Below, piece after piece: positions 1-64,000 of a stretch of DNA of 64,000 bases (the first letter of the stretch is position 1; each line of letters opens with the position of its first letter). Under the pieces are notes generated by a model. That model had not been told where the DNA came from, did no database searches, and saw only the letters and a program-made list of their open reading frames with translations. Source of the stretch: Charina bottae (lineage: Eukaryota > Chordata > Lepidosauria > Squamata > Charinaidae); contig JALMGJ010000025.1 of NCBI GenBank assembly GCA_023362775.1, positions 6,772,001 through 6,836,000 on the forward strand. Reading direction: 5' to 3'. The position numbers and the translations under genes are program-made.

Positions 1-295
1 CAGAGTGGAGGAGTATTGTCTTCTTTAAGTACCTGAAGTACATCACTACAGACCTTCAGGAAAACCCTGAAGATTCATTTATTTTTCATTGCCCTTCACC
101 TGAATTGTATTTTACAGAATTGCTGATTTCTTTATTTTGTTTTTACTGCAGTCGCTTTCTGATTTGGCTAAAAGGTCTGTTTTAATAGTGTTCAGGCTTT
201 TATTTATTCTTATGTTTATTGCTGTATTGTTTTCATCTTCTATCCCACTCTGAGAGTTTTTCAGGTGGTCAGAAAATATTTTACATAAATATATA
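1..295 (+). mobile_element. Decayed L2-like LINE 3' end
   Basis: The first 100 bases can be read as a degraded L2 C-terminus (a LKIHLFF-like run). A T-rich 3' UTR follows that ends near an 'aaatat' tail. This resembles the clearer L2 3' ends elsewhere in the window. It has no intact frame and is cut by the window edge. The family call is by resemblance only. Confidence 0.35.
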
Positions 296-681
296 TAATT
301 GTGGAACCCAAAAGGAGCACATATTGAGTGTAATTTGAAAATGGCTTGCTTTAGCTAATGAATTGCCCAAAGGGGAGGCAAGATTTCGTCCTATCAATAA
401 TATTAATTTCTAGCTAAAGGATAACTGCGTTAGGACCACCTAAAACTGATGTGTTCCCCATTTTATGAAATAGCATTATATCTTTTATTTCATGCCCATA
501 GTAAATTTGCTTTGTTGGCCAAAGGGGAGAAGCTAGAGAGAAAGGACATGGCTAGAAAAGAAGGAGAAATGACAAAAAGCAACACCAAAGAGTTTACCAT
601 TCTAGACTACTTCTTTCTTGGTTTTTTTCTTCTAATGCCACAAAATAAAGATTGTGGCACATATCAAGAAAACTTTGATAT
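296..681. other. Non-repetitive AT-rich stretch
   Basis: I see no recognisable gene or repeat here. The open frame crossing it runs into the downstream MITE and has no family resemblance. Confidence 0.5.
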
Positions 682-689
682 ATCTGCAT

Positions 690-800
690 CAGTGTTTCTC
701 AACCTCAGCAACTTTAAGATGGGTGGACTTGCTGGCTGGCTGGGGAATTCTGGGAGTTGAAGTCCATACATCTTAAAGTTGCTGAGGTTGAGAATCACTG
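690..800. mobile_element. Hairpin hAT-type MITE, family A, copy 1
   Basis: A short nearly palindromic element begins CAGTGTTTCTCAACC and ends with the inverted version GGTTGAGAATCACTG. The arms carry 'gggaattctgggagttgaag' and its partner. It is flanked by imperfect 8-bp duplications, ATCTGCAT (682-689) and ATCTACAC (801-808), 6 of 8 matching. An 8-bp TSD and CAG...CTG ends are typical of hAT elements. It has no coding capacity, so it would need transposase in trans. Confidence 0.8.
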
Positions 801-808
801 ATCTACAC

Positions 809-2296
809 GAGCAGGCAAAAGACTGTGGGAAAACAAGCTCTTTTCCCCATTTCTTCAATAATGATTCCAGAGTAAAATAACTGGATTATATTTTCATATT
901 GGCCACTGCTGAGACAGTCAGTTTCATGAAGTTAGAACTGCCACGTGAATAGCACCTTTTTGGAACTAAATCTGAAGTGTTGTACCCTATTATTTAGTGC
1001 ACCATAATGTACATTTGGTTTCCAGCACTGCTCTATAACATAAAGAACAATACATGAAATAGAAAGTAATCAACACAGTAATTGTGAAGTCTGTAAGCCT
1101 GGTTCTCAGATATGCAAGATAATTCTTGCCATGATGCAAACAAATGTAAATGTTGTCAACAGCAGGTTTACTTGTTTCTGGAAGCCAATGGGGCTACAGA
1201 AAAGACAAAAGTAGTAGTTTATTCATTGCATCTTTCTGGGGCCCATGTTTTGAATACCTTCAGGTGAGCCTTCTTCAACCAGAAATTGTTGAATGCAAAT
1301 ATAGGTGACAAGAAAACAATTTAAAAAACAAAACAAAACAAAAATGTTTTAGTAAAACGTAAGAACAAAGAGTTGACAGCATGTAATTTCACACCTTCCT
1401 CCCATACCTTTCTGCCCAGGCATTTGGGTTAAAAAAATTATAAAAGAATCATGAGACTTTTTAGCAAATCACAAATATAACATTTTCCCCCAAATCAACA
1501 TATGTTTCAAATGAACAATTATTTTCCAGAAACTTTTTTTTTTTACTTCTTATGACTCAATTCATTTTTCAGGAAGAGAACACCATCTTCATTCCACAGT
1601 TAATATTCTCAAATACTCATTGCAAAAGAGTTACGACTGGTTTCTGGGAAGTTCATGTAAGGACCTGCCAAGTTGTAGGAAGGCCTGGAGGAAAGCGTTT
1701 GACAGACAATTAGATGAACAATGCTGTGAGGGTATATGGAAGAATGATTGGCAATTCTAAACTAATGTCGGTGCCAAAGAAAGTTCTATTAAATTTTGCA
1801 TTAAGTGATACCTTAGTGTCAGACAGATTGGAATATCCCATGGATAGGAAAGGGGATCAGGGCACCATTGCTTTCAGTAGAAATATTTTAATTTAGGCCT
1901 GGTTGCAAATCAGCAAACTGTGCAGATCTTTCAAACGTGTTGCTGTACAGCAGTGGCTAATATACACATGCAATGGCATTCGGTTTTGAACTGTGCATTT
2001 GGGCACAAAGAATATTTTACCATAATCAAGTTTTGAGGATACCAGTAGATGGGTCACTGTGACACTATCTTTATCAAGGGATGGCTATAGCTGGCATATT
2101 GAAAGGGAAGAAAGGTGTATTTTCTTACTGCAGCTTCCAGCAACAGGGATGACTCTCTGTCTAAACCCCATTCAGGACAAGCAAACCACCAATTTCCTAG
2201 AACCTGAAACTTTCTGTCCACCCACAAGCCCCCAATCTTATGAAGATTGTGTCCCAGCTTCTTAGCTACCATCCAAGCCATCCATTTACTAGCCTG
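809..2296. other. Intergenic, nothing recognised
   Basis: AT-rich DNA with short A and T runs. The open frames here (for example 1714-1896) are short and show no family features. Confidence 0.5.
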
Positions 2297-2306
2297 GGAT
2301 CTCTGT

Positions 2307-4348
2307 TTTTGTTGTTTATTCATTCAGTCGCTTCCGACTCTTCGTGACTTCATGGACCAGCCCATGCCAGAGCTTCCTGTCGGCCGTCACCATCCCCAGC
2401 TACTCCATGGTTGAGTCTGTCACCTCCAGAATATCATCCATCCATCTTGCCCTTGCTCGGCCCCTCTTCCTTTTGCCTTCCACTTTCCCTAGCATCAGCT
2501 TCTTCTCCAGGGTATCCTGTCTTCTCATTATGTGGCCAAAGTACTTCAGTTTTGTCTTTAATATCATTCCCTCAAGTGAGCAGTCTGGCTTTATTTCCTG
2601 GAGTATGGACTGGTTTGATCTTCTTGCAGTCCAAGGCACTCTCAGAATTTTCCTCCAACACCACAGTTCAAAAGCATCTATCTTCCTTCACTCAGCCTTC
2701 CTTATGGTCCAGCTCTCACAGCCATAGGTTACTACGGGGAATACCATTGCTTTAACTATGCGGACCTTTGTTGTCAGTGTGATGTCTCTGCTCTTAACTA
2801 TTTTATCAAGATTTGCCATTGCTCTCCTCCCAAGAAGTAGACGTCTTCTGATTTCCTGGCTGCAGTCAGCATCTGCAGTAATCTTTGCGCCTAGAAATAC
2901 AAAGTCTGTCACTGCCTCCACTTTTTCTCCCTCTATTTGCCAGTTATCGATCAAGCTGGTTGCCATAATCTTGGTTTTTTTTGAGGTTTAACTGCAACCC
3001 AGCTTTTGCACTTTCTTCTTTCGCCTTCGTCATAAGGCCCCTCAACTCCTCCTCGCTTTCAGCCATCAAAGTGGTATCATCTGCATATCTAAGATTGTTA
3101 ATGTTTCTTCCAGCGATTTTAACTCCAGCCTTGGATTCATCAAGCCCAGCATGTTGCATGATGTGTTCTGCGTACAGGTTGAATAGGTAGGGTGATAGTA
3201 TACAACCCTGCCATACTCCTTTCCCAATCTTAAACCAGTCCATTGTTCCGTGCTCTGTTCTTACCATTGCTACTTGGTCGTTATACAGATTCCTCAGGAG
3301 GCAGACAAGATGACTTGGTATCCCCATACCACCAAGAACTTGCCACAATTTGTTGTGATCCACACAGTCAAAGGCTTTAGAATAGTCAATGAAACAGAAA
3401 TAGATGTTTTTCTGAAACTCCCTGGCTTTCTCCATTATCCAGCGGATATTGGCAATTTGGTCTCTAGTTCCTCTGCCTTTTCTAAACCCAGCTTGTACAT
3501 CTGGCAATTCTCACTCCATGAATTGCTGGAGTCTACCTTGCAAGATCTTGAGCATTACCTTACTGGCATATGAAATAAGTGCCACTGTTCGATAGTTTGA
3601 ACATTCTTTAGTGTTTCCCTTTTTTGGTATGGGGATATAAGTTGATTTTTTCCAATCTGATGGCCATTCTTGTGTTTTCCAAATTTGCTGGCATATGGCA
3701 TGCATCACCTTGACAGCATCATCTTGCAAGATTTTAAACAGTTCAGCTGGGATACCGTTGTCTCCTGCTGCCCTGTTATTAGCAATGCTTCTTAAGGCCC
3801 ATTCAACCTCACTCTTCAGGATGTCTGGCTCTAACTCGCTGACCACACCGTCAAAGCTATCCCCGATATTATTATCCTTCCTATACAGATCTTCCATATA
3901 TTCTTGCCACCTTTTCTTGATCTCTTCTGATTCTGTTAGGTCTTTGCCATCTTTGTTTTTGATCATACCCATTTTTGCCTGGAATTTACCTCCGATGCTT
4001 CTAATTTTCTGGAAGAGGTCTCTTGTCCTTCCTATTCTATTGTCTGCTTCCACTTCCGCACATTGCTTGTTTAAAAATAATTCCTTATCTCTTCTGGCTA
4101 ACCTCTGGAATTTTGCATTTAACTGGGCATATCTCCCCCTATCACTGTTGCCTTTTGCTTTCCTTCTTTCTTGGGCTACTTCCAGTGTCTCAGCAGACAG
4201 CCATCTTGCCTTCTTGGTTTTCTTTTTCTTTGGGACGTTTTTTGTTGCCGCCTCCTGAACAATGTTGCGAACTTCTGTCCATAGTTCTTCCAGGACCCTA
4301 TCTACTAAATCTAGTCCCTTAAATCTATTCTTCACCTCCACTGCATAT
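2307..4348 (-). mobile_element. Bov-B/RTE LINE, 5'-truncated, lineage 1
   Basis: This is a minus-strand Bov-B LINE holding most of the reverse transcriptase and the 3' end; the AP endonuclease half is missing. It is bounded exactly by the 10-bp TSD GGATCTCTGT at 2297-2306 and 4349-4358, so the 5' truncation happened at insertion. The 3' end (left edge) has the Bov-B signature of a conserved VHEVTKSRKRLNE terminus followed by a short AACAAC-type tail. It matches the longer copy at 17.1-20.1 kb closely, and the two appear to belong to one lineage. Confidence 0.95.
2316..4341 (-). pseudogene. Bov-B reverse transcriptase remnant
   Basis: Read leftward from 4341, the protein opens with MEVKNRFKGLDLVDRV and runs through the linker into RT. 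The palm motif RYADDTTLMAES keeps the catalytic YADD, and the C-terminal region ends VHEVTKSRKRLNE. At least three lesions are visible. A TGA lies between the LQQFME and ELPDVQAGF blocks, where the 17-kb copy has CGA (a CpG decay). A one-base expansion of an A run after LNLKK shifts the frame. A further TGA follows IRKAE. It cannot make active enzyme. The first half (3511-4341) and middle (2944-3507) remain open. Confidence 0.93.
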
Positions 4349-4358
4349 GGATCTCTGT

Positions 4359-5389
4359 AGTTGTCTCTAAAGACCCAAATCTGAGAATACTAAACACATC
4401 CCTCATTTTTATTTTTATTTTAAGGAGCCTGATGTAATTTGTGATTGACAACATGGCTATAGCATTAAAATGGAAATATTTTACTATTTCCTAATAGAGC
4501 CTAGTGGTCTGAAAGCAAAGCTGAGACTAATTTGCAACTGAGAAGTAAACAATCCTTTACCAATCTTATTGCAATTCCTGCTGGTTTTATTTTGGCTGGT
4601 AAAATAGGGCTAATTTAGAGGACTTGTAGAAAATCCATAATGCCTTTTTCCTATGCAGCTACTTTGGGACCATACTCCACAAAGCTGCTAAGCCTGCATT
4701 TTGATATGGAGGAGGCAATCACCTGTACTGTATGGCAATCACCAGAAGGTACTGGTTTATGCTGTGTTGGAGCCTGATGTAATTGGTGATTGACAACATG
4801 GCTGTAGCATTAAAATGGAAATATTCACCAGAAGGTACTGGTTTATGCTGTGCTGGATTAGGCTAATTGGTCAATGTCTCATGAAGCAATCAATGATCAC
4901 AACCCCTGCCATTTAAGGAGATTCCACAATTGCACAATTCTGTTTCAACCATTGATTGAATTCACTTAAACTCACTTTGTCTGCAGGCACTTAATTAAAC
5001 ATTCTTTGATTTGTAATTATAATTTTATTTTACTTACAGTTAATCTTTATTAATGTTTAAAATTTATCTTTGCATACCACAGACTATTCAGTCAATAATC
5101 AGATGGTATGTTATGCTGTTTAATATCCCAGGAACAATAATGATATTGGGCCACTTTTTAAATGCAGAAGTAGCAATAGTACTTTTTATTCTATCTATCC
5201 AATTCTTGGCCAATTTTTTGGTATATATTAGCTCTGTGATTATTTGATCCTAGACGTTTTGTTATAGCTACTCATACAAAAAGAATCAGAAGGAAAAATA
5301 TAGAGGATTGTAGAATTCAACACATCTGCAAGTAAATTCTGTTGAACTCAGTGAGATTTATTTCTAGATAGAAAAGTAAATTCTATTCC
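4359..5389. other. AT-rich intergenic with a local rearrangement
   Basis: No gene was seen. The only structure noticed is the small shuffled repeat cluster annotated separately at 4424-4852. Confidence 0.5.
4424..4852 (+). repeat. Local shuffled direct repeats
   Basis: A 57-base block at 4424-4480 recurs at 4769-4825 with about two differences. A 27-base block at 4740-4766 recurs at 4826-4852. The order is X, spacer, Y, X', Y'. A shorter repeat of 'tatggcaatcacc' sits just before the first Y. No known element family was recognised. The pattern fits replication slippage or template switching. Confidence 0.85.
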
Positions 5390-6180
5390 TTTCTCCGGGG
5401 CCAGTTTCAGTTGGTGTTGGTTGGGGAAAAGATTGTTCCCTTGGGCCCTCCTTTATGGGGTGCCACAGGGTTCTACTCTCTCTCCCCTCTTTTTCAATAT
5501 CTGTGTCAAACCACTGGGGGAGGTCATCTACTGGTTTGGGATTTGGTATCATCAGTACTCTGATGGTACCCAATTATACAGGTAGTCCTCGGGTTATGAC
5601 CACTCATTCAGCAACCGTTCAAAGTTACAACAGCGCTGAACAAGTGGGACTTATGATAGGTCCTCAGAGTTCCAGCTGTTACAGTGTCCTTGCAGTCACA
5701 AGCAAGTCAACGGGGAAGCCGGCAGGAAGTTGGAAGTTGTGATCACGTGAGGTCCTCACTTAACAACCCTGGTTACTTGGGGGACCACCTGTCTCCCGTA
5801 GTATCTGGCCGGCCGATTCAATCTGTCAGGATTACTGTGTTCTGGGTCCCTTTGACTAAACAATGTCATCTATTGGGACTCTGTAAGCATGCCTGCTCTG
5901 TAGCAGCACCTACCCTGTGGAATGAGGTCCCCCCTGAGATCTGGATGGGCCCCACCCTGCTGATGTTTTGGGGGGCCTTCAAGTCTTGGGTCTTTGCCCA
6001 GGCCTTTGGTGAGGGAGAGTGGATTTCCCTTTGCATTGGGTGGGTTTGTTTCTTTTTCGTTCCTGCCGGTTTTTGCCATCCCTGCCGTCTTTTATTCTTT
6101 TATTTTTGTCTATTTTTATTTCTTTTCTTGTGTTTAAAGTTTTTACTTGTGAGCTGCCCAGAGTTAATAACAATAGCTTA
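5390..6180 (+). mobile_element. L2-like LINE relic with internal deletion
   Basis: Bases 5430-5575 encode a decayed RT palm of the L2 type: a PQGSTLSPLFFN block followed by WYHQYSDGTQLY, where the usual YADD has become YSDG. After the nested MITE, 5770-6010 encodes the L2 C-terminus (APTLWNEVPPEIW, FKSWVFAQAF). A T-rich 3' UTR ending in a GAGCTGCCCAGAGTT block follows. Sequence normally found between palm and C-terminus is missing. It is not functional. Confidence 0.75.
5579..5764. mobile_element. MITE-like repeat nested in L2
   Basis: The sequence begins acaggtagtcctcgggttat and ends near ...gaggtcctcacttaacaacc, giving roughly inverted 'agtcctcg.cttA' ends. It interrupts the L2 reading. 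It matches a short repeat style common in reptile DNA, but I cannot fix the superfamily. The TSD is unclear. Confidence 0.5.
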
Positions 6181-6550
6181 CTTTTTAAAGAAAGGTTTGA
6201 AACTTTTGATTCTAAAGTTGGAGTTTGTGCTATCCTGTCCCAATGTCTGCTATAAAAAAAAAGAAATGCAGCAGAAATATTTCAAAATATATATTGCAAT
6301 GCAACCTTGAGGCTAAATGGCTGAATCTTGAAATCACATTTTCGCCTATTTGCATAACCCACCGAAAATGACTGAGCTAGAAATAAGAGAATGAAAGTAA
6401 GATGACAGAAAACCAATTTTGTAAACCATTGATTATCCTGTAGTAATTTTAGAATGAAAAGGCACATGGTACAGAAGACATATTTCTTTTATTTAGGATA
6501 GTATAGCATGCAGAAATGTGCACAGTACGAATGATTTTTTAAAATCAGCC
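6181..6550. other. Nothing recognised
   Basis: AT-rich DNA between the L2 relic and the first SINE, without coding or repeat features that I can name. Confidence 0.5.
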
Positions 6551-6562
6551 TAATCTCACAGC

Positions 6563-6915
6563 TTAGTGAGTACAGTACAGTGTACTGGGGTGCGATGGCT
6601 CAGTGGTTAAGACGCCAGGCTTGTCGATTGGAAGGTCAGCGGTTCAAGACCCAAGCGCCGCATGACGGAGTGAGCTCCCACACTCACCCCAGCTCTTGCC
6701 AACCTAGGAATTCGAAAGCATGCAAATGCAAGTAGATTAATAGGTACCACTTCGGTGGGATGGTAACAGTGTTCTGCGTGCATCATGCCGGCCACATGAC
6801 CGTGGAAGCGTCTTCGGACAACGCTGGCTCTTCGGCTAACAAACGGAGATGAGCACTGGCCCCTAAAGTCAGACACGACTGTGCAGGGGAAAACCTTTAC
6901 CTTTACCTTTACCTT
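6563..6915 (+). mobile_element. Sauria-type tRNA-derived SINE with 24-bp 5' extension
   Basis: The tRNA-like head has an A box (GGCTCAGTGGTTAAG) and a B box (GGTTCAAGACC) near 6596-6650. A unique body follows, then a Bov-B-like end (AGTCAGACACGACTG) and four ACCTTT units. The TSD TAATCTCACAGC lies at 6551-6562 and again from 6916. The TSD puts the 5' edge about 24 bases upstream of the normal SINE start. The extra bases are tacagtacagtgtact-like and may be a non-templated or transduced 5' addition. Confidence 0.9.
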
Positions 6916-6927
6916 TAATCTCACAGC

Positions 6928-8283
6928 ATTATTTTATTTCTTTATACAGCCTATTCTTGCTGGAACTTCCAATATTTAGAAAGCCTGTTTTAGATATCAC
7001 TGCAGCACAAAAGCATAACTGCATTTGTAGAGCCTCTGATCTTCAACATGATCCAAGTCCTTTCTACATTTATATTTACTGTGTTCTGCAAGCAACCCAC
7101 CTACAGCTTTTCCTCTCTGTTTAAATCCTGCATTAGTTTTCTGTTTGTTTGAGAGTTGCAGCTTGATCAAAAAAGATTAAATAAATCAGCAAGCGCTAAT
7201 CGGAAGCCATTATGACAACTTTTTCTGCTCAAATGGCTTGGCAGCATCTATCTGCTAACTTAAATGCAAACAATCACAGGCTTCTAAACTAATTACAGAG
7301 TAGAACATTATAAGGCATACGAGATTTGACAGCTATCATTACTAGAAAAAAAGATGGAATTTATTATGCAAATTGATAGAGCATTCTATCTAATTGAAAT
7401 ATATTAGGAAGGGAAACTTTACTGAAGCACTGATCCCTACATATACATATACCCACAAGCTTAGGAAGCTGCTTTACTTAGTATTATCTAAGCATTTTTA
7501 CTCTGAGCTCAGTATTAGTCTGAGTGTCATATATTAGCCACATGTAACATGTAATTTATTTGATTCGAATTTGTGATGATGTATGAATACATCACAAGGA
7601 AGATATTACTGTGTTTTATTTTTGGCATTTAAGATATGGTTTGTTGGCAGTTTATTAACATAACTTGTATTAGATGGTTGTTGTTTTGATAAAATCCAGA
7701 ATTCTAGCTGATTGAGAATTCTGAACCCATCATTCCAGTTTATCTCTGGCTTTTGCTTGTTTGATTCTGCCCAGATTTTAGGCATATTGGTAGAAAAAAT
7801 AAATCAGGAATTTCAAAATGATTCATTATTAGTTTGCTCTTCTACAAAACAGACTGGCATATTGCATGCTTATTGGAAAAAAACATGGTTGAAACAAATC
7901 CTGAGTTAATGTTGTGCAAAAGTGCAATCTATTGCCTGTCCTGATTAGTAATACTTTTCTACTCACATCATGCACTCTAGTACAAGCCAATATTCTTGTT
8001 CTTCCTCAGTTAAAAGCAACCTGTAGTTGAACTTGGATGGTGGTGGTTTATATGAAAAGCTTACTCTTGGGTAGAAAAGTTACATACCAAAGCATACTTG
8101 TAGCCATCTCTGTGGTCTTTCCATTCTGAAACAATGTGAATGTTTCATTGAACAGCCATTATGATTCATGCTTAATCTGTATATAATTAAGTCTCTCTTT
8201 CGTCTCCTGTTATGAGGACCAGAGAACATGTTAGGCCCCCCTGCCCATTTTTCTTTGATCCTGCAACTGAAAATCACAAGTTC
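6928..8283. other. Intergenic; 7140-7330 looks like possible conserved non-coding DNA
   Basis: No gene or repeat was recognised. The part around 7140-7330 is low in simple repeats and dense in homeodomain- and octamer-like words (ATGCAAA, CTAATTA, TTAAAT). That is the texture of vertebrate conserved non-coding elements. This is an impression from composition only. Confidence 0.3.
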
Positions 8284-8291
8284 AGCTAGGT

Positions 8292-8635
8292 CACAGCTTT
8301 CCAAACTGTGTGTTGCGACACAAAAGTGTGTCACTTGCAGGGCCCAGGTGTGTCGCGTCAAAACCCGGAAGCGCTGATGGTGCGCCGCCACTGCGCGCGG
8401 CTGCGCACGAAGTGGTGGGCCATCAGCGCTTCCGGGTTTTCGCACGGCATACAACGACACCACCACTGCTGCGGTGCGCGAAAATCCGAAAGCGCCGCAG
8501 TGGCAGCGGCGCACAAAAACCGAACGTGGAAGCAGTGCTTCCGGGTTTTTGTGTGCCACCGCAGTGGTGGTGCTTCCAGGTTTTCTTGCGCGCCGCCGTT
8601 GGTGTGTCACCGCGAGAAAACTTTGGAAAGCCCTG
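8292..8635. mobile_element. GC-rich hAT-type MITE, family B, copy 1
   Basis: The element is 344 bp and has a perfect 8-bp TSD, AGCTAGGT, at 8284-8291 and 8636-8643. The ends CACAGCTTTCCAAA and the inverted CAGGGCTTTCCAAA agree at 12 of 14 positions. The interior is CpG-rich and contains many inverted copies of a CCGGAAGCGCTGATGG-like motif, so it can fold extensively. No transposase is present. Confidence 0.9.
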
Positions 8636-8643
8636 AGCTAGGT

Positions 8644-10171
8644 GCTGCCACCTACTGCAAAAACAAAAGTGATAATGCATGCATCAGTCATATGACATCA
8701 CTTTTATGTCATCATGACTTCTGTTGGATGCCTATATAGGAACTTGGTCCATTCACATGGTTGAAGAAGTCACCGCTAGAGCTGTTAAAAAAAGCTCACC
8801 ACCATCCAAGTTCAACTACAGGAAGAGGACACATGTGTTTTGAAGTAGGTGGCACTTTTATGTATTATGTGATGAATCCATATTACATCTCTCTTTGTAT
8901 ATTACAAATACAGTACGTATATCTAATATTAATTTCATCTCCTGTTGTGCCTGCTCACCAATCCTTCAAGCAGGCAGCTGGGCTTTACATTTTCTTCTAA
9001 AATGCTTCTTGTGCATTGCACATCTATAGATTCAACAGTTGTGTTGAACCAAGCATCCTCTGGAATAGACTGCACTACAACACACATCATCCACTGACTA
9101 GCAATGATAAAAGCTATTGTCCAACATAGGGCAGCTACTTAGGAAAGTTTCTTTCAAAGATCAGCAGTACTTTACATTTGCTCAAAGCTTCAGATATGCC
9201 TTGCTGTGTATGAAGAAGAAAATGGGTTTGTGGCATCAAAACCTGCAGAGCATCCACACAACGTACGACTTGCTGTAGCTGGAGGCTGGCACACCCAATT
9301 TGCCTTGAGGTAATTTCCAGTGAGAAAATTTACTGTTCTTTATAAGTCCTTGAGGGAGGAGGATAAATTAGCAGTCCTGTGAGCTACCGACTGTTTCATT
9401 TGGCTTTTATTTAATCACTGCAGACCTCAACACTGGCTTCACTTTATCATGTGATTAATTAAGCAATCATCCCTTTTTAAAGATTTATTTCCTTTTTGTG
9501 GAAAACTGTGGGCAAGGCTTTAATAAAATCATAAGCTATATGATCAATATCCACAAATGCTACAAAAATATTGCAGGCCACGGAATGAATTTCAAATCAA
9601 TCATATCATACACACACCCACACACATATACACATCATCTTAAATTCTTTCTGCTTAAGAGAACAGCCAGTTTTTTTAAAGTACAATTGTTTTATACTAC
9701 ACAAATATACAGATCATATTTATAAAAGATCATGATTATAGGAAACTTAATCCTTAATTATAAAATAAATAAATAAATAAACTTATTATATTATTATATT
9801 TATTAATTTGATTTATTTTCAATTTAAACAATGGAATTTAGTCAGTTTTATTTTATTTGCAAACATTGGCCCACAATGATGTAATGAAGACATTAAGAAG
9901 ATTATGATAATGAAACAAAAATACTTAGGATTAATAGAAGCCCAGGTATTCCTTTTAAGGGGACTTTGGCAAACTCAATTAAAGTTTGAAGGGGGGGGGG
10001 AGACTGATAGCATGGGGGAAGAGGTTCTTGACTCTTCTACCTTGAACCACTTTGTCTTTTAACTTGTCCCAATCTGAATTTATTCTACAGATTAAAGGAG
10101 CCATCTATTCCCAGAGTGATAGAAGGAGCTTGCAGGTGGATTTTTTGGTGACATCATCATAAATAAATCAT
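8644..10171. other. AT-rich intergenic with small (CA)n
   Basis: Only a short CA-rich run near 9610-9635 and an AATA-rich patch near 9760-9800 stand out. A CRE-like pair (TGACATCA and TGATGACATAA-like) lies near 8690-8720. Confidence 0.5.
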
Positions 10172-10545
10172 AGAGAGCCAGTTTGGTCTAGAGGTTAAGG
10201 TGCTGAGCTAGAAACCAGGAGACCGAGAGTTCTAGTCCCACCTTAGGCATGAAAGCCGGCTGGGTGACCTTGGGCCAGTCACTCTCTCTCTCAGCCCTAG
10301 GAAGGAGAGCAAACCAGGAGACTGAGAGTTCTAGTTCCGCCTTAGGCATGAAAGCCGGTTGGGTGACCTTGGGCCAGTCACTCTCTCTCAGCCCAACTCA
10401 CCTCACAGGGTTGTTGTTGTGGGGAAAATAGGAGGAGGAAGGAGTATTAGGTATGTTCACCACCTTGGGTTATTTATAAAAACAATAGAGGCGGAATAAA
10501 AATTAAATACATACATACATAAATAAATACATAAATAAGGTAAAG
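10172..10545 (+). mobile_element. Chimeric tRNA-headed SINE, partial dimer, L2-type tail
   Basis: The first unit starts AGAGAGCCAGTTTGGTCTAG and runs through GGGCCAGTCACTCTC to 'cagccctaggaaggagagc', the arrangement seen in the Bov-B-tailed SINE at 11.8 kb. At the shared word CAAACCA (10310-10316) it restarts inside a second head. It then continues into the L2-type tail (ATAGGAGGAGGAAGGAG... GAGGCGGAATAAA). The result is an internal duplication of about 100 bases joined at microhomology, best explained by reverse transcriptase switching template between two SINE RNAs. Confidence 0.8.
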
Positions 10546-10565
10546 CCTCCCTTTATGTTCTCAAC

Positions 10566-10584
10566 AGAGAGAGAGAGAGAGAGA
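10566..10584. repeat. (GA)n microsatellite
   Basis: A short run of GA dinucleotides. Confidence 0.9.
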
Positions 10585-10715
10585 ACCTGAACCTCACAAA
10601 GAATAAGGAGCATGAGAAGCAATTCCATGTACTTTGGATGGGGTTTTATTATAATAGCACTGCCATCACATTACAGGGATTGTTTCCATTCTTAAGGTTT
10701 CCATAGTTTGGTCAA

Positions 10716-11244
10716 CTAGTTTGCTCCTTGGGAGGAAAGCTATGGCAAACCTAGACAGCATATTAAAAAGCAGAGACATCACCTTACCAACAAAGGTCCG
10801 TATAGTTAAAGCTATGGTTTTTCCAGTAGTAATGTATGGCTGTGAGAGTTGGACCATAAGGAAGGCTGAGCACCGAATAATTGATGCTTTCGAACTGTGG
10901 TGCTGGAGAAGACTCTTGAGAGTCCCTTGGACTGCAAGGAGGTCAAACCAGTCAATCCTAAAAGAAATCAACCCTGACTGCTCATTGGAAGGACAGATAC
11001 TGAAGCTGAAGCTCAAATACTTTGGCCACCTAATGCAAAGAGAGGACTCACTGGAAAAGACCCTGATGCTGGGAAAGACTGAAGGCAAAAGGAGAAGGGG
11101 ACGGCAGAGGATGAGATGGTTAGATAGCATCACCGATGTAATGAACATGAATTTGAGTAAACTCCGTGAGACAGTGGAGGACAGGAAGGCCTGGCGTGCT
11201 ATGGTCCATGAGGTCACGAAGAGTCGGACACGACTAAACGACTG

Positions 11245-11279
<35 letters not shown>
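10716..11279 (+). mobile_element. Bov-B LINE 3' end, lineage 2
   Basis: This 5'-truncated Bov-B is bounded by the 11-bp TSD AGTTTGGTCAA at 10705-10715 and 11280-11290. It ends in GAGTCGGACACGACTAAACG and an (AAC)n tail of about ten units. Its C-terminus (VMNMNLSKLRETVEDRKAW) differs clearly from the lineage at 2.3 and 17 kb (ELGMMTADRNLW), so two Bov-B lineages coexist here. Confidence 0.95.
10721..11245 (+). pseudogene. Bov-B RT C-terminal fragment (open)
   Basis: An uninterrupted 174-residue frame covers the last part of the Bov-B polyprotein: the MLLGRKAMANLDSIL block, YGCESWTIRKAE, DAFELWCWRRLLRVPWTAR, the basic GKRRRGRQRMRW segment and the terminal VHEVTKSRTRLND. The lack of any stop suggests a recent insertion. 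The catalytic palm lies upstream and was never copied in. The first ATG is simply the first methionine inside the truncated element, not a natural start. Confidence 0.9.
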
Positions 11280-11290
11280 AGTTTGGTCAA

Positions 11291-11754
11291 AGGCAACTTC
11301 ACACATGCTTAAACCTTGGGAAAATCTTAAAGTTGCTAAATTGTTTTGGTAAGTAAGTATCATTCAATCTGTGTTTCATCAAGCATTTCTATGACAAGAA
11401 ACTTCTCTGTGTAAAATACTCCTCTGATGGATGGCAATTAATTAAACTCTTAGAATGTAAACTCCAGTAAAACAGCTGACTGTGCTGTGGCTCATTGTAG
11501 AGTTAAAGCCTTGGAACTTCCATTTGCATCAGGAAATGCAAAAAAAAGAAAAAGAAAGGCAAGAGTTCTTTTCATAATGTGAGTTTCATGTTAAGCTGGG
11601 AACAAAAGGTTAACAGTCCCATCACACATATAGTATCAAGGTCCTGATTTAGTTTTCAGGTACTGTTTGGACTACCAGAACTGGGCTGCAGAAACTCAGA
11701 CAGAAAAGGCAGAAAAAGATTAGAGTTTTCAGTATCTCTTTGCTACCAACTAAT
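11291..11754. other. Nothing recognised
   Basis: Intergenic DNA without visible repeats or coding features. Confidence 0.5.
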
Positions 11755-11763
11755 GGTTACCCT

Positions 11764-11998
11764 GAGAGCCAGCTTGGTGTAGTGGTTAAGGCATTGGGTT
11801 AGAAACTGGGAGACCGTGAGTTCTAGTCCTGCCTTAGGCACAAAACCAGCTGGGGGACCTTGGGCCAGTCACTCTCTCTCAGCCCTAGGAAGCAGGCAAG
11901 GGCAAACCACTTCTGAAAAAGCTTGCCAAGAAAACTGCAGGGACTTGTCCAGGCAGTCTCTGAGAATCAGACACGATTGAATGGATTAAAAAAAAAAA
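11764..11998 (+). mobile_element. tRNA-headed SINE with Bov-B tail
   Basis: The element starts GAGAGCCAGCTTGGTGTAGT (A-box region) and carries a B-box-like GAGTTCTAGTCC. It ends with the Bov-B-like AGAATCAGACACGATTGAA and an A run. A 9-bp TSD, GGTTACCCT, lies at 11755-11763 and 11999-12007. The 3' Bov-B homology means it was probably mobilised by Bov-B reverse transcriptase. Confidence 0.92.
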
Positions 11999-12007
11999 GG
12001 TTACCCT

Positions 12008-12837
12008 AATGGCTATCTTTTTTTATTTTTATATTTTTTACAGTGCAGTGCTTGATGTTTGCTCCTTTCCTATTCTGGATAACAAGGAAAATGAACTGTT
12101 CCTCTAGAATGATCATGGAAACCAGAAAGGAATTAGGGCTCAAAGGAATGCGCTCATTGAGACATTCTACATTAGAGACCAAAACTTCCTCATCTCAGTT
12201 CTATCTACCTATCTATCTATCATCTATCCATTCATATCTATTGATTTGTGCAATCATTAAAATAGGTTTAAAACGTGTTTCCTGTGTAATTAGCACAAAT
12301 AAATGTCCTAAAATTATCAATCTGGAGAGGATTTATACAGGATCAATCCAACATCTTTCAGTTATTAGCTTTCTCCAATTATCTTCACCCATGTTTTCAG
12401 TTGTGGTTAAAATGGACATCCACTGTTCCCCTCTACCCTTTTTTTAACAGACACAAACTCTAAGTACAACAATTCTTATAAGACACTTTGCTCTGTTTTC
12501 ATTACTGTCAAAAACTGATTGATGAGATGAAATTAAGTCTTTGGAAAAAAATTCTGAAGTGGAAGCACTTCTATACAGATCAGCAGTGAGTAGGAACAAA
12601 GAAGTGATGATATTCTTTCATTGGTTGCCTTGATAATGGTTGGTTGCCCAGTTTCATTTAAAAGAAAAGTTAAGATACCATTAAACACAATCTCAGAAAA
12701 TAGCCATTATTCAGAGAATATAATAATTACTAACTTACAAAAACAAACTTGCAACTTAAAAAAAACCCCTATTAAGATGATATTAATAAAGCACCCTGCA
12801 TTAACAGACTGTTATAGCTGCTCTTGAAAATATTGGT
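12008..12837. other. AT-rich intergenic with a small (TCTA)n patch
   Basis: A short CTAT repeat lies near 12203-12230. Otherwise nothing was identified. The frame 12043-12447 is T- and S-rich with no family features. Confidence 0.5.
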
Positions 12838-12848
12838 CCAGGTCCTAA

Positions 12849-13189
12849 GGGTAAAGGTAAAGGTTCCCCCCGTACATTTGTGCAGTTGTGTCTGACTCTA
12901 GGGGCCGGTGCTCATCTCCGTTTGTTAGCCAAAGAGCCAGCGTTGTCCGAAGACGCTTCCACGGTCATGTGGCTGCATGACGCACGCGGAACGCTGTTAC
13001 CTACCCACCGAAGTGGTACCTATTCATCTACTTGCATTTGCATGCTTTCGAATTGCTAGGTTGGCAAGAGCTGGGGCGAGTGCGGGAGCTCACTCCGCAC
13101 TCAGGGCTAGGGATTCGAACCTCCAAACTTGCAATCTTCCGATGGACAAGCCTGGCGTCTTACCCGCTGAGCCACCACGCCCCTTCAAC
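12849..13189 (-). mobile_element. Sauria-type SINE (donor locus)
   Basis: Read on the minus strand, the head (GTGGCTCAGCGGGTAAG; B box GGTTCGAATCC) lies at 13130-13189. The Bov-B-like AGAGTCAGACACAACTG and (CCTTTA)n tail lie at 12849-12900. An 11-bp TSD, CCAGGTCCTAA, is at 12838-12848 and 13190-13200. The copy shares unusual variants (GCACTCAGGGCTAG, GATGGACAAG) with the SINE at 49.2-49.5 kb and no other, which marks it as the source of that tract. Confidence 0.93.
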
Positions 13190-13718
13190 CCAGGTCCTAA
13201 ACTGAAGAATAAAACATCAGTCATTCAACAGGTATTAAGTATAAATCCATAGACGTAATTCCATTACCTTTATTAATAATAGGTTAGCTTTAATAGTTAG
13301 GAAGCTATTTCCTGGTCTTTTAAAAGGCAGCTTTGACAGTATTCTTCAAATCAGCTTTTGTTTTTAAATATTAAAACTGCATTCCACTTAAAGAGGCATA
13401 TATTTTAAATTTCAACAAACATGAAAAGGGCCAATATGTATTAAAGGATATTGTTACCCTTTTGGGAGAGGCTAAATTTTGAGGAAATGTTAAATCACAC
13501 CATTATGTTTTGGATGTCTTTCAGTTAAGAGTATCTTAGGTGTAGCCCTGAGACATGGAGGACCAGGATCTCTTTTTTTCTAAGGTGTCATTCCAGCTAC
13601 TCTGGTGAATCAAAGATAATTTCTTCCCCTTTAAAAATGCTTTGTTCAGGAACAAACTAGGCATATATTTTGTAAGCCGTCAAGCAACATGCCATTTTCA
13701 TCACAAATAATGGTTTTA
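13134..13718 (+). repeat. Duplicated 585-bp tract, copy 1
   Basis: These bases recur without any visible difference at 49454-50038, in the same orientation, offset by 36,320. The tract includes the last part of the SINE head and about 520 bases of otherwise single-copy DNA. The perfect 11-bp TSD around the SINE shows that this is the original locus. Confidence 0.95.
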
Positions 13719-14220
13719 GAAGCACTTATAACGAAATAACTTTGGAAGCACAATCCAATTCGAATAGTTATGCAGTTTTGAATGCCATGGCTGAGGAGGG
13801 ACTTTGAACTCTGTCTTCCCAGATTTAACTACCACATGACGTTGGATCTCAGAATGTATATCTTACAAATCTGTCTAGAAACCACTCTAGGCAGCTAACA
13901 ATAATTAAAATGATGAAAATCGCTTAAATTAACTATGTTTGAAAAGGATTGGTTGAAGAGGAATTCCTTCATAAGAACAAGGGCCGAGGAACCAGATTAC
14001 ATAGCAGGAAAGACAGAAGCTCTTTTTTTATGTGCCTGTCATACCTCAGAAAGTAAGGGCAACTCCAGCAATTTTGTATCTATTGAGAAGGTTTCTTCAG
14101 AGGCCAAATCACCCATTTGATATTATAAAAAATAAAATAAAATTACAAAAATAAACTTAGATAGTATACAAGAAATCTAGAATAGAGAATTGGTGTTTCC
14201 TGTTCTGTAAAATTAATAGG
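13719..14220. other. Nothing recognised
   Basis: AT-rich intergenic DNA. The frame 13935-14120 has no recognisable features. Confidence 0.5.
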
Positions 14221-14234
14221 TTCAGGTTTTAAGA

Positions 14235-15714
14235 ATGGTCAAGAATATCCAAGATGGTGACCGGGAGCAGACACTTATTGCTGTCCTGGGGTGAGGATCC
14301 TAGTCCCCGCGAACCCTGATCCCCAGCCCCCTGTTGGTCAACTGGGGTTTTGGGAGAGAGAGACTTTGGTGGGTTCTCCGACCTTTGGGACCTGTGCTGG
14401 TGTTGGGAGATGATTGGAACCCCCCCCCGGATGGAGCAGCAGAGCGGCAGAGCCCCGGAGCATGGCAGACTTTTGCGGCAATGGCGAGCCTCTTGTAGGT
14501 TCGGGCAGACCTCCTGTAGACCTCGGTAGACCCCTGAAGACCCTGATGGACCTTGGTGCCCTTGATGGACTGGGCGGTCTTGGCAAGGTGGTGGAGCATG
14601 ACAGGCCTTGCAGGCAGAGCCTCCTGGTTGGAGTGGTGGAGCACAGCGGGCCTTGTGGTGGCAGTGGACTCGGCGGATCTCCTACGGCCTTTAGAGAACT
14701 TTGGCGGTTTTTGGGGGGCTTTCCGGGCCTTGATAGATCTTGGCAGCTCTAGCGAGGTAGCGGAGCATGATGGACCTTGTGAATGGAGCCCCTGACTCAA
14801 GCAGTGGAGCGGCGGAGTGCGGCAGGCCTTGTGTTGGCGGCAGACTCTGGTGGATCTCCTGCAGGCCTCAGTGAAAGATGGTGACTTTTGGGGGTTTTCC
14901 GGGCTCCTGTCTGGAGACTGATGGTGAGCCCCCCTGTGGAGGGCAGGCCTTGATGGCACATCGAGTTCCAGCGCTTTCCAGGACTTTGGTGTTTGGGGGG
15001 CTGGCTGGATAGTGCATGGGACCTGGGTGGTGGACTGATTTGGGGCAACACCCCTGTGGATTTTGATAACGTAAGGGACTCAGTGGATGGAGTGGAGAAC
15101 TGGTCACCCCCAAATCTATTTAGGGCGGCAGAGGGTTTCAGGGGTCCCTCAGTGTGAGTGTGGTACTCCCCTCTGGGGGTAAGAGATGTGAAGGGGGTCC
15201 AGGACTGTATGCCTGTATGAAAGAGTACCCACCCCTGAGTGAGAGACAGGTGGTGGGTAGTAGTGGCTGAGGTGCCCCTCTGTGACTAGTGAGAGAGGCT
15301 GAGGGGGACACAGTGGGGATGTGGGTGGTGGTTAGGACCTAACAGCGTTGAGAGCAGGAGCTGGTGCACTGGGGTGCCTGCTATAACCCAAGGTTGGTTG
15401 AGTGTGATAGGATGTGTGCATGAGGGAGGGGACCCTTGTTTAAACCCAGGATTTCCAGAGGTCCGGGAGTGGAGGCAACTGGACCTGGAAACTCTGGGGG
15501 CTGTAGGGTGGGTGACCTTATTGAGATGGTGACAGGTCAGGGACGTTATGACAGGAACCGGAGGGCAGAACATCTTCAGGGAAGACACCCCCGGTGTCTG
15601 TTACTGGTGGCGTGTTCTGGGCCTCCGAGTTCAAACCCAGGCCCTGGACAGCAGATCCTTGAGGGCCCTGGCTCAGATAGTATTACTATGGTGAACCAAG
15701 TCCTTGAAAATAAA
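14235..15714 (+). mobile_element. GC-rich L1-5'UTR-like retroposon, non-autonomous
   Basis: A 1.48-kb GC-rich island is flanked by near-identical direct repeats, TTCAGGTTTTAAGA (14221-14234) and TTCAGGTTAAAGA (15715-15727), so it was inserted as a unit. It opens with AAGATGGTGACCGGGAGCAG, a start reminiscent of vertebrate L1 5' UTRs. It contains degenerate repeats of about 170 bases (the GGAGCATGACAGGCCTTG and CGGCGGATCTCCTACGGCC blocks recur). It ends at a polyadenylation-like AAAATAAA. No ORF1 or ORF2 homology is visible. The open frames in it, such as 14300-14959 minus, look like composition effects. It could be an L1 transcript polyadenylated early, or an SVA-like composite. The family call is tentative. 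Confidence 0.6.
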
Positions 15715-15920
15715 TTCAGGTTAAAGATATATGGTTAAGTTATATTCCAAAAGTTTGGAATGTATCTATTTATGAAGGACTTTGGATACATTGAGCCTGA
15801 ACGGTTGTAGGAAAAGGTGATTCTGTATTTTTAGTACACATGTGTGTAGATTATCAGCTTTCAGCCTTTGAACTGGCTTTGTACCGATAGAGAGACAATA
15901 AGATTCCAAATGGTCTAGGT

Positions 15921-16157
15921 CATAGCTTTTCAAACTGTGTGTCGCGACACAAACCGGAAGTGCTGATGGTGTGTCGCTGGTGGCAGCGGTGCGCCATCAG
16001 TGCTTCCGGGTTTTAGCGTGAAACATGAGGCCGTCGCTGCTGCTGCCGCCGCCATACACACCGCTGCTGCCACCGCGCACACCACCACCACCATGTGCGC
16101 CCCCGCACCGCCGCCTTCGTTGGTGTGTTGCCAACGGCGGGACTTTGGAAAGCACTG
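15921..16157. mobile_element. GC-rich hAT-type MITE, family B, copy 2
   Basis: A shorter relative of the element at 8.3 kb, 237 bp, with a perfect 8-bp TSD GTCTAGGT at 15913-15920 and 16158-16165. The ends are CATAGCTTTTCAAA and, inverted, CAGTGCTTTCCAAA. The interior carries GCC/GCT-rich runs and the same CCGGAAGTGCTGATGG motif. It has no coding capacity. Confidence 0.9.
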
Positions 16158-16379
16158 GTCTAGGTTCAACTCATGGTTTAAAAACTGAATTGTAACTATT
16201 TGTATAATTACAATATATTATTACTCTGATATTGTAGAAAAGTAGTCAATCATATTATATCATTGGCTTTCTTTTTAAGCCATTTTAGTGTTATTTTCCA
16301 TTTTCTTCACATCCCCATGAAACTCTTAGGATCTTTTTGGTCACAAGATCTTTCCATTTCTGAAAGCAAGAGAGGGGAA

Positions 16380-17103
16380 GCAGCACATGCAGTGATGAGC
16401 ATGTTTCATTATTTGCTGCACTGGTTACCAGTTGGCTTCCAAGGGTAATTCAAAATGCTGGTTGTCACCTCTAATGCCCTTGACCATAGAAGGACTGGTT
16501 ATTTAAGAGGCCATCTGTCTCTGGTTGTTTCTGCATGTTTGGAATTACGTCCCCCTGGAGATCCAAATGGCTCCCACCCTGATGATGTTCAGGAAGCTAT
16601 TAAATCCCTGGCTATTCTCCCAGACTTTGGGGCACAGTGGAGGATGAGCCCCTGCTGTATGGGGTTTTTTGTTTTGTTTTTTTTGTTACATGTTGATTTT
16701 ATTTATTTATTTATTTATTTAATTTTTGTCCCACCTTTATTATTTTTATAAATAACTCAAGGCGGCGAACATACCTAATACTCCTTCCTCCTCCTATTTT
16801 CCCCACAACAACAACCCTGTGAGGTGAGCTGGGCTGAGAGAGTGTGACAGGCCCAAGGTCACCCAGCCGGCTTTTGTGCCTAAGGCGGGACTAGGACTCA
16901 GAGTCTCCTGGTTTCTAGCCAATTGCCTTAACCACTAGACCAAACTGGCTCTTTTGGGACCGTTCATGATTTCTTTTTGTCTATTGTAATTTTTATTTTT
17001 TTAATAGTAAGCCTCACAGAGTTGTTGGGAGCTGGGCAGCCTATAAATTGCATGCATGTGTGCGTGCGTGCATGTATATAAATAAATAAATAAATAAATA
17101 AAT
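16380..17103 (+). mobile_element. L2-like LINE 3' part split by a SINE
   Basis: The L2 C-terminal region at 16380-16670 (YHLLHWLPVGFQ-like) continues after the SINE into a 3' end at 17005-17103 with the typical GAGCTGGGCAGCCTATAAATT block and an (AAATA)n tail. The coding part has frameshifts and stops. The Bov-B at 17113 is inserted directly into this tail. Confidence 0.7.
16701..16951 (-). mobile_element. tRNA-headed SINE, L2-type tail
   Basis: The minus-strand copy has its head, AGAGCCAGTTTGGTCTAGTG, at the right edge. The body (AAGGTCACCCAGCCGGC on plus) and the tail (CCACCTTTATTATTTTTATA then (ATTT)n on plus) follow to the left. It sits inside an L2 relic. The TSD is not clear because of the low-complexity tail. 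Confidence 0.85.
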
Positions 17104-17295
17104 AAATATATAATCTCCAGCAAAGGAGACCGTTACCTTGTCATGGTGCTGGAGCTTGAGCACCTCAATGAAACCATGAGCTAAACCGTGAAGGGACACC
17201 CAAGACGGGAAGGTCGTGGCAGAGAGGTCAGACTAAATACGATCCCTGGGGAAGGTAATGGCAACCCACCCCAGTATTCTTGCCGTGAAAACTAA

Positions 17296-18288
17296 ATGGA
17301 TCAGTACAACCAGAGATATGTCGGTGTACCATCGGAAGATGGGACTCCCAGGTCGGAAGATGGTCAAAATGCTACTGGGGAGGAACAGAGGATACGTTCA
17401 ACTAGCCCCAGATGTGATGACGCAGCTAGCTCAAAGCCGAAAGGACGGCTAGCGGCCGACGGTGCTGGTGGTGAACGACAAATCCGATGTTCTAAAGATC
17501 AACACACCATAGGAACCTGGAATGTAAGATCTATGAGCCAGGGCAAATTGGATGTGGTTATTGGTGAGATGTCAAGATTAAATATAGACATTTTAGGTGT
17601 CAGTGAACTGAAATGGACTGGAATGGGCCACTTCACATCAGATGACCACCAGATCTACTACTGTGGACAAGAGGACCACAGAAGAAATGGAGTAGCCTTC
17701 ATAATTAATAATAAAGTGGCTAAAGCAGTGCTTGGATACAATCCAAAAAACGATAGAATGATCTCAATTCGAATTCAGGGTAAGCCATTTAACATCACAG
17801 TGATCCAAATATACGCCCCAACCACAGATGCTGAAGAAGCAGAAGTAGATCAGTTCTATGAGGATCTGCAGCACCTACTGGATAATACACCAAAAAGAGA
17901 TGTTATTTTCATTACAGGAGACTGGAATGCTAAGGTGGGTAGTCAGACGACACCTGGAATTACAGGCAAGCATGGTCTGGGAGAACAAAATGAAGCAGGA
18001 CATAGGCTGATAGAATTTTGCCAAGGCAACTCACTGTGCATAAAAAACACTCTCTTCCAACAACCTAAAAGACGACTTTATACATGGACTTCACCAGATG
18101 GTCGACACCGAAATCAGATTGACTACATCCTTTGTAGCCAAAGGTGGCGGACATCTATACAGTCGGTAAAAACAAGACCTGGAGCTGACTGTAGTTCAGA
18201 TCACGAACTTCTTATTGCAAAATTTAGAATCAGACTAAAGAGAATAGGGAAGACCCACAGATCAGTTAGATATGATATATATTCCTAA
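17296..18288 (+). pseudogene. Bov-B AP-like endonuclease domain
   Basis: This frame encodes the target-nicking endonuclease of RTE-type LINEs. Visible family blocks are IGTWNVRSM (N-terminal Asn), GVSELKWTGMG (the catalytic Glu), IQIYAPTTDAE, FITGDWNAKVG (Asp/Asn pair) and, near the C-terminus, CSSDHELLIAKF (the catalytic Asp-His pair). All expected catalytic residues are present. The frame closes at RYDIYS, where a small indel in an ATATAT run separates it from the RT frame that starts at 18272. In intact Bov-B the two are one protein. The 5' ATG at 17296 is the first in frame and may not be the native start. Confidence 0.9.
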
Positions 18289-20135
18289 GGAATATGCAGT
18301 GGAGGTGAAGAATAGATTTAAGGGACTAGATTTAGTAGATAGGGTCCCGGAAGAACTATGGACAGAAGTTTGCAACATTGTTCAGGAGGCGGCAACAAAA
18401 AACGTCCCAAAGAAAAAGAAAACCAAGAAGGCAAGATGGCTGTCTGCTGAGACACTGGAAGTAGCCCAAGAAAGAAGGAAAGCAAAAGGCAACAGTGATA
18501 GGGGGAGATATGCCCAATTAAATGCAAAATTCCAGAGGTTAGCCAGAAGAGATAAGGAATTATTTTTAAACAAGCAATGTGTGGAAGTGGAAGAAGATAA
18601 TAGAATAGGAAGGACAAGAGACCTCTTCCAGAAAATTAGAAACATCGGAGGTAAATTCCTGGCAAAAATGGGTATGATCAAAAACAAAGATGGTAAGGAC
18701 CTAAAAGAAGCAGAAGAGATCAAGAAAAGGTGGCAAGAATATACGGAAGATCGGTATAGGAAGGATAATAATATTGGAGATAGCTTTGACGGTGTGGAAA
18801 AAATCAACTTATATCCCCATACCAAAAAAGGGAAGCACTAAAGAATGTTCAAACTATCGAACAGTGGCACTTATTTTACATGCCAGTAAAGTAATGCTCA
18901 AGATCTTGCAAGGTAGACTCCAGCAATTCATGGAGCGAGAATTGCCAGATGTACAAGCTGGGTTTAGAAAAGGCAGAGGAACTAGAGACCAAATTGCCAA
19001 TATCCGCTGGACAATGGAGAAAACCAGGGAGTTTCAGAAAAACATATATTTTTGTTTTATTGACTATTCTAAAGCCTTTGACTGTGTGGATCATAACAAA
19101 TTGTGGCAAGTTATTGGTGGTATGGGGATACCAAGTCATCTTGTCTGCCTACTGAGGAATCTGTATAACGACCAAGTACTGTAGCAACAGTAAGAACAGA
19201 TCACGGAACAACAGACTGGTTTAAGATTGGGAAAGGAGTATGGCAGGGCTGTATACTCTCACCCTACCTATTCAACCTGTATGCAGAACACATCATGCAA
19301 TGTGCTGGGCTTGATGAATCCAAGGCTGGAGTTAAAATCGCTGGAAGAAACATTAACAATCTTAGATATGCAGATGATACCACTTTGATGGCTGAAAGCG
19401 AGGAGGAGTTTAGGAGCCTTCTGACGAAGGTGAAAGAAGAAAGTGCAAAAGCTGGGTTGCAGTTAAACCTCAAAAAAACCAAGATTATGGCAACGAGCTT
19501 GATTGATGACTGGCAAATAGAGGAAGAAAAAGTGGAGGCAGTGACAGACTTTGTATTTCTAGGCGCAAAGATTACTGCAGATGCTGACTGCAGCCAGGAA
19601 ATCAGAAGACGTCTACTTCTTGGGAGGAGAGCAATGGCAAATCTTGATAAAACAGTTAAGAGCAGAGACATCACACTGACAACAAAGGTTCGCTTAGTTA
19701 AAGCAATGGTATTCCCTGTAGTAACCTATGGCTGTGAGAGCTGGACCATAAGGAAGGCTGAGTGAAGGAAGATAGATGCTTTTGAACTGTGGTTTGGAGG
19801 AAAATTCTGAGAGTGCCTTGGACTGCAAGAAGATCAAACCAGTCCATACTCTAGGAAATAAAGCCAGACTGCTCACTTGAGGGAATGATATTAAAGGCAA
19901 AATTGAAGTACTTTGGCCACATAATGAGAAGACAGGATACCCTGGAGAAGAAGCTGATGCTAGGGAAAGTGGAAGGCAAAAGGAAGAGGGGCCGAGCAAG
20001 GGCAAGATGGATGGATGATATTCTGGAGGTGACGGACTCAACCATGGGGGAGCTGGGGATGATGACGGCCGACAGAAATCTCTGGCGTGGGCTGGTCCAT
20101 GAAGTCACGAAGAGTCGGAAGCGACTGAACGAATA

Positions 20136-20136
<1 letters not shown>
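18272..20136 (+). pseudogene. Bov-B reverse transcriptase with 190-bp deletion
   Basis: The RT half begins with IPKEYAVEVKNRFKG. After SFDGV the sequence jumps to KKSTYIPIPKKG, losing about 64 residues that the 2.3-kb copy retains (from VSELEPDILK to TQEWPSD). The loss is not a multiple of three. The palm keeps RYADDTTLMAES. A frameshift lies near 19185 (NDQV), and a TGA after IRKAE is at the same codon as in the 2.3-kb copy. The C-terminus ends VHEVTKSRKRLNE at 20136. No active enzyme is possible. Confidence 0.92.
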
Positions 20137-20141
<5 letters not shown>

Positions 20142-20191
<50 letters not shown>

Positions 20192-20208
20192 TATATATAT
20201 ATATGAAT
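20142..20208. repeat. (TA)n microsatellite
   Basis: An AT run follows the Bov-B tail, interrupted by TTTGTTGTTT. It may have grown from the AT-rich target and tail. Confidence 0.9.
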
Positions 20209-20621
20209 GTATAAACAAATAAATGCTTCATGCAATGGAATGTTCCTATATCCTGTTTCTAGCATCCTCTCCCCATTGTACAATAATACTTCCAGTCTTT
20301 CCATTGTTTACATAACTGCCCAGACAAGTGAGTTGGTGAATACATTTGAATCATAGGTATTCTGTAATCAGTATACTTAGATCCATCGTTCAATGGAAAA
20401 TTCAATTATAGATGCTCAAGTTTTACAGAAGTTTGTTACAAGGTTGACTAATTAATGCACTCAGTTTCAAAAGCCAGTGCAAAGCAAATGACTGTAAAAG
20501 AAATAAAGGGTAGATAACAGCAGAAGAATCTTTGAGACTATTAGGGAGGGCAAGATGAGTGAGATTCTAGTCTACTCTAGTCTAATGGTTAGGAAGTTGG
20601 TTTAGCACAATGGCCCAGTCA
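20209..20621. other. Nothing recognised
   Basis: Intergenic DNA between the Bov-B and the copia-carrying L2 tail. Confidence 0.5.
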
Positions 20622-20700
20622 TTATTTATTTATTTATTAGATTTGTCACCGCCCATCTCCTCCCACTGGAGGGATTCTGGGCGGTTTACAACAGCATAAT
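20622..20700 (-). mobile_element. L2-type LINE 3' tail, left part
   Basis: On the minus strand the sequence reads TTGTAAACCGCCCAGAATCC, then GATGGGCGGTGACAAAT, then (AATA)n, a standard L2 3' end. The copia element interrupts it at 20700/20701, and the likely continuation is at 22930-23040. Confidence 0.75.
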
Positions 20701-20771
20701 TGTCGGGGCGAGCGAATGGAGTGGCCTGCTTCTCTCCTAGGCACCAGCGATCCAAGTATTATACAGTAAAT
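20701..20771 (-). repeat. Truncated 3' LTR of copia element
   Basis: This stretch matches 22385-22455 with two substitutions (gcgaatgg/gcggatgg and tatt/tact). It ends in CGACA on the element strand. The pol sequence joins it directly at 20772. Confidence 0.93.
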
Positions 20772-21406
20772 CACTGAATTTGCTCACAGGAAATACTTTT
20801 GACTTTGCAACCTTACAAGCTGTGCAATCCAAATACACTTGGCACTGTTTCAAATTCATTCCAGAACTTGCTTCTGACATCTTTTCAATCACTTTGAAAC
20901 TCAGATGCCCCAGCCTTCTATGCCATAGATGCTCACATGAATCATGTGTTGGCTTATTAATTGTGGCAACATCATGGTTTCTGCTTGTCCTGGATTGTAC
21001 CATTTCATATAAATTGTTCTGTAAAACACCTTTACCACAAACATTATTATCTTTCATGACAATACATTCACCATTACCAAACTGTACAGTATAACCCAGT
21101 GTATCCAATTGAGAAACACTTATAATATTGTACTCCAGTTCTGGTACACATAACATTGATAATTCAACATTTAATCCTGGTACATACACTAATCCCTTAC
21201 CAGTCACAGATGCAATGCTTCCATTTGCCAGGCTAACATGGTCACGGTCAGCCTGCATAAAACTCTTGAACATCTGTCTGTTATTTGATACATGTTCACA
21301 AGTGCCGCTGTCAAGCAGCCATGGCCCCTTTAAATCTTGTACACTTGAAGTAATTAGAGACAGCTGTGTAGCTTCTCCGGCTTGGAAATTCTCAGCTTGG
21401 CTTTAG
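20772..21406 (-). pseudogene. copia protease and GAG-pre-integrase remnant
   Basis: In element direction, the frame just before the first methionine at 21273 reads WLLDSGTCEHVS, the aspartic protease active site (DSG) of copia-type Pol. It continues with VYVPGLNVELSMLCVPELEYN and IISVSQLDTLGY, typical of copia protease. Next come EHLWHRRLGHLS and a C-x2-C motif (DCTACK), the GAG-pre-integrase zinc-binding region. The frame then falls into the LTR at 20771. The integrase core is absent. The DSG triad is intact, but the enzyme would be fused to LTR-encoded residues. Confidence 0.88.
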
Positions 21407-21439
21407 GCTTCTGTTTCTTATCACAATCTCTCAACAAAT

Positions 21440-22117
21440 GCAAAAACATTTACGCTTTACACATAACACATTGTTAGACTTATCAGAATAACATTCCTTA
21501 ACAGAAACACTGTTTTGCTTAGACCTAATTACATTAGAATCTAACGTCCTCTGCTCTTCTTCCAAGAGCCTGCCAGATAAGTAATTTATGGTCAAATCCC
21601 TTTCAGATAAAGACCCAAAGCTTGTAGCTAAATTATCCCACGTTTCATTTAGAGAACTGAGAATTACATACACTTTATTTGCTTCTGTAAATGGCATATC
21701 TCTCTGAGCCAACTCCTGAAACAAACTTGTCATATAATGCAGGTGATCCCGAATATTATCAGATACACCTAATCTGGCACGATAAAGTTTCCTTGTTAGT
21801 ATAACCTTGCATAACGGCATGCTTCTCAGATAAACATTCTTTAAAGCTTCCCAACACTTATTGGCTAACTGACAATCTCTAACATAACATAATTGGCTAT
21901 TCTCCAGACATAAAATTATGCTTGCCAATGCTTTCTCATCCTGTAGAACAACATCTTCATCATCCAGGTCTGGTTGCGTGCAAAGTACAATCTTCCAAAG
22001 CCCTTCACGTCGAAGATACATTTCCATTTTATATGACCATGACGAATAATTAGTGTCATTCAGTCTTTCCAGAGGAAAACCTCCCCCGACTGCCGGCAAC
22101 ATCTTCACTGAGCTCAT
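21440..22117 (-). pseudogene. copia-type Gag
   Basis: The frame from 22117 encodes a retrotransposon Gag of the copia (UBN2-like) kind. It opens near LERLNDTNYSSWSYKMEMYL, the conserved start of this domain. KCWEALKNVYL and LYRARLGVSDNIRDHLHYM follow, then the LSSLNETWDNLATSF block. The terminal zinc knuckle (CX2CX4HX4C in the family) is broken. KCFCIC is followed by a frame change, and HLLRDC is found in another frame, so a small deletion removed the middle of the knuckle. Translation starts 268 bases inside the LTR boundary. About 228 residues remain open. Confidence 0.9.
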
Positions 22118-22370
22118 CTGTCTTCAGCCCCTCCTGGGCAGACACCGATGATTAAAGACACAGACCTTATCAGAATGTCCTCCAGCTGCAAAACAAGCAT
22201 AGGAGAAAAACACACATGCAGGCACGGAACCTGTTAAAGCTCCAAATCACTCCAAATAGCCACACGACTCCCAGATAGGCTTCCAAAGCTTCCAGCTCAC
22301 AGACTGCACACGATCCCACGATCCACAGCCAATCCAAAAGCTTCCGTCGTCTATGGCTTCTCTGTCGCCT

Positions 22371-22384
22371 CTGGGCCCGTAACC
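22371..22384 (-). promoter_or_regulatory. copia-type primer binding site (half tRNA-iMet)
   Basis: The 14 bases immediately inside the 5' LTR read GGTTACGGGCCCAG on the element strand. The complement of the anticodon-loop end of a cleaved initiator-tRNA-Met half is GGTTATGGGCCCAG, so 13 of 14 match. Drosophila copia is known to prime from such an internal half tRNA. The position directly adjacent to the LTR supports the call. Confidence 0.8.
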
Positions 22385-22929
22385 TGTCGGGGCGAGCGGA
22401 TGGAGTGGCCTGCTTCTCTCCTAGGCACCAGCGATCCAAGTACTATACAGTAAATAGACTCCAAACAGAAGTTATATCAAATATCCTATTTACTTATATA
22501 CATACGTATTTACAGATCACTTCCACAGGTAACAAATGATAAACCAACGATACAGCATACACAAGGTAAAATGGGAATAAATGAGAAGAAGGAATACAGG
22601 ACATCTCTGTATTTATATATAAACTGACCAATCACCTTATAGGTCACTCTCATTATCCACCACACCCAACTTATTATTTATTATTTATTTATTATTTCTA
22701 ACTTATATCACCGCCCATCTTCCCCCACAAGGGAACTCTGGGCGGTTTACAATCAAGTCACAACTTAACTCTAAGCACCTGTTGTATGAGTCACACTGAC
22801 ACATCATCACTACAACAATGGCTGCTAATTGGGTGACTCTGCAGAATATTTCCCCTTTCACCTAAATATCAAGCCTCTCTGCATAATTTATATCTAGCTG
22901 TAAATTCCTGGGTATAACAAACCCCAACA
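22385..22929 (-). repeat. 5' LTR of copia element
   Basis: This 545-bp LTR has TGTTGGGG...CCCCGACA ends (element strand), a good inverted TG...CA pair. About 94 bases are a later L2-tail insertion with its TSD, so the original LTR was about 450 bp. Confidence 0.9.
22674..22760 (-). mobile_element. L2 3'-tail insertion inside the copia LTR
   Basis: On the minus strand: TTGTAAACCGCCCAGAGTTCC, then GATGGGCGGTGATATAAGTT and (AATA)n. The flanks share CAACTTA (22667-22673 and 22761-22767), a short TSD, so this is a separate retroposition event into the LTR. Confidence 0.7.
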
Positions 22930-23040
22930 ATAATCAATAAAATAATACATTACAATATATAAATTACAATATACTATAAAATACAAATTACAGCTAAAAA
23001 TAAATATAAATAAAAATGAAATCCAATGGCTGATGAACTA
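22930..23040 (-). mobile_element. L2-type LINE 3' region, right part
   Basis: A-rich sequence (AATAAAATAATACATT...) of the kind that lies upstream of the CGGTTTACAA block in L2 tails on this strand. It is probably continuous with 20622-20700 before the copia insertion. Confidence is limited by low complexity. Confidence 0.45.
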
Positions 23041-23070
23041 ACTCAGTTGTATGCAACGAGCACTCTAGGG

Positions 23071-23240
23071 CAGGGGTCCCCAACCTGTGGGCCACGGCCT
23101 GTTAGGAAGTGGGCCGCACAGCAGGAGGTGAGCGGTGGTGTCAGGATCGAGCCTGTCCCTGCCGCCATGAGTCAGAGGAAGAGCACCCGGTAGCAGGAAG
23201 AAGCTGGGAAGGTGCAAAGACAGAGCCTGAGTCTGTCCTA
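23071..23240. mobile_element. hAT-type element, left terminal fragment
   Basis: The sequence starts CAGGGGTCCCCAACCTGTGG, then GGCCTGTTAGGAAGTGGGCC and GCACAGCAGGAGGTGAGCGG. This matches the left end of a non-autonomous hAT family that is widespread in mammals and other amniotes. The right terminus was not found, so the end coordinate is approximate. Confidence 0.7.
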
Positions 23241-23828
23241 TATAGTACAACCAACATGGCTAAATACACAGGAATTCAAATTTGGACTTCTAAGAACAAA
23301 ACACTCCAGGCCATCTGCCCCAGGAGACCAATCCATCGATTGGTATTTTCCTTTCTCCCACTTCAGTTAATGAAATAATATTTTCCCTATAGCATTTATG
23401 ACAGTTTTTAGACATTTTAGTAAGTTCATATCAATAAATGGACTGGTCAAAATCCTCACCTCTCTCTAGCTTAGAGGGTTCATTCTGAGGGTTATACTGG
23501 GATTGGATGAAGAAATGAATTTCTTTGCTTTGCTTCTTTGCTTTGAAAATTTTATGAATGAATGTTTGCAGTTGGAAGAAAAAAACATTTTGAATAAGGA
23601 GAGAGGAGCCAGAGTAGAAAGAGGACTAATGTTTTTGTACTTACTGAAGAGTTGTCTGCTAATATATTTTACTGCCTGTTTACTAAAGAAGGGATTGTAG
23701 AAGCCCAGTACTTCTTATTTTAAAACAATCATTTGTGGATCTTAAAATATGCCACTGAAAGCCGAAGTGTCCAGTGTCAATCAAAGCTAATCACTAGTAC
23801 AGACAAAGCACTTTTGCTGGGCTCCATG
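23241..23828. other. Nothing recognised
   Basis: Intergenic DNA with no clear repeats. Confidence 0.5.
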
Positions 23829-23836
23829 CTTTAAAG

Positions 23837-23973
23837 CAGTGTTTCTCAACCTTGGCAACATTAAGATGTGTGGACGTCAACTCCCAGAATTCCCCAGCCA
23901 TCCAGGCTGGCTGGGGAATTCTGGGAGTTGAAGTCCAGATACATCTTAAAGTTGCCAAGGTTGAGAAACACTG
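23837..23973. mobile_element. Hairpin hAT-type MITE, family A, copy 2
   Basis: A near-perfect palindrome: CAGTGTTTCTCAACCTTGGC at the left end, and the inverted GCCAAGGTTGAGAAACACTG at the right. The flanks carry 8-bp CTTTAAAG and CTTTAAAC (7 of 8 identical). It belongs to the same family as 690-800 and is better preserved. Confidence 0.9.
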
Positions 23974-23981
23974 CTTTAAAC

Positions 23982-24299
23982 TACACTTCCACATCTGTGT
24001 TTGAAAAGATTAGAGAGGTGCTTCATACAAGAACAGTATTTGTTAAAGCTGATCAACACTATTTGGAATAAATTATGGGAAAAGGAGCAGAAAACTTGAG
24101 TGCCAGAAGGAGAGCCATAGGTAACGTGATTGGAATGGACCATGTCTCACCAGTCTTCCTAATTGTACAGATATCTGCAGACCTCTGAGAATACTACTAC
24201 TTGTTTTCCAACCAACTATTTTGGCTCAGGCATAGTTAAATATTTGTTTATTTTCTACTTATTGGCTGACATTTGGAGGATATGTTTTTCCTCCATACT
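23982..24299. other. Nothing recognised
   Basis: Short intergenic spacer. Confidence 0.5.
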
Positions 24300-24311
24300 A
24301 ATGATGGAAAA

Positions 24312-24421
24312 TGAATTTGAGTAAACTCCGGGAGACAGTGGAGGACAGGAAGGCCTGGCGTGCTATGGTCCATGAGGTCACGAAGAGTTGGACACAACTA
24401 AACGACTGAACAACCACAACA
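24312..24421 (+). mobile_element. Bov-B 3' end, lineage 2, 110-bp fragment
   Basis: This covers only the last part of Bov-B (encoding NLSKLRETVEDRKAWRAMVH) and the CAACCACAACAA tail. It is flanked by the 12-bp TSD AATGATGGAAAA at 24300-24311 and 24422-24433. It is a severely 5'-truncated insertion closely matching the 10.7-kb copy. Confidence 0.93.
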
Positions 24422-24648
24422 AATGATGGAAAAAACATAAAAAAGTAAAATCTTGATTTTATGAATGTCTGTTGAGTATACTTTGGATGCAATGGACAAA
24501 ATATTAGTTTGGACTACACCTTCAAATAATAGACAAAGTTCATTGCTTCTAACAAACTCCATTGTTTCCAAAGCATACTGGATCTCTGAAATAATTTATA
24601 CCATTTGCATTTGTTGTTGTTTGTGCTACACAACTGATGTCAGTTATA

Positions 24649-24962
24649 AGGTAAAGGTAAAGGTTTTCCCCTGCACAGTCGTGTCTGACTCTAGGGGCCG
24701 GTGCTCATCTCTGTTTCTTAGCTGAAGAGACAGCGCTGTCCGAAGATGCTTCTGCGGTTATGTGGCCGGCATGACGCACGCGGAATGCTGTTACCATCCC
24801 ACTGAAGTGGTACCCATTTATCTACTTGCATATGCATGCTTTTGAATTGCTAGGTTGGCAAGAGCTGGGGCGAGTGTGGGAGCTCACTCCGTCATGCGGT
24901 GCTCGGGTCTTGAACCTTCCGATCGACAAGCCTGGTGTCTTAACCACTGAGCCATCCCGCCC
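24649..24962 (-). mobile_element. Sauria-type SINE
   Basis: The minus-strand copy has its tRNA-like head at the right (GGATGGCTCAGTGGTTAAG) and a (CCTTTA)n tail at the left. A 15-bp TSD, CTGATGTCAGTTATA, is at 24634-24648 and 24963-24977. Confidence 0.95.
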
Positions 24963-24977
24963 CTGATGTCAGTTATA

Positions 24978-25670
24978 CCAATTAATTAATCACTCAAATA
25001 TCATACATTTATGTGTAGATAATGTAAATTCAGATTTAATGGACATTCAGCTTTAAATGACACTACTTCTGCCCAACGTCTCTGTAAAATCAAGGTTAAT
25101 CATGCAGTCTTTAAAATTTAATACAATAATGTTACCTGTAAATGCACATTAGATCCCCCCTTGATTTTTATTCAACCACTTTTCTATTCTCCTAGGTTAA
25201 AATCAGAAGGCCAAGATATTAGATGTCCAGTAATTTTAATTCCTGAGTCTTAGATTTTCATCATGTGGCATGGTTACATGTACAGGAAGCACATGTAAGC
25301 ACCAACATTTGTGGAGAACTCCAGTCAGGAGTTTTTTCCCCCCACAAATTGGTGTCCTAGCTCTTGCAACAAAATACCAGATCAAATTTTATTCCATGGG
25401 TCTCTGTTGTCATGCCCTTAAATTTGGAAATCAAGCTAAACAAATGCCCCACATCCAATGTCCCACTAAGACAAATAGCTTAGAGAGATGTGTGTTATCT
25501 GCATATCACTGTACATATTCAACCGTCTGACATCAAAAATTTCTGTCATTGTTGAGTATTAAAGTAGTTCTACAGTACTATGAATCAATTAAAATATCTT
25601 TGTTTACAAAGATATTGGATACACAGATCTAAATATTGTTGCTGTACTTATATAACTTATGTACTTATAT
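24978..25670. other. Nothing recognised
   Basis: AT-rich intergenic DNA. The frame 25270-25530 is unassigned. Confidence 0.5.
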
Positions 25671-25697
25671 AGGGGTGTGGTGGCTCAGCGGGTAATC
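25671..25697 (+). mobile_element. Sauria-type SINE head fragment
   Basis: Only GGGGTGTGGTGGCTCAGCGGGTAA, the first 25 bases of the SINE including the A box, is present. The sequence then switches to unrelated DNA. A 5'-only fragment is unusual, because retroposition normally truncates the 5' end. Confidence 0.7.
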
Positions 25698-27719
25698 TCT
25701 TTTGGGGGGAGGCAAAAAATGTTTGTCACAATTGGATTCCCAAATGTAGATCTAAACGCAAAGGGAAAAAACAATCATGTTTTTCAAATTCTTCCCATTA
25801 TTACTAGCTATTGCAGCTGGTCTGAGTTGTACAACTTCTGATTGTGTCTTCAGAAGCCAAATGTGCAAGTCAGACTAGAGCTGTTTGTGGTGGTGCAGTC
25901 CATGTGCTTTGTGACCCTGAACTAGCAACACATTTATTTTACAATGACCACCACTCAGCTTTGCTAGGTTTAACTAAAACTTTAAGAAAGCTAATTTGAC
26001 TAGAAACAGTGATCCCAATACTGTTTGGAGCAACATATAAAAGGTAGCTGGTATAGCAGAGTGGCTTAGAGAGTAATCTGTACAGCTCCATGAGCAAGGT
26101 CAAGGGGGCAAATCATGAAATGACATCACACCATCAGTTCTACCCCTTTTGTACTAGAGTGATGACATCACCCATATGTATGTAATGGGTGGAGCTTGTA
26201 TCACAATGTCACATTGCACTTTTTGTCACCTTGATGAAAGCCCCATTGGTCTTGAACAGCCAAGTATACTTCCCAATTTATGAGACAGGCACAAAAATAC
26301 TGGCGTACCTCACAAAGGTATGGTAAAGTTTATGAAATAATAAGTACTCCAAAAGCAAAACATTTGACAAATAAATTAATATCAGCATGCTCTATTCTAT
26401 TTATCTATCCATTGTGGAAAATATATGCATGGGGTATTATTCCATGATAAGTTTCATATAATATCCCTTATTACATTTTTCTTGCAGAGGGTAAATCTGC
26501 AAGTGATTATTTAGACCTCCAGCTTTACCTATTTTTCTGCCTCTTGATTCTTAAGGAAAGTTATACTTTTGCATAAGCAACGGAGGTGTTATTTGTTCAG
26601 AGTTTTTTAGGGTCATGTTTTATTGTAATTCAGCTGCAATAAACTTAATGAACTACAATAATTGGTACAATAAAATCGCACACAAGTGCAATATACACAG
26701 AGCACAAATACCAAAAGCCCTTGAGCAGCAATAATAATAATATGCAAAGATGTTTTAACCAAACAGCTTCTGCTCTTTCATTTGGGAAAATGCTGCAAAA
26801 GACTTTGAATGGAATCTAGTCCCCTCTGGGGTCAGCAATGGAATTCTCTGCAAGCAGACTTTCAGCCTTAATGGCTTTATTTATTGTTTGTTTTATGGAG
26901 AATCATAGTGTTAATCAAGCCATACTCTTTGCAGGCATTTGTTATTTTCATTCAAGCAAATCAAGGGCACAGTCAAGCCAAAGTTGAACACATCTAGGGT
27001 CCTCCAATACAATTGAACAGAATTCATCATTTGCATCACTTTCATTGACTAGAATGGGGAAATAGATAACAGATGTAGTCTATCCGTTGATATGCAAAAC
27101 TTGCTGATCCCAGCAATTAGTAATATTGGCAACTTCATGTTGTGTGTGAGTTTTCTCTGATGTCTTTTTACCAGAACATGTGAAAATACATAGACTCTGT
27201 TGAGTTGAACACTACTCTTGGTGAGTTCATGAACACATCCATGCATTCTCCTGGTCAATATTGCCTTCTTCCTGGATACTTTAAACCCCTTTAAACTTAC
27301 AGCCCTGAAATTTCCTGATGGTTTCCCATTCAAGTACTAATCAGGTCTTACCCTGTTTAGATTTCAAAATCATCTAAGATCAGAGGTGCTGTTCCTAGTT
27401 GCAGCACCAGCAGAAGATAGATATTTAGTACTTGGTTGCAATCTTGTGATCAATTTCAGGATCTTCTTTCCAGAGAGAAAAGTACAAGGAGTCCAAACAA
27501 TTTGTCATGCATGTATCTTTCTATGTGTGTAAGAGGAAATTTTGCAGAGAATCCATACAATGTTTATGCTAGTACTGCCAGAATCATAGATCTTCCACAG
27601 TGATGAGACAGGTCAAACATGATCCTTTCTTATTCTCTTGGTCAATCCATAGATAATAATTGATTACCATCTCAACTGACCAAGAATTCATTTTATGACT
27701 TAGAGAGCCATATGCGCTT
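25698..27719. other. Intergenic with a CRE-like palindrome cluster
   Basis: No gene was recognised. The part at 26110-26230 holds several TGACATCA/TGATGTCA-like words and resembles 42050-42170, so it may be an old MITE. Confidence 0.4.
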
Positions 27720-27780
<61 letters not shown>

Positions 27781-27792
27781 CATCATCATCAT
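27720..27792. repeat. (CT)n then (CAT)n microsatellite
   Basis: About 54 bases of CT dinucleotides are followed by six ATC/CAT units. Confidence 0.97.
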
Positions 27793-29430
27793 CTATTTAT
27801 CTCTGGCTGCATGTCCTATCAAACTTACTTTCAAAGTAACATGTAAAGGACATTTAGAGTTCATTTGCTGACACAAAAAGCCATGCTAAGAACTGTTCAT
27901 AGGAAGACATTTGAGAAAGCCCAATGCCTTCACAGATGCTATGGTTGTTGACATATTTTTCATGTTTCATTCACTGAAGTTTTCAGTCTAATCTTAAGAA
28001 TCTTTTGTAAACTTGGGTGATTATTGCAGCCCACACAAGGAAACAGTGAATGGTATTCTTGAGAAAATTATGGAGAATGATGCTCCTACAGACCTTAGGG
28101 TATATCTCAGGAACTCTTTTGCTGGTATGAAAACACACACTTTTATTGTATGTTCTCCTAGCAGGTGGAGATACATTCAGAAGAGCAAGTAAATACGAAG
28201 TAAGTGCAAGGCTCTTTCACCTTGAGGTTACAAGCTTTTATAGAGCTCTTATAGAGAAAAAGAGGACAAGAAATCAGGCAAACAAGCAAGAAAGATTGTA
28301 TCAATTCTGCCAAATAGACTTGGGGAACTGGTTGTGCACAGAGCTTCCCTTCAGACAACAGACAAACTGAAGTGAACTGCCAATGTACTGCCATGCATTA
28401 GAAGTAAAACTTTTAAAATCCAACTGAGGAAAAATGTGTTCTGGAATGTAAAATTCTGGAAGCTGTCTTATTAAGGGGTCAGTTCTCAGACATATGTTTG
28501 GATGTATGCTTGTATGCCTGCATGCATTTAGTTTACATTTCTACTCTACTTTCTATCTCCTAGAAGCTGTGAGTCTGCCAACATTGCTTGGTGCTTGCCA
28601 AACTCCTTCCTTAATTTTGTTTAGAATCTTTCCATTACAAAAAATGAGGTTAGCATGCTCAAAGCCAAGCACCCACCTCAAGCACGATTTGTATATGCAA
28701 CCATGTCTTTGGACCCCAAAGAGTTCCCAAGGGGTTTGCAGCGCCTTGCTTTGTTTCTGGTAGAGGGCTGTTCTATGATTGGCCACCCTCACCATGGCAA
28801 TCCTTTGCTGAAAGTGCATAGAATTTGCTCTAAAAATTCCAAATATGCCCATTAACCTAAAAAAGTTGGGCAACTCTGATCTAGATGATGGAAGTTTATT
28901 CTAAAATAGCAGAGCTGCTTTTGTGATTGAAAGACTGAAATCAGCTTTCAAGCCTAGTCCCTGAAAACTAATGGAAGAAAATAAATCACCTCTAGATTAT
29001 ACAGCACTTGGCAATTCTCAGCTGAATTGCTCAGCTAAACCTATTGGAAAACATTGTGTTTGAATTAGGGATGAGCTGAAATTATATGAAAGCAATGGAA
29101 ATTAATTCATAATAGTTTATTCATGCAAGTCAATCATTAAATATATTACCCACCAGCAGTTAATATGAATCAGATCCAGATTTTTATTTATTTATAGTAG
29201 ATCCATTAAAATCAGTAGGGCTTGTTAGTCACGGCTCATTTAAAAGCATGTCTTTTACTTCTGAGTAAACTTGACATTTAAGTCTTGTTGATTTCAGAAA
29301 TGCATTTTTGACTCACAAAATGCTTCAACAATTATTCAAAAAGTTATATGACAAGAGCAATACCCATGAAAAATGTAATTGATAAGTAGGTACCCAGCAG
29401 ATATATGTTTTGATCGATAGAATATATTTA
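27793..29430. other. Nothing recognised
   Basis: AT-rich intergenic DNA. The frames at 28146-28370, 28494-28763 and their antisense partners have no family features. Confidence 0.5.
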
Positions 29431-29433
29431 GAT

Positions 29434-29435
29434 TT

Positions 29436-29491
<56 letters not shown>

Positions 29492-29820
29492 TTTCTTCTT
29501 CTTCTTCTTCTTCTTCTTCTTCTTCTTCTTCTTCTTCTTCTTCTTCTTCTTCGTCTTCTAAAAATAAAATAAAATAAAATAAAATAAAATAAAATAAAAT
29601 AAAATAAAATAAAATAAAAAAATAAAATAAAATAAAATAAAATAAAATAATAAAATAAAATAAAATAAAATAAAATAAAATAAAATAAAATAAAATAAAA
29701 TAATAAAATAATAAAATAAAATAAAATATAAAATAAAATAAAATAAAATAAAATAAAATAAAATAAAATAAAATAATAAAATAAAATAATAAAATAAAAT
29801 AAAATAAAATAAAATAAAAT
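29434..29820. repeat. Compound microsatellite (TTTC)n(TTC)n(AAAAT)n
   Basis: Three adjacent simple repeats: TTTC (about 29434-29492), TTC (29493-29556) and AAAAT (29560-29820), the last with scattered AAT and AAAAA variants. The long 'proteins' reported by frame scanning here are artefacts of the repeats. Confidence 0.98.
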
Positions 29821-31319
29821 CCCCAGAACACTGCAATAATCCAGGAAGATTTGAAGTATATTTCTGATCTCTGCTGCTTGGAGCAGGCCTATCCATTAGT
29901 CAGATGAGGTGGCTACTAACTGCAATAGTTTGGGCTAGGGAGAGTGATGTGCTTAATTATAGATGTAATCATGAATCTGCAAGCCTCTAACATTCACACC
30001 AGGATAAAGCACAGCTGACATCCATGTTGTTAATGATTTTTTATTATGCAGCATGTTGTTTTAATGTCTACATCTGCATTGTCAAGCAGTGATTACAATA
30101 TTACTAGATATATTTTCCCCTTCAAAGGAACACAACATGGCAAAATAAAGCATTTTCCCTTCTCTGATTGTCACTGGAATTTTTCATTTCTGTAGATCCA
30201 TTTTCCATAAATAGTCTACTAAGAAATATTGCTTGGGCAAATTGATCCACTTTATTTAATAATGTCAATGGCATTGAATTTCAAATGAATGATGATAGTG
30301 TCTCTTTTACCTCATATTAAGTATGACAGTTAATAAAAAGACCTATTGCAGTAGAGGGCAACATTTGACTATCCAATTCACACAATCAGTTTAGCATTGA
30401 GATATGTGGGCAAGGAGCAAGGTCTAGATGTAAGTCAAAATAGTTGTTGGCCACAATGGAGATTAACTCTTAGATAGCTCTACTTGATTCTCTGATGATT
30501 TTTTTTCCTCACCAGCACAAGCCTTATGTTTGCTGGCAGTTTACATCTCTGGATTGAGAACCAGGCCATGCTATTTCATCACCTACCGTAAGTCAATGGC
30601 TAGGAAGCATTAATTTTCATAGCTGACGCTAAGAGCTCAGAGCCAGTGAATGCAGAGATTACAAAGACACAACCTGCAATTTCCTCAGTTTTCCTCCTTC
30701 TATCTGATTGCACAGGTCCTTTGGTAAAAGCACTGTTTTCCTGCAAATAGATGTGTTGGGCTGTGCTTTAATTGGGTGCTGATTTTTCTTGCTAATGCAG
30801 TAAGTGCCCCCAAACTATGAGGGGAACCAGCTTTAATCACACAAATCTTTATTCTTGATTTATAGAGGTGAGCATGCAAGCAAATTAATCTGCAAACATT
30901 TGTTCAACATTCACTCATTTAACTAACATGTGTGAGAGCCTTCTTCTGTGTTACTCCCAGTTTGTAGAAAGTACCCCCTGGGAATTCTATTTAGCTTCCA
31001 GTCTATGTGGTTCAGAGAAGGAGGTAAGATGAATCTCTTTGACCCAGATTTTTATTGTTAATTAAATTTAGTGTCAGTTAAATCAAATACATTTAATTTT
31101 TAAACTTTATTCTGTAACTTGTATTTTAATTTTTGTTAGTTGCTTTTTCTCCTTGATTGCATTACAATGCAGGAAATATATCAAAAATAAATCAACTATA
31201 ATGTGTCTATCATAATGTCAGAATGCCGTAACAACCAATTGTTTTGAAAATTTGTATTTATGCTTTACCCAAAGATAGATAAGAGATTGATAACAAAGTA
31301 TCTCTTACTTTGATAACAG
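29821..31319. other. Nothing certain
   Basis: The first 90 bases have a faint L2-like look (CACTGCAATAATCCAGGAAG). The rest shows no recognisable element or gene. Confidence 0.4.
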
Positions 31320-33300
31320 ACCAACATATTATTATAATTTGTTTATTATAGTTTATTATGTTTCTGCTCACTATAATTTAGATTTCTACAGCTATCCAAC
31401 TCAACAAAGTCTCTGGGTGGCATACAAATTAAAAATAAGAATCACAATACACTAAACAAACCCACAAAAAATGATGATCATAACAGGGAATGGATACACA
31501 CTATAAACAAACTCATTATAGTTCACTCCATTCACCCCAACCAATCCCAGGGCCTGGGCAAAAAGCCAGGTCTTCAAGGTCCACTTAAAGGACAGTAGGG
31601 TTGGGGCTGTTCAAAACTCTGGGGGAATGCTATTATAGAGGGCAGCAGAGAAAGTCTGCCTTGTAGTTCCCATCAGATGGCATTGCTTAAGAGATAGGAA
31701 GTGAAGCAAGCCTACTCTGTCAGATTTTACAGGATGGGCAGAAACAATAGAAGAAAAGCAGTCTTTCAGATAACCAGATAAGCTATGCAATGAAGGGGTT
31801 TGTAAATGACAACCAGCACCTTGAATTGTACCTGGAAGCCCACTGGTAACCATTGAGGACCAGCTTGCATAGCAGAGATATTATATGGGTGTATCAAGGC
31901 ACACCTAAAACTGCTAGTGCTGCTACATCCTGGACTGGCTATAGCTTCCAAGTGATCTTTAAGGGCAACCTCACATAGAGTGCACTGCAATAATCCACAC
32001 GCAAGATGACTAAGGCATGAGTGTCTGTGAGAAAGGACTTTCACTCCAGAAAAGTGCAAGTGGTGCACCTGCACAAAGGCCTTCCTCACCACAGTTGCCA
32101 TGTGCTCTTCAAGCAGGAATAGTGAGTCCAGGAAGACCCCCAAATTGGTCACCAGTTCTGCCTGGGGAAGTACAACCCCATTCAGAACTAAAGATGAAAA
32201 CTCCTGGCACCAGAAGACCCATGAACCCATAGCTACTCAGTCTTGTCAAGGTTGTACTTAAGCCTGTTCCTTCAATGTGCCAGCCTCCAAGCACTGGGAC
32301 AAGACCTTAACAGAATCATTTGATCAACCATGGGCTGAGATATATAATTGAGTATCATTAGCATACTGATGATACCTGACCCCATGTTGATGGATTACCT
32401 CACTCAACAGCATCATGTAGATGAACAGGAGGGATAAGAGCATTGAGCCCTGTAACACCCTGAAAATCAGAGCTTTAGGCTCAACCCTCCCCTTGCCGCC
32501 CCCATCAGCCCTGACTGGAACCATCCATGGAGAAAAAAGGAGAACCATGGCAATACAGCAATACTGTGTCTCCTACTCCAAGTCCCTGTAATCAGTCCAG
32601 GACAACCCCATGATCAGTGGTAGAAAGCTCCTGAGAGAACAAGGATAACCTATCAAGGATGGTTCTATGAACTCATCCTGCCTCTCTCAGAGATCATCAT
32701 CAGTGCCCCCTCTGTATCACCACCTGAAACCTGACTGAAATGGGTCCAGATAATTGGCTTCTTCCAGGGTCCCTTGAAGTTGCAGCCTGACCACCTTCTC
32801 TGCAAACTTTCCTAAAAAAGGAAGGTTGGAGACTAGGTGAAAATTTTCCAGATCCATTGGTCCAGAGATGACTTCATGAGGAGGGGGTATAACACTGTCT
32901 CCTTCAAGGCAAGCAGAACCACTCCCTTACTCAAAGATGATTTCATGAACTGCATGAACTCAATTGTTTGTCACCTCCCAACCAGAAGAGGCATGTATCT
33001 AACAGACAAATGGCTGGGTAACAATCTCAAGGATCCTGTCCACTTTCTTAAGAGTCATAGGTTTAAACACTTCCCAGATAACAGGACAAAACTGTGCCTC
33101 AGTCAGCTTGACTGGATGTGCCCAGTCAGAGCAGATCTGAGTGACTTTATCTGCCAGATACTTAGAATATTCCACACAGCAGCCCTGAAGATTTTATTGT
33201 GGCCCTTTCCTCTCCTGCCGGGAGCGGGTCACTTTAAACAAGGCCACTCACCAGCTGTGGATGTGATAAGAGCAGAAAAATAGTTACGGTTAGTGCCACA
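31320..33300 (-). mobile_element. L2-like LINE relic
   Basis: A long minus-strand L2 copy of about 2 kb. Reading leftward, it has decayed RT fingers near 33200-32650, the palm at 32324-32548 and the C-terminal domain at 31766-32230 (LGVFLDSLFLLEEHM, HYLHFSGV-like text). The SAALYNSIPPEF block lies at about 31611-31853. The 3' UTR (TTGAGTTGGATAGCTGTAG) reaches about 31320. Many stops and frameshifts are present. It is one of the older elements in the window. Confidence 0.75.
32324..32548 (-). pseudogene. L2 RT palm fragment
   Basis: The frame contains VLQGSMLLSLLFIYMMLLSEV and GVRYHQYANDTQLYISAHG. In active L2 the motif is GSVLSPLLF and YADD. Here the catalytic aspartate pair is altered to YAND and SP to SL. 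The enzyme is dead, but the family is clear. Confidence 0.85.
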
Positions 33301-36300
33301 ATGTAATCCCTAATGTAGGCTTTTGTTTGTACTTGGTTGGAATCACTCTTTATCTTTCTCCAGTGGCACTTTAGGTGTCTGTTCATCTCCAGATTCATCT
33401 CCAGAGCTCCTCAGAAAACCAGGGAATTCCCCAGGGTAAGGTATATATATCATACAAGCATTCATACATGTACCAAAAAGAGGAAATCCATCTCCAAGAA
33501 AGAGAACATAAGCAGATGTGGTTTTGCTAAATTCTGTCTAGAGTTGCAAATGAGAAATCATTAATACAATTTACCTAAAAATATAATATATGTCATTGTA
33601 ACTGGGAAGGCCTGTAAGAAGGTGACCAAGGGACTTACTCCATTTGCTGATAAACATTTCCAAGAACCTAGCTAGTCGCACTTCTTCATTTTGAAACTGC
33701 CCTTGCATCAGGCATTTTGCCAATATAGTATCCCTTCAAATAAAATACAACATTTTAAAAAACTCCACAGGGCTCTAAAAATAGGGAAAATCTTTTGGAA
33801 ACCCAGGAGCCATTTTTAAAATACTTGGAGCTGTATTATTATAAATTGTAAAATGCTCATCATCACTTATCATCCATAGATGATATTACTTCTTGCTAGA
33901 AATAATACATATTTCTCTTTAGAGAAATAGAGTGTGAACAACCTCTTTCTGGCTTGGAATTCCACTCAATTTTTTAAAATGGCCTCAAAGGATCGTGATG
34001 TCACTGGAATAAGTGAAGCCAGCCTTTTTGGCTATACTGAGGAGTTATAGTGCAGGGTTTAGATGGGGTAGATTTAGGCTTTTCTTAAAGTCTCTGCTAA
34101 GCTTAAAGTCCAATTTTCTCTATAACCCCAAAACTCCAATCCCAAACATTAAGAAAAGAAGAACTTACCCTGGGAGCCACAAAATAGGTTGTGATGACAA
34201 TGGGTATCCCATATGGTGATTACCCTGCTTTTCATTGAATAATTCTCCAGATGGTTAATTACATTTGTCATCATCTTAAGGCAATATGGGAAAATTAAAG
34301 GACTCTCCCTCAGATTTGCCCCAGAAAGCTAGAGAATTAGGATTCACCTTAGAGATCCTTTCCTGTAAGTGCTTCTATGGAGTGTTTTCTTGTGTTGATG
34401 TATCCCATGACCAGGTTCTTCCTTTGTTTCCCAAGGGAGCCTGGGCAGGGACTCTGACTTTTCCATGGGTGTATGAGCAGCTCCTGTTTGGTGGTTCCAA
34501 GCCAAGGGAGCTCTCCTGTTCAAGGATGGAGGCAAAGGAAAGAATCTCATTAAAGACTATAATAGCAGAAATAGATAAATAGCATGACAAGTCATCTATA
34601 TCCCTTAATCATGAATATTAATGCAATTATGATTCCTCATGCCAATGCTCTTAGCATAGCTCCTCTGGATATTACAGTTTTCTGCTGACACAAATAGAAG
34701 TGAGAAACAAAGTATCTATAGCATTTATTATATTCTGCTTGGAGCCACAAGTTTGAATAAAAAGTCATAACTAGACTGGAGGTCTAATCATTGTTGAACC
34801 CTATGCCACGGCATTTGTTACATATGCTAGGTAAGCCTCTGGGAACAAGGTAGGAGAAGAAGAGAGAGTGAAAAAAACATCTGCAGGAAATGTGTCTGAA
34901 AGAATCACATACTGTAATGAAAGGAAGAATTCAACAAAATGTTGAATATTAAATGTTACATTACCTGACTGGCAGGTGGTAGCACTGTCCATGCCTCTCC
35001 ATCCCCCAAGTGTAGAAATGATGGCCTATACATTCTTGCTGCTTTGGTAAAAGGTGCAACATACATTTGCTGTTTCATTTTTGGGACTATCAAGGAGGGT
35101 GGGGGACTATATACATTCTATCTAAATTAGCCTTTAGATAGCTTGAAGTTCAAGTAAATCATATCCTCAGTTCATTGCCTACTTTAAATAAGTGGCAATG
35201 TGATGGGGGGGGAGGGGAGAAAGGACCTAATTTAATGCACTTGATTCAGGGAAAGAAAGTCAATTAGAACATTAAATACAAATACAATAGCCCGTTAGCT
35301 TTCTGAAGGAAGCTTCTCCTCCTATTAAAGGGCTTTGTTCTGAAGCAGTATGCAGACACACACACACACACTGAACACAGTGCATCTCAGAGCTAAATTT
35401 AATATATACAGGGGTATGATGTTTGCAGTGCATGCATTTCAGCAGGTCCCATTAGTGTGCCTTTCCCCTCCAGTGAAAACAGAATGAACCACAGCCCCTT
35501 CTGGTTTGCATAAAGCAAACAAAATTAGATTTGCTTTGCTGAATTGAAACTCGCTTGGGATTGTGTGCCTCTCTCGGGGACAAATTACTTCAAACAATCC
35601 CTTTGTACCATAACAAAATCAAAAAATTCAGGCCAATCAACATGGCTCAAAAACCCTTAACACAAGAATTAATAATACAACCTAGTCTATTTTTATTGCT
35701 TCTGTGCTACAGATCTTTCTTTTAATGTAATTACGCTTATTTGCTGTCCAAGTGTTAAATAAGCTTGCATATGTTAACCAGTGTGGCATAAAACAACTTT
35801 TCATATTTCTCTGTTGCAGCCTCTAAAGCAAATCTCTCGATCATATAAGCCAAGCATAATATTGAACTGAAATGGGATAGCAGTCCTTTCCAGTACAGAA
35901 AAAAATCCCTCATCTGTTCTTATATTTATATACTGTAATAAAGATTATCCAAAGTACATCCTAGTGAAATAACTGAGGCATATTTCAAAATATGTATGAT
36001 TAGAACTAGATTTAATAAAATTTAGCAATCAAGGTTCCCTGCTTTCTAAAATAATTGCAAAAGGATTTGGAACTCTTAATTTTACTACAAAGGATTTATT
36101 TGAGCATTACCAAGCTTGCTTTGAGCTCACTTCCAAATATAATTTCAAAATATAGACAAAGATAACAACTTCCTTCATTCTGTTCATTCTCACCCATGAC
36201 TGTGATCAGCACATGAGTAGTTCAGAAGATTTCAGATCCTTTACTACTTTTTGCATTACACTGTTTGATTTCCAAATCCACTGTGCAAGATTGTGAAGCG

Positions 36301-36454
36301 GAATTTATATCTGCCGTGTCCATCACAAACACCTAGCCTGCTTTAGCCACAGGGAAGATATTTTTTATAGCCTTAGTAAGATGTTATATTATTGTTTCTG
36401 TCAGTGTTATCTCAAAGGAACTTTTTTGGGGAGGGGGGTACAATTTTAAAACAG
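33301..36454. other. Long non-repetitive AT-rich stretch
   Basis: No gene or transposon was recognised in about 3.1 kb, apart from a short (CA)n at 35347-35364. The part at 35450-35640 is evenly composed with several TTTGCATAA and CAAATTA words and could be conserved non-coding DNA. The frames at 34286-34582 and antisense are unassigned. Confidence 0.4.
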
Positions 36455-36850
36455 GTGTTACGCCCCATGATTTTCAATAGACTTTAGTTGGTCTGTGTGC
36501 TATGATGATGCCATGTGATTGTAATAGTCTGTTGGAAGTTTCTGAGATGTTTTTGATGTACGGCAGTGTTATCCTTTTTATAACTTGTGTTGGTTGTGCT
36601 GTAGTGGGTTGAGTGGTCAGGCATTTTTTGATAAAGTTGCATGGGTATCCATTTTGTTGGAAGATGTTGTATAGGCTGTCTGTTTCCTTTTTCTGGTGTT
36701 CTGGGTTGCTGCAGTGCATTTCTACTCATCTGAATAATATTCTTACACAGCTCCTTTTGTGGGAGGTTGGGTTGTTACTTTGGTAATGGAGCACTTGGTT
36801 AGTGTGGGTTGTTTTTCGATAGACTTGCATCTCTCATCAGATGGACACAG
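36455..36850 (-). mobile_element. Penelope-like element fragment, second family
   Basis: On the minus strand the frame holds FQQNGYPCNFIKKCL and RITLPYIKNISETSNRLL, then AHRPTKVY. This is the connector between RT and endonuclease of Penelope-like elements (usual form: ITLPYIKGxSE, HxPTxKL). It differs clearly from the element at 43-45 kb, so a second family is present. No TSD was found. Stops break the frame upstream. Confidence 0.8.
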
Positions 36851-37789
36851 TTACCTTCCATGTTAGCACCTCCTCTTTTGAAAGAAACTAGTCCTTGATT
36901 CTTTCTTCAGAGTTGCTACATTACTGAGATGGTGTAGGAAGTGGCCATGCTACAGGAATGCAGGAATGCTACTCAGGCAACAGACACAACAAACTTAGGA
37001 AAATAAATCTTCTGCAAATTTCAGGGCTTGAAGGTCCTGCACATCTGAAAGGCACTTGATTGGAGAAGAGAAAGGTAGATCATCACCACCATCATATGCC
37101 GATTTTTGTTCCATTCCATAAGCTGCCATGTGATATGAAGCACAGCAGCTTGAATGATATACACGGAAAACCAGATGTGAGTAAGTATGTATCCATTAAG
37201 ATTCTGCTTTCATTGTGTCCTCATTTGTGCGTGTAGTGCACACAAGCACTCATACTTAAATGCAGAGGACAAACTGGCTCTAATTTGCTGTGAATGGGAG
37301 TTAAAAGCATTTACAAATTTTTACTAATTTACTGTTCAAACACCAATCAGCTGTTAAAGGATTCAGAAGACTTCAAAACGGTAGCCAGCTTTTCTTTTTT
37401 CTTTTAAAAAAAAGCAGCTTGGAGAGCCCAAAGCTTTTGCATACATTCATATAGACTTAAATTTGTGTTAAACCAAATTAGATCTCAGGAAATCACAATC
37501 ATTCATGATTCATTGAGTCATTCATATCTGAAAGTTGTTTCTAGCTTCAGTATATATTCTTGGGTTGAGACAGTTCCACCTACAAAATATACAAATATTA
37601 TCTATGGGCAATTACCCACTTCTACCCTCTTTCCAAGCCTGCACTATTAGCAGCATAAATTATTCATAATATATAATGTCAGATGCGAGTGGTGTATGCT
37701 CTGTCACAAATGTAGCCTTTTATAATTATTTTTTATTATTAAGGGCAAAATGACCCTTATAGATCAGTAAGAGAGTTGTTATTTTTAGT
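36851..37789. other. Nothing recognised
   Basis: Intergenic DNA. Confidence 0.5.
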
Positions 37790-37794
37790 ATAAA

Positions 37795-38127
37795 AGGTAA
37801 AGGTTACCCCCGCACATTTGTTCAGTTGTGTCCGACTCTAGGGGCCGGTGCTCATCTCCGTTTGTTAGCCGAAGAGCCAGCGTTGTCCGAAGACGCTTCC
37901 ACGGTCATGTGGCCGGCATGACGAACGCGGAACACTGTTACCTACCCACCGAAGTGGTACCTATTCATCTACTTGCATTTGCATGCTTTCGAATTGCTAG
38001 GTTGGCAAGAGCTGGGGCTAGTGGGGGAGCTCACTCCATCACGCGGGGCTAGGGATTCAAACCTCCGAATTTGCGATCTTCCGATTGACAAGCCTGGAGT
38101 CTTACCCACTGAGCCACCACGCCCTTT
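37795..38127 (-). mobile_element. Sauria-type SINE
   Basis: A full-length minus-strand copy: the head GGGCGTGGTGGCTCAGTGGG is at the right edge and the TACCTTTTA tail at the left. The TSD is not resolvable because the right flank is AT low-complexity. Confidence 0.92.
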
Positions 38128-38225
38128 AAAATTTATTTTTAAAACTTTTTTTTAAACTTTTTTAAAAAAACTTTTTAAAAAGTATTAGTTTTTTAAATTT
38201 TTTTTAAACTTATTTTTAGTATGCC
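38128..38225. repeat. A/T low-complexity palindromic patch
   Basis: Alternating long A and T runs (TTTTTAAAAAAAC, CTTTTTAAAAAGT) with self-complementarity. Confidence 0.85.
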
Positions 38226-38688
38226 CCACCTTTATTACTTTGGCTTTTCAGCTGGCTTTTAGAGGAAGGGGTGTAGATAGGAGAAGTTTTAGAGGAACAT
38301 GGACTTTATGAGTTCCAGGATGAATAGAGCTCATAGAGTATCCTCTGGGCAAATGCAACATTGGAATATAAGGGTCCACCAGTTTTGCACTTCTTTGAGT
38401 ATGGTAACCCAGTTCTCAGACATCAAAATGCTTCTACAAAATACATTTAGAAAATCATATTCTGGGAAATATGTAGTTTTTTTTACAAATAAATACTGTA
38501 TATTAAATACATTTCAAATACTTGTTTGGTACATGTATTCATTAAATTCACATTTACCAAAGAATGCATTTAAAATTAGCATGTTATGGATTTATAGATG
38601 AACACAGGGAAAAGCACCATGGAGTGGAAATAGCCTGATTGACCAATCCTGAGTAGATTAGGAATTGTTTCTGCAGGCCTTCATTTTT

Positions 38689-38771
38689 TGTTGTTTATTC
38701 ATTCAGTCGCTTCCGACTCTTCATGACTTCATGGACCAGCCCACGCCAGAGCTTCCTGTCGGCCGTCGTCA
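38689..38771 (-). mobile_element. Bov-B 3' end, lineage 1, 83-bp fragment
   Basis: It matches the last bases of the Bov-B at 2.3 and 17 kb (GTTGTTTATTCATTCAGTCG on plus). Flanks CCTTCAT and CCTTTCAT suggest a weak TSD. Confidence 0.88.
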
Positions 38772-41574
38772 CCTTTCATACTGAAGTCAAAAAGGAAATA
38801 AATGCAGATAATCCACAAAGAAGAATTGCATTTCCCAAATTCTATTTTAGGGGTAAATGATTTATTGGGAATAGCAATTAGCGATGGATTGCAATGTCAT
38901 TATTTTAAAGCTATCTCAATTTCCCCCCACAAATTTTGAATGGGCTTTAGTCAGTGTTGGCTTATCAGGCCATTCACTTGGACAGGATCACACTTACCAT
39001 GTCATGGAGCCAGAGATGTAAGTACCTTCCTAGAACGAACTTTAGTCCTCAGGAAGCTGTGGTACAGATATGACAGCATACAGCCAATATGTAACCATGC
39101 AATATGTAAGAATTGCAATTTCAGTATTCATGTCTGGACAACTAAGTGCTGTGACATTCTCTGCTGCTTCTGCCATCTCCCGAGAAATAAAGGGGACAGC
39201 GAAAGAGCAAGTAACTCACAATCATTTAATTCTGATTATTGGTGATGGTGTCCATCAAATTGTCTTACTGGCCACTGCTGGTGGCCAGCCAGACTGAAAC
39301 GTCACCCAGTATTCTCAAGAAGATTAAATGGTGTACTCTTCAGTGACTAGAGGGCTTTCAATGATCCCATTTTCAAGTTCTTATGGGCAAAGTAACCCAT
39401 CCTTGCTTGAACTAAAATAGAGGTGAGCAAACAGTGACTCCTGAAACACCTTATGATGCCAGAAACTGCACTGACTTGCCAACTCAGTCTTCAGCTGCAC
39501 CAAATTATGTTAAAAGTGAGTCACCTGGTCACTCTGAAAGGTTGCCTTCCTTTTTGTGTGGAATGTTGAAGTATTATGGAGATATTAAAAACTTAGAGAA
39601 CCATAAACCATGCTTTTTATTATTTATAAGATATGGGATATCATAACATTGTGAAAAGTGTAAGTGTGCCAAATATTACAGGTAGTGTGATCAGATTTAG
39701 AAGAGTAAAACCCAGAACACATTAATTTGTATACATTTACATAGCTATTAATGTTAATCCAAGTACTTGCACAGGCACAATGAGGAGGAAATTGGAAATT
39801 GTTCCAATGCTGTGATTGCATGAACCTCCTCTTATTCTCAAGACCTGACCCATACTGCTGTTACCACTGGTTAGCAGTGATAAACTGAGACATAATCTTG
39901 GTTTTAGATGATTGCCCAGTGCCCTGGACATATCTCCCCAAACTAAGATTGTCCTGGCAAAAGCAGGATGTCTGGTCACCCTAGTTATGGGAAGAGGAGA
40001 TGAGTGTCAGTGGACTCATCAAAGAATTTCCCCTTTTGTCAGCACTCCCTATTGATCATAATGTGCTGTTTCAACCTCACAGGTCATTTGACAAGCTTTT
40101 GTAGGAATTGGAGAAGGAAATGGGTTATTTCTCACAGTTACCCCTCAGCTTGGGAGGGGGGAAACTAGAGAGATCTGAAATTTCTCAGAAAATATTTATT
40201 CTGAAAAAGAAATAGAAAAATTGTTATTTTTCTTCAAGGGAGTAGAGTATTTTCCTTTCCTTTTCTTCTGGCAGCCACCATCTCTCCCCCCACCACAAAA
40301 AAATCCCAAATGCAAGGGCATTGTGGGAATTTGTTATGAATCCAAAATGGTCAGGTTGTCAATACAATTGCTATTACTGTTACCACCTGGATTGCCAGAA
40401 AAATAATAATAATAATAACAACAGTGATAATATCAAAGTTGTCATCTTGTTGTTATGATTATTTACAATTCCTTGGAAATGTGGTTTCTCATTTCTATGC
40501 AAAGAAGTAGAGGAAGCAGAAGCTACCACCATGTGTTATCTACAGCAATCCTACAGTTTATATTTATGATCTATACAACATTGCAGACAAGTGATTAAAT
40601 GCCCTTTTGAACATACCCAGTGAAATACCTCTTGTATAGCCCAAGGACATGTGATGAATGTTTTACCTCTCCTGCCAGTCTATTGGAAATAATGAACCTT
40701 CTTTTAAAATCAGGCCTCTGGCTCTGCTTGAAGGGATGGCACACAAGAGTTAAATTTTAAAAATGAACAGAAAAACATGGCTGTGAATTTTATCTGCATT
40801 TGGACAGCTTTTTCTTTTCTTTTCTTTTCTTTTCAGAAAAAGGAACCTTTTTACAAAAGCAAAGGCAATTGGAAGTCCTTGGAAAAGAGAGATATTTTTC
40901 AGCATCAAGACATAATGCCCAACATGCTATCTTCAGCATCTTCAAAGGTATGAGAATATAAGCAAATAAATTAAACCACTGGCTAAACATTCAACAAGAT
41001 GCTGATGTAGCTATATAGCTTAGTGAGTCACAGAGATGATGCAAATAAACCTCTCAAATGCTTACATACCCATCAAACATAAGTGTAATTAAGGGAAGGT
41101 AACAGAAAATAAATACCACTAGAATCAGTAACTGCCTGGTACCTGAACTATCAGTCTTGTATGATATTTAAGTCCTGGCAGATCTTTGTAGCTAATCGGA
41201 GATTTTTAGAAGTTGCAAAATTATTTACATAGACATAAAATGTATGTGCAAATGATAAGACAGAATTGTTGCACCTTTATTATGCCTTAGGGCCTTAGGA
41301 TGATAATAGCAGTATTCACATGCTTTCCTAGTTATTGAATGAACTGTGCAATGAAAAGAAAGCCACTTCTATGTGGAATCTTTGTTCAGATTTGCTTTCA
41401 ATTTCCTCAAGATCGTAAAGTGGAGAGATAAAAGATATGTTCCAAATCTTCCCCCAAAGTACGAGGAGGCAACATGACCCCAGATTGGTCATGCCACAAG
41501 CTGGGGCTAAGAAATCCACTGACAGCCACTTTTCCTCCTAGCAAGCCGGACCAGAGCAGGTACTGTACCTGGGA
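38772..41574. other. Intergenic with a small (TTTTC)n
   Basis: No genes were recognised. A TTTTC repeat occupies about 40806-40834 and an AAT repeat about 40400-40420. The frames at 38940-39297 have no known family features. Confidence 0.45.
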
Positions 41575-41925
41575 GATCGGAAATATTGTTGGGCTGGTGG
41601 ATATATGTGGAATGTTAAGAACATGTCATAGATGTTTTCCACAAGGGTGGAAGCTCATCAGAGGAAGATCCAACCTGGAAATAAGGAGGAATTTCCTGAC
41701 AGTGAGAACTATTAAGCAGTGATATAGCTTGCCTCTTGGAGCTGTGGGTACTCCATCGCTGGAGGTTTTCAAGAAAAGATTAGACAACCATTTGTCTGAG
41801 ATGGTATGAGGATTCCTGCCTTGGGCAGGAGGTTGGACTAGAAGACCTCCAAGGTCCCTTCCAACCCTGTGATTCTATGGTTCTATGGTTCTATGATTGA
41901 TTCTATGATTCTATGATCTCACAAA
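41575..41925 (+). mobile_element. CR1-like LINE 3' end
   Basis: The sequence holds the CR1 C-terminal and 3' UTR blocks AAATAAGGAGGAATTTCCTGA, GGAGGTTTTCAAGAAAAGATT and GGTTGGACTAGAAGACCTCC. It closes with the octamer-like ATTCTATG tail repeated about six times, which is the CR1 hallmark. It is 5'-truncated. Confidence 0.92.
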
Positions 41926-43149
41926 ATGGCTACTAGTGGGAGAGCCTTTTTCTACTTATAAAATTGGCCAGGCTGGGCATGAGTAATTACTGGTATATTT
42001 TCCTGAGTAGGTGGGCATCATGGGTTTCTGCAGCAAGCTGAGATTTTGTCGAACTGATAAGATGTGCATTGCAACATCACAATGCAAACTGTGCCCCTTA
42101 CACACTTACGTGACAAGTCACATCATAAGTGTAAAAAAGGTGGAGTTTACTGTGATGTCACAGCACACATTTGTTAACTTGTCCCCCTTCCCCACTGCCC
42201 CCTGCAGAGGTAGATACACTTCTGAATTCTATGAGGTCTACAGACATTCTAGGAAATGAAGATAGTGCTGGAGGTTGGTACTATACTTTGTTGCAAGCTA
42301 AGCTTCCTGCTATTTTTGTAATTAAAATAATACTTTTTTAAAAAAATTGGTCAGGTGAAGCAAAGACCCAAGGGAGATTTCAGGTTGCCTGCCCTTGAAA
42401 TATTAGGAAACATTTTTTTGTATATAGAATTTTTTTTAAAAAAAAATTCCCACAAAAGTCATTCCCTTATCATTTTCTCTTCAACTTGTAAAAAGCTAGG
42501 AGAGGCCATTTTGTGGAATATTGTACTATAATTCCAGTGCCCTACCCAAAGATAACCAAATGAACATAGCATAGATATTTGTGGAATAATTTAATGTTGC
42601 TTCTAGCATACACCATAGGGAAGAATTTCAGATCTTGTGCAATTATAACTCATACTAGCAATGGATATTACAATTATGTACTGCATGATTTTCTTAAGGA
42701 ATCAAACTTTATGAATATTCTAATTTAACTAGACTGATTTCTAATCTCCCATATTTTATTACTTGGTGGGGTTTAAGTTCAAGCACATCAAATGTGAAAA
42801 TCTAAAAACCCAATACTGTAAGATTTAGTAAGTTCATGACGGAAATGGAAATTCAGTGGATATAACTTAATTTGTTCTGTGAATCATCTTAATGTGAATG
42901 CCAAAATGGATTTAATTTTTATTGTTGCCAAAGATAGAAGTGTGCTGGATTTAAGTAATTAAAATGTACATTCTGCAGGGAGTGGAGTAAAGGAACTGGT
43001 ACTTAAGGATGCAGGCAGTTATCTATAAGGTATGACTGCCAAATTACATATCCAAGTCTCTCTAATAGAGATTTAAACCAAAGGAGGGCAAGCCTACACC
43101 TGATCAGATATGTCAAGTGGTCAATATCAATAATCAAAATCAATATATG
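41926..43149. other. Intergenic; possible old MITE at 42050-42170
   Basis: The segment at 42050-42170 has GATGTCAC/GTGACAAGTCACATCA-like inverted words and resembles 26110-26230. Otherwise nothing was recognised. Confidence 0.4.
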
Positions 43150-43198
43150 TTTCCCACCACTCTGTCTATGAAGGTTCTCAGTCATCCAGGTGGAATTG

Positions 43199-44102
43199 TC
43201 TGTAGCTTGAATCATGTCAACTGGATTTCTATTTTCTCAGTGGAAACGTTTCGCTCCTTATCCAAGGAGCTTCTTCAGTCTGAGCAAAGTTGGTAAGGGA
43301 ATCCTAAATATGTTTCTAGGTAGCTGTGTGACCTTACACCTGGGGGCATGGTTGTATTGAGATGTTATTTTAAGTCCTTTTATTATCTAAAGGAGGATCG
43401 TTAAGATCACCATGCTGCTGTTGAGCTTGTGAAATGGTCTTAATCTTCCTAGGCACAGAAGACAGAGCCGGGAGAAAGATGGGAGAAAGATTGTCCCTGA
43501 GGCCCCCACCTCTATTCAAGGAAGGATTTTCCAAGTTGGCATAAATGGATTCCTTGACCCCTCTCTCAAACCACCTATCTTCTCTGTCTAAAATGTGAAC
43601 ATTAATGTCCTCAAATGAGTGTCCTTTTTCCTTTAAATGAAGATAAACTGCTGACTCTGGTCCTGTGGTGTTACTTCTCCTGTGTTGGGCCATCCTCCTG
43701 TACAAAGGTTGTTTGGTTTCTCCAATGTAGAGTTCAGAGCACTCCTCACTGCACTGGATTGCATACACTACATTGCTTTCCTTGTGTTTTGGAGTTTGAT
43801 CTTTGGGGTGTACAAGCCTCTGTCTCAGTGTGTTGGTGGGTTTGAAATATACAGGTATGTGGTGTTTGCCAAATATCTGTTTTATCTTTTCAGACACGCC
43901 AGCCATGTAAGGAATGACCAGGTTCTTCCGTTTACTCTGAGTCTCTGAGTCTCAGCCCTATCTGTCGCTGTTTTAGGTCTGGTAGATTTAGATTTGGTGA
44001 AGGCCCAATTTGGATATCCACAGGCCTTCAGAGCTGTTCTCAGGTGCTGATTTTCATTCTTTTTGGAATCCATGGAGGTGGGGATGGTTTCTGCTCTGTG
44101 TG
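43199..44102 (-). pseudogene. PLE GIY-YIG endonuclease, inverted left-arm copy
   Basis: The minus-strand frame 43370-43906 encodes the same C-terminus as the right arm, from MAGVSEKIKQIFGKHHIPV to QHGDLNDPPLDNKRT. The upstream part (43882-44130) is shifted by the 8-base duplication, which turns the KRKNLVIPYMAG junction into RLRVNGRTW. No RT is attached on this strand, so it is not a complete protein. Confidence 0.92.
43248..43278 (-). ncRNA. Hammerhead-like motif, left arm
   Basis: On the minus strand: CTGAAGA, a perfect 7-bp stem with a GGAT loop (GCTCCTT/AAGGAGC), then GAAAC. CUGANGA and GAAA are the conserved hammerhead ribozyme core, and Penelope-like elements are known to carry such motifs. 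Stem III and the cleavage site were not established. Confidence 0.65.
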
Positions 44103-44368
44103 ACCTTCTGGACCTGTGTCTTAACACCACTTATTTCACATACAGAGGTGACTTTTACAGACAAAAACACGGCTGTGCCATGGCTTCTCCTGTGTCACCC
44201 ATTGTGGCCAATTTATACATGGAAGAAGTGGAGAAGAAAGCACTCAACACTTTCCAGGGAACGGTGCCCACCCACTGGTTTAGGTATGTGGATGACACCT
44301 GGGTCAAAATCAAGGCCCAGGAAGTACAGGCCTTCACGGACCATATAAACACTATAGATGCATTATAA
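44103..44368 (+). pseudogene. PLE reverse transcriptase fragment
   Basis: The frame carries LLDLCLNTTYFTYRGDFY, then the GCAMASPVSPIVANLYMEE block (usual PLE form AMGSPVSP). The palm motif FRYVDDTWVKI follows with the catalytic YVDD intact. The N-terminal RT domains are missing because the copy begins here. A frameshift near 44366 separates it from the next frame, which continues the same protein. Confidence 0.9.
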
Positions 44369-45278
44369 CATTAGGTTCACCAGAGAAGACACCAAGGACA
44401 ACAGACTGGCATTCCTAGACTGTGAAGTCCTCATTGGGACCGGTGGCAAGCTAGAAATAGGGATCTACAGGAAACCCACACACACAGATCAATATCTGAT
44501 GTTTGACTCCCACCATCCACTGCAGCACAAACTAGGAGTCATCAGGACATTGCCACACAGAGCAGAAACCATCCCCACCTCCATGGATTCCAAAAAGAAT
44601 GAAAATCAGCACCTGAGAACAGCTCTGAAGGCCTGTGGATATCCAAATTGGGCCTTCACCAAATCTAAATCTACCAGACCTAAAACAGCGACAGACAGGG
44701 CTGAGACTCAGAGTAAACGGAAGAACCTGGTCATTCCTTACATGGCTGGCGTGTCTGAAAAGATAAAACAGATATTTGGCAAACACCACATACCTGTATA
44801 TTTCAAACCCACCAACACACTGAGACAGAGGCTTGTACACCCCAAAGATCAAACTCCAAAACACAAGGAAAGCAATGTAGTGTATGCAATCCAGTGCAGT
44901 GAGGAGTGCTCTGAACTCTACATTGGAGAAACCAAACAACCTTTGTACAGGAGGATGGCCCAACACAGGAGAAGTAACACCACAGGACCAGAGTCAGCAG
45001 TTTATCTTCATTTAAAGGAAAAAGGACACTCATTTGAGGACATTAATGTTCACATTTTAGACAGAGAAGATAGGTGGTTTGAGAGAGGGGTCAAGGAATC
45101 CATTTATGCCAACTTGGAAAATCCTTCCTTGAATAGAGGTGGGGGCCTCAGGGACAATCTTTCTCCCATCTTTCTCCCGGCTCTGTCTTCTGTGCCTAGG
45201 AAGATTAAGACCATTTCACAAGCTCAACAGCAGCATGGTGATCTTAACGATCCTCCTTTAGATAATAAAAGGACTTAA
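44358..45278 (+). pseudogene. PLE RT C-terminus plus GIY-YIG endonuclease
   Basis: An open frame of 306 residues continues the RT (NIRFTREDTKDNRLAFLDCE, then IYRKPTHTDQYL). The connector follows (KIKQIFGKHHIPVYFKPTNTL), then the endonuclease: NVVYAIQCSEECSELYIGET (the Y...YIG core), the KQPLYRRMAQHRR helix, HSFEDINVHILDRE, and WFERGVKESIYANLENPSLNRGGG with the catalytic Glu. The endonuclease looks intact. The first methionine at 44358 is not native, because the RT start is deleted. Confidence 0.93.
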
Positions 45279-45369
45279 AATAACATCTCAATACAACCAT
45301 GCCCCCAGGTGTAAGGTCACACAGCTACCTAGAAACATATTTAGGATTCCCTTACCAACTTTGCTCAGA

Positions 45370-45400
45370 CTGAAGAAGCTCCTTGGATAAGGAGCGAAAC
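45370..45400 (+). ncRNA. Hammerhead-like motif, right arm
   Basis: Same motif as the left arm in the opposite orientation: CTGAAGA at 45370-45376, stem GCTCCTT/AAGGAGC closing a GGAT loop, and GAAAC at 45396-45400. It lies about 50 bases from the element's 3' end. Confidence 0.65.
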
Positions 45401-45512
45401 GTTTCCACTGAGAAAATAGAAATCCAGTTGACATGATTCAAGCTACAGACTTTCCCACCACTCGTTTTATATCAGATATATCCATGTGTTCAGATGTCAC
45501 TGCCTACTACAG

Positions 45513-45639
45513 CAGCCTTCCCAACCATCTAGATTGGCTGGGACTGCAACTTCTAGATTGTCTAGACAACTACAACCGTTGGATGGCTAGGAATTCTGGA
45601 GTCCCAACACAGCCAGAGACACCAGACAGAGGAAGGCTG
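45513..45639. mobile_element. hAT-like MITE, family D
   Basis: The ends CAGCCTTCCCAACC and GGAAGGCTG are inverted (CAGCCTTCC), and the interior reads GGCTGGGACTGCAACTTCTA. A clear 8-bp TSD was not found. The copy is divergent. Confidence 0.55.
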
Positions 45640-45936
45640 ACCTAGACACTAAAGGAATTGCTACACTTTTCATTCAGAGATCATTGGGAATGAGGCTTTT
45701 GTTAAAAGAACTTATTTTATGTGGATTATAATTCTATATGGCATACATGGAAAATATTTTGGTAGTCTGAAAACCTTATTTAATGGGTATAACTGCACAC
45801 TATACAAACTGCATAACTCTATGGGAATCCCATCTGACTTCTTACAAAGTGTCATTTGATGCTGACTCTCACTGCTTTGAACCCTAGTTAGCTTTTCTCT
45901 TTTTAAGCCTTTTTCCAAATACGTTTTTCGTAGAGC

Positions 45937-46033
45937 AGCCTTCCCCAACCTTGGGTATCCAGATGTGGTTAAACTACAACTTCCTTCACATGTCGCTGCC
46001 AGCTGGGGATGGGGATAGTTGTAGTCCAACAAT
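45937..46033. mobile_element. hAT-like MITE, family D, cut by a SINE
   Basis: The element starts CAGCCTTCCCCAACCTTGGG and shows the left arm and part of the right arm (AGTTGTAGTCCAACA). The right terminus is missing where the SINE begins. Confidence 0.65.
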
Positions 46034-46279
46034 GCTTGGTCTAGTGGTTAAGGTGCTGGGCTAGAAACCAGGAGACTGAGAGTTCTAGTCCCACCTTAGG
46101 CTTGAAAGTTGGCTGGGTGACTTTGGGCTAGTCACTCTCTCTCGGCCCAACTCACCTCACAGGATTGGTGTTGTGGGGAAAATAGGAGGAGGAAGGAGTA
46201 TTAGGTGTGTTCGCTGCCTTGAGTTATTTATAAATATAATAAAGGCGGGATAATAAATAAATAAATAAATAAATAAATA
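46034..46279 (+). mobile_element. tRNA-headed SINE, L2-type tail
   Basis: The head lacks its first bases and begins TTGGTCTAGTGGTTAAGGTG. The body follows, then the L2-type tail (ATAATAAAGGCGGGATAAT) and (AAAT)n. Confidence 0.9.
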
Positions 46280-47058
46280 GCTCCATCCTATCTGAAAAAA
46301 TATGCATTAAAATTAAAGGGCAGCAACCTGCACCCCATCGTGCTTTCCCATCTTTCTCACAATGCTCTCCTTCATTTATTCACTCATTTTCTTTGTCTGA
46401 GTTGTATTGTGGGCTCTTTGGAGGCAGGGATCTTTCTTGTTTCTTTTTATTTATTTTCTAAACATTTCTTAGTGGCTTGAAAAGGGTTGGGTGCATGGTT
46501 GGAGCTTAATGCAGTTTTAATGATAATAAATATTATAGCAACCACCACCATTTCTTATCACAGGAGAATGCATTCTCATTTGGCACTAATGGGTGGTCTC
46601 AGCAAGGATGCTCAGGCGTTTGGATCCTCAAAGGGCTGTGGTGGTGCAAACTACTGTATATTTTACCAAGCAGGGCCTTGGGCAAGCATAGGTTCCTTGA
46701 GGATCAGGTAGCAAATGGGTGTTGAGATGGAAATGTGTTTTCGTCTGTTGATGATGAAGAAGCAGAGGGCAGGGTTAAGACAAGACTGACCAATCAACTT
46801 CTGGAACACTGGTTAAATTAACAGGGCAGTCTAGCCATGTCGTTCTTGGTTCTTTCACAAACCCAAAACATGAAAAACAAGAAGCAAATAACTTTGAAAA
46901 TAAAGAATTTGCTAAGCTCCATGTCTGATAATATCATAATGTGAGAATAATTCCGAAGTTTCCTCGTTATAGCATTGTCTCCTTGATTACTAATATGTTA
47001 TAAATTAGGGTTAAATATGCCTGTGTTATCCTGTTTGTGTGGGAGAAAGAGAAAGGGG
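46280..47058. other. Nothing recognised
   Basis: Intergenic DNA. The frame 46487-46711 is unassigned. Confidence 0.5.
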
Positions 47059-47073
47059 GGATGCCTTTTCTTT

Positions 47074-47629
47074 TCTTTTTTTTTAAAGAATTTTATTAAA
47101 TTTCAGAAAAAGATAAAAGATACAGAAAACAAAAAACTACAAAAAAGAAGAAAAACTAAAAAAGTGTGAAAACACAAGAGAATTTTTGTAAAAAATAGAT
47201 TACAAAAAGAAGTGACTTCCGACTTTAAACATCAAGGATATAAAGCAGTTTTCCATAATCAATCCCTTACTCCATATTAAACCAAAATCACATTATTTCT
47301 GTAAGTTAACCCCTTAACACATTATAAAAATCACTAAATACCATTGCTCCCTCCCCTTATATTAAAAGAAAAGAAAAAGTATAAATCACCTAATCAACTT
47401 CCCCCCCAAAAAAATAGCAATTACTTAATTATTTCCTTCCTACTACTTTTCTATACATTCCTGTCTACTGTAATAAAAATAAAAAATAAAAAAGCATGTA
47501 AATTGTCTACCATTATAATTAATAATACAAGAAACATGAATTAATATTATTTTTTTTCTTTTTTAAAAAAGCCTTAATAATCTTAATCCCAATCATTAAC
47601 GATGATAAGTAAAATCGATAAGTAAAAAA
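47074..47629 (-). mobile_element. L1 LINE 3' UTR, 5'-truncated
   Basis: On the minus strand it ends TTTAATAAAATTCTTTAAAA, a polyadenylation signal followed by an A tail, preceded by the T-rich 3' UTR typical of squamate L1. A 15-bp TSD, GGATGCCTTTTCTTT, at 47059-47073 and 47630-47644 bounds it exactly. No coding sequence is included. Confidence 0.85.
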
Positions 47630-47644
47630 GGATGCCTTTTCTTT

Positions 47645-48384
47645 GCTCCCTTTAAGATACCAATGTGTCTAATTGGTTAGAGGATCCGATATAGTATTCA
47701 TTTGTGACGTTAATTTAGCTAAAAAATAAAAAGCTTTCATATATTATTTTGGGAAGAGGAAATTCTTAACGTTGATCGCATGCAAAGTATTTTTGCATAA
47801 CACACCACATATTTCATTTTCTCTGCTACTTGACTAGGGAAGGTCAGGATATTATTTTATCCACCCAGGTAAAAGAACTCGTCTATAGTATACAAGGTCT
47901 GTTTTTAAGTGAAAGGCATCCTTGAAACCACTATTACAATGATACTATCTTAGAGTTCACCTCTTTCCAATTAAATCATGACCTTTCCTTCCCCATGCAA
48001 GTTTTTTCCCCCCACTCTCCTGCTCTCTCTCTCTTTTTGCCTTAAATCCCATGGCTCAAATGTCATTTCAAAGTTTATTTTGTATTTCTAACCTGTAATT
48101 TGGAAAATAAGCATGAATCCCAAAGAAGGTTACCAGTTCTCATCTTAATATCTCGTGCTTTCTGCCAGAGGGTTAACTTGAACTGGCACGTGGATGGATT
48201 CCTCAGTATGGCAGAGATATACTATGGCATCATGATTTTTATCATGTATCAGGAGAACTTGAGAATAACAAACCAACAAAAAAGGATAATTTTTCAGAGT
48301 GTTACAATAGTTTCCAGTGATCACAAACTGGAGCAGATAGATATATTGCTACTTCCATCTTCTGAAGAAGCCAGTGGGAGGGTT
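47645..48384. other. Nothing recognised
   Basis: Intergenic DNA. The frame 48100-48390 has no known family features. Confidence 0.5.
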
Positions 48385-48480
48385 TTTTAATTTTTTGTAT
48401 TTTATTATTTGTCTATTTTTGTTAGAGTTATTTTATATAACATGGGCAGCCATACAAATCTTTTAAATAAATAAATAAAT
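48385..48480 (+). mobile_element. L2-type LINE 3' tail
   Basis: A T-rich region is followed by CATGGGCAGCCATACAAATC and (AAAT)n, the standard L2 3' end. Confidence 0.7.
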
Positions 48481-48495
48481 GGGTATAGTATAAAG

Positions 48496-48763
48496 CAGCG
48501 TTTCAGGACCCTTCCCACTTTTAAAAATTATGGAGGACCCCAAAAGAGTTTTGTTTGTATGGGTTATATTTATCGATGTTTACCATATTAAAAATTAAAA
48601 TGGACACATTTGCTGCCACGACTGCTTCTCACGATTGTTTGATGGGATTTCAATATTGTATTATGTTTCAACACAGGCTGGCAATTAATTTTGATTTTGC
48701 GGACCCCTGAGAGGATCTTGGGGGACCTCCAGGGGTCCTTGGACCACACTTTGAGAAACACTG
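48496..48763. mobile_element. Old hAT-type MITE, family C
   Basis: The element is 268 bp, with 8-bp flanks GTATAAAG (48488-48495) and GTATAGAG (48764-48771), 7 of 8 matching. The left end is CAGCGTTTCAGGACC, and the right end (inverted) reads CAGTGTTTCTCAAAG. The interior words GTATGGGTTATATTTATCG and ACCAGGGGTCC-like text match a hAT family also known in mammals. Confidence 0.8.
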
Positions 48764-48771
48764 GTATAGAG

Positions 48772-49060
48772 ATTAGACTTCAGGTTACAGCTACATAAAT
48801 CCAAAGTTCAATTATTCACTCCGTCATGAAGATCACTGTGTGTCCTGGATTAGTCATTCCCAAAGAGTTGTTATCGGGATAAAATTTGGAGGAGGGAGTA
48901 CTCTGTACACTCTCTTGAGCTCCTCAAAGAAAGATAAGGTAGAAATGCAATCAATCATCTACTGAAGCAACAGAAACACAATGCAACCTTATTCCACTCC
49001 TGCCACATTTCATTAGCTTTCTCAACTCCTTCTCACAGTGTTCTGCCTGGTTCTCCATAC
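48772..49060. other. Nothing recognised
   Basis: Short spacer. Confidence 0.5.
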
Positions 49061-49166
49061 TGAATGTTTCACCCATAGTTCATATGCAACGGGAAGACTG
49101 GGGAATGCGTTATGTTTGCTTCTGGAGATGAGGTGGGATCTGGTGACGAACCTATAGGGACATGTA
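49061..49166 (+). repeat. 106-bp direct repeat, left copy
   Basis: This block (starting TGAATGTTTCACCCATAG and ending ATAGGGACATGTA) recurs at 50098-50203 with two differences, both CpG to TpG. The pair flanks the SINE-plus-duplicated tract like an unusually long TSD. Confidence 0.95.
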
Positions 49167-49509
49167 AAAAAAAAGGTAAAGGTTCCTCCCGCACATTTGT
49201 GCAGTCGTGTCCGACTCTAGGGGCCGGTGCTCATCTCCGTTCGTTAGCCGAAGAGCCAGCATTGTCTGAAGACGCTTCCACGGTCATGTGGCTGGCATGA
49301 CGCACGCGGAACGCTGTTACCTTCCCACCGAAGTGGTACCTATTCATCTACTTGCATTTGCATGCTTTCGAATTGCTTGGTTGGCAAGAGCTGGGGCGAG
49401 TGCGGGAGCTCACTCCGCACTCAGGGCTAGGGATTCGAACCTCCGATCTTCCGATCTTCCGATGGACAAGCCTGGCGTCTTACCCGCTGAGCCACCACGC
49501 CCCTTCAAC
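49167..49509 (-). mobile_element. Sauria-type SINE (recipient locus)
   Basis: The minus-strand SINE has its (CCTTTT)n tail directly against the left 106-bp repeat. It differs from the 12.85-kb SINE at about 15 positions in its left three quarters. From about 49454 rightwards it is identical and continues without a break into the DNA that flanks that other SINE. Confidence 0.9.
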
Positions 49510-50038
49510 CCAGGTCCTAAACTGAAGAATAAAACATCAGTCATTCAACAGGTATTAAGTATAAATCCATAGACGTAATTCCATTACCTTTATTAATAAT
49601 AGGTTAGCTTTAATAGTTAGGAAGCTATTTCCTGGTCTTTTAAAAGGCAGCTTTGACAGTATTCTTCAAATCAGCTTTTGTTTTTAAATATTAAAACTGC
49701 ATTCCACTTAAAGAGGCATATATTTTAAATTTCAACAAACATGAAAAGGGCCAATATGTATTAAAGGATATTGTTACCCTTTTGGGAGAGGCTAAATTTT
49801 GAGGAAATGTTAAATCACACCATTATGTTTTGGATGTCTTTCAGTTAAGAGTATCTTAGGTGTAGCCCTGAGACATGGAGGACCAGGATCTCTTTTTTTC
49901 TAAGGTGTCATTCCAGCTACTCTGGTGAATCAAAGATAATTTCTTCCCCTTTAAAAATGCTTTGTTCAGGAACAAACTAGGCATATATTTTGTAAGCCGT
50001 CAAGCAACATGCCATTTTCATCACAAATAATGGTTTTA
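49454..50038 (+). repeat. Duplicated 585-bp tract, copy 2
   Basis: Identical, as read, to 13134-13718. The right junction is at GGTTTTA, after which the sequence changes to a SINE remnant. The tract lacks the natural context of copy 1 and is therefore the derived copy. Confidence 0.93.
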
Positions 50039-50040
50039 TT

Positions 50041-50099
50041 ATCACACAGGGCTAGGGATTCGAACCTCCGAAGTTGCGATCTTCCGATCGACAAGCCTG
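50041..50099 (-). mobile_element. SINE head remnant
   Basis: The sequence reads CACAGGGCTAGGGATTCGAA on plus (the B box on minus) through CGATCGACAAGCCTG, then abuts the right 106-bp repeat. It is probably the 5' end of the original SINE whose 3' part is at 49167. Confidence 0.85.
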
Positions 50100-50203
50100 A
50101 ATGTTTCACCCATAGTTCATATGCAATGGGAAGACTGGGGAATGTGTTATGTTTGCTTCTGGAGATGAGGTGGGATCTGGTGACGAACCTATAGGGACAT
50201 GTA
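50098..50203 (+). repeat. 106-bp direct repeat, right copy
   Basis: Partner of 49061-49166. It has caatggg and aatgtgt where the left copy has caacggg and aatgcgt. Confidence 0.95.
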
Positions 50204-51235
50204 GCATTCCATTACTGGACAATGTTGACCAAATTATAAGGATATTTTATTGATTTGCTATCTGTCTATTGATCTATTCCCTGCCTTTCCTTTGAAAGTC
50301 AAGGCAACGTACATATTTTTTCCTCCAACAACAATGGTGTGAGATATGTTGGCCTGAGAGGGAAAAACTGGCCCCAGATCACCCAGTGAGTGTCCATGGC
50401 TGGGAGTTGGCTTGAACCTGTAAACCAGCTGGAGTCTGGTAGGTTTCTGGCAGTCAGGTACATAAACAGACAAACACACTGATTCTTCCCAGTGCTGGTC
50501 TAACATCTTAACCATTATACAAAATTGAAATATAAATATGAAAGGCTTCTGTCCAGAGCCTGTCTTCCTTTCATCACCCACACACCACTTTCCTCTAAGA
50601 TTCACTGCTGGTGAGTTTGATGCTTCAAAGATGGACAGAGTTCTTGTTTTTTCCCTAACTTGCCAGCCTGATTAACTTTAAGATGCCCTTCCCTCATCTT
50701 GCCTACATGTAGTATTCCATTGAAATAATATGGGGATTGAAACAGGCAAAACTATCTTAAATGAATTTGGTCCAAGGGAAGGCAGGGCAAAAGAGGAACA
50801 GGGATTTGCTCTTACTTAGCTATAAGTATTCTTGGGCTCATTCATGATGAAAGAGGAAGCTTAAGACTTGTCCCTAAAGACAGTTCATCATAGGAATGGG
50901 AGAGCTTACCACGTTAATGTATTCAAAGTTATGAGCTTGAGGAGATGTTGACTTGGGGATGTTACACCCTATACCTAACATAACCAGGCTGACATCAGCA
51001 ACTGATATACTGCTTGTGCTTAGGCCCACCTATATTACCCCAAGTTACAAACTGACCCCATCTGTAAAATGAAGATCAGCTAGCCATCTTGCATAATGAC
51101 AAATGTGTATCCTCTACTTGAATTTTGCTGCCTTTTATCTGGATGAGCATCTCTTCTGATCTTCTAGAGTTTTCCAGCCAGACCCACTTGCAGTGTCAGA
51201 AAATCGACTATATGGAGTATCAAGTTCAGCATTAG
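50204..51235. other. Nothing recognised
   Basis: Intergenic DNA. An L2-like tail may lie near 50225-50420 (CCTTTGAAAGTCAAGGCAAC), but this is too weak to call. Confidence 0.4.
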
Positions 51236-51547
51236 TGTCAGACCCAGCCCAAGAACAACGAAGAATCAGTCCATTCAAACTCCAGTTCTTTATTTGCTCA
51301 CACCGTATAGACAGAATCTTGCCAGACTAAAGCTACTCTTCCTAACCTAAGGGGAAATTACCTGGGAGGCTCTGGGGGGGGGGGGTGTTTATTCTGAACC
51401 TCTTAGTCTTCCCACGTTCCAGCTCCGGACTGTTTTTTTTCCTTACCTTGCTCCCCTCCTTGGAATGTGCTTCCTCCTTCCTGAGAACCAGCAGTGTTAC
51501 TGAAGTCCATCACATCACCTCCCACTTCAGAGTCACATTCTGTCACA
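51236..51547 (-). mobile_element. Candidate solo LTR
   Basis: On the minus strand it begins TGTGACAGAATG and ends GGGTCTGACA. An AATAAA signal (plus TTTATT at 51289-51294) lies about 55 bases before the 3' end, the order expected of an LTR. The flanking five bases (ATTAG, TCTAG) do not match fully, so the boundaries are uncertain. Confidence 0.4.
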
Positions 51548-51848
51548 TCTAGTTTCTAACAAGTTAACAAACAATATTGCAATGTTTGCTATCAACAACA
51601 TCAGTACACTGGGGTTCCTTTTACTAGATATTCCAAGCATTGAACCTGGCATTCTTACATCTATGGCCCTCATCTAATACTAAGACAACACAGTCTGAAT
51701 TTTAACCACAGGAAAACATACACTGGGCCACAGGAAATAATGATAAAAAGTTTGAAGGGAGATGTTCATGTTAAATTAGATTTCTTCTTCTGGCTGTGCT
51801 TTCTCTGTGCCTGTATGAGTTTCAAGGCTTCCAGTTATAGAACAGATA
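51548..51848. other. Nothing recognised
   Basis: Intergenic DNA. Confidence 0.5.
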
Positions 51849-51850
51849 TA

Positions 51851-52082
51851 CAGTGGATATAAAAAGTCCACACACCCCTGTTAAAATGCCAGGTTTATGA
51901 GAGGTTTTTTATTTTTATTTTCCCCCCCTAAAAGATTTCAGTTTGTTTTTCAATTGAATTGTACAGCTTGTATGTGATATTAAAGGTGGAAAAATTCTGA
52001 AGTGATTTATCTTGGTCTGATTTTTTTACATCTCAAAAACCTGGCATTTTAACAGGGGTGTGTAGACTTTTTATATCCACTG
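51851..52082. mobile_element. Tc1/mariner-type MITE
   Basis: The element is 232 bp with long terminal inverted repeats. The left end starts CAGTGGATATAAAAAGTCCA and continues CACACCCCTGTTAAAATGCC. The inverted right end agrees over about 50 bases with about three differences. It is flanked by the TA dinucleotide (51849-51850 and 52083-52084). The TIR sequence matches a Tc1 family known mainly from fish genomes. It has no transposase. Confidence 0.93.
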
Positions 52083-52084
52083 TA

Positions 52085-52798
52085 TATCTGCTTGTGCTAT
52101 TAAAGGTACTGTAAGACTGCATCAATGAAAAACATCCACATAACTGGCTCTGGATGACTCAGCAGAGAAATCCATTCAAAAGGTTGAAGATGACCCTCAA
52201 ATCAGATCCAGCCCTGTTTTTTTTTACAAGGATCTGATTCATAGTCAGGCTGCAAAAGAAATTATTGCTCCTATTTCTATAGCAGATTAGGTTTTCTTTT
52301 AAAAGTGTGTGTGTGTGTGTGTGTGTGTAACTGTTTCTGTGCTGTGTATTTTGGAGAATACTAAAATAATCAAGGAGATATATATATATATATATATATA
52401 TGGCAAGTGTGAGATATCTTTCATCCATGAAAGTTTGAACTTCTCCAAATAACAAGCAGAATTTGATCAAGCATGAATACTTCTTGGTTATCTATAGATT
52501 TGTAGTGCACAACCTTAGAAATGTCATTGGCACACTTCACAGTGTAATCAATATGTTCTTTTTAACCTTTGAGCAAGAAGGTTGGCTTCAAAGCAGGAGT
52601 GATTGAAAGATTCTTTTGCTGTGTGAAATGTGCAAATGAGAAAGTTGTTTAAAAAGTGAAAATAAATCTGTAGAAGCTTGTTAATAAGCACTAAAATACA
52701 ACTTTTAAAATATTTTCATTAAGTAATCTTGAATCAGCTTTCTCCAAGACATTTAGCTGACTCACGTGTTATATTGTTTCTGTTGATATAGTGCTTTG
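52085..52798. other. Intergenic with two microsatellites
   Basis: Only simple repeats were recognised: (GT)n at 52306-52329 and (TA)n at 52379-52402. Confidence 0.6.
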
Positions 52799-52813
52799 TA
52801 TTGCTCTGTAGAG

Positions 52814-53145
52814 GGGCGTGGTGGCTCAGCGGGTAAGACGCCAGGCTTGTCGATTGGAAGATCGCAAGTCCGGAGGTTCGAATCCCTAGCCCCGCGTGAC
52901 GGAGTGAGCTCCCGCACTCGCCCCAGCTCTTGCCAACCTAGCAATTCGAAAGCATGCAAATGCAAGTAGATGAATAGGTACCACTTCGGTGGGTAGGTAG
53001 CAGCGTTCCGCGTGCGTCATGCCGGCCACATGACCGTGGAAGCGTCTTCGGACAACGCTGGCTCTTCGGCTAAGAAATGGAGATGAGCACCGGCCCCTAG
53101 AGTCGGACACGACTGCACAAATGTGCGGGGGGAACCTTTACCTTT
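52814..53145 (+). mobile_element. Sauria-type SINE, full length
   Basis: It starts GGGCGTGGTGGCTCAGCGGG, has the B box GGTTCGAATCC near 52876, and ends with AGAGTCGGACACGACTG and ACCTTTACCTTTT. A perfect 15-bp TSD, TATTGCTCTGTAGAG, is at 52799-52813 and 53146-53160. It is the best-preserved copy of the family in this window. Confidence 0.96.
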
Positions 53146-53160
53146 TATTGCTCTGTAGAG

Positions 53161-53945
53161 TCTCAGAGAACGAACCACCACCTTTGAATTTTTTAATTTC
53201 ACTTGCTGGAGCACTATACAATTATCACAAATACTTTACAACGGTTGCTTTGTTACTATCTGAAATGCCACTTTTGAATAGCACTTCCAATACCTATTGA
53301 TTAGGCATAATAATTATATTATTTATCCCATTTGTTTCCTGGCCCTAGGATAGTTTTAGAAAGACAAAGTCTGCTCACAACACACTTAACTTTTAGGTTA
53401 TGCTAGATGACTGATTAATCTTTAGATTGATAAAAATTGTTGCACCAATAGATTTAACCAAACAGAAAGGTCCCCTGACCACTTTAGAATGCTCAAAATA
53501 GGAATTATATTCTGATCATTTTTACAGATTAACTTTCTGTTCTCGATGTAAACTATACCAAGTAGATAGTGGTGGCTACAACCCATTAAAAAAATAAAAC
53601 AGTATTAACCTAGTGGACCATGAGAAAAAATAATAATCAAGCCTCCAAACTGAAGCATTATCTTTATAAGGCCAACTGGACTTGAATGTAAAGACCTGAG
53701 AACGACATGGATTCCTGTTCTAAATGAACTAATTTAGCATGCTTTATATTTAGTAAGTGACACTAAAAAAGAATGTCATGTTAATATTTTCTGTTGTATA
53801 ACACACTGCAATCCTATATGCATTTATTTCAGTTGGGTTTTACTCTTCACTAGAGATGATAGGGAAACAAATATTTCAGTTATACTAATAGACAAAAGTT
53901 ATTGAACTGAATTGTTTAGAAATGCAAATCAATAAACTGTGCTTA
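53161..53945. other. Nothing recognised
   Basis: AT-rich intergenic DNA. Confidence 0.5.
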
Positions 53946-53950
53946 GTATG

Positions 53951-54772
53951 TGTGTTGCCAAGTGCCCAAGCCTTGATCAGGTGCCTGAACAATTGGTTCT
54001 TTTAGATCCAGAGATAATAGCACACCAGTGGATAAAGAAACTTAAAGTTTTATTAGAAACTTAAGCAAACAAAGTCAAACAGAAACACAGTTTAAACAGA
54101 TTACAGAAAGCATAACAAGCATACCATACAGAAAGAAATACATACATACCAAACAAGGTGATACCTTTATTCTCTTGTTGCTACCAGGAACTTGACTAAG
54201 ATAATAACTAAGATAAGATAATAATAACCCCAAAAGGAATGGCTGTTGAGTCCCACAGCACCCAGCGTCCTGAACCTGTATCAAAGTTCCCAAACTCCAA
54301 AGACAATCCTAAGGTTTTTATCAAAGCCTGGCTCCCAAACCCCATGACCAAGCCAAAACTGACCTTGACTGGGATTCCTCCTGGGGCCTGGCACCTGTCC
54401 ATGACATCATTCCCAGAGCCTGGGAAGCTATCAGATAAGCCAGTGCCCAAGCATAAACAATTTCTTATTACCCCCCCCCCATTCCAAGCCGCTAGAGGGG
54501 TGGCTGGAGGAGTGAACTTATGCTTAAACTTAACAATCTGGGGGTTTTCTCTCCCCCCACTTCCAACAAAGATATGTTCTGGAGGGCTGTTGGAGGAGTG
54601 GGTATATTCTTCTTCTCTTCCCCCTCCCATGCCAAGCAGAAATAAAAACAAGCCAGTTAAACATCAGTATAACTCAAAATAAACTCTAATCTCCTAGGTG
54701 TGGAGGGAGGAAAATCAAAACATGCCACCTAACTCCTTGAGATACAAAGGTCTTCCGCAGGTTGCCACTACA
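53951..54772 (-). mobile_element. Solo LTR with 5-bp TSD
   Basis: This 822-bp unit has TGTAGTGGC...GGCAACACA ends on the minus strand and a perfect 5-bp TSD, GTATG (53946-53950 and 54773-54777). An AATAAA signal on the minus strand (plus 54049-54054) lies about 100 bases before the 3' end. No internal retroviral sequence is present, so it is a recombination product. It cannot be assigned to an ERV or Gypsy family from this alone. Confidence 0.75.
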
Positions 54773-54777
54773 GTATG

Positions 54778-55059
54778 GTAGAGAAAGACATATTTGAACC
54801 ATTCAAGTCTCTGAAAATTATTTGGCTATTGATTAGAATATAAGATATACACTATAAGCCTCTTTTTAAGTTATCCTCTCTCCCATGTAGACTTACTGAA
54901 TAGTGTACTAAGCATCCTCAGGATTGTGAACGCCTCCCAAATGTGTATCCTTGCAATATTTTAAGACAGAACAATTCAATAATCATACACACTGCATACT
55001 TTTAAAAAACAGAAGTGGTAAGAAGAAAGACAAATCTTGGGCTGTCGTTCTGTTATTTT
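54778..55059. other. Nothing recognised
   Basis: Short spacer. Confidence 0.5.
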
Positions 55060-55228
55060 GTTGCTATTTTGCTGAATATTTTCTGGGATTATTCTTGGCA
55101 AACATTGTAGGGGGTTTCTATGTTCTCTTGTTGTTGTTTCTTCTATTGTTTTAAAAGTCTTGTTAGCCTCCCACAGTTGAGTATTTGCAAGATGGGTGGC
55201 CATATAAATTGCTTTAATAAATAGCAAT
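55060..55228 (+). mobile_element. L2-type LINE 3' tail
   Basis: A T-rich 3' UTR ends with AAGATGGGTGGCCATATAAA and TTGCTTTAATAAATAG, as in other L2 tails. Confidence 0.65.
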
Positions 55229-58200
55229 CGCTCATCTGGATTGATCCCTAAAGGGAGGGGACTCCAAATGTTATTTTGTTATATATATTTATTAGGATTG
55301 AATTCATGATTGTTTATTTACAAGTACACTAAAATAATGATGTTCCATGTACACAAAAATAAATATATTTCCCTTATAGTATTAGATGTTAAGGGGGGAA
55401 AGGCAGGTCCCAAAATGTGTTAAGATATAAATGTGAATGTGTCTCAAGAGCTGTGTGCATAACTAGATAAGCTTGCTAAGATTGTCACATGATTAAAATT
55501 AACTATAATTTAATTTCAGATTTGATTGGTATTTATGTTATGCCAGTTATTCATATTATGGCACAATGCATTTCTAAAATGGGAAACAGCATCTGCTTCA
55601 GAAAACGTTCTGCAATAAGCTTTCCATCCAACATCTGATCTTAACTATGAATGACTTAGGACTGTGCTGCTAGGTTTAGAATATCCAGGCATGCATGATC
55701 CTACCAAGGCCAACTGCTAGCAATAAGAAGCTATCTATATCCAAATATGGTCTATGGCTAAAGACTTTTTGAAGGTTTAAATGAGTGACTCCGCATGATT
55801 CCAACTGAAGACCGATCATAACTATTGCTAATGTAATTCAAATCACTCACCTTGCTTTGTCCCAAATCTCATCTCTGGTAGATTTGTTGGGCAGTTTTGA
55901 TGGAGCAGACTAACGCCTTGCTTTAGTCTCTGTGAAGATGTTTCTCTGAGGCTAGATCTTTCTTTCGTTCTCCAAGAATTCAGGCTTAGACCATAGTTTT
56001 CTTAACTGTAGTCACAAAACTACTCTTGCCCCAATTACAATTACATTCTAATGTTTGCTGAAGAAGCATATTGGCCTTTAAAACCAGAAATGGTAGTATC
56101 AAGAGAACAAAGTTCTTAGGACAGGTAGTTTCTTGGGTTTCTTGGTTTCCTTATAGTGGGAAAATTAATTATTAATTAATTTTAATCCTGTTGCCCTTTT
56201 ATTTTAGTGGCACAAAATAAACCATGAGAAATCTTAAACCCACTTGCTTTGGAATACATTAGCTTGAACACCGTGGTTCATACTTCTAACAAAGATACAC
56301 AGGATCATGATTACTCCCTTTTTGAAATAAACAGTGTATTGAAAGCCTTTGTTTTCACCAGACTGTACTCATGTCTAAAATTCTTCTAGTTTACAATAAT
56401 TTAATCTAATTTACAATAATTTCTTCATTCAGGGAAAGTGATAAGACAGATTCACATGTCATTATGGACAGAACTGAAGCTTGGCTAATAAAACTGCATG
56501 AATGTTGAATATTATGAAAGATGTATACTCTATGGGAAACAGCCAGGGTTACTACTTGATCAGCTTTAAAGCAACCTATATCAATTATTTATTCATGTGT
56601 TTATTTACTGCCACCTAACAATTTTTGTAGTTCAACCTCTATACTAGGCCTTGGGCATATTTGCACACATTTGCATAGATTTCAGGATTTTAAAATATGT
56701 AAATACACAATACTGGATTTTCTTTCCCTTTGGCAAAGTGACTTCCCTAGACTTAAATGCTATTATATCTATAAGAAATACAAACACATAAAGTAATGCT
56801 GCTACAGATATCAAATTTCTGCTTTGTAAGCTGATGTTTTTTTAAAAGAAAAGTAATTCCTTTTTTGTTACTTTTAATTTAAAGGTTTGAAGGTCCCAGT
56901 AAAGCAAGTTATCCCAAAGCGAAGTATCTCTGAAAAATTTAGAAGTCTTTAAAAGCAGCTTAAAAATGCACTGAGCAACCGAAAGAAATATTTGCAATAT
57001 GCAAATGAAATAGAAGCAGAGCTCAGAAGTGAACATTCGATGACACAGGAAAATAATTGGCAAGTTACAATGATTTCTATCTAAGATTTAATAAGCAGGC
57101 TTACAGCCCCACCATAGGCCTTGGCCAGCATGGACTTGCACATGGATAGACATTTGCATCTGAATTTTTCAGGCTGAATTTCCCAGAGCAGCTTCCCCCA
57201 ATGCACCAGCATGTGTCTGTGCAAGAAAAGAAAGATAGAAAGACATTTAATGGAGTGTGAAGTTCTGTGGGGGCAGCTGCTGAGGCCACAACTATATTTT
57301 ATTTTTAAATTGAAATGCTACAGTGTTGCAAATGGCATTAAAACAGGGCAGAGGAGTAAACTGCAGAAGCATGGAAGGGTATTTTTCAGACCCAGGAACT
57401 GTGCTATCAATTTGCTGTACTAGTTTTCCAGTGGGTAGCATTTCTCCAGAAAGCATTTAAGCCAAGTGTGTATACAGAATTATATCTCTGCACCTTTGAG
57501 AAGTGTTGTGAATGCTCTTTTCATGCTAGATTTCTCAAAGCAGGGAGTCCTGGTGTCAGGATATCTATACATCATGATATTTCTCCCTCAAAGACTGCAG
57601 AGGTATGATCCAAATCAACCACCACTTGATTCTTTTATTTTGCTGATTGCAGAGAATATTCACTGTTCCCTTAAGTGAGTATCTGAAGTGATCTATAAAT
57701 GCCAATAGCTGAATCGATAGAATAGCCTTTTAAATTGCCCCTCCCGCTGATATTACTATCTCGCAAAAACATGGAGACAGATGAAATATTAGTTTGCTAA
57801 GGTCTAGTAGAGGGCACTGAATCAACAGCCCATGTCCCCCTTTACGATCAACTTTCTACAAACACTTGTTTCCTCCTTATACAGTATAACCACTATTATC
57901 AAATTATCCCAGTGTTCAGACTTGTTTTATTGAAATCACTTACTCTCAGAGAAGAAGCCATCTACCTCTCTAAATATGACAAAGTTTTCTTCTATTATTT
58001 GCAAATTATGGCAGAGCATGACAAATTAACATCTGAGTAAGTGCTTGTGTTTAATATATATGATGACCTCTGTTATTGTACTACTTTTTCTGTTATATGA
58101 CATGTGTTTTTAGTTTTTATTAGATTGATTGGATCTGATCGGATCTAGTAGAGGGTGGCAGAGAACTGCAGCATGGAGTGGGTTGTGAGGGTCTCATCTA

Positions 58201-58540
58201 TTTCTAGAGTGAGTGCAGAAAACAGAGGTCAACCTTCCGGTTTGCTCCACTCAACTGTTCACTCATTTGCATGCAGTTCCTGAAAGCTTATGTCTTCCAA
58301 GCCACTGTTTGCTTATAAGGCTGGATTAGGACATAATGTGATACAGCTGAACAAGTACACCATCATTTTCCAGAGAAAATGTTGTTCCTTTTCATAATAT
58401 ATGAAACAGGACAAAATGGCTTGCGGGGAGCAGGAAATGCGTTCCTGTGTAACACTTGCAGCTTATTCCCCCCTCCACGTCTACAATGTGTAGGTTATAT
58501 CAGCTAGAACATTATTTCAATCATGTCCTCAAAAAGAGAT
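55229..58540. other. Long AT-rich stretch, nothing recognised
   Basis: About 3.3 kb without identifiable genes or transposons. The small frames at 56842-57063, 57211-57423 and 57466-57678 have no family features. Confidence 0.45.
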
Positions 58541-58606
58541 GGATGGATGGATGGATGGATGGATAGGTAGATAGGTAGATAGGTAGATAGGTAGATAGGT
58601 AGATAG
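58541..58606. repeat. (GGAT)n and (GTAGATAG)n microsatellite
   Basis: Five GGAT units are followed by about five copies of the 8-base GTAGATAG. Confidence 0.95.
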
Positions 58607-58981
58607 CTACTCTGGTTGGTAACATCTCTGTCCAATTTCATCTAGCCCAAGGGTTGGAAATGGCGGCTCTCGAGCCAGATGCGGCTCTTTGGCCCCTTGA
58701 GTGTGGCTCTTCCGCAGCTGAACTCACCCTCGCCCCTTCCACGCGATTGGATCCCGCCCCCAAACTCTGATGGCCAGCGCTGGAGGAGGGCGATTGATTC
58801 TTCCTCCGCCCTCGGGAGCCTTCCAACTTTCGCCCGAGCCAGGCAGCGCTTCTTCGAGGTCGGCGGGTGGGGAAGTTGTTTGGTCGCCGCCGCCGCAAGC
58901 GCCTCTTCCTCCGCCCGCGTTGCAACGGCCGCCGCCGCCGCCCCCCCGAAGCGCTCACCAGGCAGGCAGGAGAGCGTCGCC

Positions 58982-59155
58982 ATGCCGGGTGCGCTGCGAG
59001 AGGAGACGGCGCAGCTGCTGGGCGACTACCTGCAGCACCGGCTGGGGGACGCGGCGCTGCCCCCCAGCCACACGGCCGAGACGCTGCGGCGGGTGGCCGA
59101 CAAGCTGGAGAGCCGCAAGTGCCTCTTCTTCCTCAACGCCTGCAGCGCGGCGGCC
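58982..59155 (+). pseudogene. BCL2L10: Captured 5' coding fragment of a BCL2L10/NR-13-like gene
   Basis: From the ATG, 58 codons read MPGALREETAQLLGDYLQHR, then a LGDAALPPSHTAETLRR block, then a KLESRKCLFF segment. This resembles the N-terminus of avian NR-13 (BCL2L10), an anti-apoptotic BCL-2 family protein: MPG start, EETA-LL-DY-QHR, AALPPS, LRR, FF. In the family this part holds the BH4-like helix. The similarity ends abruptly after ACSAAA, before BH3 and BH1, with no splice donor at that point. The frame itself stays open from 58679 to 59536. The leader upstream (58780-58981) is GCC-rich and may be captured 5' UTR. Homology is from memory of the family, not from a search. Confidence 0.75.
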
Positions 59156-59784
59156 ATACCAGAGATGGGAAGCGGAAAGGCTGGCAGGGGCTGCAGGAGC
59201 GAGGTGGGGCTGCCCCTTCCGCGGCCGGAGCAGGTGAGGGCTGCGGCGTCCCGTCGCTGCAGGTTCTCCCGCTCTGCTCAGGAGGCACGCCGTCGCTGCG
59301 CCCCTTCGGGGGCAGCCGCATCTTGCCGGCAGTGCACGGAGGCCAGGACCTGGGTCCGGGGTGCCCTTGGGTGGCCTCCCCAGGCGGCCGGTGGTGCTTC
59401 CGGCTTCGAAGGAGACAGACAGAAGACAGGAGGAGACAGAGACAAAATCTCTGTGAAGGGGAGGGAGGAGAAAGGTGGGCGGAGGTGGGGCAGGGGTGGT
59501 GAGTGCCGGCGAGGGAGAGAAGAAGGAAGGCAGTAAGGAGCGGCGGCGGGAGCAGCGAGGATGGAGAAGGTCTTCACGAAGGACCCCGGGGGAGGAGGCG
59601 GGGTGACGCTTCGCTCGCCGCCCGCCTGTCGCGGCTTACTCGGACCCCAGGGGAGGAGGCGGGGCGACGCTTCGGAAAGGCCGGCAGGGGCTGCGGGAGC
59701 GAGGTGGAGAAGCGGCCGCGGGAAGCCCTCCGGGTTCACCCTCCCGCCCCATCAATCCCCCCACCCCGCCGTTCGGCATCCTCT

Positions 59785-59892
59785 CCCCCGCTAACCCGAG
59801 CCCTGCAGCCACCTCCCTGCCGCGCTGGGCCTCGCTCAGCTGCGCGCAGAAGCGCTCCAGGTCCGGCGGCTCGTCCAGCTTCACAGCCCAAA
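59785..59892 (-). other. Possible second captured exon-like piece
   Basis: On the minus strand the frame reads AVKLDEPPDLERFCAQLSEA and then QRGRE, followed by a GT that could be a splice donor (AGGTGGCTG). Amino-acid use looks like real coding sequence, but I do not recognise the protein. It could equally be chance in GC-rich DNA. Confidence 0.3.
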
Positions 59893-59899
59893 CCCCGCC

Positions 59900-60016
59900 C
59901 CCTTCCGCGCGATTGGCTCCTGCCCCCGAACCCCGCCCCCTTCCACGCGATTGGCTCCCGCCCTCAAACCCCACCCCCTTCCACGCGATTGGCCCCCGCC
60001 CGCAAACCCCGCCCCC
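59900..60016 (+). repeat. 38-bp tandem repeats with CCAAT-type motif
   Basis: Three units contain GCGATTGG, the reverse complement being CCAATCGC, with GATTGG starting at 59911, 59949 and 59987, a period of exactly 38. GC-box-like CCCCGCCCC runs lie between them. A lone related unit is at 58745. Such arrays of CCAAT and GC boxes are typical of promoters. Confidence 0.9.
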
Positions 60017-60099
60017 TGGCTCTCGAGCATTTCAAAATGTCCTCGAGCATGTCAAAATGGCTCCCGGCATAAAAATTTTTGCCGACCCCTGATCTAGCC

Positions 60100-60990
60100 T
60101 ACCACAAGAGTTGGGCTTCTGCCTACAGAAAGTGGATCTGACTACAATTATCCATGCCTTCATCACCACCACCACCACCACCACCCTTTAACTATTGTAA
60201 CACACTGTAAACAGGGCTTTGGAAACTGTGCATGAGTAAAATTTAGTAGCCGGGGTGCACAGTTATATGGCCTTGAATAAACTGCTCTTTTCTCTTACGG
60301 TATTTGTTTCTGGGCACAATTCAAGGTGCTGTTTTTGTTTTTTGTTTTATGCACAATAAACTGCTTTGAGTCAGTGGTCTAGAAATATAATTCATGCATG
60401 AATGCCTGTAAAGCCCTACTTCTTTGAAACCAGAACATCTACAGTAAAAGATGCCTTCTCCCACGTGAACCTGCCCATCAGTCAGACCTGTTTCAAAGCC
60501 TTTTTGCATGTACTAATGCTGGCTACCATGATGGTTCTTTAATTGTTGAGGTTTCACCTTCTTGGCTTAGTTTGAGGCAAGCTATTGACACTTCTTTTTT
60601 CCCCATGACTTTTAATTTATTTTACATATAGTACTCTTTTCCCTCCCTCTCTCTCTCCCTCCCTCCCTCTCTCTCATTATTTTATTTTTGTGCTGCTCTT
60701 AATTTTTCTGTATATGATCTTTCAAATTTTAAAATTATTTACAAGTCCACTCTGAAAGCATTTTCCAGAGAAAGAGGCAGGAATGTTTTAAAGAGGAGGG
60801 GTCAACAGCACCAAAATGGTGGGTGAAAGTAGGTGATTGAAGCCCTGCCCCTTTTTAACATTCATTGCAGACATTGCATGCATGTAAAAGGGGGCAGTTC
60901 TTTGATTGCTGTGGCCACATCCACCATTTTGACACAGTGGACCTCTCCTGTGGATGCCTCTGCCAAGAAGCAATTCACAAGTAGTTTTAG
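60100..60990. other. Intergenic with small CAC and CT runs
   Basis: A CAC repeat lies at 60160-60186 and a CT-rich patch at 60640-60674. No genes were recognised. Confidence 0.5.
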
Positions 60991-61114
60991 GAAGGAGGGA
61001 GGGAGGGAGGGAAGGAAGGAAGGAAGGAAGGAAGGAAGGAAGGAAGGAAGGAAGGAAAGAAGGAAGGAAGGAAGGAAGGAAGGAAGGAAGGAAGGAAGGA
61101 AGGAAGGAAGGAAA
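60991..61114. repeat. (GGAA)n microsatellite
   Basis: About 120 bases of GGAA/GAAG units, preceded by GGGA units. The repeated-sequence 'proteins' across it are artefacts. Confidence 0.98.
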
Positions 61115-61628
61115 CCCTTCATGTGAATAATTACATCCCTTCCCTAGCAGAAGTAGGAATAGGAGTAGGAAAAGGATACTGTGGACAAACCCTAATCCCT
61201 GCCCTCAAACCACCCCAGAATCTGCCTGTGTTTGCACAGTATGCTAAATTGTGCGCCTGTCATATTTTAGCCAAGCCTCTATGCAAAGCTAGCCTACGTG
61301 TCAAGTATATGGTTCATTATGTCATGCAAATCCAGTAAATTGGGTTAATTCAGAAAACCATGGTTAAATTAGTTACCAGTAAGTGTGTCATGTTAACACA
61401 GCTATAGAGATTGAATTTCTTATGCTTATCGCTGCATACTAAAGAGACAAAATGGGAGAACATTCTGGTTTTAATAACTTATTTGATTCATTTTCTGCAT
61501 TAAGGTTGGTGCAAGAGATCTGCCAGAAATGGATGAAGTCACAGATTGACCGATCCTTTGCCTCTTTGCTATAAATAAAGGGTTTAGAGAAGCCTATAAT
61601 GCAGTGCAGAGTTATAAAAAAACACAAC

Positions 61629-61629
<1 letters not shown>
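61115..61629. other. Nothing recognised
   Basis: Intergenic DNA between two microsatellites. Confidence 0.5.

Positions 61630-61712
<83 letters not shown>
61630..61712. repeat. (TTTC)n microsatellite
   Basis: About 20 uninterrupted TTTC units. Confidence 0.98.
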
Positions 61713-64000
61713 GTGGGCCAAATGGATAGAGGACACAGTTTTGACATTCCTTCTTGAAATATGTACCAATTGTTTGCTCTGAGATACTGTTTTTGTGGAG
61801 ATTGCAACAGTATCCTACTTGACTCTTAAAAAAAATCTTAAGGTCATTTCCCATCCAACATCCAGCATGAGACTGAGAAATTCTTCAAGCACTTCTTCTC
61901 TACATTTTATTGAAAGATATGAATTCACTTCACAGTAGCCCAAGTGCTAATCATTAATAATATGCAACAAGCACTGGCAGAAAGAAAGTATACACAGATA
62001 GTATTGAAATTGTTATGAATATTAAAGTCATAAATATAATAAAAGCAAGTCACTAAGTATCCTCAGCTACAATAAACCTAAAACCCAATTAAGTATAAGT
62101 GTTGACTTATTATTCCAAAGTTTTTCAAAAAACTGTATTTAGCTCCTTTGATACGCTCATTTGCCTTTTAAAGATGTATAATCATTCTCTCTTTTTGCAT
62201 ATTCCATTGACAAAGATTCATTTATTTGTCTAATTGAATAATAAGGCATCTTGATTAATTGTTTCAAATAATTCCATGTCACGGGCTTCCTATTGGTGAA
62301 ATTCTTTTGTAATATTCTCACCAGCTGGCTTTTTCCACTATAAATTACAAATGGCCTGTTTTTGACTGCCAGCGTTTTTAAAGGGAAGGAGATAAAAGGA
62401 TTGCTTAGTTTGGTTGGCATTCATTCCTTTTTTGGCTTATATTTTCCTTCATTGTGATGCTGCCTGCCATTGATTCTGAGCTCCAACATCCTGGATAGTT
62501 TTGAACAAGGGAGTAAAAAGCACCAAGCTCTGCTACCATCTTGATCATGCTTGTTATCATGTACACAGAGCAGAACTTCAACAGTTTCCCCGGGGGTCAT
62601 AGCTCAGGAGAAAATCCTGATGATAAGTGACATCTGAGTGGATTTCTTCCAAATTAGTATATTAACAATTATACCAACCTGGGGCTCTTTATTAGCAATA
62701 CCAGGAAAGCCATCAAGGATGATGAAATTCACGGCAGCCATAGGATCTTGTTATAAAAGCAGTTTTCAGTATGCACTGATTGGCCTGGTTCAGAGAAGAT
62801 GGATTGTATATATGGAAACAGGGTTCAGTGTACATATTAGTGGCCCCAAAGACTATTACCGGGTTGGAGGGGGCATATGGACCGTGTTTAGAAACCTATT
62901 TGCACATGCATACCTCTGCGTCTACATCTTTCATTGGGTGGTTAGGCATTGACATCCATGTGTGCCCTATGTAGGCAGCTTTCTACTGTTTGCAAAGTTG
63001 AGATATCAGGATGAATTCCTTGACAAGACAAAGGCAGTCTGTTAGCAATCTTTGGTGGCTGTTCCAGAATCAATGTTCACATGGATTCCAGTCTTTTCAA
63101 TGGCATCTTTTCATTTCAATCCCTGAGAATCTTTTGTTCTTTAAAAACAAAGGAATGAACATGTGTAGATAATAAGAAATATAAACCCAAAGAACCTGAA
63201 TAAATAATGTGCCACACTGTATAGTCACTAAAATGCCTGAGGGAAAGAAACCCTGTTAATATATTAAAAGAAAAGAAGCCATGTTTCTAGGAAAGGATCC
63301 GGTTTAATATACCCTGCCAAATTTGTGTTGGCCTAGAATTTTTTTAAACATAAATTTTAAAGACAAGGATGTTGCTAGCCACAATGCCTTTGCTACTGTA
63401 TTGTGTCACATTGTTCTTGTACAGATGTAGCCTCTCATCAGGCTGGTTGAAGTATTCTAGTGATAGCACAGTTCCTGAGGGGGATATACTGTATATACAG
63501 TTTATGTGAAGGAAGAGATAATTGTTTTGGGCTTGGTAGGAATTTGGGAAAGGATCCTAGGCAACATAAAAGCTAGAATCAGGAGATTCAGAGGGAGAAT
63601 AGAAGAAGAATAAATAAAGAATAAGGAATGGGCAAGAGGAAGAAAAGATGGGGCAGTGGGGCCATTTCAGAGAAAAGAGTCTGAAAATAAAATCAGAGTT
63701 AATGACAGAGTTTCATTTAAGATGAGAAAGTAGGACTGAGGAAAATCTTATGTGGAATCTCTGGATAAAAAAGGCTATGTTCAATGACTAGGAAGCTGGC
63801 AAAAAAGAGCATCCTACTGATAATAGACCAAGGATCAAAAGGGATACATGGATCGCACATCTGGATTACCTTCCAAATAAATTATTCCGGTGATGACTTC
63901 TATTAGTGCTAAAACATTGTCATCTGATTATCTGAAGGAGGGAGGGAGGGCAAAAATGAAGTGGTGATGAAAAACTCTGATGTTTAGATATTTATTTCAA
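61713..64000. other. AT-rich end of window, nothing certain
   Basis: The minus frame 62157-62420 (containing TNRKPVTWNYLKQL) and the plus frame 62638-62952 look somewhat protein-like but match no family I recognise. No repeats were identified. Confidence 0.4.

Follow-up and report, generated by a model that had tools for sequence, protein, structure and literature searches.

Is the CpG-rich insert near the right end of the window (by which we mean the whole analysed stretch of 64,000 nucleotides from Charina bottae) a transposon that has taken up the start of a BCL2L10 gene, or a remnant of that gene framed by a chance repeat? The initial annotation had placed a hAT-type element at 58648-60091, and direct reading bears out its coordinates, termini and target site duplication (TSD): the 1444 bp start with CAAGGGTTGGAAATGG, end with GCCGACCCCTG, and carry ATCTAGCC on either side. 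The insertion is complete, of the hAT type and non-autonomous, and its 8-bp TSD is perfect (Table 1). Its terminal inverted repeats (TIRs) are short and imperfect, 5' CAAGGGTC-GGAAA against CAGGGGTC-GGCAAA in the reverse complement of the 3' end. The element forms a high-G+C island (69%) in AT-rich surroundings, with a CpG observed/expected ratio of 0.81 versus 0.17 and 0.09 in the 2-kb flanks. Comparison of the window with 54 elements of the family revealed no further copy in it except for a weak 65-bp match, and a search for the origin of the filler at 59165-59704 found no source. A GGAT / AGGTAGAT microsatellite occupies 58541-58606, about 33 bp before the left TSD.

Table 1. Features of the insertion (positions in the window)
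Feature	Position	Strand	Evidence
Left TSD ATCTAGCC	58640-58647	.	Direct reading; 8/8 identical to right copy (locus L001)
5' terminal and subterminal hAT sequence (CAAGGGTTGGAAATGGCGGCTC...; element opens CAAGGGTT... at 58648)	58648-58879	+	Common to fetched copies
Captured BCL2L10 5' end: ~100 bp leader and codons 1-61, ATG at 58982	58880-59164	+	271/285 versus resident gene (L041); protein 85% to Candoia aspera BCL2L10
GC- and purine-rich filler	59165-59704	.	Mostly present at same place in sisters L011 and L012; 35-bp and 33-bp direct repeats inside
Inverted 89-bp remnant of second captured host gene (cluster of uncharacterised snake genes)	59802-59890	-	93% to L073-L075, C110:5.80-5.94 Mb
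3' subterminal 38-bp repeats and 3' terminus ...GCCGACCCCTG (60091)	59887-60091	+	Exact 25-mer of commoner 3' end 1468x genome-wide, reversed control 0
Right TSD ATCTAGCC	60092-60099	.	Direct reading

The assignment of a 58-codon segment of the insert to BCL2L10 was confirmed by protein comparison. With the BCL2L10-like part of a 285-aa open frame as a 68-residue query, the best match was bcl-2-like protein 10 of Candoia aspera (85% identity, E 8.5e-24), and all 15 matches at E<=0.001, from 139 candidates, were squamate members of the Bcl-2 family, 10 of them named bcl-2-like protein 10. The limit of 58 codons did not hold, since the DNA match is longer and includes the leader: element bases 233-517 match the resident gene at 95.1% identity, over a stretch that opens some 100 bp before the ATG and runs through codon 61. 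Taken alone, the 58-aa segment gave no Bcl-2 match in a Pfam search (the top match was an unrelated DUF, E 0.005) and a weak top match to BCL2-like 10 in a PDB search (E 0.0046); the Bcl-2 profile covers only residues 35-135 of Candoia BCL2L10. Three ORFs tested from longer copies of the same lineage matched PF00452 with E 1.4e-14, 1.8e-15 and 1.9e-10, covering 87, 89 and 62 of the 100 profile positions (two ORFs from copies of the longest type, another from a copy with right breakpoint 1784). Both exons of the resident gene were located, exon 1 at C2:16698232-16698639 and exon 2 at C2:16690429-16690557, with 97% (136 residues) and 98% (43 residues) amino acid identity to the gene of the snake C. 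aspera. As in Pack-TIR and Pack-hAT elements, a fragment of a host gene lies within the TIRs and a parental copy is at hand; the donor could be the resident gene itself, or an ancestor or relative of it.

Other copies with the same termini, for which the initial annotation had proposed a search, are abundant. The joint between transposon and BCL2L10 sequence (a 26-mer, up to one mismatch) occurs 385 times (189 + 196) in the 1.80-Gb genome versus zero for the reversed control, which excludes chance for this joint, and the 100 joints listed are spread over 11 contigs. The first 44 bp of the 5' end, in their commoner form and with up to three mismatches allowed, were found 6143 times, and the reversed control again not at all. 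In a DNA search, the best 40 of 5520 first-look candidates were scored and every one matched; one of the 40 is the window copy. Similarly, the best 150 of 787 candidates in a search with the Candoia BCL2L10 protein all matched; two were the exons of the resident gene. From the other 148 matches come 29 loci (L042-L070), in every one of which element sequence adjoins the gene piece, and further ones of the 148 fall among L001-L040.

The TSDs and target sites were studied in 71 fetched loci (L001-L072 without the gene), which represent 69 distinct places including that of the window copy, as L055/L071 and L060/L072 are duplicates. Both ends and a TSD matching in at least seven of eight positions were present in 54 of the 71; end pairs were picked by the best TSD match, and an alignment-based placement of the ends agrees. 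Removal of L026 (a duplicated locus) and L018 (7/8) leaves 52 distinct perfect TSDs of 8 bp, the length typical of hAT elements, and several transposed copies with different TSDs are likewise found in multicopy Pack-TIRs. Among the 52, position 4 is T in all and position 5 is A in 49, with C at position 3 in 42 and G at position 6 in 41. The sequence nnnTAnnn is given as the TSD consensus of the Buster family of hAT elements (PMC3517528), and judged by this consensus the target sites of the snake family are Buster-type. The remaining 17 loci lack the combination of both ends and TSD, several because of the limits of the fetched stretches; in L015, L063, L069 and perhaps L064 both ends are present but the TSDs do not match, so some copies are rearranged. 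Joined flank pairs gave matches across the joint for 12 of the 54 elements. Exact empty sites, also suggested as a check by the initial annotation, were recovered at all five insertions inspected (L042, L046, L020, L007 and L071) as an uninterrupted site with a single copy of the 8 bp. The partners are other copies of the repeats that the elements had entered; that of L007 is 73% alike, with one difference within the 8 bp, and the 4.4-kb element of L071 (the same place as L055) lies inside a tandem array, noted at L055:5-2645, whose units are about 79 bp long.

The gene segments of the 54 elements begin at nearly the same point. The left breakpoint is at gene base 1401-1402 in 51 of them (1434 in L017, 1411 in L051 and L070), while the right ends fall into four nested classes, at 1681-1683 (n=35), 1864-1906 (n=5, three of them at 1883), 1784 (n=4) and 1631 (n=10). 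An apparent splice donor GT directly follows gene base 1905, so that the aligned stretch ends before the exon 1 donor or, in L044, right at it. A tree built from the gene and 53 copies supports the 1883-type copies as a clade (C, 97/94) and, less firmly, the 1631-type copies as another (F, 93/86); the tree leaves the remaining subfamilies unresolved, and the order of trimming is therefore unproven. The common left breakpoint and the nested classes of right ends point to a single capture, which would have been followed by 3' losses with replacement, that is, by trimming and refilling.

Two other origins were weighed against this one. The first is a local remnant or segmental duplication of BCL2L10 with a fortuitous TSD. 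One such duplication is the pair L025/L026, which share their left flank and lie 52 kb apart on C201; L044 and L045, with one TSD in common and 310 kb apart on C110, may be another such duplication. Against the 52 distinct perfect TSDs, the exact empty sites at the five insertions inspected and the 385 joints, the 100 listed ones on 11 contigs, we give this origin practically no credence, and the copies and empty sites rule it out for the feature in question; together with the identity of the captured segment, they uphold the reading of the insert as a hAT-type element with a captured BCL2L10 5' end. Several independent captures by related elements would agree with the four classes of right breakpoints and with the separate grouping of subfamilies C and F, but the left breakpoint is equal in 51 of 54 elements, the transposon sequence before it is shared and the right ends are nested, which makes such repeated captures very improbable. 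We have high confidence in the following reading: the insert belongs, as a single copy, to a non-autonomous hAT family of high copy number (Pack-hAT) with Buster-type target sites, in which one capture of BCL2L10 was followed by cut-and-paste spread, stepwise 3' loss, the gain of further host pieces and amplification of subfamilies.

For this history, ends, TSDs, exact empty sites, dispersed copies, the parental gene and the common left and nested right breakpoints were read directly, and from them we infer the following sequence of events. One ancestral element would have gained about 480 bp of the host BCL2L10, comprising the leader and some 128 codons and not reaching past the exon 1 splice donor, and the chimera would have spread as a cut-and-paste element, with duplication of 8 bp at the target. 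Elements descended from it would then have shed the 3' part of the BCL2L10 piece stepwise and gained other host pieces, the resulting subfamilies each being amplified. Both capture and refilling may have proceeded via error-prone gap repair or template switching, and mobilization presumably relied on a transposase encoded elsewhere.

As in Pack-TIRs, the elements carry no transposase of their own in the frames scanned: Pfam transposase domains were absent from six scanned reading frames of the 1444-bp window element and from five frames of the 4.4-kb L071/L072. A genome search for PF05699 gave 86 matches, 17 of them in intact 656-aa frames, and no transposase with the ends of the family was identified among the copies examined. 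The 1216 bp downstream of one 656-aa copy contain no matching terminus, and around the five PF05699 places on C1 below 102.9 Mb no listed exact 3' end lies within 90 kb, a comparison that a differing subterminal sequence would escape. The 17 intact frames (e.g., C210:3008784-3008984) constitute a hAT transposase family that is probably young, since most of their scores are nearly equal. On the 3' side of one 656-aa copy (L077) we observed a ATTTAATGTT-type minisatellite.

Outside CpG sites, 18 short copies of the BCL2L10-bearing family diverge from their subfamily consensus by a median of 0.6%, and 8 of 16 long copies by 1.0%; the consensus of the short subfamily, to which the window copy belongs, departs from the resident gene at 2 of 189 non-CpG and 3 of 94 CpG positions. 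No elements younger than those of 4.4 kb were seen: in their first 1700 bp L071 and L053 do not differ, L054 has two differences from them and L072 11-13; L071 and L072 have ends and TSDs. In the captured codons of 53 copies compared with their subfamily consensus, 84 nonsynonymous and 25 synonymous changes were counted at non-CpG positions and 80 and 57 at CpG positions, versus expected ratios of 1.96 and 1.84, which depend on a transition weight of our choosing; these counts indicate no purifying selection. Relative to other C/G transitions, those at CpG sites are more frequent by factors of 13.1 and 11.3, the pattern of CpG decay expected of germline-methylated DNA.

These data also bear on whether the captured piece is functional, either as a Bcl-2-like peptide or as a mobile promoter or CpG island that helps the host or the element. 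The initial annotation had suggested that copies, if dispersed, could spread CpG islands or an N-terminal peptide. Dispersed they are, and the CpG ratio of 0.81, the leader of the gene within the captured stretch and the open frames of the three longer copies tested, which retain much of the Bcl-2 profile, would suit a function, as would the precedent of bat Helitrons, whose captured NUBPL promoter is reported to drive host transcripts (PMC4778049). However, the codons of the 53 copies bear no sign of selection, which speaks against a protein-coding role; the 11-13-fold excess of CpG transitions lends no support to unmethylated mobile CpG islands; and the aligned gene stretch ends at or before the exon 1 splice donor. 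We therefore consider a function of the captured piece unlikely, and the suggested spread of functional CpG islands or of an N-terminal peptide is not supported.

Gene-capturing DNA transposons are, according to the initial annotation, rarely described in vertebrates. This needs qualification, as 370 Pack-TIRs (208 of them hAT) have been described in 100 animal genomes, though only four are multicopy, three of these from frogs and the fourth from alligators (Tan et al. 2021, PMC8277862). The snake family resembles the animal Pack-hATs of that report in its hAT ends, its internal host-gene fragment with a parental copy and its distinct TSDs; one of them, in frog, is hAT-N8_XT with a captured CAPSL 5' UTR at three places (PMC8277862). 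It differs from the Pack-TIRs described there in the 385 occurrences of its joint, in nested breakpoints and in further host pieces within one family. In bats, captured promoters of 15 genes have been amplified by Helitrons to 4,690 copies (PMC4778049), so high copy numbers of captured gene starts in vertebrates are known for Helitrons. HelibatN3, with its NUBPL promoter, is likewise a vertebrate mobile element amplifying a promoter-proximal host piece with N-terminal codons; in contrast to the snake element, it is a Helitron with another transposition mechanism and its piece includes a splice donor (PMC4778049), whereas the BCL2L10 piece does not extend beyond one. The Buster-family hAT MITE Mar of Drosophila is also non-autonomous with the 8-bp TSD consensus nnnTAnnn; the account that describes it as an internal deletion of an autonomous element mentions there no captured host gene (PMC3517528). 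The Pack-TYPE elements of plants are described as non-autonomous DNA transposons, too, by which coding DNA is captured and shuffled (PMC8903248). Given the animal Pack-TIRs (PMC8277862) and bat Helitron captures (PMC4778049) reported, the snake family belongs to the known Pack-TIR/Pack-hAT kind, with an exceptional copy number. Among cut-and-paste elements it is remarkable for this number, for its youth, for breakpoints that form a readable series and for the presence of more than one host piece in one lineage. A literature search of mostly open-access papers, without preprints, met neither a paper combining BCL2L10, a transposon and a snake nor a high-copy vertebrate Pack-hAT.

The family seems to carry at least two host pieces besides BCL2L10. 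In the eight longer sisters of the window copy that were compared, about 450-500 bp derive from a second host gene, reduced to the 89-bp inverted remnant in the window copy; four snake proteins, all uncharacterised or hypothetical, are related to this gene. Similar genes are clustered at C110:5.80-5.94 Mb, and the exact donor is not fixed, since the sister L011 is 91% identical to both L075 and L073. A further cargo is present at L057:3932-6001, where a second element adjoins the BCL2L10 element with ATCTAGCC between them; its 5' end is the same and its cargo quite different. Bases 344-1728 of this second element are 90% identical to C234:2912555-2913932, where neither element end is present, and this stretch is the probable parent of the cargo; other places, e.g., C1:20710158 at 96%, match the element from base 1. 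By its look the C234 region at 2.91 Mb was considered as DNA of a developmental gene, and none of the 150 listed homeobox matches is nearby.

It is an evenly balanced question for us whether the hAT lineage as a whole is a prolific, still active gene shuffler, in which some 6000 elements with its 5' end would carry many CpG-rich gene starts and regulatory stretches of the host, serially captured, trimmed and re-amplified. Were it so, the lineage would resemble the plant Pack-MULEs, with no vertebrate cut-and-paste parallel in the literature searched: bat Helitrons reach such numbers by a different mechanism, and TIR gene capture in animals is so far described as mostly single-copy (PMC8277862). 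With hundreds of copies, some nearly identical, from one parental gene, and with one common and several nested breakpoints, capture and trimming become directly studiable in a vertebrate, and the family allows a test of whether captured gene starts get transcribed, silenced or co-opted.

Several minor observations concern the cargo and its neighbours. The cluster at C110:5.80-5.94 Mb (MAAPEFSPERLARRLAEAEALL...) is related to the proteins P0016-P0019; among these, P0018 contains a KRAB box, and a SCAN domain is listed for P0019. Another type of amplified element, found at L076 (C1:21718550-21719250) and about a dozen places, also carries part of the second captured gene, mostly in 402-aa open frames whose scores are nearly identical across copies. 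The cargo of L057:3932-6001 is CpG-rich and has AT-rich, regulatory-looking stretches. The young 4.4-kb element L071 contains 116-bp GC-rich tandem repeats at element bases 495-771 and 1826-2568, which in a self-comparison of L055 appear in both orientations. Finally, a 334-bp hAT-like element (CAGGGCTTTCCAAACTTTT..., TSD TCTTAATG) at L062:1618-1951, present also in L053, L054, L055 and L060, is nested in the 1631-type elements and was apparently amplified along with them.
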